A stretch of DNA of 64,000 nt from IMG/VR virus record IMGVR_UViG_3300049847_000435, positions 1 through 64,000 of that record; one strand, given 5' to 3'. Numbering within the stretch: the first letter of the stretch is position 1; the number at the start of each line of letters is the position of its first letter. Below, piece after piece: positions 1 through 64,000 of this stretch. Both the position numbers and the translations under genes were made by a program. Below the pieces are notes generated by a model. It saw only the letters and a list, made by a program, of their open reading frames with translations. It did not search any database and had not been told where the DNA came from. This DNA is from a virus.

Positions 1-2355
1 TGCGGACACAGCGCCATCGACGATGCCGCCGAAGTGCTTGACGATATTTTCCTGCCCCTGCTTGGATTTCTCTTGCAGGTCAATCTGATACTGAACGGCC
101 GCGTCGTTGATAAATTTCAGGTTCGATTCATCAGCGAACAAAGACATATTCGAGTAGGCTTGCTCAAATAGTTGCAGCACCGCGTCAGCCGACTTGCCAG
201 CGGTTTCGATGCCGATTTTGTTTAATCCGGCTGCCGCCTCTTCAATCGAAACATCCTTGTAGTCTTTCTTATTCTTTACTTCGTCCCGAAGTTGGCGAAG
301 ATATTCGTCGGGCTTTTGCTTGTAGATGCCGTTCTTGGCATCTTCCATGTCCTGTTGGGTGACTTCGCTGACCTTGACAATGCCGGTGATCATGGAATTC
401 ATTTCACGCGCCGCGGTATTGAAAGCTTTGGTTCCCGCCGAGGCTGCTTTCCTCGCTGCGGCTTCAAGTTCTTTAGCGTCTTCTCGGCTTGTGTTTAACC
501 CCCGCACACGTGCATTATCACCCGTTCCGTGCTCGCTGGAGGATAAACTATTGTAGAACGTCTCGTTTTGTTGCTTGACGCCGACATCCCTAAACATAAC
601 AGGGGCGTAATTCCCAACTGGTGCCCGCGTGTATCGTCCTTTCTGTAGTCCGGTGTAATCTCCACCACCGCGGGTCTCGTTGTTCAGTCTACCAACCGCA
701 TTGGCTGCGTCATCTGCCTGTAGTGCTATTCCGAAAAGCGCCTGTTTTAGAGCGCCGAGTGACGCAGCGTATTCAATCGAGCTAATCTGCCCAGTCTGAT
801 ATTGAGTCTCGACATAGGCTAGGGCTGAAATCAACTGCTGCGCATCCGAATTTGTTTTTAAATTCTCCTCACCCACTGACGCTACGGCCTGGGCGTAGAC
901 TCTCCCAGCGCCAGTCGTATCGGCTAAAGAGTTGGAGACCAACGAGAGTGATGTTTGCAATTGAAGCATCTTGATAGACGCGTCATCTGAGACGGTTCCG
1001 CTAACAAATATATTGTCAGCCAATGTATTTAACTGTTCCGCATATTGAGCCGCTCCGGGAATTCCCGCCTGCTGAGCCTCCTCCATCCTATTAAGCAGAT
1101 CGATTAATCTGTTTAATTTCTCTATGTCGGACTGCGCCTGTTTCCTCCCGTCTGGACTTAATCCAGAAAATGGCATCAATGATGTCTGGGCGTTGCTTAC
1201 CATCGTCTTGATGTTTTCTCTTGTACCAGTAGCTTTCGAGTCCCCTGTCAGTTTTGCCCTAAACAGATCAATGGCTAGCGACGCTTTTTTAAACTCTTCA
1301 TTAATTACGTCGCCGATCTTGCTCTTGGCGATACTAGCTACAAAATTCCCCCACGAGGTAGATAGCCTTTCAACTCCCCCCGCTTGCGCTTCCGTGGTGT
1401 TGAGTAATGTTCCAAACTTTGTGTTTAGGGCGTCCACCGTGGCGGCCAAGAACGCCTGACTATCATCTAATCCACCGTTCGCCGCTTTCAATTCAGCCAT
1501 GCGCGTTTTAACTTCGGTCACGCTCAAGCCAAGCTGATCAAGCCTCCTAAATGAAAGGTTTGACGACGCCAATGCAAGCTCCGAGATAGCCGACTGCACG
1601 TCATGGATGACGGGAGAGACAAAGGTTACGGCACGCGCCGCACGCGTCAGTTTCTCGAACTCTCCGCTCGTCTTGGCGATACCAAGCGATGTTGCCTGAT
1701 TGGCGATCTGGATTGCCTGAAATTCTGTGACCGTGCCGCCGCTGGCTGACTGAATGGCACGCAAGCGCTTTTCGGCTTCACCCGCCGAACCGCTCATAAT
1801 CTCAAAGGCTTTTGAGGCTCGGCTTACGCTGGTATCAAGGACGGCGATCTCTTTTGCGTAGTTGAAGACCTGCTGTGCGGTTTGCACGGTGAAATAACCG
1901 GCGATGCCAGCCAAAACAGCATTTTGTAATCCGCCCCCACCACTCGCCGCGGGTGCTTGCTGGCTACTCTGCTGGCTTGATAACGAGATGGCGCGCTGCC
2001 GTTCCTGTAGTTCAGCGCGAAGGAGTGCCGTGCTGCGCTTCTCCTCTTCGATCTTCGTCGCTGATGCCGCTTTTGCCGCTTCCGACACGAGCGCCGATTC
2101 GTTTTTTGCGATTTGGATGCGTTCGGCAGACTGCGTCTTCGTCTCAATCGTGGCGCGCTTCTGTGACTCTACCTGCTCGGTCGTGGCTGCTCGAATCGAG
2201 GACTTTGCCGCGTCAACCGATGCCTTATCAATGATTTCTACTTTTGAGCCAGATTGTTGCGAGACGCGCTTTAATAGCTCGGTCAATTCGGTGATTGATC
2301 GAGCCGCAGCCTTTGTATCCACAATCGCTTCCCACGTAAATTGTCTATCTGGCAT
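1..2355 (-). CDS. tail tape measure protein, 5' part (runs off left edge)
   Basis: Only the N-terminal ~785 residues are present; the frame is open to base 1. The ATG at 2353-2355 overlaps the end of the upstream tail-completion gene by 11 bases. After the start there is a long Ala/Lys/Glu-rich helical stretch, then a Gly-rich patch and a hydrophobic segment (LQNAVLAGIAGYFTVQ), then more helical sequence. A long helical protein with a hydrophobic stretch, placed right after the tail-assembly chaperone pair, is the usual tape measure: it sets tail length and is ejected with the DNA. Assignment rests on position and composition. Confidence 0.82.
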   Translation of the reverse strand, partial: MPDRQFTWEAIVDTKAAARSITELTELLKRVSQQSGSKVEIIDKASVDAAKSSIRAATTEQVESQKRATIETKTQSAERIQIAKNESALVSEAAKAASATKIEEEKRSTALLRAELQERQRAISLSSQQSSQQAPAASGGGGLQNAVLAGIAGYFTVQTAQQVFNYAKEIAVLDTSVSRASKAFEIMSGSAGEAEKRLRAIQSASGGTVTEFQAIQIANQATSLGIAKTSGEFEKLTRAARAVTFVSPVIHDVQSAISELALASSNLSFRRLDQLGLSVTEVKTRMAELKAANGGLDDSQAFLAATVDALNTKFGTLLNTTEAQAGGVERLSTSWGNFVASIAKSKIGDVINEEFKKASLAIDLFRAKLTGDSKATGTRENIKTMVSNAQTSLMPFSGLSPDGRKQAQSDIEKLNRLIDLLNRMEEAQQAGIPGAAQYAEQLNTLADNIFVSGTVSDDASIKMLQLQTSLSLVSNSLADTTGAGRVYAQAVASVGEENLKTNSDAQQLISALAYVETQYQTGQISSIEYAASLGALKQALFGIALQADDAANAVGRLNNETRGGGDYTGLQKGRYTRAPVGNYAPVMFRDVGVKQQNETFYNSLSSSEHGTGDNARVRGLNTSREDAKELEAAARKAASAGTKAFNTAAREMNSMITGIVKVSEVTQQDMEDAKNGIYKQKPDEYLRQLRDEVKNKKDYKDVSIEEAAAGLNKIGIETAGKSADAVLQLFEQAYSNMSLFADESNLKFINDAAVQYQIDLQEKSKQGQENIVKHFGGIVDGAVSA

Positions 2356-2827
2356 TCAGTATCTCGTTGATCATTTCATTGATGGCGGAACCGATGGCGT
2401 CAATAGAATGGTGCGACATTTCTAGCACCGGTCTAGCTGGCATTTTTCCGCTACCCAATTCAAGTTCGGCAACGCGCTCATCGCGACTGCCTTCAAATAG
2501 CGAGACGACACCCGACTGATAGTCGATATCACTTATATGCTCGCCGCCGACACTCGTGAATGAGGAGCGATAGCGTCCGGTTCTTTGCAGGATGGGATGC
2601 GTGCCGGGGAAACCAAGCAGGACGCGTTCGATCACGGTGGATAGTGCGAGTTGTTCCCAGGGTTGCCCGCCTGCCGACTCGCTGTCGAAATTCTCGGCGA
2701 AACCATCACGGATCGCCGCTTGCGTTGGTTGTAGTTGTTGGCGAGTTGGGCGCAGTAGGTTATCTACTACGCGCTGAATGGCGGACCATTGCTGTTGGTT
2801 CTGTGCAGATTCACTTAGGCTTATCAC
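2345..2827 (-). CDS. Mu gpG-like virion morphogenesis / tail completion protein
   Basis: 160 residues. The central part (residues ~40-90: GFAENFDSES then TVIERVLLGFPGTHPILQRTGR then SSF) looks like the phage virion-morphogenesis family, which includes Mu gpG and P2 gpS, acting in tail completion and head-tail joining. The start is a GTG at 2827, overlapping the end of the tail-chaperone extension by 17 bases; its stop overlaps the tape-measure start. Tight packing with the tail genes supports the role. Similarity was recognised by eye only. Confidence 0.68.
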   Translation of the reverse strand: MISLSESAQNQQQWSAIQRVVDNLLRPTRQQLQPTQAAIRDGFAENFDSESAGGQPWEQLALSTVIERVLLGFPGTHPILQRTGRYRSSFTSVGGEHISDIDYQSGVVSLFEGSRDERVAELELGSGKMPARPVLEMSHHSIDAIGSAINEMINEILNAR

Positions 2828-3688
2828 TGGTTTCGATGCTCCGAATTTCTGACAATCGCCTCAAAATGTATTGAAAATCTGCAAGAATGTCGGCTGGTAA
2901 CTGCGTGAGTTCGAGTAGTCCGATCCCGCGTTCTGTGCCGCCGAATGCGTACCACATCAGAAAGAGATCGAAACTGTCCGGATTTACCAGACCCTCCATT
3001 TCGATCCGCTTCCATTCATCTTCGTCATGAATAACTGGACGGCGCTTGCCATCCTTCGCTTCTTCTTCGGCTCTGACAATCGCCGTCAGCGTTTCGTCAA
3101 TTCTTTCTCGCTGACGGCTCCGAAGTTTTTTGCGGTTTCATCCGTGGAGCGCCGCCACAAGTTGGGGTTGGCATCGTAGGCGCGCCCAACCCAAACGTCA
3201 CGCAACGTATTCGGGCATTCCGTCATGAATCCGGCGATAGTTTTGAATTCTTCTGGTACGCCGACGATCCACTCGGTATTCTCGTAATCAATGCCATCTG
3301 CCGTGACGACTGGTTTGGTTGTGCGCTGCTCAAATTTTTCAGTTGCTGCAATCGCCGCCGCAGCGTCGAACGCCATGTTGCGAATGTCGTTTTGTTCTAC
3401 ACTCAATTCGCCTTCAAATGGCATTTCCAAGCCAGACTGTTCGATAAAGAAATGCCTGGCATCCACGGTTAGCCGGTTGTAGCGCGTGCTCATCAAGCCG
3501 GTACATTGCGCAACTGTGATTCGTACCTGCGTAACTTCCGGCATGTACTCAAGCAGCCTGGCAACCTCACTCGCTTCCGTATCGGTCTTGTCTTCTTTTT
3601 TAGCTAATTTGATTAGCTGGTCGATTGCCCGATCTTCCACATAGGAAAGCGCTGAGGTGTAGATGAATTCGTATTTTGGTCTTAGCAT
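2811..3688 (-). CDS. tail assembly chaperone, -1 frameshift product (gpGT-like)
   Basis: The 0-frame chaperone gene (stop at 3086-3088) contains GCA AAA AAC at 3125-3133, where AAAAAAC (3125-3131) is a canonical X XXY YYZ slippery heptamer in the right phase. Slipping back one base opens a frame with no stop down to 2811, adding about 100 residues (LRSRQRERIDETLTAIV..., later GLVNPDSFDLFLMWYAFGG...). That tail has no convincing independent start upstream of its conserved part. The fused/unfused chaperone pair just before a tape-measure gene is the classic lambda gpG/gpGT arrangement. Slippage itself is inferred. Confidence 0.75.
3086..3688 (-). CDS. tail assembly chaperone (gpG-like, unshifted product)
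   Basis: About 200 residues from the ATG at 3688; a GTG at 3715 would add nine residues and neither has a strong ribosome site. Mostly helical sequence with an acidic N-terminal half (KKEDKTDTEASEVARLLEYMPE). It lies between the tail-tube gene and the tape measure, the standard place for the chaperone that coats the tape measure before tube polymerisation. No catalytic motif is expected. The slippery site at 3125-3131 lies 12 codons before its stop. Confidence 0.7.
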   Translation of the reverse strand: MLRPKYEFIYTSALSYVEDRAIDQLIKLAKKEDKTDTEASEVARLLEYMPEVTQVRITVAQCTGLMSTRYNRLTVDARHFFIEQSGLEMPFEGELSVEQNDIRNMAFDAAAAIAATEKFEQRTTKPVVTADGIDYENTEWIVGVPEEFKTIAGFMTECPNTLRDVWVGRAYDANPNLWRRSTDETAKNFGAVSEKELTKR

Positions 3689-3730
3689 ATCTATACAATG
3701 ACGGCTGCCATCCACTGGACAGCCGTCCGA

Positions 3731-4768
3731 CTAGTAGCTCGCCACCGAGTTGATAAGTGTCGCCGTCAAGGGTGTAGCCGTACCCGCGTACATTTGCCAC
3801 TTGATGGTCCAGCGCCCGTCATTTGCTCCGGTGCGCTTGTAGTTGTCGGGGTCGAGCCAGCAACGAATGCGCGGCAACGTCAATTGCAGACTGTAGGGGA
3901 TACCCGTCGTGATCTCTTCCACGGTTGTAAATTTGATGTCCGTCGAGCAGTCTTTCCACGTCGCCGAGGGTGCCGTGCCGCTTGCGCCGCCCCACATCAA
4001 CTGCTTATAGATTGAGTACTGAACAGGCAAGCCGGTGAATTCGCCTTCGACGCGGATGCCGTTATCGCGCGGCAGATCGCCGAGCGCCGCTGACCAGAGC
4101 GGATAATCATCTTTGGTTGTCGGGTTGTCGATTGTCACCGATAGCCCACGCGGCGCATTGCTGCTATTACTACTGATCACAACCGGTGTCCCGGCGGGGT
4201 CGAAAGTCAAGGCGAACGTACCAAGCGAGCGCAGTAGTCTTGTTGTTGGCTCGGTCGTGCTTGTTTCTGTACCCGCCGACGTGTCGATTGATAACCCGGC
4301 AATATCTGCCGACCATTTCACGCCATTGTTATCGGCGTCGATCTTCAATTTGGTTGTTCGGCAGTCCTTAGCTCGTTTTTCTAGCGTGGAACCAACGTCG
4401 GCATTGCCATCATGCAGAATGGTGAGCCACGGATCGTTGGCCGCCGTCGCCGCCGTCATGACGTGCGTCTTGCTGGTCGTGCCACTGACAGAATCGGCAA
4501 GACCCAGCCCTAGCAGCATCGCCCCGATTACGTTCGGGTAAAGGAAGCCATCTGCGTTTCCTTCTACCGTGTAAAAGGTGCGCACCGGTGCCGACAGGTC
4601 ACGAAAAACCGTAGACGCCGTTGTGCAGCCGTGCTCGTCTGTGTCTGGCGATAGTTCCCACTTTTCGCCCAGCCCCGTCGTGGTGTATAGCCCACAATGG
4701 AAGCCAGTCGTCGCCGCGGTTCCTTTCGCCGACTGTTTTGCAACTTTAAATGTTGCTCTCTTTGCCAT
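3731..4768 (-). CDS. tail tube protein
   Basis: 345 residues, start ATG with GGAGG eight bases upstream. The sequence is rich in Thr, Ser and Gly with alternating hydrophobics, as in beta-rich tail tube proteins. The N-terminus (MAKRATFKVAKQSAKGTAAT) is of the kind seen in phage tail-tube and major-tail proteins that begin with 'robust/experience' style AKQ-GTA motifs. It precedes the chaperone pair and follows the tail terminator-like gene. No sheath gene lies beside it, which argues for a non-contractile tail. Function is from order and sequence style. Confidence 0.72.
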   Translation of the reverse strand: MAKRATFKVAKQSAKGTAATTGFHCGLYTTTGLGEKWELSPDTDEHGCTTASTVFRDLSAPVRTFYTVEGNADGFLYPNVIGAMLLGLGLADSVSGTTSKTHVMTAATAANDPWLTILHDGNADVGSTLEKRAKDCRTTKLKIDADNNGVKWSADIAGLSIDTSAGTETSTTEPTTRLLRSLGTFALTFDPAGTPVVISSNSSNAPRGLSVTIDNPTTKDDYPLWSAALGDLPRDNGIRVEGEFTGLPVQYSIYKQLMWGGASGTAPSATWKDCSTDIKFTTVEEITTGIPYSLQLTLPRIRCWLDPDNYKRTGANDGRWTIKWQMYAGTATPLTATLINSVASY

Positions 4769-4771
4769 AAA

Positions 4772-5284
4772 TTAGCCCTCCATGTGGGCGACTACATTGA
4801 ATGCCCGCATTGATATTCCGTAATATTCACTGCCCGATCCGATGATCGGATAGAGCGCAACCGTTGACTTGAGCGGGATCACCCCGACCGGGTGACTACC
4901 GTCATCATCTACAACGGTTTGGATTTTGTTCATTTGCGCAAGGATGAATTTGCGCACGCGAGCGTCAAGAATCTTGGCGTCACGCATCACTTCATTTCGT
5001 TCACCACGGGTGACACAGGCGATAAAATAGCGAAAAATCGACTCGCCATTGGCGTCAAACAGATCAGTCCCGTGCTCTTGTAGATTCATCTCTTCGGCAC
5101 GCCCGTCCACAATGGCAAACGGAATCTTCCGATTCTTCCACTCCGATAGCAGATCGGTAAGGATGGACGCTTCTACCGTTTGCAATTTTAGTGTCGAAAA
5201 AGACGAAGATAGACCCATATAGGCGTCAAGATCACTTCTCAATCTTTCGTCAATGTCGTTCCAAAGAGACTCGCTCATATTCAT
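4772..5284 (-). CDS. probable tail terminator / minor tail protein
   Basis: 170 residues; the start could be 5284 or the second Met at 5278. It lies between the head-tail connector region and the tail tube, where siphoviruses usually encode the tail terminator or head-tail joining protein. I do not recognise a diagnostic motif. The mixed alpha/beta pattern (ILTDLLSEWKNRKIPFAIVDG, cut here) and length suit a tail terminator. Only three bases separate its stop from the tail-tube start. Confidence 0.5.
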   Translation of the reverse strand: MNMSESLWNDIDERLRSDLDAYMGLSSSFSTLKLQTVEASILTDLLSEWKNRKIPFAIVDGRAEEMNLQEHGTDLFDANGESIFRYFIACVTRGERNEVMRDAKILDARVRKFILAQMNKIQTVVDDDGSHPVGVIPLKSTVALYPIIGSGSEYYGISMRAFNVVAHMEG

Positions 5285-5317
5285 CCATCCGCAGCGACCG
5301 CCACGCCGCGATTACCC

Positions 5318-5524
5318 TCAGCCCTTCTTGGCTGCCGGTGGCGCACTATCTACCGGTGCAGCATCAGCCAGTGGAGCGCCAACGGGTTGGGCGGCGATGC
5401 CGAGATACGCCTTTAATTCTTCTGGCATCGGCTGACAATCTTTAGGATCATCGGATGGGGCATAGGTGTTATCGCCGATGACAACCGTGCTCTTTAGCTC
5501 GCTAATGTGAATCCAAATAATCAT
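5318..5524 (-). CDS. small unknown protein of the head-tail module
   Basis: 68 residues with AGAGGT eight bases before the ATG. The N-terminal half looks folded (MIIWIHISELKSTVVIGD) and the C-terminal half is an Ala/Pro-rich tail ending AAKKG, like small head or tail accessory proteins. Same strand and close spacing place it in the structural operon. No family recognised. Confidence 0.6.
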   Translation of the reverse strand: MIIWIHISELKSTVVIGDNTYAPSDDPKDCQPMPEELKAYLGIAAQPVGAPLADAAPVDSAPPAAKKG

Positions 5525-5599
5525 ACTTACCTCTTTATGTGCACTTCGACGCCGATGGAGAAAGGTTGAGGAGTTTATCGAAACCGAACGGGTGAAGCA

Positions 5600-6097
5600 T
5601 CAGGACTGAAACGGAACCGTTTGCGTTTTTGGTTTAATTGCGGCAGCATCAAGCACACGAGCGCCGTACTGCTTCATCCCGAAGACGCGCGGCGGTGTCG
5701 AATCAAACCCAAAACAGTCAGACCAAGAGACGGTATCGGTATCGCCTGCCGCATTTAGCACGGAAAGTTTATCGAGTTGCTCATCCCACTTGCTCGCCGC
5801 ATCCTGCAATAATCCCGAAATTTTGGTATTGTCTTCCTTGCGCCCGTCCATTTCCTGCACAATCGACACGCGTGCGTAAGCGTTTGCCAGCGCCCGCAAT
5901 ACCAGGGAAACCGCACGCTTCCACGATCCAGCGATATCGATAAAAACCTGTAGCTCTTCGTCGGCGTAGAATGTGCCGTCCGGCCTCGCGCCAGCATTCG
6001 TATCGAAGATGGCAATATCGCTGACCATCATGCGCAGCTTGCCGACATCGGTGCTCAGGTCATAGTTCGTTTTGTTGTAGACTGGCGTGGCGGACAT
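5600..6097 (-). CDS. head-tail connector / adaptor protein
   Basis: 165 residues. The pattern near residues 18-60 (VGKLRMMVSDIA, DEELQVFIDIAGSW, LVLRALANAYA) matches the helical phage head-tail adaptor family that sits under the portal. It follows the major capsid gene by one small gene, the usual place. GGAG lies upstream of the ATG. Family assignment by eye. Confidence 0.65.
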   Translation of the reverse strand: MSATPVYNKTNYDLSTDVGKLRMMVSDIAIFDTNAGARPDGTFYADEELQVFIDIAGSWKRAVSLVLRALANAYARVSIVQEMDGRKEDNTKISGLLQDAASKWDEQLDKLSVLNAAGDTDTVSWSDCFGFDSTPPRVFGMKQYGARVLDAAAIKPKTQTVPFQS

Positions 6098-6104
6098 AGT
6101 TCAA

Positions 6105-6353
6105 CTACTCCGTAACTTCGGTCACGTCCAACCACGGATTCGCCTGAAGTTCAGCCAATGACGGATGATCCGCCACGATTGCGCTGCCCTCGCCGGTAAA
6201 GATAACGCCAGCGCTTTGCACGGATTTGACCGGGCTAGAGCCGTTCACCTTCACCATGTAGCCGATGACGGATTTCACTTTCGCTTCCGGTGCAACTTCT
6301 GGCTTTACTTCCGGTGTCACTTCTGGCGGGGTGTCAGTTGATTTTTCTTTCAT
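6105..6353 (-). CDS. small capsid-module protein
   Basis: 82 residues with a Pro/Glu/Val-rich N-terminal repeat (PPEVTPEVKPEVAPEAKVK) that is probably disordered, then a short beta-like domain. AAGGGA precedes the ATG. It lies directly after the major capsid gene, separated by an 85-base gap that holds a hairpin. No family recognised; a capsid accessory role is inferred from position. Confidence 0.6.
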   Translation of the reverse strand: MKEKSTDTPPEVTPEVKPEVAPEAKVKSVIGYMVKVNGSSPVKSVQSAGVIFTGEGSAIVADHPSLAELQANPWLDVTEVTE

Positions 6354-6368
6354 AGTTCCCTTCTTGAA

Positions 6369-6394
6369 GGTGTCCCCACCGTGGCGGGGACACC
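6369..6394. other. GC-rich hairpin after the major capsid gene
   Basis: Nine-base arms GGTGTCCCC / GGGGACACC around an eight-base loop, in the gap between the major capsid stop and the next gene. There is no T-run on the minus strand, so this may damp transcription or protect the 3' end of the capsid message rather than fully terminate. Confidence 0.5.
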
Positions 6395-6437
6395 CGTGAA
6401 TCAGAAATCAGAACGGACGCCAGGGCTATGTATTGGG

Positions 6438-7340
6438 CTATGTATTGCCCTGTGTAATCAAGCGCCAGTCGCCATACTGGACGTTGTAGCGGGCGAAGAA
6501 TTTGAAGTAGTGCATCCCGCCGTCCGCCTGTTGTGGATCGAACCATGCAGATTGCAGATAGGGCGCTTCACGCATCACGACCAGCAGGGGTTTGGTAGAT
6601 TCTTTGGTGTCAACCACAAACCACGAGGTTGAATCAATCCAGGGAACGGTGATCATTTCCACGCGTCCGCTGTAGGGGTTCATGTCGCGGTTGGTTGTGC
6701 CGTATACTGCCTGGTTGTTTGTGATCTGGCTGGCATCGTAGAAGAGCGCTGGGTTCACGATCAACAGATCGGGGACGTAGCCAGTCTGCTCGCCTTGATC
6801 ATCCACGTAAAGCGATGCACTGGCGTACACGGATTTGAAGGTTGTCGCGCTGAGTGCCGATGTGTTGGTGTTGCTTTGCGCCGTCTGGTACTTGGCGCTT
6901 TTGTCGGCGTGGCTTGCGCTAAACAAGGCCTTGTCGTCATAGCACGCGCCGTACGCGCCAATCGACTCTCCGCCATTGATGGCAAGAAAGACGAGTTGAT
7001 TGACGTGCTTATCGAAATTCTCACGCGCCATGCGCGCTTTGCTTTCCAATGCGCCGGTTCGGTCGTCCTTGATGGCGTTGTCGCTAATGCCGATGGTGAT
7101 ATCCCAATCGACCGGAGCAACGCGCAACAGACGTTCGCTCATGCCCTGCACGGTTGCCCCGTTCTTGCTATTCTTCGGCATGGGGGGAGCGCCCAGATCG
7201 ACTAAGTCGTCTGTCGCACTCACGATATCAATCTGCTGCGCTACGCGCTGCCAGACTGGTGCAATGTCTTTGCCAGCACGGAGGAAGCCATTACGTGCCG
7301 CGGCGATTAGGTGGCCTGGCACCTGTCCAGAGTTAATCAT
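6438..7340 (-). CDS. Mu gpT-like major capsid protein
   Basis: 300 residues, GGAG upstream of the ATG. The sequence resembles the Mu gpT / HK97-fold major head subunit family: conserved-looking stretches include VDLGAPPMPKNSK-like N-terminal region, ALESKARMARENFDKHVNQ helix, LLIVNPALFYDAS, and the C-terminal FKFFARYNVQYGDWRLI. It follows the protease/scaffold and decoration genes, the Mu-type order. It forms the icosahedral shell. Assignment by eye; good confidence because of order and sequence. Confidence 0.8.
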   Translation of the reverse strand: MINSGQVPGHLIAAARNGFLRAGKDIAPVWQRVAQQIDIVSATDDLVDLGAPPMPKNSKNGATVQGMSERLLRVAPVDWDITIGISDNAIKDDRTGALESKARMARENFDKHVNQLVFLAINGGESIGAYGACYDDKALFSASHADKSAKYQTAQSNTNTSALSATTFKSVYASASLYVDDQGEQTGYVPDLLIVNPALFYDASQITNNQAVYGTTNRDMNPYSGRVEMITVPWIDSTSWFVVDTKESTKPLLVVMREAPYLQSAWFDPQQADGGMHYFKFFARYNVQYGDWRLITQGNT

Positions 7341-7353
7341 GGTTTCGCTCCTT

Positions 7354-7815
7354 TTAGAACACGAACTGACGCGTGGTCAGTTGAACATAGACGTAGCCGT
7401 TTGCGACGCGTGTAATCTTGCCCGCGGTGCATTGGGTCGCCGATCCGACACCGACAGCCAAGGTCCCGCTATCGGTGAAGACAACGGTCTTGCCAACATC
7501 GGCGTCGGTAAATGATGCGGACTGGAAGCCAACTTCACCATCCGTGACAACGTCGATCTCTTTGGTGACTTCGAGATCGCCCGCGGCGACGGTGATGTTT
7601 TCATTGGCGATGCCGATAAATACATCGACGGCAGTGACCAGCGTGACGGCGGCAACCCAGCCGACGATATTGACGGTGTCTACTGACTTATCAAGGATGA
7701 CAGGCTGTCCGCGGTAGATGGTGCGAGCGACTGAGGTATCCACATTGAATCGCTCAGTGAACAGAATTGTAGGACGGCGATTCGATAGGTCGCGTCCCTG
7801 CGTGAGATCGGCCAT
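7354..7815 (-). CDS. probable capsid decoration / stabilisation protein
   Basis: 153 residues, GGAGG before the ATG. Beta-rich, Gly/Val/Thr-rich sequence (GQPVILDKSVDTVNIVGWVA, KITRVANGYVYVQLTTRQF) of the type found in small proteins encoded between the scaffold/protease and the major capsid protein. No catalytic motif. Decoration or cement function is inferred from position and composition. Confidence 0.6.
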   Translation of the reverse strand: MADLTQGRDLSNRRPTILFTERFNVDTSVARTIYRGQPVILDKSVDTVNIVGWVAAVTLVTAVDVFIGIANENITVAAGDLEVTKEIDVVTDGEVGFQSASFTDADVGKTVVFTDSGTLAVGVGSATQCTAGKITRVANGYVYVQLTTRQFVF

Positions 7816-7818
7816 GAC

Positions 7819-8976
7819 TTAGCCCTCCTTTTTCATGAATGCGCCGAGGTCGTACTTCCCCTTGTCGCCGAGTAGATCGGCATTGAAAGAGAAGAATTCA
7901 TCGACGGTGCCGCCGCCGTTGATATGCGAGCGCAACACTTGTTGCCATTCTCGGCTCAACTGCACGGTTTCGGCGACAGGCTTGCCCGCGCTGGTTCCCA
8001 TCTCGCTAAAATCGACTGTGCCACTGGCGTAGATCGATTCGAGCAACGCTTGCACAGCTTCGCGGTTTGCGGTTGGCAGTGCAGACAGCACAGCGGCGAC
8101 ATCGGCGGGCTTGGCTGGGATGGCGTGCTTTCCGGTGCTGGTCACGCGTTCGCTAAACTCAGCGATCTGGCGTTCTACCCGCACCTGGCTCATAAAATCC
8201 GAAACAGCCGCTTGACGTTGGGCTTGTAAATCCCCAATCAAATCATTAAGCTGCTGGCGGATGACTGCGATCTCGGCGTCGGCCTGTTGGCGAAATTGAG
8301 CAATCACTTCTTCCCGGTTGGGAATATCACTCTTTACAACAGGTGTAGCCGGACTCGCCGAGGCGGACAATTCGGTCGGAGGAGTCTTGGTTTTAGACTC
8401 AGCCGATGGCATTTCCCCCTCAACTGGCTGCTTGACGCTTGCGTCTTTTGCCATTGATTCCTCCGGTTTAAATAAAACGATTAAAGAAGAACTTGCCCCT
8501 TCGTTCATCCGAGAGAGCTCAATCGGGCGCATGTTATTGACCGCCGGGAAATTGGTCAGCGACACACTCACGAGATACTTTTCGATTAAATCGATGGTGC
8601 AAGAGACGTACCGATATTGTCTGGAATGAACCTTGCTCAGTCCTAGCTCATTCCAGTTGGGCGCAACGAAGAGGCTGTTATTGAGGCGGCGCACACCGAG
8701 CAACCAGCCTGCAGCCTCTTTCCGTTCGTGATTCAGATCGATTGGAATTTCTTGCCCGGCCTTGTTGTTGGCAAAGTTTTCGGCAAGGGTGTCAAGGAGT
8801 GCGATATCGATGGAGATATCTTTGCCATTCATATCCACGAACTGCCCGACACGAATCGCCTCGATCTCCGGGTAGTAAGGGGTATCCTCGACATAGGGGT
8901 AATCATTAAAGCCGAACATAAAATGCAAGAGTGACGATTGCTTTTCGTTCTGCTGGGTGGTTGTCTCTTCGGACAT
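7819..8976 (-). CDS. Mu gpI-like head maturation protease with scaffold C-terminus
   Basis: 385 residues. The N-terminal third has the Mu protease I pattern: IPIDLNHERKEAAGWL (the His is a likely active-site residue), then RQYRYVSCTIDL and LVSVSLTNFPAVNN. The second half is Gln/Ala-rich and predicted coiled coil (EEVIAQFRQQADAEIAVIRQ), typical of the scaffold portion. It should cleave itself and the capsid during head maturation. First gene of the leftward structural operon; AAGGGG lies upstream. Confidence 0.78.
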   Translation of the reverse strand: MSEETTTQQNEKQSSLLHFMFGFNDYPYVEDTPYYPEIEAIRVGQFVDMNGKDISIDIALLDTLAENFANNKAGQEIPIDLNHERKEAAGWLLGVRRLNNSLFVAPNWNELGLSKVHSRQYRYVSCTIDLIEKYLVSVSLTNFPAVNNMRPIELSRMNEGASSSLIVLFKPEESMAKDASVKQPVEGEMPSAESKTKTPPTELSASASPATPVVKSDIPNREEVIAQFRQQADAEIAVIRQQLNDLIGDLQAQRQAAVSDFMSQVRVERQIAEFSERVTSTGKHAIPAKPADVAAVLSALPTANREAVQALLESIYASGTVDFSEMGTSAGKPVAETVQLSREWQQVLRSHINGGGTVDEFFSFNADLLGDKGKYDLGAFMKKEG

Positions 8977-8997
8977 TGCAGCCCCTTAAAAATGGAC

Positions 8998-9100
8998 AAT
9001 AAAAAAAGCCAGAATCCGCTATTGGACTCTGGCTTTTTTATGCAATGTTGAGAGGGAAAAAGAAAGAGCCAGAGCGCAACGTATAGGCTCTGGCTCTTAG
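8998..9100 (-). promoter_or_regulatory. attenuator-like leader of the structural operon
   Basis: Between promoter and first structural gene the leftward RNA carries five related segments: GAGCCAGAGCC twice, then GCTCTGGCTCTT, then AAGCCAGAGTCC, then GGATTCTGGC followed by seven Ts. The last two form a strong terminator hairpin (9002-9039) ending about 25 bases before the start codon. The third segment can pair with the first, second or fourth, so a terminator/antiterminator choice is possible. No plus-strand gene ends here, so a simple plus-strand terminator is unlikely. Regulation is inferred. Confidence 0.6.
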
Positions 9101-9149
9101 GCTCTGGCTCGAAATATTCCCGCAAATGTATGCGGTATTACTATCAGCT

Positions 9150-9178
9150 AGGATACCAGAACATTGCGCGCTTGTCAA
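9150..9178 (-). promoter_or_regulatory. sigma70 promoter of the structural operon
   Basis: Reading leftward: TTGACA (9173-9178), 17-base spacer, TATCCT (9150-9155). Perfect -35, ideal spacing and fair -10. Transcription would start near 9143 and enter the leader before the head protease gene. Confidence 0.75.
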
Positions 9179-9267
9179 CATTAATTTTTCAGCCTGACGA
9201 AATTGACATACGGACGCATTTTTGATTCGCTCAAATTCTTAAAATCAGCTTAATTCATGTAATATCT

Positions 9268-9315
9268 CCTACATAAAATATATTTTAAAAATAGTACACT
9301 ATACATACATTTTAG
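9268..9315 (+). promoter_or_regulatory. phage promoter motif, copy 1 (SpoVS/Dam operon)
   Basis: CCTACAT at 9268-9274, then ACTATACATACATTTTAG starting 30 bases later, just before the SpoVS-like gene. Shares layout with copies at 16214, 22170, 39847 and 62110. TATACA could serve as -10; no TTGACA-like -35 is present, so the upstream box may bind an activator. Confidence 0.65.
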
Positions 9316-9332
9316 AATGGAGGGAGCACAGA

Positions 9333-9623
9333 ATGCGCATAGAAAGAGTAGAGAGAGTTGTCCGGGTATCAAAAGGCAGTACCCCGTCCCAGGTGGCGGG
9401 AGCCATCGCGGGAATTTTACGCGAGGATGGGAGTGTGGAAATACGGGCGATGGGGGCGATGGCGATTGATAGAATGGTCAAGGCTACCGCAGTGGCGCGT
9501 CGGTTTATGCAGGCGGAGGGATGCGAATTGTCGTTATCTCCGCGCTGGGAGACGGTCGGGGAGCTGACCGCAATCATATTTGAGGTAAAGCGGGTAAAGG
9601 AGGGTGTAGATCATGTCGATTGA
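9333..9623 (+). CDS. SpoVS-like protein
   Basis: 96 residues. It follows the SpoVS pattern closely over its length: RVSKGSTPSQVAGAIAGIL, EIRAMGAMAIDRMVKATAVA, then a short loop and a final strand TAIIFEVKRV. SpoVS is an Alba-like dimeric nucleic-acid-binding fold known from sporulating Firmicutes, Thermus and Chloroflexota. In a phage it may regulate transcription or RNA. First gene after promoter copy 1; GGAGG precedes the ATG at a workable distance. Family recognised from memory. Confidence 0.72.
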   Translation: MRIERVERVVRVSKGSTPSQVAGAIAGILREDGSVEIRAMGAMAIDRMVKATAVARRFMQAEGCELSLSPRWETVGELTAIIFEVKRVKEGVDHVD

Positions 9624-9852
9624 GGAGCTTTCGGAGTTAATCCTAAAATGCCTGCCAAGTGCTTGCCGTATTGACATTCGGTACGAGGACGGCGGCGTCG
9701 ATCCTTACTTATTGGACGCCGAAAGCGAGGATGTGATTTTCGTTCCAATGTACGACTCGCCACTGGAACGCAAGGTCAAGGATTGTCTCCTGGAGGCTGA
9801 CCGGTACGCTCAAGGAGAAAAATCGAAAGTCATTAAACTGAATTCAGGGTGA
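9613..9852 (+). CDS. small acidic unknown protein
   Basis: 79 residues, overlapping the SpoVS-like gene by 11 bases, so translationally coupled to it. Mixed alpha/beta composition with acidic patches (RYEDGGVDPYLLDAESEDV). I recognise no family. Its stop overlaps the GTG of the next gene. Confidence 0.65.
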   Translation: MSIEELSELILKCLPSACRIDIRYEDGGVDPYLLDAESEDVIFVPMYDSPLERKVKDCLLEADRYAQGEKSKVIKLNSG

Positions 9853-10964
9853 TTATTCTCCTGGAGGAGAACGGTAGCGTCAAAGGGGTTAGCATGGATA
9901 CATTCGGTGGTGTGCGTAGGGATCAATTTAATTTCAAACCGCCATTTCCGTGGTTTGGAGGAAAATCACGCTGTTCTAATGAAGTCTGGAAAAGGTTCGG
10001 CAACGTCCCAAACTACGTCGAACCTTTCGCCGGATCGTTGGCTGTCATGCTCAATCGACCGCATGAAGCCAAAACCGAGTCGGTCAACGATATCGACTGT
10101 TACTTGGCTAATTTTTGGCGGGCGCTCAAATGCGATCCGGATGGTCTGGCTGAGTGGGCAGACCATCCGATCAATGAAGCCGATCTCCACGCCAGACATC
10201 TGTGGCTGCTTGGCCGCGAAGAGTTTCGGCAGAAGATGAAAACCGATCCGGATTTCTTCGATGTGAAAATTGCAGGATGGTGGGTGTGGGGTATCTGCCA
10301 GTGGATCGGTAGTGGTTGGTGTGCGGAGGATTACTATTATGACGCATCCCAGAAACTTCCCCACATGGGCGACGCGGGCATGGGGGTACACCGACCATCC
10401 CAGCAACTGCCGCACATGGGCGACGCGGGCATGGGGGTACACCGACCATCCCAGCAACTGCCGCACATGGGTAACGCGGGCATGGGGGTACACCGACCAT
10501 CCCAGAAACTTCCCCACATGGGTAACGCGGGCATGGGGGTACATGACTATCTGCAATCGCTATCGGATCGCCTTCGTCGTGTTCGGGTCGCTTGTGGCGA
10601 TTGGTCTAGAGTGCTAGGTGATAGCGTAACGATCAAGCATGGGATTACAGGGGTGTTTCTCGATCCTCCATATTCGCACGATATCCGAGACGACGACCTG
10701 TACGCTTGCGATCACGATGTCGCTGTCGATGTGCGAAAGTGGGCAATTGAAAATGGCGACAATCCAGCGCTCAGGATTGCACTATGCGGCTACGTTGGCG
10801 AACATGATATGCCGGGTTGGTCGGCGTATCAATGGAAAGCAGCGGGCGGATACGGATCGCAAGGCGATGGGGAAGGCAGGGAAAACGCCAACAAGGAATG
10901 TATCTGGTTTTCGCCGCATTGCATCAGGGACGACGGCTGGAAACCGATGTCCCTCTTTGATTAA
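9849..10964 (+). CDS. D12-class adenine-N6 DNA methyltransferase (Dam-like) with internal tandem repeats
   Basis: Motif I PFPWFGGKS near residue 32 and NYVEPFAGSLAVML near 55 form the AdoMet pocket of D12/Dam-type enzymes; the catalytic DPPY motif is GVFLDPPYSHDIRDDD near 275. Between them lie four 17-residue repeats. The start is either GTG 9849, overlapping the previous stop, or ATG 9894, which has AAGGGG upstream and gives a more usual N-terminus. It should methylate adenine in phage DNA. No restriction partner is nearby. Confidence 0.82.
   Translation: MIILLEENGSVKGVSMDTFGGVRRDQFNFKPPFPWFGGKSRCSNEVWKRFGNVPNYVEPFAGSLAVMLNRPHEAKTESVNDIDCYLANFWRALKCDPDGLAEWADHPINEADLHARHLWLLGREEFRQKMKTDPDFFDVKIAGWWVWGICQWIGSGWCAEDYYYDASQKLPHMGDAGMGVHRPSQQLPHMGDAGMGVHRPSQQLPHMGNAGMGVHRPSQKLPHMGNAGMGVHDYLQSLSDRLRRVRVACGDWSRVLGDSVTIKHGITGVFLDPPYSHDIRDDDLYACDHDVAVDVRKWAIENGDNPALRIALCGYVGEHDMPGWSAYQWKAAGGYGSQGDGEGRENANKECIWFSPHCIRDDGWKPMSLFD
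10350..10541 (+). repeat. four 51-bp in-frame tandem repeats inside the Dam-like gene
   Basis: Units start at 10350, 10401, 10452 and 10503 (last one partial). Each encodes a form of QKLPHMGDAGMGVHRPS. Units 1 and 4 share AAACTTCC, units 2 and 3 CAACTGCC; units 1-2 have GGCGAC where 3-4 have GGTAAC. The pattern suggests unit shuffling by recombination. The repeat lies between motif I and DPPY, where target-recognition parts usually sit. Confidence 0.9.
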
Positions 10965-11006
10965 TGGTTAGTAATCGGTCAAAAAAAATCATAAAGGAAT
11001 AATCGC

Positions 11007-12254
11007 ATGAAAAGTAATACGAAGTTCTCGATCTCTGTTCTCGCAGCCATTTGCTCAGTATCGTTGTTTTGGGCTACCGCTCTGGCAGCCATTCAGCAAC
11101 CAGATCACCATATCAACGTAAGCGCTATCGCTTGCCGTCAAGCGGATGGTAGTTTTTGGGCGAATTGGGTATCCAAAACCTGGGACTACAATGGATCGGG
11201 CGGACTCAATTCAGACGTTTTGATCGAAAAAAGCGTAGATAGTGGACCGTGGCAAATTGTTGCACGTGGAGCATTTACGGATACGACCACACCAAAGCGT
11301 GAGCTTTCTGGAAGTTTCCAAACCGCAATCGGCATTCGCTCGCTTACTATCCGATCTGCAGCAATGGCGAAATGGGGAAATGGCGACGCGGGCGGTCAAT
11401 CAAACTCGTGGGCAGTTGCTTTACTTAATTGCCAACCCACCCCCACATCGACACCAAAGGGGAAACAGACCGAGCCAGCAACGATTACGCCGACAGCAAC
11501 GGCAACCAAAACCACAACAACCACAGCCACAGCGACGGAGACGGGCACAGCCACAGGAACATCTACCGCTACATCGACTGCAACTGTAACCGCTACCGCA
11601 ACAAAAACGCCCATGCCAACCCCAACTCAGATCGTTTGGGATGAAAGCGATCTGAGTGTCTCCTCTTTCTGTACTGACGGACTGCCGACTTTTATTATCA
11701 AAAATACCGGCAAGGATATGCAGGCAACAACGAAATGGTCACTGAGCGTAGATGGCACAGAGGTGATGTCTGGTGATGTACTGTTGGGTACTGGCGAGTC
11801 ATCCCGCATGGGCTTCGCTACGTACAAGGGCGCTCTCGTGCTCACGGTAACGCAACGACCCGGCTATCCAAGCGTATCGACGGCATCCGCGCAAATTGAT
11901 ACCGAAGGCTGTGCGACCGAGCCGACCGCGATTCGAGACACGAGCGAGCCTGCTGCACTCATCTATATCGGAACCTCCTATAATTCCGAGAATGAACCCT
12001 ACGCAAACTACAAAATCGCTTGTGGCGCGTATAGCGGAGATGTTCGGGTTGAGTTAAAATTTGCAGACGGGGCAGTGTACATGCCGGGTGATATGAAGTG
12101 CGAAAGTACAGTGATCGTACCGCAATACACGAAGTTGATTGTGTTGTATGATGGCGACGGCAAGAAGTTATCCGAGAAGGTGCCGCCGATTGACATTTCG
12201 ACCCCGCCATCGTTTTTGGAACGGGCGATCTATTTGCCGATTGTGGTGAAATAA
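11007..12254 (+). CDS. secreted surface protein with Thr-rich linker
   Basis: 415 residues. A signal peptide is clear (positive MKSNTK, hydrophobic LAAICSVSLFWATALAA). Residues ~30-145 form a beta-rich domain, ~146-210 a Thr/Ala/Pro linker (repeats of TATAT), ~211-300 a domain resembling a CARDB-like Ig fold (IKNTGKDMQATTKWSLSVDG), then another small domain. The C-terminus is ERAIYLPIVVK, like the YLPLVxK/R ends of many Chloroflexota secreted proteins. Phage or lysogen cell-surface modification is a plausible role. Possibly acquired from the host. Confidence 0.75.
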   Translation: MKSNTKFSISVLAAICSVSLFWATALAAIQQPDHHINVSAIACRQADGSFWANWVSKTWDYNGSGGLNSDVLIEKSVDSGPWQIVARGAFTDTTTPKRELSGSFQTAIGIRSLTIRSAAMAKWGNGDAGGQSNSWAVALLNCQPTPTSTPKGKQTEPATITPTATATKTTTTTATATETGTATGTSTATSTATVTATATKTPMPTPTQIVWDESDLSVSSFCTDGLPTFIIKNTGKDMQATTKWSLSVDGTEVMSGDVLLGTGESSRMGFATYKGALVLTVTQRPGYPSVSTASAQIDTEGCATEPTAIRDTSEPAALIYIGTSYNSENEPYANYKIACGAYSGDVRVELKFADGAVYMPGDMKCESTVIVPQYTKLIVLYDGDGKKLSEKVPPIDISTPPSFLERAIYLPIVVK

Positions 12255-12263
12255 ACGCGACTT

Positions 12264-12300
12264 GATTGCCCGCGAGTCATCTCGCGGGCAATCATTTGTT
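12264..12300 (+). terminator. terminator after the surface-protein gene
   Basis: 13-base perfect arms (GATTGCCCGCGAG / CTCGCGGGCAATC) around a TCAT loop, ten bases after the stop, followed by ATTTGTT. Strong hairpin, weak T tract. Confidence 0.7.
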
Positions 12301-12320
12301 AATATGATGCAGGGGGGGCT

Positions 12321-12626
12321 ATGCTGATACGCAAAGAAAGTGTAGTGGTTTCCGATATTGTTCAGTGCGATTTCTGTGACAGAAACTCATCCGGCGGACG
12401 TATGGTTAAATGCATCGGGTGCGGGAAGGACTTGTGTCGCCATCATGTCGCTCGCGAAGACTGGTGTCACGATCCTGAAAATGTGGTATTTGTCTGCGCG
12501 GACTGCCGCCCATCGTTCTGTGAAATGAATTCTAAGACTGCCGATATTATTGAAAATGCCCATGCTGAAGCGGAATCGATCCTGTCGGCATGGAAGATAT
12601 ATCGAAGATTGGGCGGCAGCCAATAG
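12321..12626 (+). CDS. small zinc-finger protein, paralogue of the protein at 29899
   Basis: 101 residues, G7 tract seven bases before the ATG. Zinc ligands: CDFC, CIGCGKDLCRHH, then CADC, suggesting a treble-clef or double zinc ribbon. The C-terminal part is helical (TADIIENAHAEAESILSAWK). The protein at 29899 has the same order of motifs (CDFC, CYGCGRDLC, CKEC, ...EIINAWK), so the two are paralogues in one genome. Function unknown; nucleic-acid or protein binding is likely. Confidence 0.7.
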   Translation: MLIRKESVVVSDIVQCDFCDRNSSGGRMVKCIGCGKDLCRHHVAREDWCHDPENVVFVCADCRPSFCEMNSKTADIIENAHAEAESILSAWKIYRRLGGSQ

Positions 12627-12646
12627 AGATACGGGGGATGATACGT

Positions 12647-12922
12647 ATGAGACTAAAGCTTCTTGTACTTCACATTATTATCAATATGGCATTCTTCGCC
12701 ACAATGATCGTCTACTCCTATAACTTTGGCACGCCACGCGTCTACACCGACATCTACCCCATCTGGCTTGCATCGACGGCGTCCGCGTGCCTGCTACTGG
12801 TTCACTCCGTTAGTTTTGCGCTATACATGTACAATAAGGGCATTTACGCAATCAGAGGGGAGATTCCTAAACTCGGCGAACGCTTGAATAGTGAACCATC
12901 CCAGGGAAGTGAAGATGAGTAA
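12647..12922 (+). CDS. small membrane protein with two TM segments
   Basis: About 91 residues from ATG 12647 (GGGGG upstream); an earlier in-frame start at 12590 would overlap the previous gene. Two hydrophobic segments, LLVLHIIINMAFFATMIVY and IWLASTASACLLLVHSVSFA, are joined by a short loop, and the C-terminus is charged. It resembles the generic two-TM-domain family. Role unknown; it may work with the secreted protein upstream. Confidence 0.65.
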   Translation: MRLKLLVLHIIINMAFFATMIVYSYNFGTPRVYTDIYPIWLASTASACLLLVHSVSFALYMYNKGIYAIRGEIPKLGERLNSEPSQGSEDE

Positions 12923-13265
12923 TCACTTTACGTTTACGTCAACAAGTAGCGCCAAAGAGCCGCTAACGATAGATAAATTGTCGGAAACAATCGATAGCCT
13001 CCGAGACTTACCCGTTAACGTCCGAAAGCTGCGCTATCTGACGTTGGAATTATCATCAATGCGCCCGATCATATCGCGTACGAGATCTTATGAAATGGTG
13101 ATCGTTCACCCGGCTGCGCTTAGTGATTTTCTGTCGCAATTTGAAATGTCGGGCAATCAACTGTCACTCCCGGTACTTACCCCGGCTACGGACGGGGAAT
13201 GGATGGAGTGGTGCATGGAATTGTCTGTGGAAATGAAAGAGAGGATGGAATGGAGCGAGAAATGA
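12915..13265 (+). CDS. unknown protein
   Basis: 116 residues from the ATG at 12915, which overlaps the stop of the membrane-protein gene (ATGAGTAA) and suggests coupling. No signal peptide or catalytic motif. Contains VNVRKLRYLTLELSSMRPI and a C-terminal acidic/Trp-rich helix (WMEWCMELSVEMKERMEW). No family recognised. Confidence 0.62.
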   Translation: MSNHFTFTSTSSAKEPLTIDKLSETIDSLRDLPVNVRKLRYLTLELSSMRPIISRTRSYEMVIVHPAALSDFLSQFEMSGNQLSLPVLTPATDGEWMEWCMELSVEMKERMEWSEK

Positions 13266-13552
13266 AAGCAAAGCAAAGCGAAGTAACAGACGAAGAGCAG
13301 AAGGAACTACACAAAGGACTGGTACAAGAATTAACGGTCATCTACTCTAGGGAGATCGGCGACATGACCAAGCTGACCGCTATGAATGTCGCTATTGATT
13401 TCTGCGTAGCCGCACTCGTTCATGTCTTTCAGTCAACCAACACGATCAAGGATTTAGAAGGAAAAACTATCGGAAGTGCAATAACTGGAAGAATCGATGC
13501 TTTAGTTGCACTAGTGAAAAGCAACAATCTTACCAGAGGGAAACAATCGTAA
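13262..13552 (+). CDS. unknown helical protein
   Basis: 96 residues from ATG 13262, overlapping the previous stop by four bases with GGAG six bases upstream. Mostly helical (EEQKELHKGLVQELTVIYSRE; cut by helix breaks) with a hydrophobic helix near the middle. The stop codon lies inside the palindrome at 13549-13576, opposite the stop of the convergent head gene. No family recognised. Confidence 0.62.
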   Translation: MKAKQSEVTDEEQKELHKGLVQELTVIYSREIGDMTKLTAMNVAIDFCVAALVHVFQSTNTIKDLEGKTIGSAITGRIDALVALVKSNNLTRGKQS

Positions 13553-13576
13553 ATACGAAAACGTTTTCGTATTTAC
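13549..13576. repeat. CGAAAACGTTTTCG palindrome, copy 1
   Basis: 28-base perfect palindrome lying between two convergent genes and containing both of their stop codons. Core CGAAAACGTTTTCG flanked by AAATA arms. Could serve as a two-way terminator or as a protein-binding operator. See copies at 41423, 50392, 51071, 51491 and 55390. Confidence 0.85.
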
Positions 13577-13782
13577 TCAACACAGCCCTTCGCGTCTACT
13601 CGCTCCACCCTCGTGGCGAGTAGACTACGTAAATCCTCGATAGTCAACGGAAAGCTCGTCTTTGCGTGCTTATCGTAGAGTCTAAGCGCCCCGTCCTCCA
13701 CTTTTGCCACTCTTGTCCCAAGCGGACTTAGCAGCCAGTTCTCCGTATCAATTCGCCACTCAAATCGAAATGGATTACTCAT
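13573..13782 (-). CDS. small unknown protein following the MuF-like gene
   Basis: 69 residues; its ATG overlaps the end of the MuF-like gene (ATGAGTAA) and so is coupled to it. Compact alpha/beta sequence with ALRLYDKHAKTSFPLTIEDL. Last gene of the right half of the head module. No family recognised. Confidence 0.6.
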   Translation of the reverse strand: MSNPFRFEWRIDTENWLLSPLGTRVAKVEDGALRLYDKHAKTSFPLTIEDLRSLLATRVERVDAKGCVE

Positions 13783-14416
13783 AACTGATTCTGTACTCCT
13801 TGTGGCATCGGCAGTTTGAATGCTTAGGTATTTCGTGCGTGCCCAACGGAACCCACCCTTGCGCTTCGGCATCCAAACAGAGATTGCACGCTCCAGGTTC
13901 GGTGCGTAACCATTCCTCCTGTACGCCAGCCCGCAACATTCTCCGATCCGACTCGCTTTGGTATTGCCCATACGCGTTGTCAGCATAGAGTGCGGCGCGT
14001 AGAATTGCCATTTCTGGAAGCACGTCGCCTTGCTCGAACTGACGCGTAAAGCGTGCCAGGTAACGGTACTCCTCGCGCAAATCGCGCCCCACGCGCCCAT
14101 ACAGCCGACCATCTGCCTGATCCCAGCCGCCAGCACCCAATACCGCCGTAGATAAGTGGAGATTCTTTAGCTGCTCCATCATTGCCCGTTGAAATAGAGA
14201 CGGAGTGATAGAGCCAAGGGTCATCGCCGCGGCAAGTGCGGCGAGCTGCTTATCTGTACGGCCGTACATCTCGCGCAGGTAGTCGGCGATCTCGCTATCG
14301 CTAACCAGCCGACCTATCGACCCGTCCGCATTCACGACGCGATACGCCCCGCCCGGCACACGCGTATCCCAAGCGTAGCCGGGCAGATCACCCGCGTACG
14401 GGGAATTCTGTGGCAT
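13775..14416 (-). CDS. MuF-like head morphogenesis protein
   Basis: 213 residues. The C-terminus shows the typical MuF cysteine/histidine end: CNLCLDAEAQGWVP, then IPKHSNCRCHKEY. The N-terminal part is helical (DKQLAALAAAMTLGSITPSL, EQLKNLHLSTAVLGAGGWDQ). Such proteins are minor capsid components encoded right after the portal. Here it follows the portal by one small gene. No C-terminal toxin extension is present. Confidence 0.75.
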   Translation of the reverse strand: MPQNSPYAGDLPGYAWDTRVPGGAYRVVNADGSIGRLVSDSEIADYLREMYGRTDKQLAALAAAMTLGSITPSLFQRAMMEQLKNLHLSTAVLGAGGWDQADGRLYGRVGRDLREEYRYLARFTRQFEQGDVLPEMAILRAALYADNAYGQYQSESDRRMLRAGVQEEWLRTEPGACNLCLDAEAQGWVPLGTHEIPKHSNCRCHKEYRISYE

Positions 14417-14636
14417 CTAACATCCTTTTCAACTCATCAGGAATCGCCGGATTCACATACCATGCCGCAGCCGCCGACTCGGCGTCTACCGCGTCGATCC
14501 TTGCCATGCCTTTCGCTTTGCGCGTGCCGATGACCTGATTGCCAGCCTTATCGTCTTCCGAAACTAGCCATTCCGCGGTGGATGGCATAATCCCGGACTT
14601 AATTAGGAGCAGTACGCGCTCGTCTCTACTGAGCAT
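14388..14636 (-). CDS. small unknown protein between portal and MuF-like gene
   Basis: 82 residues from the ATG at 14636, which overlaps the portal stop; the stop overlaps the MuF-like start by 29 bases. Middle part VDAESAAAAWYVNPAIPDEL. A small head protein in this position is common in Mu-like head modules. No family recognised. Confidence 0.58.
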   Translation of the reverse strand: MLSRDERVLLLIKSGIMPSTAEWLVSEDDKAGNQVIGTRKAKGMARIDAVDAESAAAAWYVNPAIPDELKRMLDATEFPVRG

Positions 14637-16035
14637 AGAATACCCGCTCGAAAATATCGGCGGCTTTGCTGAACTCACGCGTGGCCGTGCGCATTCTTGC
14701 CAGTTCACGTGACGATAAGGGTGACGACAAGCTTGCGTCAACTGGTAGATCGCCGGTGGTATCCATCGGCGATTGAGGGTCCGTTACTGGCTGCCCAAGC
14801 GGATCGCTGTTCGCTTCCGTCTCCGGCATCCCCACGATCTTGCGCAACCACAACGCGTCATCGTTCGGTGCGCCAACCAAGAAGGATTGTATTCCGCCCA
14901 GAAACGACAAAACCTCACTGCCCAACGCATTGACGCGACTAGGTACGATCTTCGGTAGCTGGGTGATATTTTTAGCGAGCGATGGATTCAGCGAAAAGAG
15001 ACGGGGGATTAAGTGCCGATTCAGAACGTCGGCAACCTCATCATTTGCCGCGTCGATTGCCGACTTGAACATCGTAATTAGCGGATCGGCTAGCGCACGC
15101 GAACCGGAACCGCTATTCCCAAGCTGCAAAAACTGAACTAGCCCAAGCATGAGCATCTGCCAGCGCAATTCTTTAATCTGCTCACGCAACTCGCCCGCAT
15201 TGCCATTAGTCACGGACTGCAAGGAGAATTCCACAACCGCGCCCGGATACTCGATGAATTGATTCTCGCCGATAGTCAGCTTGCGCCCCATCTCGCGTAC
15301 CATGCGAATTGACTCGGCGTCCGGGCGATTGACATACTTAAACGTCGGCACACCCACAAATGATCTTTGCGCTCCGATGCCATAGATGATCTCGAAGCCC
15401 TGGATCATGTGCCAAATCTTGTAGGCAGGCTCCAGCCAGCCGATCCCCTCCCATGACCCGCGGTCATCGCCGCCTATGAAGTGCAGCATTCGATCAATTG
15501 ACACGGGTGGCAATCTCCTGCCCGTAGACGGGTCAACCTGGATCATGGCTTGCGGCCCGCCATTCTCGTCTCGCTCCCAGGAATCAATTGTTTCCTGTCG
15601 GCGAATCGCCAGCTTGCGAATGCCGACCAAGCCGTCATTGTAAAGGCTAGCGGGCTTAGAGCCATTCGTGATCGATCCACTGCGGCGCTTGTAGACGACG
15701 TGCAAGTCGGCAAACCCAAACGCCTGGCACGAAAGCGCAAAGGAGAGCGAAGACCATAACGTGTGCGACATGTCTTCAAGGCATTGATCGACGAACTCGG
15801 CAGCGCGCTGGTCGCCTGGGGCATCCGTAGCGGGCACGGTTTTCCATGTCGCTTGTCTCGCTGCGAGGCGGATTGCGTTTTGCACGGTATAGGCGGCGGG
15901 CTCACGACGCAAGATGCGCGCCATAGTCTGAATTCCCTCCGGGCCTTGCAATTCAGTGAGGTAGCGGTCTGCTTCTCGCCCATTAAAGGACGGCACGCCA
16001 GTTACGCCCTGCTCAGTTCCGAAATTTGTAGCCAT
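14626..16035 (-). CDS. portal protein (Mu gp29 / DUF935-like)
   Basis: 469 residues from ATG 16035, chosen over an ATG nine codons earlier because GGAG lies six bases upstream. Portal-like pattern: MARILRREPAAYTVQNAIRL near the start, DDRGSWEGIGWLEPAYKIW mid-protein, YPGAVVEFSLQ, then ELRWQMLMLGLVQFLQLGN and the helical C-terminal wing/crown region. Forms the dodecameric DNA channel of the head. First gene of the 16035-13573 block; terminase is encoded over 20 kb away. Confidence 0.78.
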   Translation of the reverse strand: MATNFGTEQGVTGVPSFNGREADRYLTELQGPEGIQTMARILRREPAAYTVQNAIRLAARQATWKTVPATDAPGDQRAAEFVDQCLEDMSHTLWSSLSFALSCQAFGFADLHVVYKRRSGSITNGSKPASLYNDGLVGIRKLAIRRQETIDSWERDENGGPQAMIQVDPSTGRRLPPVSIDRMLHFIGGDDRGSWEGIGWLEPAYKIWHMIQGFEIIYGIGAQRSFVGVPTFKYVNRPDAESIRMVREMGRKLTIGENQFIEYPGAVVEFSLQSVTNGNAGELREQIKELRWQMLMLGLVQFLQLGNSGSGSRALADPLITMFKSAIDAANDEVADVLNRHLIPRLFSLNPSLAKNITQLPKIVPSRVNALGSEVLSFLGGIQSFLVGAPNDDALWLRKIVGMPETEANSDPLGQPVTDPQSPMDTTGDLPVDASLSSPLSSRELARMRTATREFSKAADIFERVFYAQ

Positions 16036-16137
16036 AGCAACTCCATGAAAGACAGAAAACAACAGAGGCGCGGTGCGCAGAAAAATGAGAGGCGGATGTT
16101 TGACTCTGCGAAAACAGAGCGTATGCCTGTTTTCTAA

Positions 16138-16166
16138 ATCCTATCACGTTCGCCCACAAAAAGCAA
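16138..16166 (-). promoter_or_regulatory. candidate sigma70 promoter for the portal block
   Basis: Reading leftward: TTGCTT (16161-16166), 17-base spacer, TAGGAT (16138-16143). Moderate match; position about 100 bases before the portal start suits it. Confidence 0.4.
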
Positions 16167-16213
16167 TCAGGATTATTAAATCCTGCGATTTATCGATGTT
16201 TTGTGTAATTTTA

Positions 16214-16261
16214 CCTACATTATACACGATCTCTATAAGGTAAACTATAAATACATTTTAG
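16214..16261 (+). promoter_or_regulatory. phage promoter motif, copy 2 (dnaN operon)
   Basis: CCTACAT at 16214-16220 and ACTATAAATACATTTTAG from 16244, 23 bases before the sliding-clamp ATG. Spacing between the two boxes is the same as in copy 1. Confidence 0.68.
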
Positions 16262-16283
16262 GTTTCAAGTTAAAGAGAAATTA

Positions 16284-17459
16284 ATGCAATTTTCCATACT
16301 TCAACCAGCACTAAGGCAGGCGCTCACCCTCGCAGGTTCGCATTTAGGCAAAAGTGGCGTCTTCGGCATGGTCGCAATTGAGGCAATCGGTAACGAGTTG
16401 CGCGTGTCCGCGCGTAATCTAGATTCGGGCATCAACTGCTTCATGCCCGCCATTGTCACGCGTGCTGGTGGCATTCTCCTGCCAGAGAAACTACTCGCCG
16501 ATCTCGTCGGTAACTTTTCGCCCGAACGGGTAGATTTTGACCTCGATCCTAAAACGAGCCGCGTGAAAATTTCTTGCCAGCGTTCGGTGGCGACAATCCC
16601 CGGCGTGCCTTTGAAGGAGATGCCGGGGATAAGATCGCTTTACGCGGCAAATAAAGATTTTGCGGTTAGTGTCCCCGAACCCGATGCGCATCTTGCGTTC
16701 TTCGGGTTAGAGTCGCTTCGTATCGCAATTGAGTCCACAACGTTCGCCGCGTCGGATGACGATTCTCGCCCGACGCTCACCGGTATCGATTTGAGTTTGA
16801 GTGGAATCGCCGCTAAATTCGCCGCAACGGACGGGTATCGGCTATCCGTTGCCCAATCCGAATTAGAAGCGGAGTTTGGCGAAATGGTAAAAATGGTCAT
16901 TCCATCCAGCCGATTAGACCGACTGGTAAAGGTACTGGCGTTGGGAGATCGGGACAGCAGGGTGGACATGCTCTTCACTCGTAACTGGGCACTCTTTACC
17001 GTTCCTTGTAGCGGTAAATCGTCAATCTCTACGATTGAGATCGAGACGGCATTAATCGACGCTAAATTCCCGGATTACAACGGTATTATCCCGAAGAGTA
17101 GAACGAACGCCATCCGCGTCGAGCGAGACGAGTTAAAGAAGGCTTTGCGCGTGACCGGTCTCTATGCCCGCGACAACGCCAATATTGTGCGGTTCGTGCT
17201 CAACGATGGCGTTTTGAAGGTGACGGCAGAGTCAAGCGAGACAGGCAACTGCTCGGTTGAGGTTAACTTGATTGAGTGCGAGAGTCGAGAACCTTTGATG
17301 ATTGCATTTAATTACAAGTTTCTTGCCGACTACCTCGACCGCGCCGAGCCTGATCTTTGGATGGAATTTACGACATCCATGAAACCAGTGAAGATATCGT
17401 CGGTGGCGAGTAGGGATGGGAATGATTTTTACGTGTTGATGCCGATGCAGCCGAAATGA
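16284..17459 (+). CDS. dnaN: DNA polymerase III beta sliding clamp
   Basis: 391 residues, close to the usual 365-380 for DnaN. Three repeated clamp domains are visible; typical pieces are LRIAIESTTFAASDDDSRP, FAATDGYRLSV, VERDELKKALRVTGLYA and the C-terminal YVLMPMQP. It should form the ring that tethers the replicase to DNA. Phage-coded clamps of the bacterial type are uncommon but known. It heads the rightward early block after promoter copy 2 and is followed 16 bases later by the C5 methyltransferase. Confidence 0.9.
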   Translation: MQFSILQPALRQALTLAGSHLGKSGVFGMVAIEAIGNELRVSARNLDSGINCFMPAIVTRAGGILLPEKLLADLVGNFSPERVDFDLDPKTSRVKISCQRSVATIPGVPLKEMPGIRSLYAANKDFAVSVPEPDAHLAFFGLESLRIAIESTTFAASDDDSRPTLTGIDLSLSGIAAKFAATDGYRLSVAQSELEAEFGEMVKMVIPSSRLDRLVKVLALGDRDSRVDMLFTRNWALFTVPCSGKSSISTIEIETALIDAKFPDYNGIIPKSRTNAIRVERDELKKALRVTGLYARDNANIVRFVLNDGVLKVTAESSETGNCSVEVNLIECESREPLMIAFNYKFLADYLDRAEPDLWMEFTTSMKPVKISSVASRDGNDFYVLMPMQPK

Positions 17460-17475
17460 TAGCCCTGGTAAATTT

Positions 17476-19026
17476 ATGAAAAAGAAGATTAAATTTATAT
17501 CCCTATTCGCTGGCATTGGTGGTTTCGATCTCGCTTTCGAGCGTTCTGGCATGGAGTGTGCTGCCCAGGTTGAGATTGACAAGGATGCTCGGTTGCTATT
17601 AGGTCGCCGCTTTCCAAATGTTCAGCGGTTTGAGGACGTGAGGACGGTTGGGTCGCATAATCTGCCCGGCGATGTTGATGCCGTTTGTGGTGGCTTCCCA
17701 TGTCAAGGGCTTTCGATAGCCGGAAAACGCATGGGGTTAGCAGATAATCGGTCTGGTTTGTTTTGGGAAATGCTAAGGATAATTTATGAACTTCGTCCAA
17801 GAATTGTTGTGTTCGAGAATGTTCCCGGACTACTATCAACCTGCTCCTGTGCAAGCTGTGGACGTATTTGCGCAGCTTGCGGAAATACAGCCGGGGCAGA
17901 TGATGAATCGTGCGACGTTTGCGGAGGTTCTAAGTTCCGTGGACGAGTTTTACCAAGCCATCGCGGGGCAGACATGTACGCGGTCGTTTCCTCGCTTGGG
18001 CGGATCGGGTTTGATGGTTCGTGGCGCATACTGGACGCTCGGTATTTCGGAGTACCCCAACGAAGACGACGGATTTTTGGAGTCTTCGTTAATCGAGATT
18101 TTGGAGACATTCGAGGACTGGTCGGAGCGCCATGCGCTGATGAGCTATTCGGACCGGGTGAGCTATATTCAGGATTATTACTTGAGTCCGAAGGCCTGCG
18201 CCGGGATTCTGCGCCGGGCGCAGGTAATGGGAAAGGAGATCAAGGGGCAGTTGAAGGACGCTCTGGAGTCGGTGGCGAGTCAGTTGCGGGAACATGGATC
18301 GTAGGATCGTGCAATACGGATGAGAATAGCGCATGGGGCAATCATCTTACCGCCGACACATCGACCGCCAATTACGCAAACAATGGCGGTCGATCCGGTG
18401 GTAACGATTCTGCGCCGGTGCGAAATGTGGTCATGGATCGACCGCTTGCACTTGATGGAAGAAATCTCGATACGCACGAAATTTCACCGACTCTACAATC
18501 AAAGCAGGCTGGGGGCTATTCGCTCAACTATACGCCGATGGTCATGGATCGCCAGCTTGCCGCGCCACTCGTGGCGCGGCAAGCAAAGGGAGCGTTTACC
18601 GATCCGGTCAATGACAATATCATCGCCTTCTCGTCAAAAGACAGTGGGGGCGATGCTGCCGAAGATATAGCCCCAACGCTGAGGGCGCAGAATTTTGACA
18701 AGAGCCATATTAATGGCGGCGGGCAGATTGCGATCTGTCATGGATTCCAATCAAGTCAGTCGGGCGTGCGTACATCAGATGTCCATGCTACGCTCGACTC
18801 AAATAACGGTAGCCGACGCCATAATGGTGTGTTTTCCTCAGAACTCCACCATGCTCGCCGCCTCACCCCAACCGAGTGCGAGCGGCTTCAGGGGTTTCCC
18901 GATGGCTGGACGGCTGGGCAAAGCGACAGTGTTCGTTATCGGCAGCTTGGAAATGCGGTAGCCGTGCCGGTTGCCGAATGGATAGGCAGAAGAGTAGCTG
19001 CATATCTATCATCGGAGGCGTTGTGA
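17476..19026 (+). CDS. DNA (cytosine-5) methyltransferase
   Basis: 516 residues with all main C5 motifs in order: I SLFAGIGGFDLAFERSG, IV GGFPCQGLSIAG (catalytic Cys), VI ENVPGLL, VIII GVPQRRRRIFGVF, then a long variable target-recognition region, IX RRLTPTECERLQGFPDGWT and X QLGNAVAVPVAEWIG. A cysteine-rich insert (CSCASCGRICAACG) follows motif VI and may bind zinc. The segment 17786-18304 is also open and protein-like in the +1 frame. No restriction enzyme is adjacent; self-protection or regulation is likely. Confidence 0.92.
   Translation: MKKKIKFISLFAGIGGFDLAFERSGMECAAQVEIDKDARLLLGRRFPNVQRFEDVRTVGSHNLPGDVDAVCGGFPCQGLSIAGKRMGLADNRSGLFWEMLRIIYELRPRIVVFENVPGLLSTCSCASCGRICAACGNTAGADDESCDVCGGSKFRGRVLPSHRGADMYAVVSSLGRIGFDGSWRILDARYFGVPQRRRRIFGVFVNRDFGDIRGLVGAPCADELFGPGELYSGLLLESEGLRRDSAPGAGNGKGDQGAVEGRSGVGGESVAGTWIVGSCNTDENSAWGNHLTADTSTANYANNGGRSGGNDSAPVRNVVMDRPLALDGRNLDTHEISPTLQSKQAGGYSLNYTPMVMDRQLAAPLVARQAKGAFTDPVNDNIIAFSSKDSGGDAAEDIAPTLRAQNFDKSHINGGGQIAICHGFQSSQSGVRTSDVHATLDSNNGSRRHNGVFSSELHHARRLTPTECERLQGFPDGWTAGQSDSVRYRQLGNAVAVPVAEWIGRRVAAYLSSEAL
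17786..18304 (+). CDS. overprinted protein inside the C5 methyltransferase gene
   Basis: 172 residues in the +1 frame relative to the methyltransferase, ATG at 17786 with AAGGA about seven bases upstream. Two parts look like sequences I recall from separate phage proteins near methyltransferases: YWTLGISEYPN (residues ~82-92) and YLSPKACAGILRRA (~132-145), followed by KGQLKDALESVASQL. The first is the shifted reading of the motif VIII region of the methyltransferase. Both frames thus look conserved, which suggests true dual coding. Function unknown. Confidence 0.5.
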   Translation: MNFVQELLCSRMFPDYYQPAPVQAVDVFAQLAEIQPGQMMNRATFAEVLSSVDEFYQAIAGQTCTRSFPRLGGSGLMVRGAYWTLGISEYPNEDDGFLESSLIEILETFEDWSERHALMSYSDRVSYIQDYYLSPKACAGILRRAQVMGKEIKGQLKDALESVASQLREHGS

Positions 19027-19097
19027 TTGTAAAAATCTTAGACTTTCTAATTGATCAATTAATCCTATTACGCGACCGCATAGAAGTTACCAGATGA
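19023..19097 (+). CDS. possible 24-residue hydrophobic peptide
   Basis: GTG at 19023 overlaps the methyltransferase stop; GGAGG lies about five bases upstream. The peptide, rich in Ile/Leu (KILDFLIDQLILLRDRIE), ends where the next gene begins (TGATG overlap). Short, so weakly supported. Confidence 0.35.
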   Translation: MIVKILDFLIDQLILLRDRIEVTR

Positions 19098-19477
19098 TGA
19101 TCTCCGACACGACTGCCCAAGTCGCCTGCATAAGCGGAGCTATTCCCGTTCGCCTACGCGCCTATGACCACAATGGTCAATCCAGTGCGCTCGCATCGCC
19201 AGCGGGGACGAATGGGCACTTACTCAATCGCCAGGCGAGTTGGCTGGCGACATACGCGTGCAGTTTGGGGTTGCATCCATCCATGAGGTTCTTCACGACC
19301 TACATGATCGACGCGGGTGACAACCGCAGCCAGCAAGCATGTTTTGAATTCGAGTTTCGTTGGGTGGGCAGGATTGCTATCGCAATTCACTCGTCGCGAA
19401 CAATCCAACCCGCCAACTTGCGCCAGATTCTTGGTGGTGAAATCGATATTCTAGCAAAGGAGACTATCGCCGCGTGA
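19094..19477 (+). CDS. unknown protein
   Basis: 127 residues. The C-terminal part (FEFEFRWVGRIAIAIHSSR) looks like folded beta/alpha sequence and the N-terminal part is less regular. It overlaps the genes on both sides by four bases, indicating an operon. No family or motif recognised. Confidence 0.55.
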   Translation: MMISDTTAQVACISGAIPVRLRAYDHNGQSSALASPAGTNGHLLNRQASWLATYACSLGLHPSMRFFTTYMIDAGDNRSQQACFEFEFRWVGRIAIAIHSSRTIQPANLRQILGGEIDILAKETIAA

Positions 19478-19995
19478 GATACAATTTACCGCCCCATTTA
19501 ATGAGTTTTGCGCTACCGCTACTTGCACGCGCCGAGGATGACATTGTTCGTGACTCAACCGGCAGGATTACGTTGAGCAAAATTATCACCAGCACGCCAT
19601 CGTCGGAAGAAAAGCTGGCAGCCTGTAAGCGGCGCATAGAATCAGGCTGGCAAATCCCTGCCATCTACGTAGAACGCTACTGGCTTTACAATCAAGATTA
19701 CTACGTGGTGGAGGATGGCAACGGAGGTGGGGACGGACCCTACCGAACGCTCGCCGCCATGCAATGCGGAAAACGCCTAATCCGGGCTTGCACCTACATC
19801 GAGCATTGGTGTAAGCCGAACCTGTATCGCGTCGATCCTGCCAAAGCGACATTGTGGCGACAGGTAGACGGCGATCTAAAACTCATTCAGTCAGAACTGA
19901 CTATCGAGCAAGTGCAAGCGCTAAAATTGCTCGGAGTCAGAACAATGAACTACAGCATAAGGAGACCCAACCATGACACTGTCCGAATATCTTGA
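19474..19995 (+). CDS. unknown protein with ParB/KOR-like flavour
   Basis: 173 residues from a GTG at 19474. Contains KLAACKRRIESGWQIPAIYV, YYVVEDGNGGGDGPYRTLAA and YRVDPAKATLWRQ. The 'xxVxDGN(H)R' pattern loosely recalls ParB/Srx-fold nuclease-like proteins, but key residues are not convincing. Last 22 bases overlap the MazG gene. Confidence 0.55.
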   Translation: MRYNLPPHLMSFALPLLARAEDDIVRDSTGRITLSKIITSTPSSEEKLAACKRRIESGWQIPAIYVERYWLYNQDYYVVEDGNGGGDGPYRTLAAMQCGKRLIRACTYIEHWCKPNLYRVDPAKATLWRQVDGDLKLIQSELTIEQVQALKLLGVRTMNYSIRRPNHDTVRIS

Positions 19996-20536
19996 TTCTT
20001 GCCTGCGCACATGGGCGAACCGGGACGCGTCCCGGTTCGCCCATGTGCGCAATGCCGCTCTTGGCATTGCCGGTGAGACGGGTGAGATTATCGAGGTAGT
20101 AAAAAAGTTCCTGTATCACAATAAGACGGGCGATGAATGCAGAGTGCTCGCCAACGGCGAGATCGGCGATCTGTTTTACTATCTCATCGTCTATATGCAC
20201 GAACGCAAGTGCAAACTAGACGAGTTTGCTAAGGTTATGGGGGCGAACAGTGAAAGTTGGGCGGATATACAAGCCGCGGTAAGGATGCGGTCGAGAGATG
20301 GGGACGTATTTACGATGGCTATGAGTTTATCGATCCTGAGCGGAAAGCTATCAGCATTTACGATGAACCACATCTCATTCGGTGCCGACGATCCGAACGA
20401 AGGCACGACAATGGCTCACGTTCTGCGCACAGCGATCTTGATCGCCAATTTCTTTTCTCTTGACGCGGAAGGGATCGCAAAGCACAACGTCGAGAAGCTG
20501 AAGAACAGACACCCGCAAGGTTGGAAGGCTCTGTAG
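19973..20536 (+). CDS. MazG-like nucleotide pyrophosphohydrolase
   Basis: 187 residues. The all-alpha NTP pyrophosphohydrolase signature is present: ALGIAGETGEIIEVVKKF (two metal-binding Glu) and NGEIGDLFYYLIVYM (Glu and Asp). The N-terminus MTLSEYLDSCL is typical of phage MazG forms. It would hydrolyse dNTPs or (p)ppGpp and so change nucleotide pools. Residues ~11-26 are encoded by a 48-base perfect palindrome. The C-terminal ~90 residues are not part of the core domain. Confidence 0.8.
   Translation: MTLSEYLDSCLRTWANRDASRFAHVRNAALGIAGETGEIIEVVKKFLYHNKTGDECRVLANGEIGDLFYYLIVYMHERKCKLDEFAKVMGANSESWADIQAAVRMRSRDGDVFTMAMSLSILSGKLSAFTMNHISFGADDPNEGTTMAHVLRTAILIANFFSLDAEGIAKHNVEKLKNRHPQGWKAL
20004..20051. 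repeat. 48-bp perfect palindrome inside the MazG gene
   Basis: 24-base arms with no spacer, centred at 20027/20028, reading TGCGCACATGGGCGAACCGG from the left edge. GC-rich, so it could extrude as a cruciform or fold as an RNA hairpin. It codes for residues RTWANRDASRFAHV of MazG without breaking the domain. Confidence 0.9.
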
Positions 20537-20717
20537 CCCCCAGGGGCGGATCAGCCGAGTGTTGGTCCGTCACCGGGGATGGCGCAAGCGATGGGATGCG
20601 CGCTTCGCCATTCTACCTAAAATCCCATCCACGCGGTTCGTCCTCTTCGGTGACGGGAATGCGGGTTTCTCGTCACCATCCCCGTGGGGATACTATATAT
20701 GATTGGGAGGTGTAATC

Positions 20718-21017
20718 ATGACGGAAAGTCATGCTGTTGAAATTCCAGAATCCCTTTTGCTTATTCTTGCCAGTCGCGGCAATATGGGCGATGGGAAAAT
20801 CCCATACACAATGCAATGCTGGGCGGAACAAGAGTGCAAGCGGCTCGGACTTACGGAGAAGGTTCTTCAAGAGAAAGCGAGAAATTACGCCGAAGTCAAA
20901 GTGCGGGCAAAGGCGATCTTGGGCACCAGTACGGTGGATGAAGTCGAGAAAAGAGTATCGGCAATCACGAATAATTTCATGGCTGTAGAAGAACGCATGA
21001 AAGCGAATGGGAAATAA
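20718..21017 (+). CDS. unknown helical protein before SSB
   Basis: 99 residues from ATG 20718 with GGGAGG ten bases upstream. Charged and helical, e.g. VLQEKARNYAEVKVRAKAIL; a Trp-Ala-Glu-Gln stretch (MQCWAEQECKRLGL) may be a second helix pair. Its stop lies just before the SSB ribosome site, so both genes are probably co-expressed. No family recognised. The 180 bases before it hold a small ATCCCC/GGGGAT hairpin only. Confidence 0.6.
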   Translation: MTESHAVEIPESLLLILASRGNMGDGKIPYTMQCWAEQECKRLGLTEKVLQEKARNYAEVKVRAKAILGTSTVDEVEKRVSAITNNFMAVEERMKANGK

Positions 21018-21027
21018 GGAGACAAAA

Positions 21028-21429
21028 TTGTACCAACAACTGACAATCGTCGGCAGGTTAGGTAACGACCCAGAGCTACGCTACACGCCTGGCGGCACGC
21101 CCGTTTGCACGTTTAATGTCGCCACAGATCGGGCGTGGAATAACGACCAGGGGCAAAAGCAGCAGGAAACCACATGGCACCGCGTCACCGTCTGGCGCAA
21201 GCACGCCGAGGTCTGTGCTCAGTATTTGAGTAAGGGGAAAATGGTTTTAGTTACTGGCACCGTCAAGGCGCACGGATTCACCAGCCGAGACGGGCAGATC
21301 GCCGCGTCGCTGGAAGTGACCGCCGACCAGGTGAAGTTTCTGAGCGGGTCAAACAAGGACGCCGAAATGCAGGGTGGGCAACCGCAACCGAGTGGCGAGC
21401 CGGTCAACGAGGAGGACATTCCGTTCTGA
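21028..21429 (+). CDS. ssb: single-stranded DNA-binding protein
   Basis: 133 residues from the TTG at 21028, chosen because AAGGAG lies six bases upstream and the resulting N-terminus (xYQQLTIVGRLGNDPELRYT) matches SSB. The OB fold is complete (VCTFNVATDRAW, TWHRVTVWRKHAEVCAQYL, GKMVLVTGTVK), followed by a short linker and the acidic tip EEDIPF that binds partner proteins. An ATG at 21007 would add seven residues. Confidence 0.93.
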   Translation: MYQQLTIVGRLGNDPELRYTPGGTPVCTFNVATDRAWNNDQGQKQQETTWHRVTVWRKHAEVCAQYLSKGKMVLVTGTVKAHGFTSRDGQIAASLEVTADQVKFLSGSNKDAEMQGGQPQPSGEPVNEEDIPF

Positions 21430-21728
21430 TGAAAGCGATCACACTTACCCAGCCACAGGAGGCACTGGTCGCTATCTCCATCAGTGGCGAATTTAATGCC
21501 GAAACAATAAACAAGTTCCGCTTGGTCACAGACGAAGAGTATGCAAAGGCGATGCTTGCCGATGCGATCCTGTCGGGCGAAGTGACTGTCAATGTCTCCA
21601 TGATGAAAATCGGCGGATATGACGTGAAGGTTATGTCATGCAGTTTATGTCGAGATATCGAGATCGTAGTTGACGGCTGCGAAGCACGAGTGCTTGATAA
21701 ATTCATTGAGGCTCAACTAAAAATATGA
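21429..21728 (+). CDS. unknown protein with an ASCH-like N-terminus
   Basis: 99 residues, ATG overlapping the SSB stop (TGATG). It begins MKAITLTQPQEALVAI, which is how many ASCH-domain proteins begin (MKxITLxQPxAxLVA), but the ASCH core does not follow. The rest is alpha then beta (FRLVTDEEYAKAMLADAIL, VTVNVSMMKIGGYDVKV). Possibly a fused or decayed ASCH gene, or chance. Coupled to SSB. Confidence 0.6.
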   Translation: MKAITLTQPQEALVAISISGEFNAETINKFRLVTDEEYAKAMLADAILSGEVTVNVSMMKIGGYDVKVMSCSLCRDIEIVVDGCEARVLDKFIEAQLKI

Positions 21729-22066
21729 AACACCGAAAACGCCTTAGACTCGACTGGTACAAGAAACCGGCGAAGCGCAGGATCAAGTTGTGGCAGCGAC
21801 CGGAATTCAACATCGACACTCATGTCACCAATGGAAACTTCAAGATGTCTATCAATGGCGCGGAATTGTTGTCGCTAAGGATGGAGTCGTCATTGAAACG
21901 CGGAGTAAGCACGATTGCGGTGGATATGGACGGGAACGTCTATGTAGACTATTCCCGTCCATTTACCTTTGCCGACCCGAAAAGATTAAACGAGGTCGGC
22001 ATTTTGGCGAAAGCACTTAACGTGACAACGGAGCAGATGATCGAAGGGACTTACACCCACACATAA
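21725..22066 (+). CDS. unknown basic protein
   Basis: 113 residues, start overlapping the previous stop by four bases. Very basic N-terminus (MKHRKRLRLDWYKKPAKRR), then a beta-rich middle and helical end (RLNEVGILAKALNVTTEQMI). Last gene before a clear terminator. No family recognised; nucleic-acid contact is possible given the charge. Confidence 0.6.
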   Translation: MKHRKRLRLDWYKKPAKRRIKLWQRPEFNIDTHVTNGNFKMSINGAELLSLRMESSLKRGVSTIAVDMDGNVYVDYSRPFTFADPKRLNEVGILAKALNVTTEQMIEGTYTHT

Positions 22067-22090
22067 ACAGAATAAGCTTTGCTAGAAGGC

Positions 22091-22130
22091 AACGTCCAAA
22101 ATTAAAAAAATTTTGGACGTTTTTATTTCT
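22091..22130 (+). terminator. intrinsic terminator of the dnaN-ssb operon
   Basis: Arms AACGTCCAAAATT / AATTTTGGACGTT around an A-rich loop, followed by a T-rich tract. Placed 25 bases after the last stop. Confidence 0.85.
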
Positions 22131-22169
22131 CCAAAACTCGTATAATTCTTCTCGTAAAATGTAGTCTAA

Positions 22170-22217
22170 CCTACATAAAAACGCTCTAAATCAGCTATAC
22201 TATAAATACAAAAGTAG
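22170..22217 (+). promoter_or_regulatory. phage promoter motif, copy 3, with flanking CGTATAATT repeats
   Basis: CCTACAT at 22170-22176 and ACTATAAATAC from 22199 (one base closer than in other copies). CGTATAATT occurs at 22139 and 22219 and its inverse ATTATACG at 22247, so an operator may surround the promoter. Confidence 0.62.
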
Positions 22218-22278
22218 TCGTATAATTTATCCTTATACGTAGCAATATTATACGAAGTCAAAAGGGGAAAAGTGGCAC

Positions 22279-22683
22279 ATGGATGCAGTAGTTTACGTCG
22301 TTGAACGCCAACCGCTTGAGTATTCAGGCGGATACCTAGAGAGCGACAATGATTTCATCCGCAACAACCAAGATATCGCCGTCGAGCTTCTGGAGAATGG
22401 AAATTCTCCAGAATACCCTTACAGTCGAGCGAGCTTGATACTCATTAATAAAGTAGAGTCGATAGCGAGGCGAGTCGTGCTGGAGGAGAAGAGTCTTCGT
22501 TGGTTCGTAATGGGAATGGGTGTGTGGTTTTTCGTTGACGCGCGCGGCAGTCATCACGATTCGAGAAAGACGATACCCGCAATTGGAGAACTCGAAGACT
22601 TGATGGCGGAATGGGATGCTTATATTAAACTTTCTGGCGAGCCGATGCGAATTAATAAGCGGGGCAAAAAATTTACAGATTAG
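22279..22683 (+). CDS. unknown protein, first gene after promoter copy 3
   Basis: 134 residues, AAGGGG upstream. Alpha/beta pattern with an aromatic strand (LRWFVMGMGVWFFVDARG) and a helical end (IGELEDLMAEWDAYIKLSGE). No motif identifies it. As first gene of the early rightward block it may be a host-takeover or regulatory protein. Confidence 0.62.
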   Translation: MDAVVYVVERQPLEYSGGYLESDNDFIRNNQDIAVELLENGNSPEYPYSRASLILINKVESIARRVVLEEKSLRWFVMGMGVWFFVDARGSHHDSRKTIPAIGELEDLMAEWDAYIKLSGEPMRINKRGKKFTD

Positions 22684-22726
22684 TAATACGCAGCGAGATG
22701 GCTCGTGAACGGGGAGATAACTGACG

Positions 22727-22936
22727 ATGACCTACAGCATTCTCGACTTCAATCTTTGCATCAAGAAGGCGAATTTTAAGACGCTCGCCAGCGCTGCCCG
22801 TCGTGCCATTTCGGACTTCGACCAATCCAAAGTTTGGTTCATCGAAGATGCCTCTGGCGAAATACAGGCGATTGTTCACTGTTCGCAAGTTTGGATATCG
22901 ACGCCATTGGCTAGTGTAAAAGACATGGCTCGGTAA
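22727..22936 (+). CDS. small unknown protein
   Basis: 69 residues, GGGGAGATAA upstream of the ATG. Compact: helix (FKTLASAARRAISDFDQSK) then beta hairpin (VWFIEDASGEIQAIVHCSQV). No family recognised. The 450 bases after it contain one tRNA-like element and one tiny gene. Confidence 0.55.
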   Translation: MTYSILDFNLCIKKANFKTLASAARRAISDFDQSKVWFIEDASGEIQAIVHCSQVWISTPLASVKDMAR

Positions 22937-23015
22937 AAGTTAGAACGACAGGATCAATTAGCGCAAAAGGAGGAAAAGCACCGATTCAGGAATGGCGGAG
23001 AGCGAAAGCGGCGAA

Positions 23016-23067
23016 GTGTTCGGGAGCATACCGGCGTTGCAAGCCGGAGGGCTGGTTCGACTCCAGC
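23016..23067 (+). tRNA. tRNA-like element, possible degenerate tRNA-Ala (TGC)
   Basis: A D-arm-like GTGT/GCAT, an anticodon arm CCGGC-GTTGCAA-GCCGG (anticodon TGC) and a T arm GCTGG-TTCGACT-CCAGC are in order. No matching acceptor stem is found (3' side ATACGTG has no 5' partner) and the variable loop is only three bases. Either a decayed tRNA or a tRNA mimic. The same bases lie in a 32-codon open frame. Confidence 0.3.
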
Positions 23068-23149
23068 ATACGTGGCTCAGGTATCCATAAATCCTACCAA
23101 AGCCCGCCAGGCATTATTTTATTCGATTCAACCAAAAGCAGGGGGAACC

Positions 23150-23233
23150 ATGAACCAGAACACAACTAGTAAGCCCGTAGAAGAGATTAAAGTAAAAGAG
23201 ACAATCGAGGTCTGGAAGCCGAAAGGCAAATAG
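23150..23233 (+). CDS. 27-residue charged peptide
   Basis: ATG at 23150 with GGGGG just upstream; sequence rich in Lys and Glu (KPVEEIKVKETIEVWKPKGK). Located in an otherwise empty gap. The following 155 bases hold a CTGGGTGA/TCACCCAG hairpin. No family recognised. Confidence 0.4.
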   Translation: MNQNTTSKPVEEIKVKETIEVWKPKGK

Positions 23234-23390
23234 CAATCATACATCTTCCAACGTGTGCGGCGCGTAGGCGTCGTCAAGGTAAACGGTCGGCAGGATGACC
23301 GCTACAACGCGATTGGAGTTTCTCCTCCTTGTGAGTCTGGGTGAGAGGGAGGGCTTTCACCCAGATAAATTTTCAGTAAAAGGAAAAATC

Positions 23391-23630
23391 ATGAACGTAG
23401 GCGATAGCGTAGTTTGGATTCAGGTGAAGTCATACGGAAACAAAAGAGAATTGAGCAAGCGCGAAGGCATCATCACCGATATATCCGGCGACAAGGCAAC
23501 TGTCACGCTCACCGGCTACGCGTCAAGTACGTCGGTTGTCGCAATCTCCGATCTAAAACTAAAGAGCCAGGACACGCCAATGTCTATCTTGGAGTTTGCA
23601 GTTTCCCGTTTCGGGGCGAGTGCCCAGTGA
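23391..23630 (+). CDS. small KOW/SH3-like protein
   Basis: 79 residues from ATG 23391 (AAAGGA upstream), preferred over an earlier in-frame start. The pattern MNVGDSVVWIQ...EGIITDISGDKATVTL resembles a small SH3-like barrel as in KOW or 'hypervariable' phage beta-barrel proteins. Binding role only can be guessed. Confidence 0.55.
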   Translation: MNVGDSVVWIQVKSYGNKRELSKREGIITDISGDKATVTLTGYASSTSVVAISDLKLKSQDTPMSILEFAVSRFGASAQ

Positions 23631-23635
23631 CGCCG

Positions 23636-23863
23636 ATGTACACCTATCTTTGCAATGATGGCGTATGGCGTACGCGCTGCGCTCATCACATCGCAAAGAA
23701 CTCGTCGCTTGCGCCGCGCCGGTATCCCGGCGATCATCCTGGCGAGGCGGTGCAGGAATTCGTCGAGACGGAATTGGTGAGCGGTAAGCGGGTGACGAAA
23801 AAGACACCCATGTTTTACAAAGAAGAGAGCGAGATAGGCTGCCCGGTGTGCCGGGCTTTGTGA
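23636..23863 (+). CDS. small Cys-rich unknown protein
   Basis: 75 residues from ATG 23636; a GTG three codons earlier overlaps the previous stop. Ligand-like residues: RCAHH near the N-terminus and CPVC near the C-terminus, which could jointly hold a zinc ion. No family recognised. Confidence 0.55.
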   Translation: MYTYLCNDGVWRTRCAHHIAKNSSLAPRRYPGDHPGEAVQEFVETELVSGKRVTKKTPMFYKEESEIGCPVCRAL

Positions 23864-23881
23864 AGTAAGGAAGGGAGTGGT

Positions 23882-24877
23882 ATGGGTGAAAATACAAAGA
23901 TCGAATGGGCGCATCACACATTTAATCCGTGGATGGGCTGCACGAAGGTGAGTGAAGGCTGCAAGCACTGTTATGCAGAGCAGCAAATGGATAAGCACTA
24001 TAAGAAGGTGCAGTGGGGTACATCCGGCAAGAGACTTCGCACATCCAAGGACAACTGGCGTAAGCCTATCCAGTGGAATAAGTGGGCGAAAGAGCGCGGT
24101 ATCCGCTATCGTGTTTTTTGCGCTTCCTTGGCTGATGTTTTCGAGGACAAACCCGACCAGCCGGAGATGGATGATTGGCGAGCCGATCTCATGCGGTTGA
24201 TCTCTGCCACGCCGAATCTCGACTGGTTACTGCTGACGAAGCGACCAGAGAACGTAATCTCAAAAATCAACAAGGCGATTAAGCTGATTTCCTCCGATGA
24301 TAACGCTGCCGATTTGATGGTGGCGATGGAGTGGCTAGGCTGGGTAAAGCATGGATCAGACTACGCCCTACCAAACGTCTGGATCGGCACTTCGGTCGAG
24401 AATCAAGAGGCGGCAGATAAACGCATTCCCGAACTGCTGAAAATCCCGGCAAAGGTGCGATTTCTGAGTATGGAACCACTATTAAGCAATGTAGACATCG
24501 GGCATGACCTAGTTCCGTCGTTCGCATCTGACGATCCTCGCCACTTTCCGAAACGCAACGGCATCGAGTGGGTTATCGCTGGCGGCGAGTCTGGTAGTCA
24601 TGCCCGACCCATGCACCCCGATTGGGTACGGTCAATTCGCGATCAATGTGTAACCGCTGGCGTTCCGTTCCTATTCAAGCAGTGGGGCGAGTACGGTCCC
24701 CAAAACGATCTAGTGCCCGACACTTCTGAAATCAAGGAGAAATTCGTCACGGTGAGCCCGAAAGGGTTTACCGGAAAAAGCTGTGAATATCCTGTGGCAA
24801 TAGGGATGTGGCGAATAGGAAAGGCGCGGTCAGGTCGTCTTCTCGATGGCGTCGAATGGAATCAATTCCCGGTATGA
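23882..24877 (+). CDS. DUF5131 / phage Gp37-Gp68 family protein with Cys motif
   Basis: 331 residues. The N-terminus IEWAHHTFNPWMGCTKVSEG followed by CKHCYAE is the hallmark of the Gp37/Gp68 (DUF5131) family; the three cysteines (C-x6-C-x2-C) suggest a radical-SAM-like iron-sulfur site. Further typical parts are WLLLTKRPEN, NVWIGTSVENQEAADKRI, LSMEPLL and WVIAGGESG. The reaction is unknown. Its stop overlaps the start of an MT-A70 methyltransferase, so the two are coupled. Confidence 0.85.
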   Translation: MGENTKIEWAHHTFNPWMGCTKVSEGCKHCYAEQQMDKHYKKVQWGTSGKRLRTSKDNWRKPIQWNKWAKERGIRYRVFCASLADVFEDKPDQPEMDDWRADLMRLISATPNLDWLLLTKRPENVISKINKAIKLISSDDNAADLMVAMEWLGWVKHGSDYALPNVWIGTSVENQEAADKRIPELLKIPAKVRFLSMEPLLSNVDIGHDLVPSFASDDPRHFPKRNGIEWVIAGGESGSHARPMHPDWVRSIRDQCVTAGVPFLFKQWGEYGPQNDLVPDTSEIKEKFVTVSPKGFTGKSCEYPVAIGMWRIGKARSGRLLDGVEWNQFPV

Positions 24878-25437
24878 AAACCTACCAACTCATCTACGCT
24901 GACCCCGCCTGGTACTATAATGATAAATGCCATTCTGGACAGAGAGGGGCGGGCTACAAATACCCTTGCATGACACTTAACGATATCTGCAACCTACCTA
25001 TACCAGATATAGCCGCTGAAAATTGCCTATTGGCGATGTGGTGGGTGCCTCCTATGCCAGAGGAGGCGATCCGCGTGGTTAACGCTTGGGGATTCAAGCT
25101 AAAGACAATGTGCGGATTTACGTGGCATAAGACCACGAAGAACGGGCACCGTCATTTCGGCATGGGAAACTGGACGCGTGCCAACGCCGAGAATTGTTTG
25201 TTTGCAGTGCGTGGCAAACCAAAGCGAGCCAGCGCTGCGGTATCGCAAATGATCGTCGCGCAAGTTCGCCAGCATAGCCAAAAGCCCGATGAAGCCAGGG
25301 ATCGACTTGTGCAATTGATGGGCGATGTGCCCAGGCTAGAAATGTTCGCCAGGGAAACGACGCCGGGATGGGATGTTTGGGGAAATCAGGTAGATGGATC
25401 GATTGAGATTCCAGCTATGGAGATGTTTGCGAAATGA
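24874..25437 (+). CDS. MT-A70 family adenine-N6 methyltransferase
   Basis: 187 residues from the ATG at 24874, which overlaps the stop of the DUF5131 gene. Catalytic motif is LIYADPAWYY (DPPW-type with Ala), followed by YKYPCMTLNDICNLPI, LLAMWWVPPMPEEAIRVVNA and WHKTTKNGHRHFGMGNWTR, all usual for phage MT-A70 enzymes. Substrate is probably adenine in DNA. The DPAW variant keeps the Asp and aromatic residue. Stop overlaps the thermonuclease start. Confidence 0.87.
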   Translation: MKTYQLIYADPAWYYNDKCHSGQRGAGYKYPCMTLNDICNLPIPDIAAENCLLAMWWVPPMPEEAIRVVNAWGFKLKTMCGFTWHKTTKNGHRHFGMGNWTRANAENCLFAVRGKPKRASAAVSQMIVAQVRQHSQKPDEARDRLVQLMGDVPRLEMFARETTPGWDVWGNQVDGSIEIPAMEMFAK

Positions 25438-25865
25438 CCATCACGTCACTGCTCATCATCGCCGCCATTATTCTTTTTATCAATCGCAATCTAATCACCC
25501 ATGCTTACCGCCATCGCCACGCCATCTCCAACACCGTCAGTGGTGTCGTCATTCACGTCGTTGACGGTGACACAATCAAGGTCGCCATTGATGGACGCGT
25601 CGAAACCGTCCGCTACATCGGCGTCAACACTCCAGAGATTGGCGAGCGCGGATACAAAGATGCAACCGAAACTAATCGCAGGCTCGTAGAAGGTAAACGC
25701 GTACGCATGGGGTCAGACAAGCAAGACACTGACAAGTACGGACGAAAGCTCCGCTATGTCTGGGTAGGCAAGAAACTCGTCAATCGAGAGTTGTATCGGC
25801 AAGGGGTAGCAAAGCTAATGATCATCGAACCGAACACGAGACGCATAGGGGAGATTGCATCGTGA
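25434..25865 (+). CDS. membrane-anchored thermonuclease-like protein (SNase)
   Basis: 143 residues. N-terminal anchor ITSLLIIAAIILFI, then the SNase fold: VVDGDTIKV, TVRYIGVNTPEIG (catalytic Arg/Glu region), TDKYGRKLRYVWVG and LVNRELYRQGVA. The C-terminal helix of staphylococcal nuclease is short or absent. The anchor would place the nuclease on the outer face or periplasm-like space, where it could degrade incoming DNA or salvage nucleotides. Overlaps neighbours on both sides. Confidence 0.78.
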   Translation: MTITSLLIIAAIILFINRNLITHAYRHRHAISNTVSGVVIHVVDGDTIKVAIDGRVETVRYIGVNTPEIGERGYKDATETNRRLVEGKRVRMGSDKQDTDKYGRKLRYVWVGKKLVNRELYRQGVAKLMIIEPNTRRIGEIAS

Positions 25866-26899
25866 CGAACGAACTCGTCCCGCTCTCGCCAACTCTGGCA
25901 TTGGTCGGACTCGCCGCCAATGAAGCAGCGTCCGCTTTTTCGTTTGGCGACTATGTTCGCCGAAAAAGCAAAAACACGGTCAAAAATCAGCGCGTCGATC
26001 TGGCATCGTTCGCCGAATACCTGGCAGTCATCGGCATTGCTACCACCGCCGATGACCTACAGTCCACCGCCGTCGCCTGGAAGGGGATTTCATGGGGCGT
26101 TGTCTCCGGTTTCGTGCAGTGGGCACTGCAAAATAGTTTTGCTACCGGCACGATCTCGCGCCGACTCTCCACGATAAAAGTCTACGCGGCAATGGCGATG
26201 CAAGCGGGTGCAATCCCGCCCGAAGAGTACACAAAAATGCAGACAGTTCACGCCTACGCGGGCAAAGAGGCGGATCGCATCGACCAGCGCCGCGTGGACA
26301 CTGGTGTCGCAGTGCGCAAGGGTACGAAAAAGTCAGAGGCGACCGAGATTAACGACGAGCAGGCAGCACGTCTCAAGAGTCACCCAGATACGCCACAGGG
26401 GTTGCGGGATCGGCTACTGATGTGCCTACTACTAGATCACGGCCTACGCGTAGGTGAGGTCGCATTGCTCACGCGCAAGAATTTTATCAAGAAGGGAAAG
26501 ATCAACTTCTATCGCCCCAAGGTCGATCTTTGGCAAACTCACCTATTGAGTGCAGATGTAAAGGCGGCGCTCGTCGCGTACATGGCATCACCCGGCAATG
26601 GCTCGACAGATGAGGAGATGCCGATCTTTCGCGCTACAGTGCGCAGTAAGAATTTACACAATCCAGGCTACACCGAACGCGCTATCCAACACCGAGTTAA
26701 GGCGCTGGGTGAAGCTATCGGGCTATTCGATTTATCACCACATGATTGCCGACATTACTGGGCAACCAAAACCGCCCAAATGGTTGAGGATGGGAAAATT
26801 AGTCTACTCCGCCTGCAAGAGGCTGGCGGCTGGAACTCGCTCAATATGCCGCGCAGGTATGTGAAGCGTGCTGAGATTAGCAACAAGGGGATCGTGTGA
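25862..26899 (+). CDS. tyrosine recombinase, second copy (XerC/D-like)
   Basis: 345 residues. N-terminal SAM-like core-binding part, then catalytic region: HGLRVGEVALL (first Arg), LSPHDCRHYWA (His-x-x-Arg), AGGWNS and the nucleophile in MPRRYV. The other recombinase at 57986 sits next to the attP-like site, so this one may resolve genome multimers, or act at another site. GTG start overlaps the thermonuclease stop; the next gene overlaps its stop. Confidence 0.82.
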   Translation: MTNELVPLSPTLALVGLAANEAASAFSFGDYVRRKSKNTVKNQRVDLASFAEYLAVIGIATTADDLQSTAVAWKGISWGVVSGFVQWALQNSFATGTISRRLSTIKVYAAMAMQAGAIPPEEYTKMQTVHAYAGKEADRIDQRRVDTGVAVRKGTKKSEATEINDEQAARLKSHPDTPQGLRDRLLMCLLLDHGLRVGEVALLTRKNFIKKGKINFYRPKVDLWQTHLLSADVKAALVAYMASPGNGSTDEEMPIFRATVRSKNLHNPGYTERAIQHRVKALGEAIGLFDLSPHDCRHYWATKTAQMVEDGKISLLRLQEAGGWNSLNMPRRYVKRAEISNKGIV

Positions 26900-27156
26900 G
26901 CGAGCCAACTATCACGGATGGGCACGACCCGCAATCGGTAGCGCTGAATCTGGGCAATCCCGAAACTATCGGCGATTTAACCGATTACGTCGGCATTACC
27001 CTCACGTCTGAACAAGAGAAGATACTGCGCGCCGAGTGTCATCGGCGATACGGACAAGCGTGGCTTTTCGGTATCGAACCGGATGGCGATTTATTTAGAG
27101 TCGTTCAGTTAACGGTAAAGCCGACCTCGTTGATTACGGCAGGCAAAGGAGTGTAA
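26896..27156 (+). CDS. small unknown protein
   Basis: 86 residues from a GTG overlapping the recombinase stop. Helical middle (LTSEQEKILRAECHRRYGQA) and a beta-like end. No family recognised. Coupled to the recombinase and followed three bases later by a methyltransferase. Confidence 0.55.
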   Translation: MSEPTITDGHDPQSVALNLGNPETIGDLTDYVGITLTSEQEKILRAECHRRYGQAWLFGIEPDGDLFRVVQLTVKPTSLITAGKGV

Positions 27157-27159
27157 CTC

Positions 27160-28032
27160 ATGGCAACAAAAACCAGTAGTTTTGGAACGGGCAAGCGCGA
27201 GGGACATAGCGCCGCCGCCTTCTATAACCGACAAATGTTCTCTGTAGTAGAGAATCCTACAGCCATGCAGTCGCTCACTACATCACCGGTTGAGCAGGGA
27301 AGCGAGTGGATGGATAGAATTTACAATACATCTTCTGAGCACATGCGTGAAGTCCCAAGTAGCTCAGTAGGATTGTCTTTTACGTCACCGCCATACAACG
27401 TCGGTAAGGAATACGAGGGCGATTTGGGCATGGATGATTATCTTGATTTGGTCGAGAATGTAGGGCGAGAAGTGTATAGGTCACTCGTGCCCGGCGGTCG
27501 CTACGTAATCAACGTTGCTAATCTCGGACGAAAACCATACATCCCGCTTCATTCACTCTTCTACCGGATACATCAGGGGATTGGCTTCTTGCCGATGGGT
27601 GAAATCATCTGGCAAAAAGGTAAAGGAGCTAGCGGGAGTTGCGCTTGGGGCAGTTGGATGAGCGCTAAATCTCCCAGATTGCGGGACCTGCACGAATATC
27701 TCCTAGTATTTGCAAAGGATTGTTTTGGAAGACCGGACAAGGGCATCAGCGATATCGGTCGTGATGATTTCATGGACTCAACACTATCAATCTGGAATAT
27801 TAGACCGGAGTCAGCGAAGAGAGTGGGTCATCCTGCACCATTCCCGATTGCCCTAGCTGAGCGCGTTATTAAACTTTACTCTTACGTAGGCGATACCGTC
27901 CTTGACCCTTTCTCTGGCTCTGGAACGACTTGCGTTGCCGCCAAGCGGAACGATAGGCATTTCGTCGGGTATGACGTTTCTGGGGAGTATTGCCAACTAG
28001 CGGAAGATCGACTATCGGAGCAATTATTATGA
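27160..28032 (+). CDS. site-specific DNA methyltransferase, SPPY type
   Basis: 290 residues, AAAGGAG upstream. Catalytic motif [16 protein letters not shown] (SPPY, often N4-cytosine) comes before the AdoMet motif [20 protein letters not shown] and [12 protein letters not shown], i.e. the beta-class order. Includes [20 protein letters not shown]. It should modify phage DNA. N4-cytosine versus N6-adenine cannot be settled from sequence. Confidence 0.87.
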
Positions 28033-29111
28033 AAAAGAAATTCTCAATTACGGACGAAATAGCCTTAATCAACACCTTTTTTAAATCGCACAGACTACCC
28101 GCCTACGTGCCGAACACCGATACGAACGTCGTGCGCGCTGGGAAGTCCTTCATATCGCTTGGTATCAAGCTCGGCGATGGGGCACGCATTTCTGCAATTG
28201 AATCCCGCTTGCGCGAGATGTCCGAAGTGCTCAGCGAAAGCCGAGGGGAAGCGACACCCGTTCGTCTACGTAATTTGCCACTACAGTTAGAAATCCCCCA
28301 CCCAGAACGGCAGCCTATCCTGTGGGACAACCCAGACGTGGCGGAGCACTCCGCCGCACTCGGCAAGTCGTTCGGCTACAAGGGTGAGCAATTGGAAATC
28401 CTCAACTTTGAAGCAACCCCGCACGTGCTCATTTCGGGCACTACCGGAAGCGGGAAAAGCACGTTACTGCAGGTCTTGCTCACAAGCCTATGTCAATCAA
28501 CGCCGCCCAGTGAATTGCGACTAGTGCTAATCGACATGAAGAACGAAGACCTGCCACCCTTCGCAAGGTTGCCCCACGTCCAAGAGATCGCCACTACCGG
28601 CGAGTCAGCGGCAAGACTTTTGACGTGGGTACGCGATGAAAAGGATCGCCGCGTTGCGACTGGTGGCAAAAAGCATCAACGCATCGTATTGGTCATCGAT
28701 GAACTGGCGGAATTAACCAGTACACTCAAAGAACAGAATGTAAAACCTAGCGTCTTTGGCTCAATCCTGGCGATTGGTCGCAGCAAATCGATCAACGTCA
28801 TTGCCGCCACACAAAAGCCACTGGCGTCAATTGTCGGTAGTGTTGCCAAGTCAAACTTTCCGCTTCGCTTAGTCGGACGCGTACTGTCCGCCGATGATGC
28901 AAAAGTCGCAGCAGGGCAAAGTGGAACCGGAGCCGAATACCTGCCGGGGAAAGGATCGTTTCTCTATGTGGACGGTGCCGAAGTTCGCCGATTTCAGTCT
29001 TATCTAATTCCAGACATCCAACGGCAAGCGTCATTAGCTGCCGACCGATGGATAGAACAAGCGCCGCTACCGTGGGTTTCGGTTGGCGCATTAACAAATG
29101 AGGAGAGGTAG
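28029..29111 (+). CDS. FtsK/SpoIIIE-like DNA translocase
   Basis: 360 residues from ATG 28029, overlapping the methyltransferase stop (ATGA). Walker [10 protein letters not shown], Walker [13 protein letters not shown], then the typical [16 protein letters not shown] and a C-terminal [14 protein letters not shown]. It lacks the membrane part and gamma domain of FtsK. Likely a soluble ATPase that moves or unloads DNA, as in plasmid transfer or phage replication. Role in the phage is inferred. Confidence 0.85.
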
Positions 29112-29146
29112 AGTTTCGCCATACCCAATCAATCAGGAGGTGAGTC

Positions 29147-29305
29147 TTGAGATTTAAATATTGCGCAAATCCAGATTGCAGAAAAGAAATCTATCCGGGT
29201 CGAGAAATTGTGCATAAGAGAAAAAACTACTGTTGCATCCCCTGCTACAAAGGTCCAGAACTCGAAGAGCGCAGACGTAAGGCAAGGATCAAAAAGAATA
29301 AGTAA
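29147..29305 (+). CDS. 52-residue zinc-ribbon protein
   Basis: TTG start at 29147 with AGGAGGT five bases upstream. Ligands CANPDC and CCIPC suggest a small zinc ribbon; the end is strongly basic ([12 protein letters not shown]). Good ribosome site and Cys pairs make it real despite its size. Confidence 0.6.
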
Positions 29306-29328
29306 TCCCGCAAGAGAAAAGGAAAACT

Positions 29329-29883
29329 ATGCTAAAAAACGACACATGGATACGCACGATGGCGACCGAGCAAAAAGTGATCGAGCCGTTTGTAGATAGG
29401 CAGGTGAGATCGGGCGTTATCTCCTACGGGCTAAGTAGCTTTGGCTACGACATCCGCGTAGCGCGTGAGTTTCGCATCTTTTCGGCATCCACTGGCGAAT
29501 TGACCGTAGTGGACCCTAAGAACTTTGACGAGCGCGCATTGGTTCCGTTCGAGGGTGACGTGTGCATTATTCCACCCAACAGCTTTGCGTTATCGCGCAG
29601 CGTCGAATACTTTCGGATGCCACGCAACGTCATGGGGCTGTGTCTCGGAAAAAGCTCATACGCCCGCGTGGGGATCGTGACGAACTTCACACCCTTTGAA
29701 CCGGGATGGGAAGGTCACGTCACGATTGAGATATCAAACACGACACCCTTGCCCGCTAAGGTTTACGCCAACGAAGGCATCGCCCAGGTGCTCTTTTTCG
29801 AGGGCGAACAGCCAGAGGTCTCCTATGCCGACAGGCACGGGAAGTATCAGGCGCAAACGGGGATTACGCTGGCGAGGGTATGA
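29329..29883 (+). CDS. dcd: dCTP deaminase
   Basis: 184 residues, full length. Typical parts: [31 protein letters not shown] (active-site region), [18 protein letters not shown] and [12 protein letters not shown], ending [12 protein letters not shown]. It deaminates dCTP to dUTP, feeding dTMP synthesis by the ThyX enzyme encoded 1.4 kb downstream. GGAAA precedes the ATG. Confidence 0.93.
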
Positions 29884-29898
29884 CAAAAGGGAGAAATC

Positions 29899-30267
29899 AT
29901 GAGCACAATAACATCTGAACGCACAATCGCAACGCAATGTATTAAGTGCGACTTTTGCGACGCTACATCCGAATCAAAATCCGAAACCGGAACAGTATTC
30001 TATCGGATGTACAAATGTTATGGATGCGGCAGGGATTTATGCGGCATTCATGCAGTCTATCAAGAACTATTGCTTACACACCTCGTAGATTGCAATTATC
30101 TGTGCAAAGAGTGTGATGTATCATTTGTACCGGCGAGAAATGAAGTGTCAGTCGTTATGGCGGAAGCTTACAGGAAAAGAGAGGAGATTATTAATGCGTG
30201 GAAGACTAGCTGTGAGCGAGATGCGACACTTGCAAAGGAAAACCATGCAACCATACTACCAGGATGA
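29899..30267 (+). CDS. zinc-finger protein, paralogue of the protein at 12321
   Basis: 122 residues, AAAGGGAG upstream. Ligands in order: CIKCDFC, YKCYGCGRDLCGIH, YLCKECDVSF; then a helix EAYRKREEIINAWK. Same layout as the 12321 protein. Its 3' end overlaps the next methyltransferase start. Probably a zinc-dependent binding protein. Confidence 0.7.
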   Translation: MSTITSERTIATQCIKCDFCDATSESKSETGTVFYRMYKCYGCGRDLCGIHAVYQELLLTHLVDCNYLCKECDVSFVPARNEVSVVMAEAYRKREEIINAWKTSCERDATLAKENHATILPG

Positions 30268-30943
30268 TTCAATAACTCTATATCTCGGAGACTGCCGAGA
30301 TATTCTACCGAGACTAAACGGAGAATTCTTCGTCTTCACCGATCCACCCTATAACGTAGGCAAGAATTATGACGGTTGGAACGACTCTATGCCGGATGGC
30401 GAATATTTTGATTTTTGCCAAGAGTGGATCGGTGCGTGCAAGCGCATCTCGACCGAGATGTGTATCTATCCACCCAAAAAGCACCTACTAAAATACTGGA
30501 ATATGCTCGGTGAGAACTACCAGCAAATCATTATGACGTGGACGCCAGAGGGTGCATTTCGCTATGGATACGTAGATCAATTTGCTACCCTACTGTCGAA
30601 CGCCAAGCCCAAAAAACGTACAAAGAATGTATGGGGCGGCGTTCAAGTTCAAGGTCTCGGTTATTTCTTCAAAGAAGATAACTTCGGACACCCAGGCTAC
30701 ACGAGCGAGGACATAACTAGCCGGGTCATCAGTAGTCTTGCTGGTGAAGTCACCGTCCTCGATCCGTTTGGTGGAACCGGAACCACCGCCAGAGTCTGCA
30801 AAAATAGCGGACTCAAATGCGTAACAATTGAATATTCAGAAAAATGGTGCGAGTTCATGGCGATGCAGAGATTGAGACAGAAAAGCATATTTGAGCCAAC
30901 CGCACCTTTCCAACCTCTTGCATTTCAGCAAACTCTATTGTAA
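30245..30943 (+). CDS. DNA methyltransferase, DPPY type
   Basis: 232 residues from ATG 30245 (AAAGGAAAA upstream). Motif FVFTDPPYNVGKNYDGWND, then AdoMet motif TVLDPFGGTGTTARVC with IEYSEKWCEFM, beta-class order. DPPY points to N6-adenine or N4-cytosine. Start overlaps the zinc-finger gene by 23 bases, so the pair may act together. Confidence 0.85.
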   Translation: MQPYYQDDSITLYLGDCRDILPRLNGEFFVFTDPPYNVGKNYDGWNDSMPDGEYFDFCQEWIGACKRISTEMCIYPPKKHLLKYWNMLGENYQQIIMTWTPEGAFRYGYVDQFATLLSNAKPKKRTKNVWGGVQVQGLGYFFKEDNFGHPGYTSEDITSRVISSLAGEVTVLDPFGGTGTTARVCKNSGLKCVTIEYSEKWCEFMAMQRLRQKSIFEPTAPFQPLAFQQTLL

Positions 30944-31050
30944 TCTATACAGGTAGCGTCGTAATGGCGCTACCTGTCAACTACCGCAGACGTAAATCTA
31001 CAATCTTTCTCCATCGACCACGCTGCCTTTCGAGACATGAAAGGAGTTCA

Positions 31051-31245
31051 ATGGAAACCACCGAGCACCCATACAATCCCGATATCACAACACAAGATCA
31101 GTCACCGACCCGAAAAAGCGAAGAGAAAGAGCTAAGTAAAACCCATACACGCGCCGGATTCACCAAGAACAAGGGCAAGGGGCTCAGTAAGGCGATCCGC
31201 GTCATCTCCCGTAAATCTCGTCAACTGAATCGAAAGCGAGGGTGA
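31051..31245 (+). CDS. small basic protein before ThyX
   Basis: 64 residues from ATG 31051, where AAAGGAG lies four bases upstream; an earlier in-frame ATG at 30964 has no ribosome site. Acidic N-terminal half and very basic C-terminal half (KAIRVISRKSRQLNRKRG). Probably disordered, nucleic-acid binding. Stop overlaps the ThyX start. Confidence 0.55.
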   Translation: METTEHPYNPDITTQDQSPTRKSEEKELSKTHTRAGFTKNKGKGLSKAIRVISRKSRQLNRKRG

Positions 31246-32234
31246 ACATGCTCAAAAACCCTCAACTTATCGGCTATACCCTGCCGACCCTTCGCCCATT
31301 TACGCGATACGACGGCGATATCGGCGAGATATTTTCAGGCACTGGAACCTACGCCGAGAATCTGATCGAGTTCGCTGGGCGCGTCTGCTATTTCAGCACC
31401 GCCAGCATGGGCAACGCTCCCGACTTCATTGCCGCTCGCATCCGCGAAGGGCACACCGATATTTTAGAACATGGCTGGATAACGCTCTCGGTTGAAATCC
31501 CAGAACCATCACACGTCACCGACTTCTATCGTAGATGTAAATATCTCGTTGCCGACCCAGACCCAGACGACGCTGAACGCTGGATTATCTCTGGCAATTT
31601 CCGCGCATGGCTCGCCTACTTCGGGCACGACAAAGATGTGATGGGCGAATGCGCCATTGTCGCTCCGACTATATTTAGTGACGAGTCACCTACACGGTAT
31701 AGCGGGAAAGTATCATACGATAGCAGACAGCGCCAGACCGGGCAGTCACGCGTTACCCTGCTCGCCATTAACGCCACGCCCGTCGATAGTCTGCCACCCG
31801 AAAGAAAAGACGCACACCGTTCGGCGACATTCCTAGTTGAAGGAGTCAGCCGGACATGCTCGCACCAGTTTGTTCGCCATCGGCTGGCGAGCTTCTCTCA
31901 GGAATCACAGCGGTATGTCGATCTCGCTAAAGGCGAATGGAACGCAGTAGTCCCGCCCGCCATCGCCGAAAACCCAAAGGCGCTGGCTGTCATGACTGCA
32001 TTATGGTCCGCATCCGAAGCCGCCTATGCCGAGTTGCGCGATCTTGGCATTCGCAAAGAGGACGCCCGTTTCCTCCTGCCCAACGCCGCCGAAACTCGTT
32101 TTGTCGTCACCATGCCGATGGACGGCTGGAAGCACTTTCTCGATCTGCGCGACACGAAGGCGGCGCAATGGGAAATTCGCAACGTCGCCAAAATGGTGCG
32201 CGAGCTATTGCGGGATGTGGGCTTTGCAGATTAA
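31242..32234 (+). CDS. thyX: flavin-dependent thymidylate synthase ThyX
   Basis: 330 residues from GTG 31242 or ATG 31248. The ThyX signature RHRLASFSQESQRY is intact, preceded by FLVEGVSRTCSHQFV. It methylates dUMP to dTMP using FAD and methylene-folate. The chain is longer than the usual 220-250 residues through an N-terminal extension and insert around residues 90-150, as in some phage and actinobacterial forms. Works with the dCTP deaminase. Confidence 0.92.
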   Translation: MNMLKNPQLIGYTLPTLRPFTRYDGDIGEIFSGTGTYAENLIEFAGRVCYFSTASMGNAPDFIAARIREGHTDILEHGWITLSVEIPEPSHVTDFYRRCKYLVADPDPDDAERWIISGNFRAWLAYFGHDKDVMGECAIVAPTIFSDESPTRYSGKVSYDSRQRQTGQSRVTLLAINATPVDSLPPERKDAHRSATFLVEGVSRTCSHQFVRHRLASFSQESQRYVDLAKGEWNAVVPPAIAENPKALAVMTALWSASEAAYAELRDLGIRKEDARFLLPNAAETRFVVTMPMDGWKHFLDLRDTKAAQWEIRNVAKMVRELLRDVGFAD

Positions 32235-32451
32235 AGACTTCTTCCACCTCATTAATATGGAGCAAGTCCTGCCGCAATACTCACGCGATATCTACACGCA
32301 TGAACTACAACGGCAAGGAGACGCCCCTGAATTGGCGCAATTCAGACTACAACAGCGAATTGACGGGCTACTAATACAGCACGCCACGGAGATGTATTTC
32401 TCGGCGCAAAGGGGGAATCATGACCAGCAAACGACGATTGCGGCGACGTAG
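32224..32451 (+). CDS. small unknown protein
   Basis: 75 residues from TTG 32224, or 64 from ATG 32257; neither has a strong ribosome site. Helical, e.g. APELAQFRLQQRIDGLLIQH. Overlaps the ThyX stop and the next gene start. No family recognised. Confidence 0.45.
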   Translation: MQIKDFFHLINMEQVLPQYSRDIYTHELQRQGDAPELAQFRLQQRIDGLLIQHATEMYFSAQRGNHDQQTTIAAT

Positions 32452-32635
32452 TTGTGAAAGTAAGATACAGCACCCGAACGAAGCGATTGCTGCACGCGTC
32501 GCCAGGGCGGTGCAAGAGAAAGGCATGGGGATTCCGGTGCGCGCCTACAAATGTCCATATTGCAGTGGGTGGCACATCGGCAGGCCGAATAGTCGTGGAT
32601 TACAGGCTTTACGCGCAGAACGGGAGAATAGATAG
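32420..32635 (+). CDS. small CPYC zinc-finger phage protein
   Basis: 71 residues, AAAGGGGG before the ATG. Basic N-terminus, then a helix and the motif YKCPYCSGWHIGR near the C-terminus. This CPYCxGWH ending is common in small phage proteins of unknown function. One zinc ion is likely held by Cys-Cys-His plus another residue. Confidence 0.65.
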   Translation: MTSKRRLRRRSCESKIQHPNEAIAARVARAVQEKGMGIPVRAYKCPYCSGWHIGRPNSRGLQALRAERENR

Positions 32636-32902
32636 ATGGAAATCACAGGAACGATTATAGAGGTTGGCTTAGATACGACTGTAGATTTGTCGATAGCCAC
32701 AATCCAGACGGAAGTCGCTGTATTTCAGATAGCAGTCTCGAAATTCATGGCGCAGGCACTCGCTCACAAACTCTACCAAAAAGTATCGCTTATTCTGCAA
32801 GACCCGATCTTGGTGAGTGATGGTAAGGCGACAGCGACATTCATCAACACGCGTACGGTAACGAATTTTGACGAACCCACGACTGCCGCAATGGCGGGAT
32901 GA
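32636..32902 (+). CDS. small unknown protein
   Basis: 88 residues, ATG directly after the previous stop. Alternating hydrophobic pattern (MEITGTIIEVGLDTTVDLSI) suggests a beta barrel; a helix in the middle. No family recognised. Confidence 0.58.
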   Translation: MEITGTIIEVGLDTTVDLSIATIQTEVAVFQIAVSKFMAQALAHKLYQKVSLILQDPILVSDGKATATFINTRTVTNFDEPTTAAMAG

Positions 32903-32917
32903 AAGGAGAAACGATAC

Positions 32918-33439
32918 ATGCTTGACAGTAAAGCGTCTACACCCCAACCGCCGCCCGTCGCCGGCAAGATCGACGTTGCGCCTATTGTGATTGCCGATAT
33001 CGAGGCACGCGTAGCGGCTGGTAAAGAGAAGTATGGAACGCCGCTGCAAACCAATAACGGGCGTTCGGCGCTATGGGATTTGTACCAGGAACTGATCGAC
33101 GCCTGCATGTACACGCGGCAAAGGCTCCTGGAGGAAGAACAATGGAGTGAAACGCCGGGCTTAGTCATCTCTTTTAGTGAAGGCGACCCCGTCGCCAAAA
33201 CAGATGCAACATCCGCCTACAACTGTTGGGTAGACCGGCAAGGGCGATTCGATGCCGGTCAGACCTACGTCATGACCGATCTAGTAATGAGCGCAGAGGA
33301 CGCTATCGCCGATCTAAAACGCGGCAAGCTGGTGATCATCGACATTAGCGATATCGAAAAGGTGCGGAATGGTGTAGGGGGGCAGGTCGAGACGCAATAT
33401 GAAAGACTGTCCGCCAGAGCGCAGGGGCGAGACGAGTAG
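32918..33439 (+). CDS. protein with MazG-like / dATP-dGTP pyrophosphohydrolase-like domain
   Basis: 173 residues, AAAGGAG upstream. Residues ~25-70 (DIEARVAAGKEKYGTPLQTN, GRSALWDLYQELIDACMYTR) follow a phage domain I associate with all-alpha nucleotide pyrophosphohydrolases. The C-terminal half is a separate unknown domain. If active it would adjust nucleotide pools together with MazG, Dcd and ThyX. The metal-ligand set is not fully clear. Confidence 0.58.
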   Translation: MLDSKASTPQPPPVAGKIDVAPIVIADIEARVAAGKEKYGTPLQTNNGRSALWDLYQELIDACMYTRQRLLEEEQWSETPGLVISFSEGDPVAKTDATSAYNCWVDRQGRFDAGQTYVMTDLVMSAEDAIADLKRGKLVIIDISDIEKVRNGVGGQVETQYERLSARAQGRDE

Positions 33440-33457
33440 GGGAATGGACAAAACACA

Positions 33458-34240
33458 ATGAAGACATTACTCAGGAATGCCGATGGCGAAAGATTGATTT
33501 GGTGGAATTGGCAAAACTTAGCAAAGCCAGGGCAGCGCAGAAACGCCCGCGCATGGCTGCATTTTTACGATAACAGCATAGGCGTGCAGTGGGTGTTTCG
33601 CCCCAGAAACCTGTCGATAGGCGTTACATTCGCAGATACGACGGTTGACGACGACTCACTGTCTTTTCATTTCTCAATCCCTTTCCTGATTGCGCTCTAC
33701 GTCAGTATTTCAAGACTGCCCATCGTCAAGCGATTGCCTGGTGTGAAGTACGTAAGTGGGAAGTGTGATAGCGGAATGCGATCTATCGACTTCACTTACG
33801 ACAGGCGAGAGAATAACTGGGTTCACTGGCGCTTGTGGCGCAATCCGCACTTCGGAAATTCCAGAGACTGGCGGGATGACGGGTTGTTTGTTGATGATGT
33901 GATTTTCGGGAGAGACAAATACTCCGAGCAAGAACTGGACTCTCAGCCATGCGTGATCGTGATGCCGGAGCGATCCTACAATGCTACGGCGCGCCGATAC
34001 GTCGCTACATGGACACGAAAGCGATGGCGAAAACCGAAGTCAATCAACCGGGTCGAGATAGAAGTACCAGAAGGAATCGGCACGCCTGGGCATGGCGAAA
34101 ATAGTTGGGATATGGATGATGACGCGGCATTTGAATTCACAACGAATGCCGACACGGTAGAAGAGGCGATTGAATCCCTTCGAGCCAGAATCCTTAAGGA
34201 ACGTAAAAAGTTTGGCGGCGAATATTGGGTGCCATCTTGA
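33458..34240 (+). CDS. conserved phage protein of unknown function
   Basis: 260 residues. The end (EIEVPEGIGTPGHGENSWD, DDAAFEFTTNADTVEEAIES, then RKKFGGEYWVP) is a pattern I have seen in a widespread phage/prophage family without known role. The N-terminal half is rich in Trp and aromatic residues. No membrane segment is certain; one moderately hydrophobic stretch is FSIPFLIALYVSISRL. Confidence 0.65.
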   Translation: MKTLLRNADGERLIWWNWQNLAKPGQRRNARAWLHFYDNSIGVQWVFRPRNLSIGVTFADTTVDDDSLSFHFSIPFLIALYVSISRLPIVKRLPGVKYVSGKCDSGMRSIDFTYDRRENNWVHWRLWRNPHFGNSRDWRDDGLFVDDVIFGRDKYSEQELDSQPCVIVMPERSYNATARRYVATWTRKRWRKPKSINRVEIEVPEGIGTPGHGENSWDMDDDAAFEFTTNADTVEEAIESLRARILKERKKFGGEYWVPS

Positions 34241-34251
34241 AAGGGGACTAA

Positions 34252-34452
34252 ATGGACAGCAAAGAATCGACAGAGTCAAAAATCTGGACGGAGATGATCA
34301 GCCTTTGGCAAAAGCTTGAACAGGCAAAGCCAAATGGGCGAAGCGAACAGGCGCGGCGATATGCGGTTGCAATCACAGAATACCAGAAGGTGATGGGGTA
34401 CTTCTACACATTCGTAATGCAAGAATGTTCGCTCGATCACAAGAGCGAGTAG
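34252..34452 (+). CDS. small conserved helical phage protein
   Basis: 66 residues, AAGGGG upstream. Core LEQAKPNGRSEQARRYAVAI followed by TEYQKVMGYFYTFVM. Similar short helical proteins with the AKPNxRSExxRRYAVxxTExEK pattern occur in many phages. Function unknown to me; anti-defence roles have been found for some small helical phage proteins, but I cannot assign one here. Confidence 0.6.
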   Translation: MDSKESTESKIWTEMISLWQKLEQAKPNGRSEQARRYAVAITEYQKVMGYFYTFVMQECSLDHKSE

Positions 34453-34563
34453 AAGCGCGGTCGAACATCCGGTAACGGGCGCAGATAACAGGAGTAGGGG
34501 ATTGACTCGGCTCCATGCCGTGGCCTCTGCGCCGACCATAATAGGGAAATAAAGGAAATAACC

Positions 34564-34742
34564 ATGAACGTCCACGCGGCTACAAATCCTGGATATCCTA
34601 CGACGCCGAAACTGGTAGCCTACTAATCTATTTCGATGGCGTGCCGGTTCCAAAATACGTGTCGTGGATCAATGACAGACTTGCCACTCTGCATGATTGC
34701 AATAACGATGCCATTGTCGGAGTAATGATCGCCAACGCGTAA
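34564..34742 (+). pseudogene. frameshifted small gene, DUF2283-like
   Basis: ATG 34564 has AAGGAAATAA upstream, but its own frame stops after 20 codons. From the third codon the next frame is open to 34742 and reads RPRGYKSWISYDAETGSLLI then YFDGVPVPKYV, ending IVGVMIANA, like DUF2283 (YDxEADxLYI). One extra base after the second codon would restore a 59-residue protein. Either a real frameshift or a sequence error. Confidence 0.5.
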
Positions 34743-34893
34743 AGGCGCATATCGGCGCAAAATAGCGTGAAAAACGTGAATTTCGTAACTTTTCCTTATA
34801 GAAATAGAATTCCGCAGCGAAGCAAGGAATGTAAGATTAATTACACATCTCATTGTGACTATGCGATAACTGAATAGCTAATCGGAGCGCGTT

Positions 34894-35223
34894 GTGAATC
34901 AGATAGCTGAATTTATATTCAAGTGGCTTAGTGGCAATCCGGGCGAGTATTGCGTCTCTCCTGGATCGGAAGTTCGGAGGACATTCGGTGCTATTGACGA
35001 TGGCGAGTCAATGTTTACCGCAACCACGTACAATAACGACGGTCATGATATTTGGATAGAGTACACGGGCGGTGGGTGGATTTGCCATCTTCGCCAGGGT
35101 GAATCTTTGCAACTGGCAAAGATTATTGTTTGGGATTGGTGGATTAAATCCACTTGGTTTGGGCTAAAGCGAAAGATTTGGTATTGGTCATTGTCCAGAG
35201 TAATGAAAAACACAAAAGCGTAA
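34894..35223 (+). CDS. unknown protein
   Basis: 109 residues from a GTG with CGGAGCG upstream. Aromatic-rich, with beta-like centre (SMFTATTYNNDGHDIWIEYT) and a basic/Trp-rich end (WFGLKRKIWYWSLSRVMKN). No family recognised. The 150 bases before it are AT-rich and hold no clear signal. Confidence 0.55.
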   Translation: MNQIAEFIFKWLSGNPGEYCVSPGSEVRRTFGAIDDGESMFTATTYNNDGHDIWIEYTGGGWICHLRQGESLQLAKIIVWDWWIKSTWFGLKRKIWYWSLSRVMKNTKA

Positions 35224-35248
35224 CACCGAATAGTGAGGAGGGATAAAA

Positions 35249-35623
35249 ATGGGTGTAGGGATGCCACAAGAATTACTTTTAAACGAATTCGGATCGCACG
35301 TATGGAGCGCGTTCGGTGATGTGCCTTATCACGTTGGCTCGTCTTTGCGAAGTAAGCAATGGCGAGATGTTGACGTCAGACTCATGCTTGATGATGACGA
35401 TTGGAACGACATGAGATTTGGCGACCCAAACAGAACTCATACCAATGCGAAATGGGTAGCCCTTTGCCTCGCCTTTTCCGCTCTCGGAAAGCAAATAACT
35501 GGATTGCCAATCGACTTTCAAATACAGAAGCGGTCGCTCGCTAATGAAATGTATGGAGGCGAGGACAGATCTGCGCTCGGTTTTGTGCCGCTAAGATACG
35601 AGGATAGAGGGCAAAATGAATAA
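35249..35623 (+). CDS. nucleotidyltransferase-like phage protein
   Basis: 124 residues, GAGGAGG upstream. Contains the minimal nucleotidyltransferase pattern: VGSSLRSKQWRDVDVRLML, with GS and the two metal-binding Asp residues of DVD. Followed by helices with WVALCLAFSALGKQIT. The substrate is unknown; related phage proteins are common. Overlaps the next gene by eight bases. Confidence 0.65.
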   Translation: MGVGMPQELLLNEFGSHVWSAFGDVPYHVGSSLRSKQWRDVDVRLMLDDDDWNDMRFGDPNRTHTNAKWVALCLAFSALGKQITGLPIDFQIQKRSLANEMYGGEDRSALGFVPLRYEDRGQNE

Positions 35624-35912
35624 CGAAGTGATTGCCAAAGAAAAAGAAATTTACCCAGCTTGGGGCGGCATAGTATTTTCGCGGGCGTTTGCGTCTAGAT
35701 TTCCCATTACCATGCAAATACTAAATGCCGCAGTCAACGATGCTCGATTGCAGGCAAAGAAACGGGCGTTTGAGTCGGCTACCGGGATTGCGTGGGAGGA
35801 CAGATATAAAACGCACCCGATTGCACCTGGCGTTACAGTGAAAGATGTTAGAGTCGAGATCGAACGACAGGCGAATGAAATAAGAGGGGAGCGAGATACC
35901 GAAGACCCATGA
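35616..35912 (+). CDS. unknown protein
   Basis: 98 residues, overlapping genes on both sides. Helical (ITMQILNAAVNDARLQAKKR) with a charged end. No family recognised. Lies between the nucleotidyltransferase-like gene and the ParB-methyltransferase gene in one operon. Confidence 0.55.
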   Translation: MNNEVIAKEKEIYPAWGGIVFSRAFASRFPITMQILNAAVNDARLQAKKRAFESATGIAWEDRYKTHPIAPGVTVKDVRVEIERQANEIRGERDTEDP

Positions 35913-37176
35913 ACGAAGTAATCAACCGATTCATCTCTGAACTAAAACCACACCCGCGCAACTACAACGGGCATAGCGATAGGCAGGTTGACGATCTCGC
36001 CCTTTCGCTTAAAAGGTTCGGTCAGCGCAAGCCGATTGTAACATGGCGCGACATGATTGTCGCTGGGCACGGACTAACGATGGCTGCGCAGAGGGAGGGA
36101 TGGACGACCATTCTGACCATGCCCATTCCCGATGACTGGGACGAGGCGACCGTGTTGGCGTACCTGGCAGTCGACAACGAACTGGCGCGTCAAGCCGACC
36201 CCGATCTTGCGCAACTGGCTGCGATTGCTAAAGGGTTGGAAGGGATCGACGAAGAGTTGGCGAAGCTGGCAGCCGGTGGGGATGATGCGCTCAAGGCGTT
36301 GATGGCGACGATTGAAGACGAACAGCCGAATGGTGACGCCGATCCTCAGACTAACAAAGCTGACGAATTGCGCGTAAAGTGGGGTGTCGAGTTGGGTCAG
36401 ATGTGGCGATTACCGAGCCGAGATGGGAAAGGCGAGCATCGGCTAATTTGTGGGGATTCTACCGATGCGGAAACCGTTAAAAGGGTGATGGGGGGGGCAA
36501 GGCATCAATCGTCTTCACCGATCCGCCTTATGGCGTAGCAATAGGCGCAAAGAACAGGATGTTAAATTCCTTCCAGAAGGCTGGAAGGAATTTAACCGAT
36601 ATTGAGGATGACGATATGAAGCCGGAAGACCTAAAAGCCAAACTACTCCCAGCCTTCGAGTTAATTCGAGAGGTTGTTATGGCTGATGATTGCACGGTAT
36701 TCCTAACAGCACCGCAAGGCGGCGAACTCAGCATGATGATGATGATGATGAGGGACGCGAAGCTTCCGATCCGTCACGTTCTTATATGGAAGAAAAACGC
36801 ACCAACCTTTTCAATGGGTAGACTCGATTACGACTATCAGCACGAACCCATATTGCTCACGTGGGGGAAACGGCACAAGCGACCCATGAACGGAACTCAC
36901 AAGACGAGCGTTTGGGAGATTGATAAGCCGAGGGCATCGGTAGAGCACCCAACAATGAAGCCGCCAGAGCTATATATGAATGCGTATCTAAACAACTCGG
37001 ATGTTGGCGATATTGCATTTGAACCATACGATGGTAGTGGCACTGCATTAATTGCCAGCGAAAACACTGGAAGATATTGCCGCGCAATCGAAATCTCGCC
37101 CGGCTATACTGCTGTAGCCTTACAGAGATACCTTGACTCCTTTGCAATCACACCCGAATTGATCAATGACCGATGA
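35909..37176 (+). pseudogene. ParB-DNA methyltransferase fusion gene interrupted at a G8 tract
   Basis: The 5' part (35909-36538) encodes a ParB-like N-terminus (KPHPRNYNGHSDRQVDDLAL, IVAGHGLTMAA) and the lead-in GQMWRLPSRDGKGEHRLICG. At 36489-36497 the frame runs through eight G residues. One base more (or a -1 slip) would read on as GKASIVFTDPPYGVAIGAKN and join the 3' part (to 37176) with SFQKAGRNLTD, APQGGELSMMMMMMRDAKLP and FEPYDGSGTALIASENTGR. As given, the DPPY motif is out of frame. Sequencing error, phase variation or slippage are all possible. Confidence 0.8.
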
Positions 37177-37924
37177 ACTTGAAGGCTTAGACGCCAAACT
37201 CCTACGCGGGATGTTACCCGCGCTCTACAAAAAAGCACAAGAAGGCGACCAACGCTCCATCGATACCGTCCTGCGCATCCTGCAACGTCTCGAAAAGAAT
37301 GCGCCGACACCCGCGCCCAGCGATCCAGCCGAACCAGGCTTCACCGCGCCAATCAACGTACCGGGGCAGCTTCAATCACGCGCTAGTCGCAAGGAATTCG
37401 AGGCACTTCTCGAAAATCCGCCCGCCGACGACCCGTTTACCAATGAAGGAATTCTACAGCTTTCCGAGGCTTATTTCCGACAAATGGAAGACGGCGAAAA
37501 TGATGATAAGTGGGACTGGCGCAAGCACGCCTATGTAGCCTGGGCGTGTATCCCCAAAAATCTGCGTTACCCCAAAACGATCAACGAATTCGCCGCGCTG
37601 GTCGGGCTGACAAGCGCTTCCACTATTCGCAAGTGGCGCGCTAAAGACCCGGAAATACCGGAACGGATCGCCAGTCTACCGCGGCTCATGCTGAACCAAC
37701 ACGTATCTAATGTACTGCACGCGCTAACCACCGTTGCCGCCGACCCCGTCCCGCAATCCCACCAAGACCGCAAACTCTTCCTCGAGATCACCGGCGTCTA
37801 CGATCCAAAGAGCAACATCAACCTACGTGGCGTTGTCGGCACTATCGAACTGGACGATCCGCTTGATGACGACGAGCAAGCAGCCGTCGAACGGATTCTA
37901 AAGGAAGTCGCCGCGCTGGAATGA
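37166..37924 (+). CDS. terminase small subunit
   Basis: 252 residues, immediately upstream of and overlapping the large-subunit gene by four bases. A helix-turn-helix lies around residues 130-160 (TINEFAALVGLTSASTIRKW), suitable for binding the packaging site, and the C-terminal part (GVYDPKSNINLRGVVGTIEL) resembles the partner-binding end of small terminases. Assigned by position and HTH. Confidence 0.7.
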   Translation: MTDELEGLDAKLLRGMLPALYKKAQEGDQRSIDTVLRILQRLEKNAPTPAPSDPAEPGFTAPINVPGQLQSRASRKEFEALLENPPADDPFTNEGILQLSEAYFRQMEDGENDDKWDWRKHAYVAWACIPKNLRYPKTINEFAALVGLTSASTIRKWRAKDPEIPERIASLPRLMLNQHVSNVLHALTTVAADPVPQSHQDRKLFLEITGVYDPKSNINLRGVVGTIELDDPLDDDEQAAVERILKEVAALE

Positions 37925-39486
37925 AGCAATTAGACAGCCGTCAAATCAGAGCCGCCGCCCGTCGCAACACTGCCATCTTTGCCAAGTGCTGGCGCGAAGG
38001 CGTCAACCCGGCAGCCCATCAGTATGAAATGGCGCGGCGCATCGACGGCCCCAGTCCCTACCAGGCTGACTTCTGGCCACGCGACCACGGCAAGAGCGAG
38101 ATTTTCTGTCTCTCCTACCCCCTCCGTCGCATCTGCGAAGACCCCAACCTTCGTATCCTCATCGTGCAAAAGCGCGCTACTGAAGCCGAAAAGACCTTGA
38201 GTGTCATTAAGCAGGAGCTGGAGAGCAATCACCGACTTAAAGCCTACTATGCCACCCACTGGGAAGAGACGGTGGGCTACCGCGATATCTCCAATCAGGC
38301 GGGCGCAATCCAACTCTCTGGCAAAAAAGAGGGCGCATGGCAACAATCGCGCATCTACTGCAAGCGCACGCGGCGCGGCAAAGACCCCACCGTCGAGGCT
38401 GTGGGCGTGGGCGGGGCGATCACCGGCGGGCACTACGACATCATCATCCTTGACGACATTGAGGACGATGAAAACGTCCGCACAGACGAGCGCTTACGAG
38501 GGATGATCGAATGGTTCACCGGCACCATTATGCAGCTGCGCGAGCCGCACACCAAGATCATCATCGTCGGCACGCTCAAGACCAACAAGCAGGACATCTA
38601 CAATATCGTCCTGAATTCTCCGGTATGGGACACCTACAAAACAAGTGCAATCCTCAGTCATAAGTTGAGCGATGTGCAGATTGAGCCAGTACGCAATGCC
38701 GATGGCGTGATTATCGATGTGAATGTCACCACGCCGAACGTCGAAACGCTCTGGCCGCAGAAATGGAACATCAAAGCACTCATGCTCGAAAAGCTCGCCA
38801 GTTTGGACGTAGCGGTCTGGATACGCGAGAAGATGAATGATCTCAGCGCGCTGGCAGGCAAGGTCTTTAAGCGCGATTTATTCCAGTGGTACAACGAAGA
38901 GGAATTCAACAATCTCCGTCGCGACCGATTGCTTGAGCAGATTATCCAGGTGTGGGATACCGCCTATGGCGAGGGTGAGGAAAGCGATTATTCGGCGTGC
39001 GTGACCGCCGCTCTGGTGCGCGGCAGCATTTACATCCTCGACGTTTACCGCGCTAAGTTGGAGTTACCGCAACTCAAAGACGCCATCGTCAGCCAGTATA
39101 ATCAGTGGCTGCCTGAACGCGTTTACATCGAAAATAAAGCCAGCGGCAAGAGCGTCTTTCAGGTACTCAAACAAGAGACGGGCGTTCCCGTCAGCGAGAT
39201 CGATCCGCAGGGGCGCGATAAGCTCAGCCGGGCACGTTCCACGACTGTCTACATCGAGAATCGGCGCGTTTATCTGCGCTCTGGTGCGCTCTGGCTAGAT
39301 GGGTTCCTGGGCGAGTTGACGATGTTCCCTGAGTCCGAGCATGACGACCAGGTAGACGCGTTCGTGTACGCGGTGTTGGCTTTGCTCCTTAGCGGCATAG
39401 TCACATTTCATGATATTCAGAGTGGCGGCGGCAGTGAGAGATCGCCGCGTGCAAGTGAGTGGATGAGGATTTTGCAGGCAAAGTAG
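37921..39486 (+). CDS. terminase large subunit
   Basis: 521 residues. ATPase: Walker-A-like WPRDHGKSE (residues ~52-60), Walker B IIILDDIEDDE, and a coupling segment IIIVGTLKTNKQDIY. Nuclease: QVWDTAYGEGEESDYSACV, YIENKASGKSVF and ESEHDDQVDAFVYAV carry the acidic residues of the RNase-H fold. It cuts and pumps DNA into the head. The portal gene is on the other strand at 14.6-16.0 kb, an unusual separation. Confidence 0.9.
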   Translation: MKQLDSRQIRAAARRNTAIFAKCWREGVNPAAHQYEMARRIDGPSPYQADFWPRDHGKSEIFCLSYPLRRICEDPNLRILIVQKRATEAEKTLSVIKQELESNHRLKAYYATHWEETVGYRDISNQAGAIQLSGKKEGAWQQSRIYCKRTRRGKDPTVEAVGVGGAITGGHYDIIILDDIEDDENVRTDERLRGMIEWFTGTIMQLREPHTKIIIVGTLKTNKQDIYNIVLNSPVWDTYKTSAILSHKLSDVQIEPVRNADGVIIDVNVTTPNVETLWPQKWNIKALMLEKLASLDVAVWIREKMNDLSALAGKVFKRDLFQWYNEEEFNNLRRDRLLEQIIQVWDTAYGEGEESDYSACVTAALVRGSIYILDVYRAKLELPQLKDAIVSQYNQWLPERVYIENKASGKSVFQVLKQETGVPVSEIDPQGRDKLSRARSTTVYIENRRVYLRSGALWLDGFLGELTMFPESEHDDQVDAFVYAVLALLLSGIVTFHDIQSGGGSERSPRASEWMRILQAK

Positions 39487-39614
39487 ATTGAGCTATTATT
39501 GCCTAGCAGCTCGTTGAGATTTATTTCTAGCGGGCTTTTCCATATTCTTTAGCTTAACAAGAGTACGAAAGAGTAATCGTTCGCAGCGTTATCTTTCGTA
39601 CTCAGCGAATACCC

Positions 39615-39660
39615 ACCACGAAAATGGCTAGACTCAATTGAGTCTAGCCATTTTCGTGGT
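39615..39660. repeat. 46-bp perfect palindrome after the terminase gene
   Basis: 23-base arms without spacer, starting ACCACGAAAATGGCTAGACT and centred at 39637/39638. Similar in size to the palindromes at 20004 and 51071 but different in sequence. Confidence 0.9.
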
Positions 39661-39846
39661 AAATTTTACCTAAAAGATAACGCGACCAACGAAACTCTTT
39701 TAGGCGCTAACTGAACTTCGGTGCAGGGATCGACTCTCTTGAGAATTCACGAACGAAACACAGGTATTATGCCACATTGCCGAGTGAAATGAAAATGAAG
39801 ATGGACCGTTCGATCTCTAGGATTGACGATGCGTAATGTGATCAAC

Positions 39847-39894
39847 ACCACATATTAAGTATTTTTAAAAAAGTACACTATAAATACATGTTTT
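39847..39894 (+). promoter_or_regulatory. phage promoter motif, copy 4
   Basis: ACCACAT at 39847-39853 and ACTATAAATACATGTTTTC from 39877, with the usual spacing; 33 bases before the small membrane protein start. The upstream box differs from CCTACAT by one or two bases. Confidence 0.62.
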
Positions 39895-39926
39895 CGTGAA
39901 AATTCTTTTGCACGCGGAGAACAACC

Positions 39927-40040
39927 GTGATCACCTATCTCGTTATCCTGCTTGTCGGTATCGCTATTGGCGTGAGTGCGACGCTAATCAGCGCTGCGCT
40001 TTTTGCGTCGAGCAGGGCAAGCGGGCGTGAGGGCGATTAA
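39927..40040 (+). CDS. 37-residue single-TM protein (DUF3789-like)
   Basis: GTG start with CGGAGA upstream. One TM helix (ITYLVILLVGIAIGVSATL) followed by a short Ser/Arg/acidic tail, like DUF3789 and similar tiny phage membrane proteins. First gene after promoter copy 4. A membrane-associated regulatory or lysis role is possible. Confidence 0.55.
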   Translation: MITYLVILLVGIAIGVSATLISAALFASSRASGREGD

Positions 40041-40157
40041 GCGACAGAGCTTCGCAAGTAATCTCAATTAGCATCGGAGGCGAGATAGGAAAACGATCAT
40101 TTAACTTTTCTGGAAGCGGCGCAACGCAATCGAATCGCATCGTCTGCCGTTGCGGAT

Positions 40158-40427
40158 GTGTTTGAGATGCTTGATAAAGAAGATGTGAGTCTCATCGTTC
40201 GCGCCCGTCAGGCAGCAATAGAATTATGGAAAATAAAACAGCGTGATGGAGTTGTGCCGCCGAGAGAATTGAGCAGTGTAGCTACATCCTACAGCGTAAC
40301 AACTTTTGCAATTATGCGGGAGCTAGAACGGATGGGATGTCTAGCAAGCGGTACGGCAATGGCGATTGAAAAACGTTGTTTCGGTAATAACAACGTTTTT
40401 CAATCGAAGGAAAATAACCATGAATGA
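40158..40427 (+). CDS. unknown protein with winged-helix look
   Basis: 89 residues from GTG 40158 or ATG 40167; no clear ribosome site. Helices with ELSSVATSYSVTTFAIMREL ERMG-like end suggest a small DNA-binding winged helix. The last 20 codons run through the inverted repeat at 40363-40406, and its stop lies within the next gene. Confidence 0.5.
   Translation: MFEMLDKEDVSLIVRARQAAIELWKIKQRDGVVPPRELSSVATSYSVTTFAIMRELERMGCLASGTAMAIEKRCFGNNNVFQSKENNHE
40363..40406. repeat. 18-bp inverted repeat before the 40420 gene
   Basis: Perfect 18-base arms CGATTGAAAAACGTTGTT / AACAACGTTTTTCAATCG with loop TCGGTAAT. The right arm ends directly at the ribosome site (GAAGG) of the next gene, so it could control that gene by an RNA fold or as an operator. 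Confidence 0.85.
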
Positions 40428-41421
40428 TATTGTCTATCCAGACAGCGAAAACGCTGCGCAATACGTAAAAAATGTCGAGGGCTGGGTGTCACGAAATGGT
40501 CTATTTTTCGGGAACCTATCAACGTCTGAAAGTGCAGCACGTTACGACGGCTGCACTCATGTAAAATGCAAGAATTGCGGCTCGGCAGTAAAAAAGGGAT
40601 ACATGTCATGCGATGCGTGTATTGATAAGCGAGATATTGAAAAATACGCTTGTATGCCTCGTATTGAATGGGATGGCAAGTCTATGATTTACTCGCCAAT
40701 TACAGAGGATTACTATGCGTCGCCTGATGAAGCTGAGGATTCACTAGAGGACGATCAATCTATCGAAAGTCTGCGATTGGTGGTTTGTGAGCCGAACTTC
40801 GTTTACTTGCATTCTGGCTATTTCGACAGCGTAATGCCAGACGATGACGACATGCCTACCCCCGTATTGGCGGCAATCACCGCCTTTCGGCAAGCAGTAT
40901 CCAAGCACGGGGAAGATAACCCCAGCTTTCGCCCACGCGGCAAGCTGGGCAGGCGCACCATGTTCGAGAGATCGCAAGTGGAAGAGATGAGAACATTTAT
41001 GGAGCAGCGGACCTTCAGCGTGTCAACCGAACACGGACCATCCCTGAGTCTCGCTCAGGTTATGGAGAGGCTAAGCCTGACAAAGTCCGGCGTCTGGCAC
41101 TATCGCCGCCGATACGGAAAGTTGCTAACTGACTTCTACCAACGGGTTGGGCAATCCAGACCCCAGGCACGCTTCCTCGTCAGCCAGATCGAAGAGTTTG
41201 AAAAGTGGATCACCGATGGCAAGCCGGAAGATACTGATCTGCATGTCGCCGACATCATGCAACTAGAAGGAATGGACACCGTTGTTAGATTTAAAAACGG
41301 TGTCACAGTCGCCATTATCAACGAGGACGAATGGCGCGTTATACCAGAGATGTCACCAGATGAAGCAGAGAAATACTTCCGTCGGGCACGACAAGAGTGC
41401 GATGATGGGATGGGGAAGTAA
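40420..41421 (+). CDS. zinc-binding, HTH-containing unknown protein
   Basis: 333 residues from ATG 40420 (GAAGG nine bases upstream). Residues ~45-75 have CTHVKCKNCG and YMSCDACIDKRD, a four-Cys zinc site common in a phage family of unknown role. The middle is acidic; ~195-250 has SLAQVMERLSLTKSGVWHYRRRYGK (split here as two helices), an HTH-like segment. Possibly a transcription regulator. Followed at once by a palindrome. Confidence 0.65.
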   Translation: MNDIVYPDSENAAQYVKNVEGWVSRNGLFFGNLSTSESAARYDGCTHVKCKNCGSAVKKGYMSCDACIDKRDIEKYACMPRIEWDGKSMIYSPITEDYYASPDEAEDSLEDDQSIESLRLVVCEPNFVYLHSGYFDSVMPDDDDMPTPVLAAITAFRQAVSKHGEDNPSFRPRGKLGRRTMFERSQVEEMRTFMEQRTFSVSTEHGPSLSLAQVMERLSLTKSGVWHYRRRYGKLLTDFYQRVGQSRPQARFLVSQIEEFEKWITDGKPEDTDLHVADIMQLEGMDTVVRFKNGVTVAIINEDEWRVIPEMSPDEAEKYFRRARQECDDGMGK

Positions 41422-41422
41422 A

Positions 41423-41454
41423 GCGCAAATGCGAAAACGTTTTCGCATTTGCGC
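41423..41454. repeat. CGAAAACGTTTTCG palindrome, copy 2
   Basis: 32-base perfect palindrome, arms GCGCAAATGCGAAAAC and its complement, beginning one base after the stop of the 40420 gene. G/C replace A/T at the inner arm position relative to copy 1, and both arms changed together. Confidence 0.85.
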
Positions 41455-41495
41455 GCTTGAGCGCACAGAATATCTGTGCTAAAATTAGGCAGTAC

Positions 41496-41542
41496 ATCCG
41501 CAAAGCCTCTGTGCTAAGCATGCTCAAATTTGCGGATTTTTT
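41496..41542 (+). terminator. rightward terminator before the tRNA
   Basis: Arms ATCCGCAAA / TTTGCGGAT with a 24-base loop, followed by six Ts. Separates the upstream gene from the tRNA. Confidence 0.55.
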
Positions 41543-41591
41543 GACCGAAAACTGCTGGTATCAGTGGCTGCCGATAGGATAGGTCAATCTT

Positions 41592-41663
41592 AGCGGGGTA
41601 GAGCATCGGAAGCTCGCATGGCTCATAACCATGAGGTAGTTGGTTCAATTCCAACCCCCGCTA
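41592..41663 (+). tRNA. tRNA with CAT anticodon (Met or Ile2)
   Basis: Full cloverleaf: acceptor AGCGGGG/CCCCGCT, D arm GAGC-ATCGGAA-GCTC, anticodon arm CATGG-CTCATAA-CCATG, variable AGGTA, T arm GTTGG-TTCAATT-CCAAC, discriminator A. CCA is not encoded. Whether it is elongator Met, initiator or tRNA-Ile2 (lysidine-modified) cannot be decided here. Phage tRNAs may offset codon use or host tRNA damage. Confidence 0.9.
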
Positions 41664-41763
41664 CATGTCTTGGGTTGGGTGCGAGGCATACGTCAGTTTT
41701 GACTGGCTACCACCAAAGCGACGGTTGTTGTATCGCCCCAAAAACGCACTTGACAACGACTAC

Positions 41764-42150
41764 TTACTCTGCGCGTTCCGAGAATATCTTCTCGACACTA
41801 TCCCCCGGCTTATCCAGAAAGAATCGCTCAGGAAACAGCGCTACCGTCGATACAAGCCGATCTAGCAGCCCGCCCGCACTGCCGAGTCCATTCACCTTTG
41901 CCATCCTCTTGGACATTTCCCAGCAATCGCCCGAAATGTCATTTGGCAACGCCAGATCAAACGCCTCCGGCATCATCCTGGCGAAATTCACGAGGCTTTC
42001 AAAGGTTTCGCCCATCGTCGGGTTGTTGGGCATTTTTGCCCGAATTGACTCTGCCATCTGCCAGATAACGTCAGTGACATAGATCGATCTCTTTTGCTTG
42101 CCGCCATCAACGCTGGCTATCAATATCGCGTGCAACTTCCTTTTCTTCAT
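41764..42150 (-). CDS. unknown protein
   Basis: 128 residues, GGGGG upstream of the ATG on the minus strand. Basic start, then helical segments (VIWQMAESIRAKMPNNPTMG, ETFESLVNFARMMPEAFDLA). No family recognised. Faces the tRNA gene, in a small leftward group with the two genes to its right. Confidence 0.55.
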   Translation of the reverse strand: MKKRKLHAILIASVDGGKQKRSIYVTDVIWQMAESIRAKMPNNPTMGETFESLVNFARMMPEAFDLALPNDISGDCWEMSKRMAKVNGLGSAGGLLDRLVSTVALFPERFFLDKPGDSVEKIFSERAE

Positions 42151-42235
42151 CTGTAATCCCCCTCACCGAATCATACAGCGTTTATCGCTGCACTAACAGT
42201 AATGATGGTTACAGGACGGGTGCAGGGGAATAAAA

Positions 42236-42269
42236 GCAAAAAAACGCCAACCTGTTACGGCTGGCGTTC
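42236..42269 (-). terminator. leftward terminator after the 42275 gene
   Basis: On the minus strand AACGCCAGCC/GGTTGGCGTT with loop GTAACA, followed by seven Ts. Confidence 0.85.
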
Positions 42270-42274
42270 TGCGT

Positions 42275-42529
42275 CTACTTGCGAATATCAAAAATGATTC
42301 GCACATTTGCGGCGGCTGTTCTCTCGCCGTCAATCGAAAGTGGTTGCAAAGGCTCGTGAACACGGTTGGCTATTCTCTCCAATCGCTTGGATGCTACCTC
42401 AACGGCATCCTGTCCAAAAACTTCGTACTGTGCTGCGTCCAGAGCAAAACTTGTACCTTGTTCTGGGAATCGTTCTGCCACCTTTGCGGCATTGCTTAAA
42501 TACTGCGCTGCGTATGTTGCGTTCGTCAT
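42275..42529 (-). CDS. small unknown protein
   Basis: 84 residues, AAGGAAAG before the ATG. Helical first half (YAAQYLSNAAKVAERFPEQG) and a beta-like end ANVRIIFDIRK. Ends at a strong terminator. No family recognised. Confidence 0.58.
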   Translation of the reverse strand: MTNATYAAQYLSNAAKVAERFPEQGTSFALDAAQYEVFGQDAVEVASKRLERIANRVHEPLQPLSIDGERTAAANVRIIFDIRK

Positions 42530-42605
42530 GATATCTTTCCTTTTCCCGCTTCACCACACTTGCACGGGTCGTGTGGTGTTTGGTTGAGTTAGTCGAACAC
42601 TGCAA

Positions 42606-42806
42606 TTAATTCAAATCTTCTACTGCATGACCGTAGAAATCACCGTCTTCCATGTAGATTGTTACGGTTTTTTCTTTTTCCGTGAACTCTTTCAAATTCA
42701 CGTAAGCCTCCGCCCACTCCTTCGCCTCATCGAGAGTGGCAAATCCGCTCTCGATTGTGCCACCATCACTACCATCAATGGCGTAGTATTTGATTTTATA
42801 TGTCAC
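42606..42806 (-). CDS. small unknown protein
   Basis: 66 residues from a GTG on the minus strand. Beta-alpha-beta look (YKIKYYAIDGSDGGTIESGF, then EAKEWAEAYVNLKEF). Its start overlaps the divergent 42790 gene start by 17 bases, so both would need promoters inside each other's coding ends. No family recognised. Confidence 0.52.
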   Translation of the reverse strand: MTYKIKYYAIDGSDGGTIESGFATLDEAKEWAEAYVNLKEFTEKEKTVTIYMEDGDFYGHAVEDLN

Positions 42807-43581
42807 GGTTTCCGTGCTCTCCGAACTCCCAGACCCGGCACGGCGCTACGAGATTCTGCGGCGGGCAATCAAGCCAAAGCCGGAACCTAAAATCACGCCA
42901 CGACGCGTCACCCTGCGTCCAGAGTCGCCACAAACCGAGACGGTTGCTGCCATCAATTTAGACGGCACGCTTCTCACTGCAAAATTGACAGAGAAGCTGG
43001 ACGACTTTCGTCAGGTCGTAAAATTTCAGTGCCACATGGATTTTGACTGGGATGGTCGCCAGTGGTTTCGGCGACTCAGTAAATTCTCTGGCAACCCCAT
43101 TCACCGAGTAACCGAACTTTGCCATCGACTTCTTTCCGAAAATTTTGTCATCGAAGTCGATGCCGATTGGGTAGATGCGATCCATGCCGCTGACTACCTG
43201 CCGGAGCGGACAAAGTGGGTGAAGCGCGTAGTAGACGACGGGCAGTACAACGACTGGTTTTCTGTCGTCTGGGGCAAATATGACGACTACTACGAGGTCG
43301 CCAAGCGCATTCGTGGCAGTCGCTATCACGAGCATCAAATCGTGGTGCCATCCGTGCAGTTTGAAGCCGTCATGGATTTTGCTACCAACTATGATTTTTC
43401 GCTCTCCGATGGAGCCCACGAATTGATCGCCATTGCCAAAGCTAAACGCGACGCTGCGATCCTGACCACGGTCGAAAGGCCAAAGCCTCGCAAGCGCGTA
43501 GTCGCCCAGGATGTGCGCCCGAAGCTCGAATCCATAGCGGAAGGAGGAGTCGCCGATGAATTTGCGGACGACATTACTTAA
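42790..43581 (+). CDS. unknown protein paired with the SNF2-like helicase
   Basis: 263 residues from TTG 42790; a GTG at 42814 is an alternative. Lys/Pro/Arg-rich N-terminal segment, then an alpha/beta domain with WVKRVVDDGQYNDWFSVVWG, and a basic tail. The 3' end overlaps the helicase start by 26 bases, implying joint expression. I do not recognise the family. Opens the 42.8-50.3 kb cassette. Confidence 0.6.
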   Translation: MILYVTVSVLSELPDPARRYEILRRAIKPKPEPKITPRRVTLRPESPQTETVAAINLDGTLLTAKLTEKLDDFRQVVKFQCHMDFDWDGRQWFRRLSKFSGNPIHRVTELCHRLLSENFVIEVDADWVDAIHAADYLPERTKWVKRVVDDGQYNDWFSVVWGKYDDYYEVAKRIRGSRYHEHQIVVPSVQFEAVMDFATNYDFSLSDGAHELIAIAKAKRDAAILTTVERPKPRKRVVAQDVRPKLESIAEGGVADEFADDIT

Positions 43582-44980
43582 ACACCAGGAGCCAGCCATA
43601 GCAAAGCTCATTCGCTCGCGCATCGGCGCGCTCTTTATGGAGCAAGGCACCGGCAAGACGCGTACAGCGATTGAAATGGCACACATCCGGCAGGCAAAGA
43701 TCGACTGCGTGGTCTGGTTTTGCCCGGTCTCCTGCAAAGAGACCATTGCCCACGAGATCATCAAGCACACCGACGCCAGCGAGCCAGACATCCACGTTTT
43801 CAACGACAAGACCCGGCAGGGACATACCCCCAAAGCCTTTTGGTATGTCGTCGGTATTGAATCGGTGTCATCCAGCAACCGCGTCGTGCTGGCCGTCAAC
43901 GACCTCATCACCGAAAATACCTATGTAATCCTGGACGAGTCCACCTACATCAAAAATCATCGCAGTCGCCGCACTAAACGCATTACGCTCATGGCAGAGC
44001 GCTGCCGTTACCGAACGCTGCTTACCGGCACGCCCATCACAGAGGGTGTGGTCGATCTCTTTGCCCAGATGAAGTTTTTGTCGCCCAAAATCCTGGGCTA
44101 CAACAGTTTTTACAGCTTTGCTCGCAACCATCTGGAGTATCACCCAGACAGGAAAGGGTTGATTGTGCGTAGCCACAACACTGCCTACATTGCTAGCAAA
44201 ATCCACCCCTACACCTACCAGGTGACGAAGAGGGAATGCCTCGATCTACCCAGCAAGCTTTACGACGCTCGCTACTTCAGCATGAGCGACCAGCAGCGTT
44301 GGGCATACGAAGAGGCGAAAGAGGAGATACTGTCGGAGTTGTATGATGCGAAGTTTCCTGAGTACGTGATCTTTCGCCTCTTCACGGTGCTGCAGCAGAT
44401 TACCTGCGGATTTTGGAATCGCCGCCAGGAGGACGGCACCTATCGCCTGCACACCTATCCTCACATACGGCTAGACATGCTCGCAGACACCATCGCCAGC
44501 GCGCCGAAAGGTGAAAAATATATCATCTGGACGAAGTACCGATACGACATCGACCAGATCGGCACGCTACTGGGGCAGGAATACGGACCCGGCAGCGCAG
44601 CGTTTTTCTATGGCGACCTGAGCGAGAAAGCTCGCAACGAAGAATTGGTGAAGTTTCGCCAGAAAGACGGGGCGCGTTTCCTCGTCGCCACCACCCAGTG
44701 TGGCGGGCATGGCTTGACGCTCAACGAGGCGCATCGCGTCATCTTCTACAGCAACGAATTTAAATACGCCAACCGCGTGCAGGCAGAGGATCGCAATCAC
44801 CGCATCGGGCAGGGCGAGTCCGTGCTCTATACTGACCTCATCTGCCGCAAGAGCATCGACGAGCGCATCGAGCAAGCCATCGCCAAAAAAGAAAGCGCCG
44901 TTCACGCCTTCAAACGTGAAGTTGACCGGGTGAAGGACAAAAGCAAAAAAGAAGTGGCGGAATTAATCAAATCTCTTTGA
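43556..44980 (+). CDS. SNF2-type superfamily 2 helicase
   Basis: 474 residues, GGAAGGAGG upstream. Motif I FMEQGTGKTRTAIEMA, motif II VILDESTYIKN (DEST in place of DEAH), motif III LLTGTPITEGVVDLF, and C-terminal motifs V and VI FLVATTQCGGHGLTL and VQAEDRNHRIGQ. These place it with phage SNF2-like DNA translocases. No nuclease domain is fused. It could remodel protein-DNA complexes during replication or act with the modification genes that follow. Confidence 0.88.
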   Translation: MNLRTTLLKHQEPAIAKLIRSRIGALFMEQGTGKTRTAIEMAHIRQAKIDCVVWFCPVSCKETIAHEIIKHTDASEPDIHVFNDKTRQGHTPKAFWYVVGIESVSSSNRVVLAVNDLITENTYVILDESTYIKNHRSRRTKRITLMAERCRYRTLLTGTPITEGVVDLFAQMKFLSPKILGYNSFYSFARNHLEYHPDRKGLIVRSHNTAYIASKIHPYTYQVTKRECLDLPSKLYDARYFSMSDQQRWAYEEAKEEILSELYDAKFPEYVIFRLFTVLQQITCGFWNRRQEDGTYRLHTYPHIRLDMLADTIASAPKGEKYIIWTKYRYDIDQIGTLLGQEYGPGSAAFFYGDLSEKARNEELVKFRQKDGARFLVATTQCGGHGLTLNEAHRVIFYSNEFKYANRVQAEDRNHRIGQGESVLYTDLICRKSIDERIEQAIAKKESAVHAFKREVDRVKDKSKKEVAELIKSL

Positions 44981-44989
44981 AATTGGCAC

Positions 44990-45018
44990 TTGACATCTGA
45001 ACTGAATGAGTGTATTAT
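44990..45018 (+). promoter_or_regulatory. sigma70 promoter for the IbrA/IbrB cassette
   Basis: TTGACA (44990-44995), 17-base spacer, TATTAT (45013-45018). Near-consensus, located just after the helicase stop. Confidence 0.8.
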
Positions 45019-45067
45019 TATATCATAATATATTAATTCACTCGTTGAGTACCCAATGGAGATCATC

Positions 45068-45430
45068 ATGAAGGAAGAAAAAGAATTCCCGCACTGCCCA
45101 TTGTGCGACAGTGAAATGTCTCCGTCCGTTATGGATGGTTCCTGGTTCTGTTATGGTCCGTCCATGAGTGGACGGTGCCCAAAACTCCCGGAGTTGGAGG
45201 TTGCGTTCAAGAAAAACGCAACCGAAGAGACGAAACAGAATGGATTTTACATCAACCCATTCCAGTGGCAAGCCGTCGCCACAACAGAAACAGTTATCTT
45301 GACTACTACTCGAAGTGGTAGTCAAACAAACATAAAACTCGAACGGAAGGATAGGGGCGATCTTTCGTCAAAGCATGCAATCGAACAAATTCCTCTTCTT
45401 GTTCTTGAGTATTGGACTGAGCAAAAATGA
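45068..45430 (+). CDS. zinc-ribbon protein
   Basis: 120 residues from ATG 45068 (GGAG six bases upstream); ATG 45056 is possible. Ligands HCPLCDSEM and FCYG...RCP near the N-terminus form a probable zinc ribbon. The rest is mixed alpha/beta with Thr-rich strand (TETVILTTTRSGS). First gene after the sigma70 promoter. Function unknown. Confidence 0.6.
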   Translation: MKEEKEFPHCPLCDSEMSPSVMDGSWFCYGPSMSGRCPKLPELEVAFKKNATEETKQNGFYINPFQWQAVATTETVILTTTRSGSQTNIKLERKDRGDLSSKHAIEQIPLLVLEYWTEQK

Positions 45431-45918
45431 TCATCACATTCGGGAAATACAACGGAACGGACACGGGCGCGTTAGCGAAATTCTCCGAAGGTCGAGAGTA
45501 TCTTGTCTGGGGAAGCGAAAAGCTGAAATCCGAGAAGTGGCGGAGGGAATTCGAGCAAGCATTATCATCCGTCTCTCTTTCCTCAGTTTCGCTGGAAGAG
45601 CAAGCGAAGCTGACCGTCCAGTTCGATAAGGACGGAGATGCCGACTACGATGACATTCTCCGTTTCCTTCGCGACGAAAAGGCGGACAACGAAGAATTCG
45701 CCGAGAAGGAAAAAGCCACCGAAGAGAAAAGGCTGGAAATCTTTAAAGAATGGGAAAAAGAATCGGGGAAACCAATCAGTCAACTCCGCTCTCTTTTCAA
45801 GAGATTCGAGTGGCACGGGCGGGAGGATTTGGAGAGCATCCCGTTGTCCAACTTTTCGTCAGCGCAGGCAAAAGAACAACTTATCAACTATATCTGCCGA
45901 CTACAGCAGGAGTTATGA
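45427..45918 (+). CDS. unknown protein with DUF3820-like N-terminus
   Basis: 163 residues, overlapping its neighbours by four bases on each side. Starts MIITFGKYNGTDTGALAKFS, the 'FGKYkG' opening of DUF3820-type proteins, then a Glu/Lys-rich coiled coil (EEFAEKEKATEEKRLEIFKE). C-terminal helices follow. Possibly an adaptor in the cassette. Confidence 0.58.
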   Translation: MIITFGKYNGTDTGALAKFSEGREYLVWGSEKLKSEKWRREFEQALSSVSLSSVSLEEQAKLTVQFDKDGDADYDDILRFLRDEKADNEEFAEKEKATEEKRLEIFKEWEKESGKPISQLRSLFKRFEWHGREDLESIPLSNFSSAQAKEQLINYICRLQQEL

Positions 45919-46787
45919 TTTACATCGGCTATCAAGACGAAGATAAAAAGAATATCATTGCCGACTATCGAGCGGAGCACGAGATCACCAAGCTAGTCGT
46001 GCTATACCCGGCAGACTTTCCGTTACCAATCGCCGACGCCGACGCTATTGAGTACGCAGAAATCATCATGTATCGCACATTCTATCGGCTACTCCAGGAG
46101 ATCGGACCAGCCACACTGATCGTGATCAATGAGTGCCTGCGCACTCAGAACCGTTACGATCTGACTTACAACTGCATCCGCAATTTTTTAAATCAGACCA
46201 AGCATCAGATTGTTTTCCAGCACCTTCCCCAGATCGACACAGCCGAAGATTTTATGATTCTGTTCGATTTCGACACTGGCAGCCAGTGGAAGCGGGAGCA
46301 ATTCAACGCTGAATTGGTACGCTCAAATGCAATAGTGCAAGTCAATCGGCTGCCCGTTCAATTCAACCCAATCGACGTGGCGACTGACGAAAAGACCAAG
46401 CGTCTGTATGATGCCGAGAAGGAAAAATTATTCGCCAATATCGGCACCAGTGACCCGCACACGCTGCCGCGCAACCTTTATCTTGTTGGTGGCAAAGCGA
46501 AAGCGGCGCACGTCGATCCTTTCAAGCATTACGTCGCACGCAACCAGCGGCTAAAACCCGGAAACGTCGCCACCTACGAAAACGCCAACGAGATCGATGC
46601 TCCCTACGCAATTATTGAACTGCCGCACCGCTTTATTGAATTTAGTGATTTTATCAAGCGTACCAACCAGTCCAAATTGGATGTGATGGTTGCCGACTTA
46701 AAAGTTGATGCCTGGTACATGGAACGCTACCAGGCATGGAGGGATAGACTCAATGCGACCTACGCAAGTCTACAGTCGAACCTGTAA
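45915..46787 (+). CDS. unknown protein coupled to the IbrA-like gene
   Basis: 290 residues from ATG 45915 (overlaps previous stop). Contains ATLIVINECLRTQNRYDLTY, IRNFLNQTKHQIVFQHLPQI and FMILFDFDTGSQWKREQFN, with 'VINE' resembling a Walker B strand, but no P-loop is seen. The end overlaps the PP-loop gene by 35 bases. I cannot assign a family; its fixed place before the IbrA-like gene suggests a shared pathway. Confidence 0.6.
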   Translation: MIYIGYQDEDKKNIIADYRAEHEITKLVVLYPADFPLPIADADAIEYAEIIMYRTFYRLLQEIGPATLIVINECLRTQNRYDLTYNCIRNFLNQTKHQIVFQHLPQIDTAEDFMILFDFDTGSQWKREQFNAELVRSNAIVQVNRLPVQFNPIDVATDEKTKRLYDAEKEKLFANIGTSDPHTLPRNLYLVGGKAKAAHVDPFKHYVARNQRLKPGNVATYENANEIDAPYAIIELPHRFIEFSDFIKRTNQSKLDVMVADLKVDAWYMERYQAWRDRLNATYASLQSNL

Positions 46788-47889
46788 CGTACTAGATGCA
46801 GCCAAAGAGCGCGTCAACTTCATCTTCGACAACTTTGAGGACATCAAGGTGTCAATCAGCGGCGGCAAAGATAGCACGGTGCTTGCCCATCTCATGCTAA
46901 TGGAGGCAAAGCGCCGCAACCGCAAGATCGGCATTTTCTTCCTTGACGAAGAGGTTGTCTATCAATCCACCATCGACCAAGTGACATGGATGATTGAAGA
47001 TATCGCCCCAGACAATGTCGTTCCGTTGTGGTTACAGATCGAGTTCGACTTAACAAACTCAACCAGCTTCGAGGAAAACCATCTAACCGCATGGGAAGCA
47101 GGCAAACACGATCTATGGATGCGCCCCAAGAAATCCTACGCTATTAAATTTGCGCCGTGGGATCGGGAAAAGCAGATCATCCACGACAAAAACATCGGGC
47201 TAAACTATTATGCCGTGATCGACAATTTCGAGAACTGTTATAGTAATGCCGCCTTTATTGTTGGCTTGCGCGGCACGGAACATCCGAACCGATGGCGTGC
47301 CGTATCGAAAAATCCAGTGGAAATCAATGGCAATGCAGTCTACTGGGGTAGCCCAAAGCGGAATGACTGCTTTTCGCTCTACCCAATCTTTGACTGGAAC
47401 ATCCACGACGTATGGAAGTACATCTACGAACAGAAATTACGCTACTCGAAGATATACGACTATATGTTCAAGAAGGGGATGCCGATCAACGAGATGCGCA
47501 CGTCGTCGCTAATTCACGAGAAGTCATTCAAGTCGATTTGCGAGTTACCTGAATTTGAGCCAAAGACCTACAATCGGCTGGTAAAGCGCATCAAAGGCAT
47601 CCAGTTTGCCCAAGAGACCGGGAAGTCAGCGAAGATGTTTAAGGCGCGCCAGTTGCCGAAAAACTTCAAGTCTTGGCGAACTTACCGAGACTTCCTGATT
47701 GAGACCTATCCCGACCCAGTCAATAAGCATGTGTTCGTCGAACGGTTCGCTCGACACCTCGACAACGAGTGGGTGGCGCGGCAGCAGTGCCGCCAGCTAG
47801 TATTAAACGACATCGGAAACTTCGTGCCGGTGGAGAGTAAACCTGACCCACGCGAAGAGCTAATTGCGTACTACAGGAGCGTTCTATAA
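46753..47889 (+). CDS. IbrA-like PP-loop protein (PAPS reductase fold, DUF3440-like)
   Basis: 378 residues from ATG 46753. PP-loop ATP-binding motif VSISGGKDSTVLAHLML near residues 34-50, GIFFLDEEVVYQSTIDQVTW, FIVGLRGTEHPNRW, YPIFDWNIHDVWKYI and the KGMPINEMRTSSLIHEKSFK region match the IbrA/DUF3440 group. PP-loop enzymes adenylate a substrate, often before sulfur or nitrogen transfer. The biochemical reaction of this group is not established. Next gene, IbrB-like, overlaps by one base. Confidence 0.78.
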   Translation: MRPTQVYSRTCNVLDAAKERVNFIFDNFEDIKVSISGGKDSTVLAHLMLMEAKRRNRKIGIFFLDEEVVYQSTIDQVTWMIEDIAPDNVVPLWLQIEFDLTNSTSFEENHLTAWEAGKHDLWMRPKKSYAIKFAPWDREKQIIHDKNIGLNYYAVIDNFENCYSNAAFIVGLRGTEHPNRWRAVSKNPVEINGNAVYWGSPKRNDCFSLYPIFDWNIHDVWKYIYEQKLRYSKIYDYMFKKGMPINEMRTSSLIHEKSFKSICELPEFEPKTYNRLVKRIKGIQFAQETGKSAKMFKARQLPKNFKSWRTYRDFLIETYPDPVNKHVFVERFARHLDNEWVARQQCRQLVLNDIGNFVPVESKPDPREELIAYYRSVL

Positions 47890-48482
47890 TGCTAATCGAA
47901 TCTATAGAGCAGTACATCGCTTTGCGCCACCATCTGGAGCCAGTGGTAGTGCAGGGAAAGAATCACAAGATAGCGATTCCATGCGCCAATACACTAGTTG
48001 TCAAGCGGGCGTTGGTGCTCGCCAATACGTACAACCCAAACAGCGTACCAGACGATAAGATGGAGCTACTAAGCCAGTCCATCATTGATAATGGCTTCGC
48101 CTTCCCGGTCGTTACCATCTACGACCCAGACCAGCAGGCATTTGTTATCATCGATGGATTTCACCGCTTCATGATTGCGGGGTACGACTATCTTGGGCTA
48201 TCCCACATCCCGATTGTCGTACTAGAACATAACGCATCAAAGCGGATGGTAGCCACCATCCAGTTCAATAAGGCGAGAGGGGTACATCAGGTCGATTTAG
48301 ACGCTGATGTTATCCGGGGTCTAATCAACCAGGGCATGAGCGAAGATGACATCTCGATCCATCTTGGATTGGACATTGAGACCATTCACCGCTACAAGCA
48401 ACTCACCGGCATCGCTGATCTCTTCAAGAATGCGCAATATTCAATGAGTTGGTCAATCGTGGAGGTGGAAGATGCAGCCTAA
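47889..48482 (+). CDS. IbrB-like ParB/Srx-fold protein
   Basis: 197 residues. ParB-type box: VDLDADV-like end, AFVIIDGFHRFMIAGYDYLG (DGxHR), then YNPNSVPDDKMELLSQSIID before it, and HTH-like MSEDDISIHLGLDIETIHRY. IbrA and IbrB genes are paired in enterobacteria, where they affect gene expression; the pair also occurs in phages. ParB/Srx folds may bind CTP or act as nucleases. It overlaps the next gene. Confidence 0.75.
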   Translation: MLIESIEQYIALRHHLEPVVVQGKNHKIAIPCANTLVVKRALVLANTYNPNSVPDDKMELLSQSIIDNGFAFPVVTIYDPDQQAFVIIDGFHRFMIAGYDYLGLSHIPIVVLEHNASKRMVATIQFNKARGVHQVDLDADVIRGLINQGMSEDDISIHLGLDIETIHRYKQLTGIADLFKNAQYSMSWSIVEVEDAA

Positions 48483-49125
48483 ATGGCCCTACGGTGACGC
48501 CTGGGAGCAGTTCCCCATCGAGTTGGGTGAAGTGTGGGGCATTTCCGCAAATGAAAGCCGGGTGGCAGTACACGACCTATTCGAGCCGCTACCGGAATTC
48601 ATGAAGTGCGCCGACATGCTCTTTGTCGATCCTCCCTGGAATCAGGGAAACGTCAACACCTTCTACACCAAGGCGGGTCGAACCGACTACATCAACAATT
48701 TTACTGACTTTGAAAAGGCATTCTTTCGACGCGTAAAAGACATCAATCCAGTTACATGCTACATCGAAATTGGTTTTCAGGCAGTAGACAAATGGCAGGC
48801 GCTGCTTTCGGAGACGTACCCAGTTGTGCAAAAGTGGGACGTTGTTTACTACCGGAAGCACCCATGTCACATTCTGCGCGGCAGCCGCAGCGCTCCGCTT
48901 GATTTTGACTATACCGGCATGGACGAGTCGAAGGTGATCGCCAAGGCAGGAGAAATCGAGCAGTATAGCGTACTGGGTGACATTTGTATGGGGCGCGGGC
49001 TGGTCGGTATGGCGGCATTTTCGGCAGGAAAGCCATTCGTTGGCACCGAACTCAACAAGCGGAGATTGGCTTGCCTATTACAGAAACTCCACAAGAAGGG
49101 TGCCGAGGTAAAAAAGTATGAGTGA
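48472..49125 (+). CDS. DPPW-type DNA methyltransferase
   Basis: 217 residues, overlapping the IbrB-like gene by 11 bases. Catalytic MLFVDPPWNQGNVNTFY followed by the AdoMet motif SVLGDICMGRGLVGMAAFSA and GTELNKRRLACLLQ, i.e. beta-class order like N6-adenine/N4-cytosine enzymes. Coupled to the PP-loop and ParB-like genes, so a combined DNA-modification job is plausible. Confidence 0.78.
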   Translation: MQPKWPYGDAWEQFPIELGEVWGISANESRVAVHDLFEPLPEFMKCADMLFVDPPWNQGNVNTFYTKAGRTDYINNFTDFEKAFFRRVKDINPVTCYIEIGFQAVDKWQALLSETYPVVQKWDVVYYRKHPCHILRGSRSAPLDFDYTGMDESKVIAKAGEIEQYSVLGDICMGRGLVGMAAFSAGKPFVGTELNKRRLACLLQKLHKKGAEVKKYE

Positions 49126-49363
49126 GAAATTAACCCCGGCGCAAGCCGCCGCAGCTTGCGCTACTATCAACGAATTCATCGCCGGGGAGGTGGACGTAAA
49201 AGCCGTGCCCGGCGATGACGGTTCCATTGCTTGGGTGCGTGTCTATCCGCAGGGAGAGTATCCATTCGCTCGCAATGAGGCGCTACAGCGTCTAGTGCAA
49301 GCCCAATACAATCCGCAAAAACTCTTGGAATTCGCCATCACCAAAGCAAAGGAAAGTAAATGA
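49118..49363 (+). CDS. small unknown protein
   Basis: 81 residues, overlapping both neighbours. N-terminal helix (TPAQAAAACATINEFIAGEV), then a beta strand pair (IAWVRVYPQGEYPFARNE) and a helix. No family recognised; part of the cassette. Confidence 0.6.
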   Translation: MSEKLTPAQAAAACATINEFIAGEVDVKAVPGDDGSIAWVRVYPQGEYPFARNEALQRLVQAQYNPQKLLEFAITKAKESK

Positions 49364-49824
49364 ATAGCTACATCTCGACGCGCAAGGCGCGTCAAATCGT
49401 CGAGGAATTCGGCATCACTGGAAATATCCCCGACGTACTGTCGAAGGCCGCCACGCGCAAAGATGTCGTTGCCCGGTATGACCCCGAAGAGCGCGATAAG
49501 TGGCAATTCAATCGAAACAGCCTTGTTCTATGGCTACTGGATGACGCTGCCCACAAGCGCGGCGTACGCGCCAAAAGCGAGAAGTCGACCATCTATGAGG
49601 TGCTACAACAAGACATTGCCGATGGCAACCCATCCATTGGCGAGATCGGCTTTACGATGGATGGCGACCAGCGCGCCGGCTTTGTACGGTTTATTGGGGT
49701 TGATGAGCCACCGGAGGGCACAATCGTCCCGTTGGCTAACCTTGGCATCAACCCAGAAATCGGCTATTTCGACAAGCGAGAATTTACGGACGTGAAGTCA
49801 ATTTGCGAGGATGGTCATGAATAA
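49360..49824 (+). CDS. unknown protein
   Basis: 154 residues, ATG overlapping the previous stop. Helical N-terminal half (TRKARQIVEEFGITGNIPDV) that may include an HTH, then beta-rich part (GEIGFTMDGDQRAGFVRFIG). No family recognised. Overlaps the next gene. Confidence 0.58.
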   Translation: MNSYISTRKARQIVEEFGITGNIPDVLSKAATRKDVVARYDPEERDKWQFNRNSLVLWLLDDAAHKRGVRAKSEKSTIYEVLQQDIADGNPSIGEIGFTMDGDQRAGFVRFIGVDEPPEGTIVPLANLGINPEIGYFDKREFTDVKSICEDGHE

Positions 49825-50314
49825 ACTACCACCCCATACCGAAGAATTACTGAAAGAGTTTCAGAGCGGGACCATGTTCCCATTCTCTGAAACTCTCAAT
49901 CGTGCGGGATTCATTATTAAGAGTGAATTCCTGCCCAGGGCCTACCCAGTCGCAACATTGGTGGTGACTCCCATGTTGTCGATGCAGGAAACCGGTGCCG
50001 TCTTCTACATAAACTTGGTAATCCTCAACCAGTTCAATAAGCAGCTACTTGAAGCCGATTCATTCCTCAACATCGCGAGCGAAGGCGACGAGCGTATCCT
50101 GCGCTCGCTCACTAATCAGGACACACTCGACTTCCATTTTTACGATCAATCTGTAGAGTACAAAGGTTCCAAGCGCATTCGCTGGAATGCTAAAACCGCT
50201 GGCGACATCCGCAATATGATGCGCCAGGCGAGGGAGCACAACGCTACACTGCATACACTGGACTTTCCAGTAGCGCGCACGGCGTTGATGGAACAACTGG
50301 AAGACGGTCGATAA
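49817..50314 (+). CDS. unknown protein, last gene of the helicase/IbrA cassette
   Basis: 165 residues from ATG 49817 (or GTG 49811). Beta-rich middle (YPVATLVVTPMLSMQETGAV, FYINLVILNQFNKQLLEADS) and a helical end. No family recognised. Followed by a strong terminator. Confidence 0.58.
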   Translation: MNKLPPHTEELLKEFQSGTMFPFSETLNRAGFIIKSEFLPRAYPVATLVVTPMLSMQETGAVFYINLVILNQFNKQLLEADSFLNIASEGDERILRSLTNQDTLDFHFYDQSVEYKGSKRIRWNAKTAGDIRNMMRQAREHNATLHTLDFPVARTALMEQLEDGR

Positions 50315-50344
50315 ATTCCCAAACGATCTGTGTAATTGATTCAA

Positions 50345-50386
50345 TAAAAAAGAGAGTGACGCAGATGATCGTCACTCTCTTTTTGT
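50345..50386. terminator. two-way terminator between convergent operons
   Basis: Arms AAAAAGAGAGTGACG / CGTCACTCTCTTTTT with an eight-base loop; A-run on one side and T-run on the other, so it can stop transcription from both directions. Confidence 0.9.
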
Positions 50387-50391
50387 TAGGC

Positions 50392-50415
50392 AAATACGAA
50401 AACGTTTTCGTATTT
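50392..50415. repeat. CGAAAACGTTTTCG palindrome, copy 3
   Basis: 24-base perfect palindrome (core plus AAATA/TATTT arms), seven bases after the two-way terminator and touching the stop codon of the leftward exonuclease gene. A terminator is already present, which argues against termination being the palindrome's only job. Confidence 0.85.
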
Positions 50416-51047
50416 CATTTCATCGATACAGCACCCATTGCATCAGGCACGCGCTCGAACTCGCCATAGTGCCACCAATTGATTACGTTGAGTTCTCCAC
50501 GATCAGCGCGTGGAGGCAAAACAATCGGCGACGCGTCGAGCAATGCCTTGTACAAGGATTGTACTATCTCGACATCTGACGTGCAATACGCTACAGCCTT
50601 CCGAAAGTCCTCATCACTGCCACTGCGCAACCATTCGGCGGCACCTTGCCCATCCGCCAACTTTGAGCGACCAAGCGTAGCTTCGCTCACCACGCCCAGT
50701 CCATACCAGCGCCCTGTATGATTCCGAATTTCGGCAAACAGATCGAACGTCTGGATCGTTTCGTGCTCAATCTCCAGTACATTCCAGCCTGCCTTTTTAG
50801 CGTTATTGATGATGACTGGGATGTCGAAATGATTAATGTTCCATCCACAAATCTCTGCGCCGGACCAGACGAGATAGTTGTACAGATCGATAATCTGATC
50901 CTTCGTCCATACCCGCGGCGACGACTCGTTGTCGTCAATCGTGACTGCGATACCGAATTCCATCGCGGCGATTTGCTGGTCGCGTGGAAGGGACTTGATA
51001 TGCTCGTCTTGGAAAAATGTTGTGGTTTCGATGTCTAAGAAAATCAT
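50415..51047 (-). CDS. DnaQ-like 3'-5' exonuclease
   Basis: 210 residues from the ATG at 51047, chosen because GGAGG lies five bases upstream. DEDD motifs: MIFLDIETT (Exo I), CGWNINHFDIPVIIN (Exo II) and AYCTSDVEIVQSLYK (Exo III). Single-domain proofreading-type exonuclease, possibly acting in replication or recombination. Last gene of the leftward 55.1-50.4 kb group. Confidence 0.82.
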   Translation of the reverse strand: MIFLDIETTTFFQDEHIKSLPRDQQIAAMEFGIAVTIDDNESSPRVWTKDQIIDLYNYLVWSGAEICGWNINHFDIPVIINNAKKAGWNVLEIEHETIQTFDLFAEIRNHTGRWYGLGVVSEATLGRSKLADGQGAAEWLRSGSDEDFRKAVAYCTSDVEIVQSLYKALLDASPIVLPPRADRGELNVINWWHYGEFERVPDAMGAVSMK

Positions 51048-51070
51048 TGACTCCTCCAAAAATATAGGTT

Positions 51071-51116
51071 TACCCCCTTTCAAATGCGAAAACGTTTTCG
51101 TATTTGAAAGGGGGTA
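51071..51116. repeat. CGAAAACGTTTTCG palindrome, copy 4 (46 bp)
   Basis: 23-base arms TACCCCCTTTCAAATGCGAA... with a single G/A asymmetry, 24 bases upstream of the exonuclease start. The flanks (CCCCCTTT/AAAGGGGG) extend the dyad well beyond the shared core. Confidence 0.85.
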
Positions 51117-51149
51117 GGGGGGGGGAACATCAATGGGGGTCTACCCCTT

Positions 51150-51262
51150 AACACCGTTCGGTGAGCGTTCGTTTTGCCGTTCGGTGGCGTTCGTTCGGCG
51201 TTCGCTACCGGAGAAAACACCCCCCTCTGCTCGTTACCGAACGAACGCCGAACGGCGATCCC
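51150..51262. repeat. GTTCG-rich repeat and long imperfect hairpin
   Basis: GTTCG/CGAAC occurs over ten times in about 110 bases. GCCGTTCGGTGGCGTTCGTT (51176 on) pairs with CCGAACGAACGCCGAACGGC (51237-51256) to make a strong hairpin. It fills the gap between two leftward genes. Iteron-like binding sites or a structured RNA are possible. Confidence 0.6.
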
Positions 51263-51265
51263 CAA

Positions 51266-51460
51266 CTATGTGAAATACTTATCGATCATGTCTCGCAAAT
51301 GCGGGGATTGAATTTGACCAATGTACTGATTGATCTCCTCCAGAATACTCATTACATCATCAAGCAACTCGTCGTTTGATTTCTGGAGAACTTCATTTCT
51401 TTCCAGCAAATCTGAAATGCGCTCGCTTAAACCTTTCGTTTCCGAATACTGATTGTCCAT
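51266..51460 (-). CDS. small coiled-coil protein
   Basis: 64 residues, AAAGAAAGGA upstream. Heptad-like helix throughout (LSERISDLLERNEVLQKSND, ELLDDVMSILEEINQYI). No family recognised. Flanked by repeat elements on both sides. Confidence 0.6.
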   Translation of the reverse strand: MDNQYSETKGLSERISDLLERNEVLQKSNDELLDDVMSILEEINQYIGQIQSPHLRDMIDKYFT

Positions 51461-51490
51461 TACGTATCCTTTCTTTTTAGTGAATCACTC

Positions 51491-51546
51491 CCAAATACGA
51501 AAACGTTTTCGTATTTGGCATAGGAGTCAACTCCTATGCCAAATAC
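51491..51546. repeat. CGAAAACGTTTTCG palindrome copy 5 with overlapping second hairpin
   Basis: A 28-base perfect palindrome (51491-51518) is followed by GTATTTGGCATAGGAG-TCAA-CTCCTATGCCAAATAC (51511-51546, 16-base arms). The right arm of the first is part of the left arm of the second, so the RNA can form one or the other. Lies between the RDF-like gene and the coiled-coil gene. Confidence 0.85.
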
Positions 51547-51549
51547 ATC

Positions 51550-52635
51550 TTACTTACCGGTGGTCGCTCCCGCCTCTGCCGCCTTCTTATCAATTCCATA
51601 CTTCGCCTTTATTGCCTCACCATTCGCGGTAAGAGAATCGGCGAGCGAATCGCACTCATCATCTGATAGCTCGACGATAGTGGAACGAATCTGCGTCTTG
51701 TTTTTCCTGCACCAGCCCACCACCAAGTAGGTGGTGGCGCTTGCCGATTCCGCGCCAAACAATTTATCGATGGTATTGATTAGCCGGTCAATCGCCGGGC
51801 TTTGTCGGGGAGCGCCATCGAATGGGTTGTCGCCATCTTCACTAAATTCCCCAGCGAGATCGTCGCCAACAATCTCGCCAGTATCGCCGTCTACGAAAGT
51901 ATACATCGACTCATGGCTGGCGCTGGATTGCGCAGGCAGCAACGCAAAGGCTTCGTTGCGCATCGCCAGTAACTTGCGCTGTACCCATTCTGGGTCTGGT
52001 TCCAGAAACAGAAGATTCTTTACGCGTCGCACCCGCTTTCCGTCGTCCCCTGGGGTGCTGATTTCCTTTTTACGGCGAGTGAGCAGGAACGGCACGCCAT
52101 TCAGACTGCCGCGAACGCCATGAGCCGCCTGAAGATTTTGCGTCAGTTGGATGATATCGTAAACGGAATGCGTCTCCACAATCACATACGCCAGACGTGC
52201 GAGTTCTGGAATGATCACATAGAGCCTTCCCACCTGCTTGCAACCACATTTACCGCCGCATAGACGTTCGCACTGCTTCGGACTCGCTGATGCCTTGCCG
52301 TCCTTCTCGCGTGAAAACGTCTGTATTTCGCTATCGCAGCGACGCTGTAGCCCGCCCGCACTATACTCCTCCATCCACGCCTGAAAGTTGCCGTCTGGCG
52401 TGGGGAATGGGAGCAGGATGCGGATCGACTTGGGCTTATCGCCATAAGCTTTGGCGAACGATTCGACGGCAGCGGCATCCTGGCTATCGAAGCGGAAGTA
52501 ATCCAGGTCTTTCCCGTAGACCTCGTACTTCTTCCCTTCGGCGCTTGTCTTCTGCTGCTTGACATCGCCTTTGCGCAACTTTCCAATGATCGGAAACTGC
52601 GCCGTCTGGTTGATTTGCAAACTCTTAATTGGCAT
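51550..52635 (-). CDS. recombination directionality factor-like (Gp3-like) protein
   Basis: 361 residues. N-terminal FPIIGKLRKGDVKQQ, YGKDLDYFRFDSQDAAAVES, AYGDKPKSIRILLPFP and YSAGGLQRRCDSE, then a Cys cluster CERLCGGKCGCKQVGRLYVI and IPELARLAYVIVETHS. This resembles the phage family annotated as Gp3-like recombination directionality factor, also called hydrolase/metal-binding protein. Gp3-type factors were shown to work with serine integrases, while this genome has tyrosine types, so the function is uncertain. Confidence 0.6.
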   Translation of the reverse strand: MPIKSLQINQTAQFPIIGKLRKGDVKQQKTSAEGKKYEVYGKDLDYFRFDSQDAAAVESFAKAYGDKPKSIRILLPFPTPDGNFQAWMEEYSAGGLQRRCDSEIQTFSREKDGKASASPKQCERLCGGKCGCKQVGRLYVIIPELARLAYVIVETHSVYDIIQLTQNLQAAHGVRGSLNGVPFLLTRRKKEISTPGDDGKRVRRVKNLLFLEPDPEWVQRKLLAMRNEAFALLPAQSSASHESMYTFVDGDTGEIVGDDLAGEFSEDGDNPFDGAPRQSPAIDRLINTIDKLFGAESASATTYLVVGWCRKNKTQIRSTIVELSDDECDSLADSLTANGEAIKAKYGIDKKAAEAGATTGK

Positions 52636-53626
52636 ATTCGATCCCCTTATTCTCTAAAATGAACTGCTTCACGGTATTGGGTAGCGCCTCCCAAACTTCG
52701 AGCGCCCGCTCCTGGTTTACTGCAATCTGGGCATGCAACTGCATGACACGCCCAGCCTCGTAGCTAGATAAATCTACATACAACGGACTCTTGACGAAGG
52801 CATCCAGGTGCATGGCGATGTCTCGCAACTGAAAGCGCCGCATTCGTTCACGGTCCGCCATCTGCCAGGTCTGACCTTTGTGCCAGAAGATCGACTCTTC
52901 CAGTGGCAGCCCATCCCCCTTGGCGATGCGATAGTAGTAGTCGGTGAATCCCGCCAACTTCATCGGCATATCCACCAGTGCCCACCCAACCTGAGCCATT
53001 ACCCACTGAAACTGCGGCAACGTGACCGGGATGACTTCGAGCGGGGTCAAGCGAACGTGCTGGCTCATGCCATGATGCCAATAGCCAGCCACGCGAGCGC
53101 GATTGCCTTCGCCATGCCAGTCGTAATCCCGCTCAATGAGGAGATCGACAAATTCTCCCGGCACTTGCTCGATGATAGGTTGCAGGTACGCCAGTAATCC
53201 TGGGTGACGGTCGCCTTGCCAGTTGGTCTTGAGTGCAACCGCCAATCGATGCTGGCAAAGCTTGCCGAATGTCGGCACGATCGGCGCTTGCTCATCACGA
53301 CAATCGCACCAACCGCCGCGCTTACTGCATTTGTGATTGCCGACCTGCCACAGATCGTTCCCATTGCTGTCAGCCTCCACGATGTGATAGAGTCCACCAT
53401 TCAGTACAATCTCCATCGCCTTGCGTGCCCGGCTGCCACCCTTGACGTAGTGAATCTCCGGCCATTTTGCCTCGTACTTTTCGACCAGTTCCAGCAGTGG
53501 TAGCCGGTCAGCTTCAACCCTGGCTTGCTGCTGGCTATCCGCGGCGATCCCTTTCTGTGCTTCCGCCAAGATAGCCGCTTGCGTAGCGTCCCACCCTTGC
53601 TTTTTGAATTCTGCGATAGTGTTCAC
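52625..53626 (-). CDS. SWIM zinc-finger protein
   Basis: 333 residues. A SWIM-like site lies at residues ~100-132: CSKRGGWCDCRDE, then LCQHRLAVAL (CxC...CxH). The remainder has DYDWHGEGNRARVAGYWHHG and a long helical end. SWIM domains bind nucleic acid or protein, often with recombination factors. Overlaps the RDF-like gene by 11 bases. Confidence 0.65.
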   Translation of the reverse strand: MNTIAEFKKQGWDATQAAILAEAQKGIAADSQQQARVEADRLPLLELVEKYEAKWPEIHYVKGGSRARKAMEIVLNGGLYHIVEADSNGNDLWQVGNHKCSKRGGWCDCRDEQAPIVPTFGKLCQHRLAVALKTNWQGDRHPGLLAYLQPIIEQVPGEFVDLLIERDYDWHGEGNRARVAGYWHHGMSQHVRLTPLEVIPVTLPQFQWVMAQVGWALVDMPMKLAGFTDYYYRIAKGDGLPLEESIFWHKGQTWQMADRERMRRFQLRDIAMHLDAFVKSPLYVDLSSYEAGRVMQLHAQIAVNQERALEVWEALPNTVKQFILENKGIEYAN

Positions 53627-53841
53627 TTGACCACCTCCAACAGTTTTTCGATCTCCCTTATCGCCGCTTCCGCCCCGCCACCGAACACATCACGCATTGG
53701 ACGAGATTGGAGCAGGCACAACATCACGCTTAAATTAGATTTCACCGTCGCTCGGCTGTCCGTTTGAATGCCATAGTCTTGCACATTCAAACTCTGCTTG
53801 TGCCCAGATTTGCGCGAGCGATTTTGTTTCATTTTTACCAT
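53623..53841 (-). CDS. small basic protein
   Basis: 72 residues, basic N-terminus (MVKMKQNRSRKSGHKQS), helical C-terminus (GGGAEAAIREIEKLLEVVK). Overlaps the SWIM gene by four bases. No family recognised. Confidence 0.58.
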   Translation of the reverse strand: MVKMKQNRSRKSGHKQSLNVQDYGIQTDSRATVKSNLSVMLCLLQSRPMRDVFGGGAEAAIREIEKLLEVVK

Positions 53842-53911
53842 AATTATTTACCGAGAATTGAACCTCGTGCACCCACCGGAACTTATCAGCAGCGAGCGCA
53901 CGAGGATTGAA

Positions 53912-54286
53912 CTACCCAACGAACAGACTGCACGACAGAGCGTAGCGCGCCGCCTTCGTCAACCCCTTATACAATCGCTTGCGCAATACCTCTCTGTGCG
54001 CAGCGGCCTTGCTCTCGTAATCGCCAGGCAGAGCGATCTGGATATCCAACCGCTCTGATTTCCACGCGCTGTACACGCGTGGGTCAAGCGTTTCGGGGTC
54101 GGGAGTTTGCCGGGTGAAGCCCAACGCGGACAATTGACCCTCAACCTCGCCCAGCTTCTCCACAGGCACGCAAATCAACATATCGATGTCATTTGCGTAG
54201 ACGTTGCCATACGCGGCAGAGCCGATTAGAATCGGGCTGTAGGGACGCATGAGCGCCAGGGACTGCGAAGAGATAAGGCTTTTCAT
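53912..54286 (-). CDS. nucleotidyltransferase-like protein
   Basis: 124 residues. PILIGSAAYGNVYANDIDML carries the GS and D-x-D of the minimal nucleotidyltransferase fold; a third strand ERLDIQIALPGDY gives the next acidic residue. Helical C-terminus. Substrate unknown. Its ATG overlaps the stop of the 54283 small gene. A second protein of this fold lies at 35249. Confidence 0.62.
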   Translation of the reverse strand: MKSLISSQSLALMRPYSPILIGSAAYGNVYANDIDMLICVPVEKLGEVEGQLSALGFTRQTPDPETLDPRVYSAWKSERLDIQIALPGDYESKAAAHREVLRKRLYKGLTKAARYALSCSLFVG

Positions 54287-54441
54287 TTCGGCTTTACCTC
54301 CTTCTTGTTGGTGTCCCCGCTTCCGGCAGTCTGCGCCTGGGACGTCGCGTCTCTCTTACCCTCATTCAACGCACCGTTCAGGATGACCGTCGATGTCCCC
54401 TTCGGCGTGATCTTCCCAACCATCACCACAAGTGTCGCCAT
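54283..54441 (-). CDS. 52-residue unknown protein
   Basis: ATG at 54441 with GGGGGAAG upstream; stop overlaps the nucleotidyltransferase-like start. Beta-like N-terminal half (MATLVVMVGKITPKGTSTVI) and a disordered Ser/Gly/Lys tail. Good ribosome site and overlap make it likely real. Confidence 0.55.
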   Translation of the reverse strand: MATLVVMVGKITPKGTSTVILNGALNEGKRDATSQAQTAGSGDTNKKEVKPK

Positions 54442-54498
54442 TTCTTCCCCCTTACATTATTCCAGCCATCGCGTTAGATAACAACGGCTGGAATTAAT

Positions 54499-55095
54499 TT
54501 ATGCCCCTGCAAGGGCGACATTTGGATTAGAGATAGAAAAGTAGCCGCGGCGCTGTTCGTCGTGCCACAGCTTCACCGGCGACTGCTGGGACTGCGCTAG
54601 CGCAACGCCCTCGGCGAATAGTTGCGCGTCCACCAAGTTACCCTGATTCTGCGCAAGCATATCGCGCAGAATGGCGACCATACCCGCGCCCTTGGCGCTG
54701 TGCGTTTTGGCATGATCCTCGTCGAGGTTGATCTCGACACCTTGCTCGTCTGAGATTTGTTGAATAAGCTCCAAGAGCGGAAACATGCGCGCTTCGTGTG
54801 CTCCAAACTTCGTCACGAATCCGCTGTTTTTTCGTGGCTCCAGGCAAATGACGATATTGCCGTTGTGGCGGTCGTAGATGGTGGCTTGGAGATGACCGGG
54901 CTTGATCGATTCGCTCGCGGTAACATAGAAGCGGGCAATAGTGCCAGCCTTCACGCCAGCCAGGTAGAGCTGATCCGCTTCGGGGTCGTCACTGGGTTGG
55001 AAGGTGTGTCCGGGGTGATTGAAGGGATTGATTCGGCGCGGGTCATGCGTGAGGTAGGTTTGAACGGCTGCACCGAGTGTGGTAGAATTCTGCAT
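54499..55095 (-). CDS. unknown protein
   Basis: 198 residues from ATG 55095, where AAGGAG lies seven bases upstream; the frame is open further but without a ribosome site. Middle part beta-rich (GHLQATIYDRHNGNIVICLE), end helical with Gln/Ala. First gene behind the sigma70 promoter at 55196-55224. Perhaps an early leftward protein with a single-strand-binding style fold; not recognised. Confidence 0.6.
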   Translation of the reverse strand: MQNSTTLGAAVQTYLTHDPRRINPFNHPGHTFQPSDDPEADQLYLAGVKAGTIARFYVTASESIKPGHLQATIYDRHNGNIVICLEPRKNSGFVTKFGAHEARMFPLLELIQQISDEQGVEINLDEDHAKTHSAKGAGMVAILRDMLAQNQGNLVDAQLFAEGVALAQSQQSPVKLWHDEQRRGYFSISNPNVALAGA

Positions 55096-55195
55096 GATAA
55101 CTCTCCTTGTGAGATTATCGACACGGGAACGCTTGGCGAAACTTTCCACGGTAGAGCCAAGCGTTCCTTTTATACGAGTAAAGCAATGCAATACA

Positions 55196-55224
55196 ATTGT
55201 AACACTACAGATTACTTTTGTCAA
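55196..55224 (-). promoter_or_regulatory. sigma70 promoter of the leftward 55-50 kb group
   Basis: Reading leftward: TTGACA (55219-55224), 17-base spacer, TACAAT (55196-55201). Near-consensus; about 100 bases before the 55095 start. Confidence 0.8.
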
Positions 55225-55389
55225 GCTGTAATTTAATTTAAATTCACTAATCTGTATACAACACGAGTGATTGGGCTCGACAAGCCACCCACTCGTTGTC
55301 GAGCGGTAAACGGGAAGAGAGCGGGGAAACCAGGGAAACTGAGGAAAATTGGATCGAGATATTGCTTTTACCGCTAGACCGGGTGGCAT

Positions 55390-55419
55390 TTCAAATACGA
55401 AAACGTTTTCGTATTTGAA
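55390..55419. repeat. CGAAAACGTTTTCG palindrome, copy 6
   Basis: 30-base perfect palindrome with TTCAAATA arms, directly next to the leftward terminator at 55421-55458. Apart from the promoter at 55196, this palindrome and the terminator, the 390 bases between the 55095 and 55488 genes hold nothing else I can support. Confidence 0.85.
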
Positions 55420-55420
55420 G

Positions 55421-55458
55421 AAAAAAAAGAAGCGACCATCGCTTAGACTGTCGCTTCT
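55421..55458 (-). terminator. leftward terminator of the surface-protein gene
   Basis: On the minus strand AGAAGCGAC/GTCGCTTCT with a 12-base loop and eight Ts, 30 bases after the 55488 stop. Confidence 0.85.
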
Positions 55459-55487
55459 GAGTAGAAAACATAGGATACCTTATCTAC

Positions 55488-56240
55488 TTATGGATAAGGT
55501 ACGGTAGCCTTGCAGGTTACATAGACCTCGTTTTCTCCACGCCTTTTTCTATCAATAACCACACCATCAATGGAGATGATGCACGATGGTGGATTACCCA
55601 TATCTGTATCAGCGATTCTAAGACGAAGCATAATGCCGCGCGTCGATACGAAAGAGTACTCCCACGACGAATTCACGTCATCTACCGTTATCTTCGGCAT
55701 TGCGCCGACCTGATACTCTACCGACGAGTACACCGCCTCACCGCTCTCGCTCTCAATGCGAAATTGTATTGCGTGAGGCATTTCCGTTGGGGTTTGTGTT
55801 GGTGTCGGGGTCAGCGTCGGAATGGGTGTCTGCGTGCGCGTCATACTTGGTGAGGGCGTGACAGTTAGCGTAGGTGTAATCGTCGGCGTTGGAGTAACCG
55901 TTGGTGTTGGCGTATCTAGCCAGCCTGCGCCACTACAAATAGTAGGCACAGGCGTTAGAATCTTTTCATTCGCTAAATCCCTGAGTTCCTTCATGCCCCC
56001 ATAATGCGTTTGCGCTACGTAGTAGCTAAACGATAGTTTCTCGACTAACTCGTAGTCATCGCATCGAGATCGATGGGCGGCAATCTCGTCAAAATATTTG
56101 AGGTTTTGAGGCTGATCCAATTTATTATTCTCGTTAAGAGCGCCGAGGGTGCCGAAAACAAGCGTAACTATCAAAAAAGTCACTATGAAGGGGAATTTAG
56201 ATTTTTTTCGCTTCGATCTAGTAAGGCGATATTGACTCAT
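55488..56240 (-). CDS. membrane-anchored surface protein with TPT linker
   Basis: 250 residues from ATG 56240. N-terminal basic stretch and one TM helix (FPFIVTFLIVTLVFGTLGAL) make a type II anchor. Residues ~120-165 form a Thr/Pro linker of TPTPT repeats, typical of Chloroflexota exported proteins; the C-terminal domain is beta-rich. A TTG at 56291 could extend it. With the next gene it looks like a lysogenic-conversion pair acting at the cell surface. Confidence 0.68.
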   Translation of the reverse strand: MSQYRLTRSKRKKSKFPFIVTFLIVTLVFGTLGALNENNKLDQPQNLKYFDEIAAHRSRCDDYELVEKLSFSYYVAQTHYGGMKELRDLANEKILTPVPTICSGAGWLDTPTPTVTPTPTITPTLTVTPSPSMTRTQTPIPTLTPTPTQTPTEMPHAIQFRIESESGEAVYSSVEYQVGAMPKITVDDVNSSWEYSFVSTRGIMLRLRIADTDMGNPPSCIISIDGVVIDRKRRGENEVYVTCKATVPYP

Positions 56241-56312
56241 GGGTAGTGGGCGCTCCTGGGAGGAATTAGTTCCGTTGCTGGATAGAATCAATCAATACAG
56301 CACTATTGATCA

Positions 56313-57029
56313 TCACTCTTTATCTATATCTCCCCCAAGTAGCTCGAATGTTGCTAGCGCCTCTATAAATGCGTTCTTTTCCTGAGCAGTGATAACGTAG
56401 TCGAAAATTTCAGTCCTGCCATAAAATCGGATTTTCGTGATTTTAGCCTTTGCCACCGCTTGCAACATTTTCATACTCGACTTTCCAGACAGCCCAATAT
56501 CATTACTTTCGTAAACATTGCCAGCGCCAAAATCTAACTTCGCATCAAGTGTGTTGAATTTCAAAGTAAATTTCTCGCCATCAGCAACAATGGTGCAATT
56601 GTCGAACATGGTAGCTTTTTCGCTGACCAAAAATACGCTGAAGCGAATCCATACATCGTCCCCGTCCGTTCCTATATATGGATAAATAGCCCCATCATCC
56701 TGCAATATCGTAAATTTGCTAGTGTAGAATGTGTTTCCGCTGAATTCGTCCTTACTTTTCTCTACCCTACTCAAGGCGTCCGGCATAAGCTCTGCCCAAT
56801 ACCCACCTTCGACAACTGGCTTTTTTGTAACATCCACTGGCTTTCCGACCAAGACACCCCTGGCGACAGTTGAGGCGGAGACAACTACGCCGTCCTCAAC
56901 TTCTACCGAGAGGGTGATTATTTTCCCATTGGTGATTACTGGTATTTCGTAGGTGTCAGCCAAAGCAACACTACTGAAAATGAAAATCAGAAACATTGAA
57001 CAGAGAGAAACTGCAAGTGTCTTTCTCAT
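56313..57029 (-). CDS. secreted protein of unknown function
   Basis: 238 residues with a clean signal peptide (RKTLAVSLCSMFLIFIFSSV, cleavage near ALA). The mature part is beta-rich (YEIPVITNGKIITLSVEVED, WIRFSVFLVSEKATMF). No lipobox. AAGGAAG precedes the ATG. Lower GC than the flanking phage genes, and next to the repressor-like gene, so a recently acquired lysogeny-expressed gene is plausible. Confidence 0.68.
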   Translation of the reverse strand: MRKTLAVSLCSMFLIFIFSSVALADTYEIPVITNGKIITLSVEVEDGVVVSASTVARGVLVGKPVDVTKKPVVEGGYWAELMPDALSRVEKSKDEFSGNTFYTSKFTILQDDGAIYPYIGTDGDDVWIRFSVFLVSEKATMFDNCTIVADGEKFTLKFNTLDAKLDFGAGNVYESNDIGLSGKSSMKMLQAVAKAKITKIRFYGRTEIFDYVITAQEKNAFIEALATFELLGGDIDKE

Positions 57030-57131
57030 ATGAAACTTCCTTTTTCGACTATGGGATTAAGTAAATTTAGCATGGCGGCGAGACCGCTTGCGGTAACATT
57101 AACATGTTGAGACTTATTTCAAAACTGACAT

Positions 57132-57160
57132 TTGACGTATATATCACCAATCAATACAAT
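57132..57160 (+). promoter_or_regulatory. upstream sigma70 promoter of the XRE regulator
   Basis: TTGACG (57132-57137), 17-base spacer, TACAAT (57155-57160). Confidence 0.65.
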
Positions 57161-57184
57161 TACTTGCAAATATAAACTTCATAC

Positions 57185-57213
57185 TTGACGAAAGTAAACC
57201 TATCAAGTATACT
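57185..57213 (+). promoter_or_regulatory. proximal sigma70 promoter of the XRE regulator with dyad
   Basis: TTGACG (57185-57190), 17-base spacer, TATACT (57208-57213). ATACTTGA and TCAAGTAT form an inverted repeat spanning from -35 to -10, a likely operator, perhaps for autoregulation. Confidence 0.75.
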
Positions 57214-57258
57214 GACTAAAGTTGCAGATTTTTTACTAAATGGGATACTGGAGGGGAT

Positions 57259-57495
57259 GTGATAGATAAATACAAGGTGCTTGAATTCATGGCACGAAAA
57301 CGAATCTCCAAGCAGACGGAGCTAGCTAGCCGTCTTGGAGTAACTAGACAGTCCTTGTCAAACTGGCTGACGGGCAAAGATAAGCCAACAACCGACAATC
57401 TAATCGCGCTGTGCCAAGAGCTAGAATGCACATTCGACGACATTGTCATAATCCCAAAAGGTGACGCCCCGGTTTTGGCTTTGTCACCAGCATGA
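57259..57495 (+). CDS. XRE-family regulator (Cro/CI-like)
   Basis: 78 residues from a GTG with GAGGGG upstream. HTH of the Cro/CI type: RISKQTELASRLGVTRQSLS, then NWLTGKDKPTTDNLIALCQEL. No dimerisation or protease domain as in full CI, so it is closer to Cro or a minimal repressor. Divergent from the secreted-protein genes and next to the integrase, it is the best lysogeny-control candidate. Confidence 0.8.
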   Translation: MIDKYKVLEFMARKRISKQTELASRLGVTRQSLSNWLTGKDKPTTDNLIALCQELECTFDDIVIIPKGDAPVLALSPA

Positions 57496-57507
57496 AAGAA
57501 TCGGGGC

Positions 57508-57546
57508 TAAAAAAAAGAAAAGCTCACTGCGAGAACAGTGAGCCTT
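57508..57546 (-). terminator. terminator shared by the regulator and integrase transcripts
   Basis: GCTCACTG/CAGTGAGC arms with a six-base loop; on the minus strand it is followed by a T-rich tract, so it mainly stops leftward transcripts coming through attP from the integrase. Confidence 0.75.
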
Positions 57547-57985
57547 CCTTTAACCCTGATAGGTTCAGTCACCCTTTAGCCAACCATCAACAATTGTCAG
57601 ATGACAGATCGTTGATAGTGCGGTAAGATGAGTGACCCATATACAAATTGACTATCTCTCAACTTGGACGAAGGAAGATAGTCAATCGCCTAACACGCGT
57701 AGTGCGTGGTTGGTTACTATTGAGATTCTTCGTAGTGACCACGTAATCAGCCACTTCCTGACTAGTATCACCAATTCATCATACATACTGCACATTAAAA
57801 ACATAGTTACAAAACGTTTACGTTTTGGTACAGAGACGATTGTGGTTTGGCGCACGTCTCCATACCAATGGTGGGCTGTGCTTCACCAGGGACTTGAACC
57901 CTGAACCCGATGATTAAGAGTCAGCTATTTTGCGGTTTACCAACCAAAACACTTGACCCTTCACAGCAGAGCAGATGACTAAAAA
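57547..57985. other. attP-like region with tRNA-Lys (CTT) 3' half
   Basis: On the minus strand, 57925-57879 reads as the 3' half of a tRNA: anticodon arm with CTCTTAA (CTT), variable GGGTT, T arm CAGGG-TTCAAGT-CCCTG, 3' acceptor GTGAAGC and discriminator A. No matching 5' half follows. It lies less than 70 bases from the integrase stop, as in tRNA-integrating phages. Flanking dyads, e.g. ATTGACTATCT/AGATAGTCAAT at 57644-57685, may be arm sites. No gene supported in this gap. Confidence 0.75.
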
Positions 57986-58903
57986 TCATGTGCTCTGGTC
58001 TTTCTGGTTCCTCGTCGCATTATCGTATTCCCGCCGTAAACCGCTCGAAACCCACTTTGCATATTTCGCCGCCGTGAACGAAACCGACGTGTGCCCCATC
58101 GCACTGCTTACAGCGCTGAGCGCCATTCCGTTATTCAATCGTTCAATCGCGTATAGGTGCCTGATCGAGTGCGGATTGATTTGCGGGATACCAGCATCCA
58201 CACATCGGCGATTGAGCATTTGACGCACGCCGTTCGGTAATAGCCCTACTGAGTAATACGAACTCTGACCCCCAACCGATAACAGTAGCTTTTCGCAGGT
58301 AGTCGCCGGGCGGTTCATAAGATACTCAAGATAGGCAGTCTTGAAGTCTTCGCCAAATGGGCACAGGCGATCTTTCCCGCCTTTGCCATCTCTCACCAGG
58401 ACGAAGCCAGCGACTAGATCAACGTCATTCAGGGAAAGGCTACATGCTTCATTAACGCGTACGCCGGTTGACCAGAGTAACCGAACGACGAACTTGTCAC
58501 GGATATCGGCAAACGAAGACGAACCGATGAATAACAGCAACTTTTTCAGGTGGGTAGGGTCCGCAACTCGCGGTTTGTGTTTCGCAACTTTGGGGGCGTC
58601 GATGTAGTCCACCGGATTATCAAATGTTTGCCGCTTGCGGTGGGATCGCTTTTCGTACCAGCGCATAAAGGCTCGAATAGCTCGAAAGCGTGCATGGATC
58701 GTCGATTCTGATATACCGGTCTTTTGTTGCGCTATAAAAAAGGCTTCTATCGTATCGGGGTCATCAGCCGGTAACCCACACTTATCTATGTAGCGAGAAA
58801 AAGCAGATAGCTGCTGGGCGTACCAATTGACAGTACTGGCGGATAAATGCTTTGCCCGCCGATTTTCGAGGAATAGGTCAATCTCCTGAGATATTTTATT
58901 CAT
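57986..58903 (-). CDS. int: tyrosine integrase
   Basis: 305 residues from ATG 58903; an upstream ATG at 58945 gives an untypical N-terminus. Core-binding domain first (SASTVNWYAQQLSAFSRYID), then catalytic residues: STGVRVNEACSLS (Arg), GKGGKDRLCPFG (Lys), HSIRHLYAIE (His-x-x-Arg), GHTSVSFTAAKYA (His and Tyr nucleophile region). Adjacent attP-like site argues that this enzyme integrates the phage into a tRNA-Lys gene. Confidence 0.88.
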   Translation of the reverse strand: MNKISQEIDLFLENRRAKHLSASTVNWYAQQLSAFSRYIDKCGLPADDPDTIEAFFIAQQKTGISESTIHARFRAIRAFMRWYEKRSHRKRQTFDNPVDYIDAPKVAKHKPRVADPTHLKKLLLFIGSSSFADIRDKFVVRLLWSTGVRVNEACSLSLNDVDLVAGFVLVRDGKGGKDRLCPFGEDFKTAYLEYLMNRPATTCEKLLLSVGGQSSYYSVGLLPNGVRQMLNRRCVDAGIPQINPHSIRHLYAIERLNNGMALSAVSSAMGHTSVSFTAAKYAKWVSSGLRREYDNATRNQKDQST

Positions 58904-59173
58904 GGGCCACCTATGGACTAGCCAAGGCGACGCGGAACGCGCCAAACCATATCTAGTCTACGTCAAAAGTATTAAATTGCAAATAATGATTAATGGATGA
59001 TTTAGCAGCGATGAGATGGCGATGTGAGCGTGGCGGGGGAAGTGGAGTACCGCCAGAGGCTAGCTGACAAAATTGTAACAAAAAATGACAGAGGTTAGAA
59101 CGGGCAAATATATTACATTTACTTTCGACTGCCGACAGGTAGCCGAATAAGAAATTTCAAACAGGGGGATAAC

Positions 59174-59443
59174 ATGGCAACTCAAGTATTTCAAGTATTT
59201 CAGGTACTTAAAACACAGTGGTGGGTCGGCGAAAGCGCCGAGGCGGTTGCGGCGAAGGCGGCTCAGGGACTCGGTATGGACGCGTCAGTGGTTTTATCCT
59301 CGACGCGCAAGCTCGAAGATGCGGAGCTTGAAGAGCGTTACTTCCCCTTAGAAGACGAGAGGGTGACGTTCGCCGAAGCGCTGCCGTGGATCGAGCCGTC
59401 CGAGATGCCGCGCGTGTTCGCTCTTAGATATACCAATGACTGA
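59174..59443 (+). CDS. small unknown protein
   Basis: 89 residues, AGGGGG upstream. Starts with a repeated VFQVFQV, then an acidic alpha/beta domain (TFAEALPWIEPSEMPRVFAL). No family recognised. First gene of the replication block. The 270 bases between it and the integrase start are AT-rich and show no clear motif. Confidence 0.58.
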   Translation: MATQVFQVFQVLKTQWWVGESAEAVAAKAAQGLGMDASVVLSSTRKLEDAELEERYFPLEDERVTFAEALPWIEPSEMPRVFALRYTND

Positions 59444-59449
59444 GGTGTT

Positions 59450-60736
59450 ATGAAACGAATGATCGACGCCTCGATGTGGGCGAATGAAAAGTTTGGCGAA
59501 CTACCAATGATTGCGCGATTGCTACTCGTCGGTATGATCACGATTGCCGACGATCAAGGTCGATTAAAGGCTAACCCAGCGTGGTTGCGTGCGCAGATAT
59601 TCCCATACGATGACATTGGCAGTGACGATGTAGATAATTCACTCTGCCTAATCGCTGACAACGAAACGGTATTGCTGTACGAGGTTGATGGAAAGCGATA
59701 CGCCCAGTTGGCGAACTGGTGGGACTACCAAAGCCTTCAATACGCCCAGCCATCAAAGCATCCGTGTCCATCTGGATGGAAAGACAGAATTCGCTACAAC
59801 TACAGCAAGGGCATGATTCTTTCGTGCAACTGGACATTGACAGATGGCAGCAAAGGGAAGGACACCTGTGACGAAAACGGGGTTCCCAATCAATCTCCTG
59901 AACTAAAAGGTAAGCATAATCCACCTGGAAATCCACCTGGAAATCCACCCGGAAATCCACCCGGAAATCCACCTGAACGTATAAATATAGATCAAGATCA
60001 AGATCAAATTAAAGATCAAGATACTAAGAGGGAGTGTGATCCTGTAGAGCCGCAAGCCACCCCCACTTTCGCTTCCGAAAATTCTCTGATTGTTTCGGAA
60101 AACAAATCGCCCGAAACTGAAATGCCCGAAACCGTTCCTGGCGTCGACGCGCAAACCCTGGAGCTTACCCGGCGCTGGTCAAGGAATGCCCCGTTACCGG
60201 TTCGGGTTCGCATGAATGCCCAGCAAGCTGCACTTGTTGCAGCCGAGCCGACGCCAGTATCCGATCCTCCATCACGGATTCAATCCGTATCCTTTCAGCC
60301 CCCTACGGGAAACCACGTGATCGGCACCGATGAAGGAAAAATAATCATTCCTGCATCGACTTGGACGGAAATGCTTGGGGCAATGCTCGACGGTTTAGGT
60401 CTTAGAGACCTAGCGTCAGCAGGCGTCGTGAAGGCGAAGCGAGACGCGGGCGACACGCTTGAGACACTTTCTCGGATGAGCCCGAAATTTAGGACAAGGG
60501 ATGGCATCCAAGAGTTGTTTTCCAGTTGGGCAAGAGCAAGACCCGATTACCCAGTTCCAAAACCGGCATGGCTTGAAGAACATGCGAGTTTATTTTTAGC
60601 AGGAAAAGTTCGTTATCAGGATGAAAAAAGGACAAAACAGCATGAAAGACGTTCACCAGGAAGCGACGGAAATCGTGCAGGCAATGCAGTCAACGCAGAA
60701 GACCTCTACCCGCAATATTCCCGCTTCGGCGCATAA
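59450..60736 (+). CDS. phage replication initiator
   Basis: 428 residues. The N-terminal domain (MIDASMWANEKFGELPMIAR, DDQGRLKANPAWLRAQIFPY, then LANWWDYQSLQYAQPSKHPCP) is the usual start of phage replisome-organiser/initiator proteins. A Pro-rich linker of NPPG repeats (residues ~160-180) and a DQDQ stretch follow, coded by the iteron-like DNA at 59928-60031. The DnaC-like gene overlaps its end. It should melt the origin and recruit the helicase loader. Confidence 0.75.
   Translation: MKRMIDASMWANEKFGELPMIARLLLVGMITIADDQGRLKANPAWLRAQIFPYDDIGSDDVDNSLCLIADNETVLLYEVDGKRYAQLANWWDYQSLQYAQPSKHPCPSGWKDRIRYNYSKGMILSCNWTLTDGSKGKDTCDENGVPNQSPELKGKHNPPGNPPGNPPGNPPGNPPERINIDQDQDQIKDQDTKRECDPVEPQATPTFASENSLIVSENKSPETEMPETVPGVDAQTLELTRRWSRNAPLPVRVRMNAQQAALVAAEPTPVSDPPSRIQSVSFQPPTGNHVIGTDEGKIIIPASTWTEMLGAMLDGLGLRDLASAGVVKAKRDAGDTLETLSRMSPKFRTRDGIQELFSSWARARPDYPVPKPAWLEEHASLFLAGKVRYQDEKRTKQHERRSPGSDGNRAGNAVNAEDLYPQYSRFGA
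59928..60031 (+). repeat. iteron-like repeats and AT-rich stretch, candidate replication origin
   Basis: Five tandem 12-base units AATCCACC(T/C)GGA run from 59928 to 59987, followed by an AT-rich segment with repeated GATCAA. Tandem iterons then an AT-rich unwinding region inside the initiator gene is the layout of the lambda origin in gene O. Inferred, not proven. Confidence 0.55.
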
Positions 60737-61496
60737 AACCACATACCAGTGCTTAAGCTGCCAAGACACCGGCTATCTCGGATGGAAGACTCCGCACGCC
60801 GGTTATCAGGTCAAGGAGTGCTCTTTCTGCGAGTGCGAAAGAGGGCAAAAAACGCTTGAGTACTGGAAGCTACAATCGATCAAATCTCAGCAAAAACAAC
60901 TAGACTCCATCTTCTCAGGGGCTGGTATTCCTGCCCACTTCCGTGGATTCACCATTGAGAGCATGGTCGAACGCTGCGCGAAAGACCACGGCAAGAAAGA
61001 AGCTATCTCCACCGTCAAATCCTTTATCGAAAACGGCTACGTCGAAGACTCAATGAGCAAGCGCTATAAGAACGGCTTGGTTCTTTCTGGTGACTTCGGA
61101 CGCGGCAAGACGGGATTGCTTACGCCAGCGCTGCGCGGTATGTTGGAGTCCGGCAAGAGTGGTTTGTGGATTGAAACCTATGATTTCATTTCTGAGATTC
61201 AATCTGGCTACGAAGATGGTTCCAGCCTGAAACGGCTTGAGGCTGCCCAGCGATCCGACGTAATTCTCCTCGATGATTTTGGCGATAAAAGTCGTCTTAC
61301 CGCAGAGACGGACGACCGCCGTCGCATCATTTACCAACTCATCAACTACCGGCATAACAACGGGCTGCCCATGCTCATCACGACCAACCTCACCGCGGCA
61401 GAAATGTCGTTACAGTTCGGTCAGCGCACAGTCGAGCGCATCATCGAGAGTTGCGCGTGGGTCAAGGTTGGCGGCGATAACTTGCGATTATTCTGA
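60642..61496 (+). CDS. DnaC/DnaI-like helicase loader
   Basis: 284 residues from ATG 60642 (AAGGA upstream); ATG 60621 is an alternative. An N-terminal zinc site YQCLSCQDTGYLGW, CSFCECERGQ precedes the AAA+ domain: Walker A SGDFGRGKTGL, Walker B VILLDDFGDKS, sensor region PMLITTNLTAAEMSLQFGQR and TVERIIESCAW. It would load the host or phage replicative helicase at the origin. Overlaps the initiator gene by 95 bases. Confidence 0.85.
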   Translation: MKDVHQEATEIVQAMQSTQKTSTRNIPASAHKTTYQCLSCQDTGYLGWKTPHAGYQVKECSFCECERGQKTLEYWKLQSIKSQQKQLDSIFSGAGIPAHFRGFTIESMVERCAKDHGKKEAISTVKSFIENGYVEDSMSKRYKNGLVLSGDFGRGKTGLLTPALRGMLESGKSGLWIETYDFISEIQSGYEDGSSLKRLEAAQRSDVILLDDFGDKSRLTAETDDRRRIIYQLINYRHNNGLPMLITTNLTAAEMSLQFGQRTVERIIESCAWVKVGGDNLRLF

Positions 61497-61512
61497 TGAG
61501 CACGGAGGAATG

Positions 61513-62076
61513 ATGAGAAAACCACGAGCTACAATTCTAAGCGATGGAGAATTCCGCCAAATCTGGACAACATCTCACACAGTCGCCGAAGTGTGTGAAC
61601 GCACAGGCTATAGCCGCGATAGCGCGGTGCGCAGAGCCAGCGTGCTGGGGCTGCCTGGCTTTTGCCGAGTCAACAACGCAGTGACCCACCAAATCCACGA
61701 AGATCGCTGGTCTCATCAAGGCGAAGACGCCACACCGAACGCTATGCAGCTTTCGCACGCCGCCTACGCCGCCGGGATCGTTGATGCCACGGGTAGATTC
61801 GAGACAGTACGCGCTACAAGCGGTATTCTCGGACATCGGCTCACAGTCACGACACACAAAGCAGCATCACCGTCGCTTGAAATCCTGAAAAACGTGTACG
61901 GTGGCATCGTAGAATCTCCGCTCATCGGTCCCGGCGTGCGCAGTTCTACCAGTATCTCTTGGACGATTGAAACCGTAGAACTTTATAGGCTCATCAAGGC
62001 GATCTACGAAATGTCGCACCGATGGCGCGACGAGATGTACGCCGCGGTTCTCTTTTTTGAGCAACCAAAACGCTAG
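61513..62076 (+). CDS. HTH plus LAGLIDADG-like protein
   Basis: 187 residues from ATG 61513 (GGAGG four bases upstream). Residues 1-60 hold an HTH-like segment (TVAEVCERTGYSRDSAVRRA). Residues ~85-187 resemble one LAGLIDADG unit: YAAGIVDATGRFETVRA, then strands RLTVTTHKAAS, LEILKNVYGGIVES, and a final LYRLIKAIYEMSHRW. The catalytic acidic residue is present (VDATG). Could be a homing endonuclease or a domesticated DNA-binding form. Confidence 0.6.
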   Translation: MRKPRATILSDGEFRQIWTTSHTVAEVCERTGYSRDSAVRRASVLGLPGFCRVNNAVTHQIHEDRWSHQGEDATPNAMQLSHAAYAAGIVDATGRFETVRATSGILGHRLTVTTHKAASPSLEILKNVYGGIVESPLIGPGVRSSTSISWTIETVELYRLIKAIYEMSHRWRDEMYAAVLFFEQPKR

Positions 62077-62109
62077 ATTACGGAAATTAGGCGGAAATTA
62101 GTAATTAAA

Positions 62110-62156
62110 ATTACACAAATTTTATTTCTTTATGAGTACACTAAAAATACATTTTA
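62110..62156 (+). promoter_or_regulatory. phage promoter motif, copy 5 (par operon)
   Basis: ATTACAC at 62110-62116 (weak form of CCTACAT) and ACTAAAAATACATTTTAG from 62140, 37 bases before the ParA-like start. Spacing matches the other copies. Confidence 0.6.
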
Positions 62157-62193
62157 GGTATTTCCGTAGTAGTTCAATCACATAGGAGTTGAG

Positions 62194-63099
62194 ATGTACA
62201 CGGTTACGTTATCGAAATTCAAGGGTGGAGTCGCCGCCACCGAAACGACAGTCCAGTTGGCGACCCTCTACGCGTTAGCCGGGTGGCGCGTGTTGGTTGT
62301 GGATACCGACCCCCAAGGCGGAGCGACAAAGCGCTTTTTCCCCAATGGCGATGGCGATGCTCTGCCCACGTTAGCGGACGCGGTGCGGGCATACGTTGCC
62401 GACCGCAAGAGCCCAGTCACGCCATTGAGCCAGGTAAACCGCATCACTCGCGTTCGTCAGGACGCTCGCAAGAAAGAATTTACGCCGATCTCTGTAGTGC
62501 CAGCCAGTCGAGCGCTTCAGGATGAAGAAAGCAACATCGGCAATATGCCGGTGGGGCGCACGAAGGTCTTAAAGCGCATGTTGGCGACGGTCGCCAACCA
62601 ATACGACTTGTGCCTGATCGACACCCCACCAGTGTTCGGCTACCTGAGCCGCAACGCCGTGGTGGCAGCCAATGGGCTGCTATTGCCGTTGCTGCCAGAA
62701 CCCGCCAGCTTCAACGCGTTGCAGGAGTTGCGCAACGAACTAGCGATGATGGCAGAGGAGGACGAGATACCCGCCATCGTCGGCACCATTGCCACTCGCT
62801 TCTGTGGCAAAAGCATCCGCCACGAGATCGGTGAGACGCTACTGAAAATCGCAGGCGGCGAAAATAGCATCGAGGCATTGAGTCTATTCGATGGCAGCCA
62901 GCACGAATTTAATGCAGGCTCTATCAACGGATTTAAAGCTCCCTATCTTGGCAGTGTCGCCAACGACAACAGTCAAGTATCGCCAGCCAATCTACGCAAG
63001 GCATACAAGCCAATCGCTAAGGCACTAGCGAAGAGTATCGGGCTGGGCGTGCTCAACTTTGAGGTGATGGAGGTGCAGAATGAGACAATTTCAAATTGA
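62194..63099 (+). CDS. ParA-like ATPase with altered P-loop
   Basis: 301 residues. ParA/MinD layout: N-terminal KFKGGVAATETTVQLA, VLVVDTDPQGGATKRFF, CLIDTPPVFGYLSRNAV, LLPLLPEPASFNALQEL. The signature Lys before GG is kept, but the KGGVGKTT P-loop lysine is replaced (GGVAATET), which should impair normal ATP hydrolysis. It may bind nucleotide in another way or be regulatory. Followed by a DUF3102-like gene, a known partner type. Confidence 0.75.
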   Translation: MYTVTLSKFKGGVAATETTVQLATLYALAGWRVLVVDTDPQGGATKRFFPNGDGDALPTLADAVRAYVADRKSPVTPLSQVNRITRVRQDARKKEFTPISVVPASRALQDEESNIGNMPVGRTKVLKRMLATVANQYDLCLIDTPPVFGYLSRNAVVAANGLLLPLLPEPASFNALQELRNELAMMAEEDEIPAIVGTIATRFCGKSIRHEIGETLLKIAGGENSIEALSLFDGSQHEFNAGSINGFKAPYLGSVANDNSQVSPANLRKAYKPIAKALAKSIGLGVLNFEVMEVQNETISN

Positions 63100-63934
63100 G
63101 CAAAGCCAGGAGCGCCAGCTCGTGGAGATGGCAAAGTCTTTCGATTACCGTCTGTCCGATGAGGATTCCCGCGAAGAAGCGGTAGAAGCGACCGTGGCGG
63201 TATTGCGCATCCACAAGCAGTTGCATGGCGCTGCCTGGGATATGGGGCAGCTATTGACCGAACAAAAAGCGCGCTTAGATCATGGCACCTTCGGCAAGTG
63301 GCTGAACGAGGTATTGCGCTGGGAGCCGCGCTACGCGCAGCTTTACATGCAAATCTTCACGCGTTGGCCGGATAAAGAACTTTACCTTTCGTCCGGTGTT
63401 GGGCTGATGGATTTCTCAAAGCAGATCGCTTTATCCGCCGACAGCGCGCCGGAGTCCGCCACACAGCGCGTTGTCGAGATCGTCGCCGAACGCGGTGTAG
63501 CGCCCAGCGTACGCGAGATAAAGACGATTGTACGCGAAGAACAGGTCAAGGTGGCGATTGAATTGCCGCTTGAGGCAACCTGCGACGTAGTGCGCAAGTA
63601 CGCTCGCAATCAGGCAGTCGACCAGCGCTTTGAACGCGTTTCGTCTGTCACGATGGATGCCTTGCAGACGCTCGCGCCACGCGGCACGAAGTTAAGCGAG
63701 GGTGTTGTTAATCAGGCGAAGTCCCAGGTGCTCGACGAGATCGAAACGGTTCCCGCACCGGCGATAGTGCGATCTACTCAGTTCAGCCCGCGTTACGTGC
63801 CCGCCGATGATTTGGATCGGCAAATCACGCAACGGGTAACGCTCAGTACTCAGCAATGGAACACACTCGCCCAACTGGGCGATGGTGACTGCGACAGGGG
63901 TATAGCCAGACTTCTGGAGCGAATAGAGGAATAA
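63080..63934 (+). CDS. DUF3102-like protein, partner of ParA
   Basis: 284 residues, overlapping the ParA-like gene by 20 bases. The N-terminal part (HKQLHGAAWDMGQLLTEQKA, then FGKWLNEVLRWEPRYAQLYM) matches the DUF3102 pattern found beside phage ParA genes. The second half is helical and may bind DNA. Together with ParA it could be a segregation or replication-control pair. Confidence 0.65.
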   Translation: MRQFQIEQSQERQLVEMAKSFDYRLSDEDSREEAVEATVAVLRIHKQLHGAAWDMGQLLTEQKARLDHGTFGKWLNEVLRWEPRYAQLYMQIFTRWPDKELYLSSGVGLMDFSKQIALSADSAPESATQRVVEIVAERGVAPSVREIKTIVREEQVKVAIELPLEATCDVVRKYARNQAVDQRFERVSSVTMDALQTLAPRGTKLSEGVVNQAKSQVLDEIETVPAPAIVRSTQFSPRYVPADDLDRQITQRVTLSTQQWNTLAQLGDGDCDRGIARLLERIEE

Positions 63935-63935
63935 G

Positions 63936-64000
63936 GTGCGCTTGCCAAAGCCAGGAAGCACAACAAGCGCACCCAACAAAAAAAAGCGCAGCGGAGCTAC
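63936..64000 (+). CDS. start of a further gene (cut by right edge)
   Basis: GTG at 63936 with GAGGAATAAG upstream; the first 21 residues are basic (RLPKPGSTTSAPNKKKRSG). Too short to identify. Confidence 0.4.
   Translation, partial: MRLPKPGSTTSAPNKKKRSGA

Follow-up and report, generated by a model that had tools for sequence, protein, structure and literature searches.

A conserved gene nested in the +1 frame of a phage C5 methyltransferase clade, with a possible role as a clamp-tethered accessory subunit

The window analysed here, a 64-kb stretch of an 86-kb virus record, carries a gene for a C5 cytosine DNA methyltransferase (MTase) with a long open reading frame (ORF) overprinted in its +1 frame. 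This locus raises the question of whether both frames are used, and, if they are, what the second protein might contribute to the MTase. The original prediction described a +1 ORF of 172 codons with its own ATG and ribosome-binding site, and our ORF list indeed contains this ORF, with TAAGGA located six nucleotides ahead of the ATG. The relevant features are as follows.

16284-17459, + strand: phage DNA polymerase III beta subunit, the sliding clamp (PF02768, E 6.6e-18; PF02767, E 5.3e-17; phrog_947, E 3.5e-43).
17476-19026, + strand: intact orphan-type C5 cytosine DNA MTase of 516 amino acids, frame 0 (PF00145, E 1.9e-63; phrog_116, E 2.7e-85), laid out as motifs I-VIII, a long spacer, and motifs IX-X.
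17774-17779, + strand: Shine-Dalgarno (SD)-like TAAGGA, 6 nt 5' of the +1 ATG.
17786-18304, + strand: predicted overlapping +1 gene inside the MTase gene, 172 codons plus stop, with an ATG start (ORF list, tblastn and profile score).
17786-17824, + strand: N-terminus of the +1 product, MNFVQELLCSRMF, where relatives carry a clamp-binding-like QL[TSD][LMF]F that is at best degenerate in the window.
17825-18082, + strand: linker of the +1 product, under little +1 constraint, overlapping MTase motif IV to motif VIII; pLDDT mostly <60.
18052-18078, + strand: MTase motif VIII, VPQRRRRIF, frame 0; its +1 reading is a conserved YPNEDDGF-type segment, and both frames are constrained.
18083-18280, + strand: conserved core of the +1 product, SSLIEILE ... 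YYLSPKACAGILRRA ... ALESVA, including an insertion of about 16 codons specific to the window.
18109-18810, + strand: frame-0 spacer from motif VIII to motif IX, with no confident fold and no recognisable target-recognition domain.
18853-18969, + strand: MTase motifs IX and X, RRLTPTECERLQGFPD ... GNAVAVP, frame 0; pLDDT >90; the phrog_116 match covers the gene.

The sliding-clamp gene adjoins the MTase gene on its upstream side. Between motifs IV and VIII, the MTase of the window carries a cysteine-rich, zinc-ribbon-like insertion (17842-17943, CSCASCGRICAACGNTAGADDESCDVCGGSKFRG) through which the +1 ORF reads. Elsewhere in the window, an ORF at 9849-10964 has a Dam-like sequence (FPWFGGKSR, DPPYS) and four tandem repeats of LPHMG[DN]AGMGVH, and its C-terminal end, KPMSLFD, is reminiscent of a clamp-binding tail.

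The length of the +1 ORF taken by itself is only suggestive, because synonymous recoding of the MTase with the codon usage of the window produces a +1 run of at least 173 stop-free codons somewhere in the gene in 6.2% of recodings (P ~0.06) and leaves the same 172 codons open in 1.5%. When scored against a profile of its relatives that was built without the window sequence, the window core reaches 58.4 bits, whereas the recoded copies that HMMER reported reach 16.3 bits at most. Protein searches with the +1 frame, which had been proposed along with the original prediction, return strong matches. By tblastn, the +1 product of the window matches 130 phage records (best E 9e-9), and the +1 product of a typical relative matches 166. 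The 40 matches listed all lie under methyltransferase or hypothetical genes or in unannotated records. All six matches examined fall in frame +1 of a MTase coding sequence, and two more MTase loci carry the same +1 core.

Scans confirm at least 548 relatives in IMG/VR and at least 532 in GTDB, and the genome records among them include Pseudomonadota, Acidobacteriota, Planctomycetota, an actinomycete, Verrucomicrobia and Bacillota. The common core reads SLSDILETGxVPQRYYLSPKACAGILRRAEKRGKELPxxLxxALExVA, with a stop shortly after. It overlaps the MTase in all loci read, and no core was seen outside a MTase gene in these samples, which derive from searches seeded on overlapped forms. Likewise, the MTase frame is present in 78 of 80 loci of the set resembling Streptococcus phage MM1.

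Since the first loci were picked by their +1 core, a second sample was picked by the MTase protein alone. The core is found in 79 of these 80 loci; a script placed 75 of the 79, all in frame +1, and missed motif VIII in the other four. The single exception (L150) has a degenerate copy of the core. By comparison, a PF00145 search of 15 genomes also gave loci for C5 MTases of other clades from the same genomes; these lack the core in every frame, and in most of them stops near motif VIII break the +1 frame. Thus, the +1 companion is tied to one MTase clade and not to all C5 MTases. Among the matches listed, the +1 ORF goes unannotated in nearly every record from the large clade. The suggestion of a common but overlooked companion therefore holds for how common and how rarely annotated the ORF is in this clade, but not for its having been overlooked altogether, since orf14 of phage MM1 and the family phrog_16143 already record it.

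The pattern of nucleotide variation indicates which frame is constrained at each place. In an alignment of 76 loci, variation lies at the wobble position of the MTase codons as far as motif VIII and at that of the +1 codons thereafter, and past motif VIII the mean amino-acid entropy is 1.36 bits in the +1 frame versus 2.13 bits in the MTase frame. The per-frame measure of synonymous constraint that had been suggested for this locus was made on 77 distinct loci. In the MTase frame, the observed/expected ratio for synonymous changes stands at 0.96-1.01 between 158 and 99 codons upstream of motif VIII, drops to about 0.8 in the last 60 codons ahead of that motif and to 0.62 around the motif itself, reaches 0.18-0.40 within the core and returns to 1.0 past the +1 stop. 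Strong suppression (0.18-0.62) is confined to the stretch from motif VIII through the core, inside the overlap. MTase codons at fixed places (GGA, GTT, GTC and TTT) are nearly frozen across phages. The +1 linker is stop-free in relatives, with weak synonymous constraint (~0.8).

Stops tell a similar story. Frequent +1 stops in homologous MTases would be at odds with dual coding; in clade homologues their frequency per codon is no higher than 0.1% between 40 codons upstream and about 50 codons downstream of motif VIII. The +1 frame is open as far as its stop in 100% of loci versus 28% of synonymous recodings, and open for at least 74 codons upstream in 90% versus 11%. In the reverse test, wherein the +1 protein is recoded synonymously, frame 0 is open through the overlap in 76 of 76 loci versus 9.6 expected; these recoding nulls use codon usage estimated per locus, and because the loci share ancestry, the counts are not independent trials.

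Two places had originally been singled out as having a conserved reading in the main frame, namely motif VIII and a familiar-looking downstream segment (ESEGLRRDSAPG). Motif VIII is constrained in both frames, but ESEGLRRDSAPG looks familiar because it is mostly a shadow of the conserved +1 protein. In the KACAGILRRA part of the core, changes that are synonymous in the +1 frame are nearly free (~0.9 of expectation) and changes that are synonymous in the main frame are almost absent. Thus, frame 0 is read through at this place and yet is hardly constrained in sequence.

A by-product reading, in which the +1 similarity mirrors MTase conservation and shared codon habits and the +1 frame is not translated, could draw on the strong conservation of motif VIII where it overlaps part of the +1 segment and on the unremarkable length of the window ORF (P 0.06), but is scarcely credible given that, downstream of motif VIII, conservation is stronger for the +1 amino acids than for those of the MTase and MTase-synonymous changes are suppressed, that recoding abolishes the +1 core score (58 versus at most 16 bits), and that the +1 starts, SDs and N-terminal motif described below occur many-fold above recoded expectation. 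From these sequence comparisons, it is nearly certain that both frames are under selection and that the +1 ORF is a genuine gene housed within a widespread clade of phage C5 MTases. With a conserved core, suppressed MTase-synonymous change across the overlap and frame 0 open in every aligned locus, the two readings appear to form the true dual-coding pair that the original prediction envisaged.

The manner in which the +1 product is made can be judged from its upstream region. In 25% of loci, versus 1.7% expected from synonymous recoding, a +1 start is preceded by an SD that matches over 6 nt or more. These SD-start pairs include TAAGGA-6-ATG in the window, GAGGTG-8-ATG in one locus group, TAAGGAG-7-ATG or TAAGGAG-7-TTG in others, and AAGGAG followed by ATG in the MM1 group. 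A fixed +1 start at the 'LDAQ' ATG was considered and rejected, as this codon is ATG in only 23 of 76 loci and ACG in 53.

Directly after the start, many +1 products carry QLTLF, QLTFW, QLSMF, QLDLF, QMELF or QMTLF. The bacterial sliding-clamp-binding consensus is QL[S/D]LF, with QLNLF in UmuC and QLGLF in Pol II (PMC3716654). A relaxed form of the motif, Q[LMIFV][STDEANG][LMIF][FLWI], was picked after viewing the first sample, in which it occurs in 40 of 77 products versus 0.6 expected; the second and third samples serve as independent tests, with 16 of 43 versus 0.4 and 19 of 39 versus 0.1. A start codon is located no more than 14 codons upstream of the motif in all 40 cases of the first set and in 13 of 16 cases of the second. 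Its distance ahead of motif VIII ranges from 53 to 131 codons, so that it coincides with different parts of the MTase and has probably arisen more than once.

In a set of 24 distinct MM1-type alleles sharing one length, Q[MT][TNS]LF is retained by 22 and has been lost from the other two, and most of the +1 linker changes freely among close alleles of this type. The N-terminus of the window product, MNFVQELLCSRMF (MNFVQELLC), and that of phage P1, MQLTTNGL, are poor matches to the clamp motif. Because of these two poor matches and the MM1-type losses, a tether cannot be universal. Another locus (L007) also has an annotated clamp gene, and we considered whether a clamp gene is a conserved neighbour of the MTase; this idea was rejected, as phmmer with the clamp of the window found none in the loci then collected. 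Our literature search found no paper joining DNA methyltransferase to the DnaN/beta clamp and clamp-binding.

The sharp change in the dominant constrained frame at motif VIII would also fit a programmed frameshift, in which ribosomes slip to +1 near this motif and produce a truncated MTase with an alternative C-terminal tail. However, the +1 frame remains free of stops, and under weak constraint, far ahead of motif VIII, the +1 starts, SDs and N-terminal motif located 53-131 codons upstream would be bypassed by a slip at that point, and no fixed slippery sequence is evident in the aligned codons at motif VIII. We consider a frameshift very improbable, and these upstream features favour internal initiation. 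The +1 product would then be made through independent internal initiation within the MTase message.

Structure predictions suggest where the two proteins are ordered. In the AlphaFold model of the +1 product from the window, confidence is high only across approximately residues 131-170, where helices at residues 135-148 and 154-170 form a helical hairpin (pLDDT >90). Foldseek with this product found no significant relative in PDB or BFVD, and a PDB sequence search with the +1 family profile found no relative. The sole match of a phmmer search with the +1 core of one relative, a tRNA synthetase, was set aside as spurious. The product also has no Pfam or NCBIfam match, hence no HNH domain and no PF00145 match is seen in it. 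In the model of the frame-0 MTase, motifs I-VIII and IX-X fold well, but residues 212-445 have pLDDT mostly <50, leaving no fold where the target-recognition domain is expected. The alignments behind the two models are shallow (56 and 40 sequences), and because of their modest depth the absent frame-0 fold is an indication and not proof.

A likeness between the +1 core and the start of the Dcm target-recognition domain was tried and rejected, as it is apparent to the eye alone, with HMMER E values of 0.04-0.19 against one sequence. Comparison of the core with Dcm-type segments by hhalign gives a probability of 5.6% and a score of 18.9, versus 17.0 for the best of 60 shuffles.

One view of function is that the +1 protein acts alone on the host clamp, restriction enzymes or replication, and that the MTase gene is merely its carrier. 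Phage inhibitors of the bacterial clamp exist, and a clamp-type motif is present in about half of the relatives. However, 79 of 80 clade MTases keep the core and none was seen outside a MTase gene in the samples read, whereas a lone copy would be expected, with the proviso that the searches started from overlapped forms. This view seems unlikely to us.

We give more credence, while still considering it rather doubtful, to a trans-acting target-recognition subunit with no clamp role, which would be a piece of the small domain split off as its own protein, comparable to the beta chain of a two-chain C5 MTase. Consistent with this, no fold is predicted for the frame-0 stretch that separates motifs VIII and IX, the MM1 deposit names the ORF a beta subunit, two-chain C5 MTases exist (PMC3404938), and the core 'LSDILE..VDERYFLS' resembles the in-frame start of Dcm-type recognition domains. 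However, the Dcm-type profile comparison is not significant (hhalign 5.6%), and the N-terminal motif is left unexplained.

The explanation that we favour overall, with modest confidence, is a nested gene that codes for an accessory subunit, with a clamp tether where the motif is present. Judging from the sequences, the +1 product is probably an accessory ('beta') subunit of the MTase. For lineages that carry the motif, the case for a putative clamp tether is evenly balanced. The full chain of subunit plus clamp tether is unlikely to act in the phage of the window, because its own clamp motif is weak. Indeed, the clamp step is doubtful here, with MNFVQELLCSRMF such a poor match, though the phage encodes its own clamp next door.

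In the favoured mechanism, the C-terminal helical core would dock on the MTase or on DNA and might stand in for the target-recognition domain that is seemingly missing from frame 0. The N-terminal QLxLF-type peptide, where present, would hold the complex to the replicative sliding clamp, such that new phage DNA might be methylated while it is copied and thereby escape restriction. We tentatively put forward, as something short of an even chance, that phage cytosine methylation is coupled to replication in this way, with the +1 subunit giving target engagement and riding on the host or phage clamp through its N-terminal peptide. If the clamp motif works, phage DNA protection would be tied directly to the replication fork, which is testable in E. 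coli. Regardless of the tether, a conserved gene appears to be nested in the MTases of hundreds of phages, P1 included, and is missing from nearly all annotations seen. Studies of such MTases, among them those of P1 dmt, may therefore have deleted or expressed two proteins together.

The closest annotated precedent is Streptococcus phage MM1 1998 (DQ113772), in which orf13 and orf14 are annotated as the alpha and beta subunits of a C5 methyltransferase. The +1 ORF corresponds to orf14 (MTSQQYQMTLFEE...), which is nested in frame +1 of the MTase at the same position, is preceded by AAGGAG, and carries an N-terminal QMTLF and a C-terminal SLSDILE..YFLS. The window and the large clade differ from MM1 by a longer core, PKACAGILRRAEKRGKELP. 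Profile matches to phrog_16143 run from MM1 beta (5e-82) to weaker large-clade relatives (L079, 1e-10; L187, 4e-7; L043, 6e-4), and the window +1 product has no match to this family.

Phage P1 dmt (NC_005856) has the same core in frame +1 of its C5 part, as a 157-codon ORF at 2231-2704 of our locus L171, which corresponds to 66728-67201 by arithmetic from the locus start. P1 differs in that Dmt is fused to an adenine methyltransferase and in its degenerate N-terminal motif (MQLTTNGL). A place covering at least 80% of the P1 157-codon ORF is kept in 519 plasmid records, and the +1 ORF is intact in 8 of the 8 P1-like alleles read. Our literature search found no paper on the P1 dmt overlap. Among the P1-like plasmids L387, L389, L391 and L393, several have a single 3042-nt coding sequence that spans dmt into the place of rdgC in other records; other P1-like records have separate overlapping genes at the dmt/rdgC place. 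Among both the MM1-type loci (L306-L369) and the P1-like alleles (L386-L393), there are sequences with nearly the same upstream part that diverge sharply past the SLSDILE or CAGILRR segment, as though the recognition region downstream were swapped as a module along with the +1 tail.

Among two-chain enzymes, EcoHK31I has its beta gene nested in the alpha gene in another frame. M.AquI and M.EcoHK31I are active two-polypeptide C5 methyltransferases, and the small chain of EcoHK31I bears motif IX (PMC3404938). In our loci, by contrast, motif IX (RRLTPTECERLQGFP) is in frame 0 and not in the +1 chain, and the +1 pair is therefore not classed as EcoHK31I-type; the EcoHK31I beta chain was compared by description.

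An out-of-frame ORF within a phage methylase gene is also known from ShiLan-type systems, in which the hidden ORF is a homing-endonuclease (HNH) insertion (PMC11855218). This identity was considered for the +1 core and rejected, as the core is not HNH and is found in nearly the whole clade. Two loci (L148 from 2954 and L152 from 2945) have an insertion of about 710 nt between MTase motif VIII and the +1 core that leaves the MTase frame open. Its frame +2 codes for an HNH-like homing endonuclease (GRNPASI ... HHINLKKSDNRPSNL) that resembles the ShiLan type; all three forward frames are thus used in one gene, and the +1 core survives downstream. In Mycobacterium phage NihilNomen (L001), the MTase is annotated as two genes (123 and 124), where frame 0 ends soon past the +1 core and is followed by another coding sequence annotated as methyltransferase. 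Phage Constella has an HNH gene between two MTase halves.

DNMT1 is tethered to PCNA via an N-terminal peptide. The likeness to our loci is one of working, as in both cases a short peptide would hold a methyltransferase to a replication clamp; the difference is that the peptide here would be on a separate chain, encoded by an overlapping gene. If the proposal is true, bacterial viruses would have in the +1 protein their own counterpart of DNMT1 on PCNA, one that accompanies a large fraction of phage orphan C5 methyltransferases and is mostly missing from annotation.
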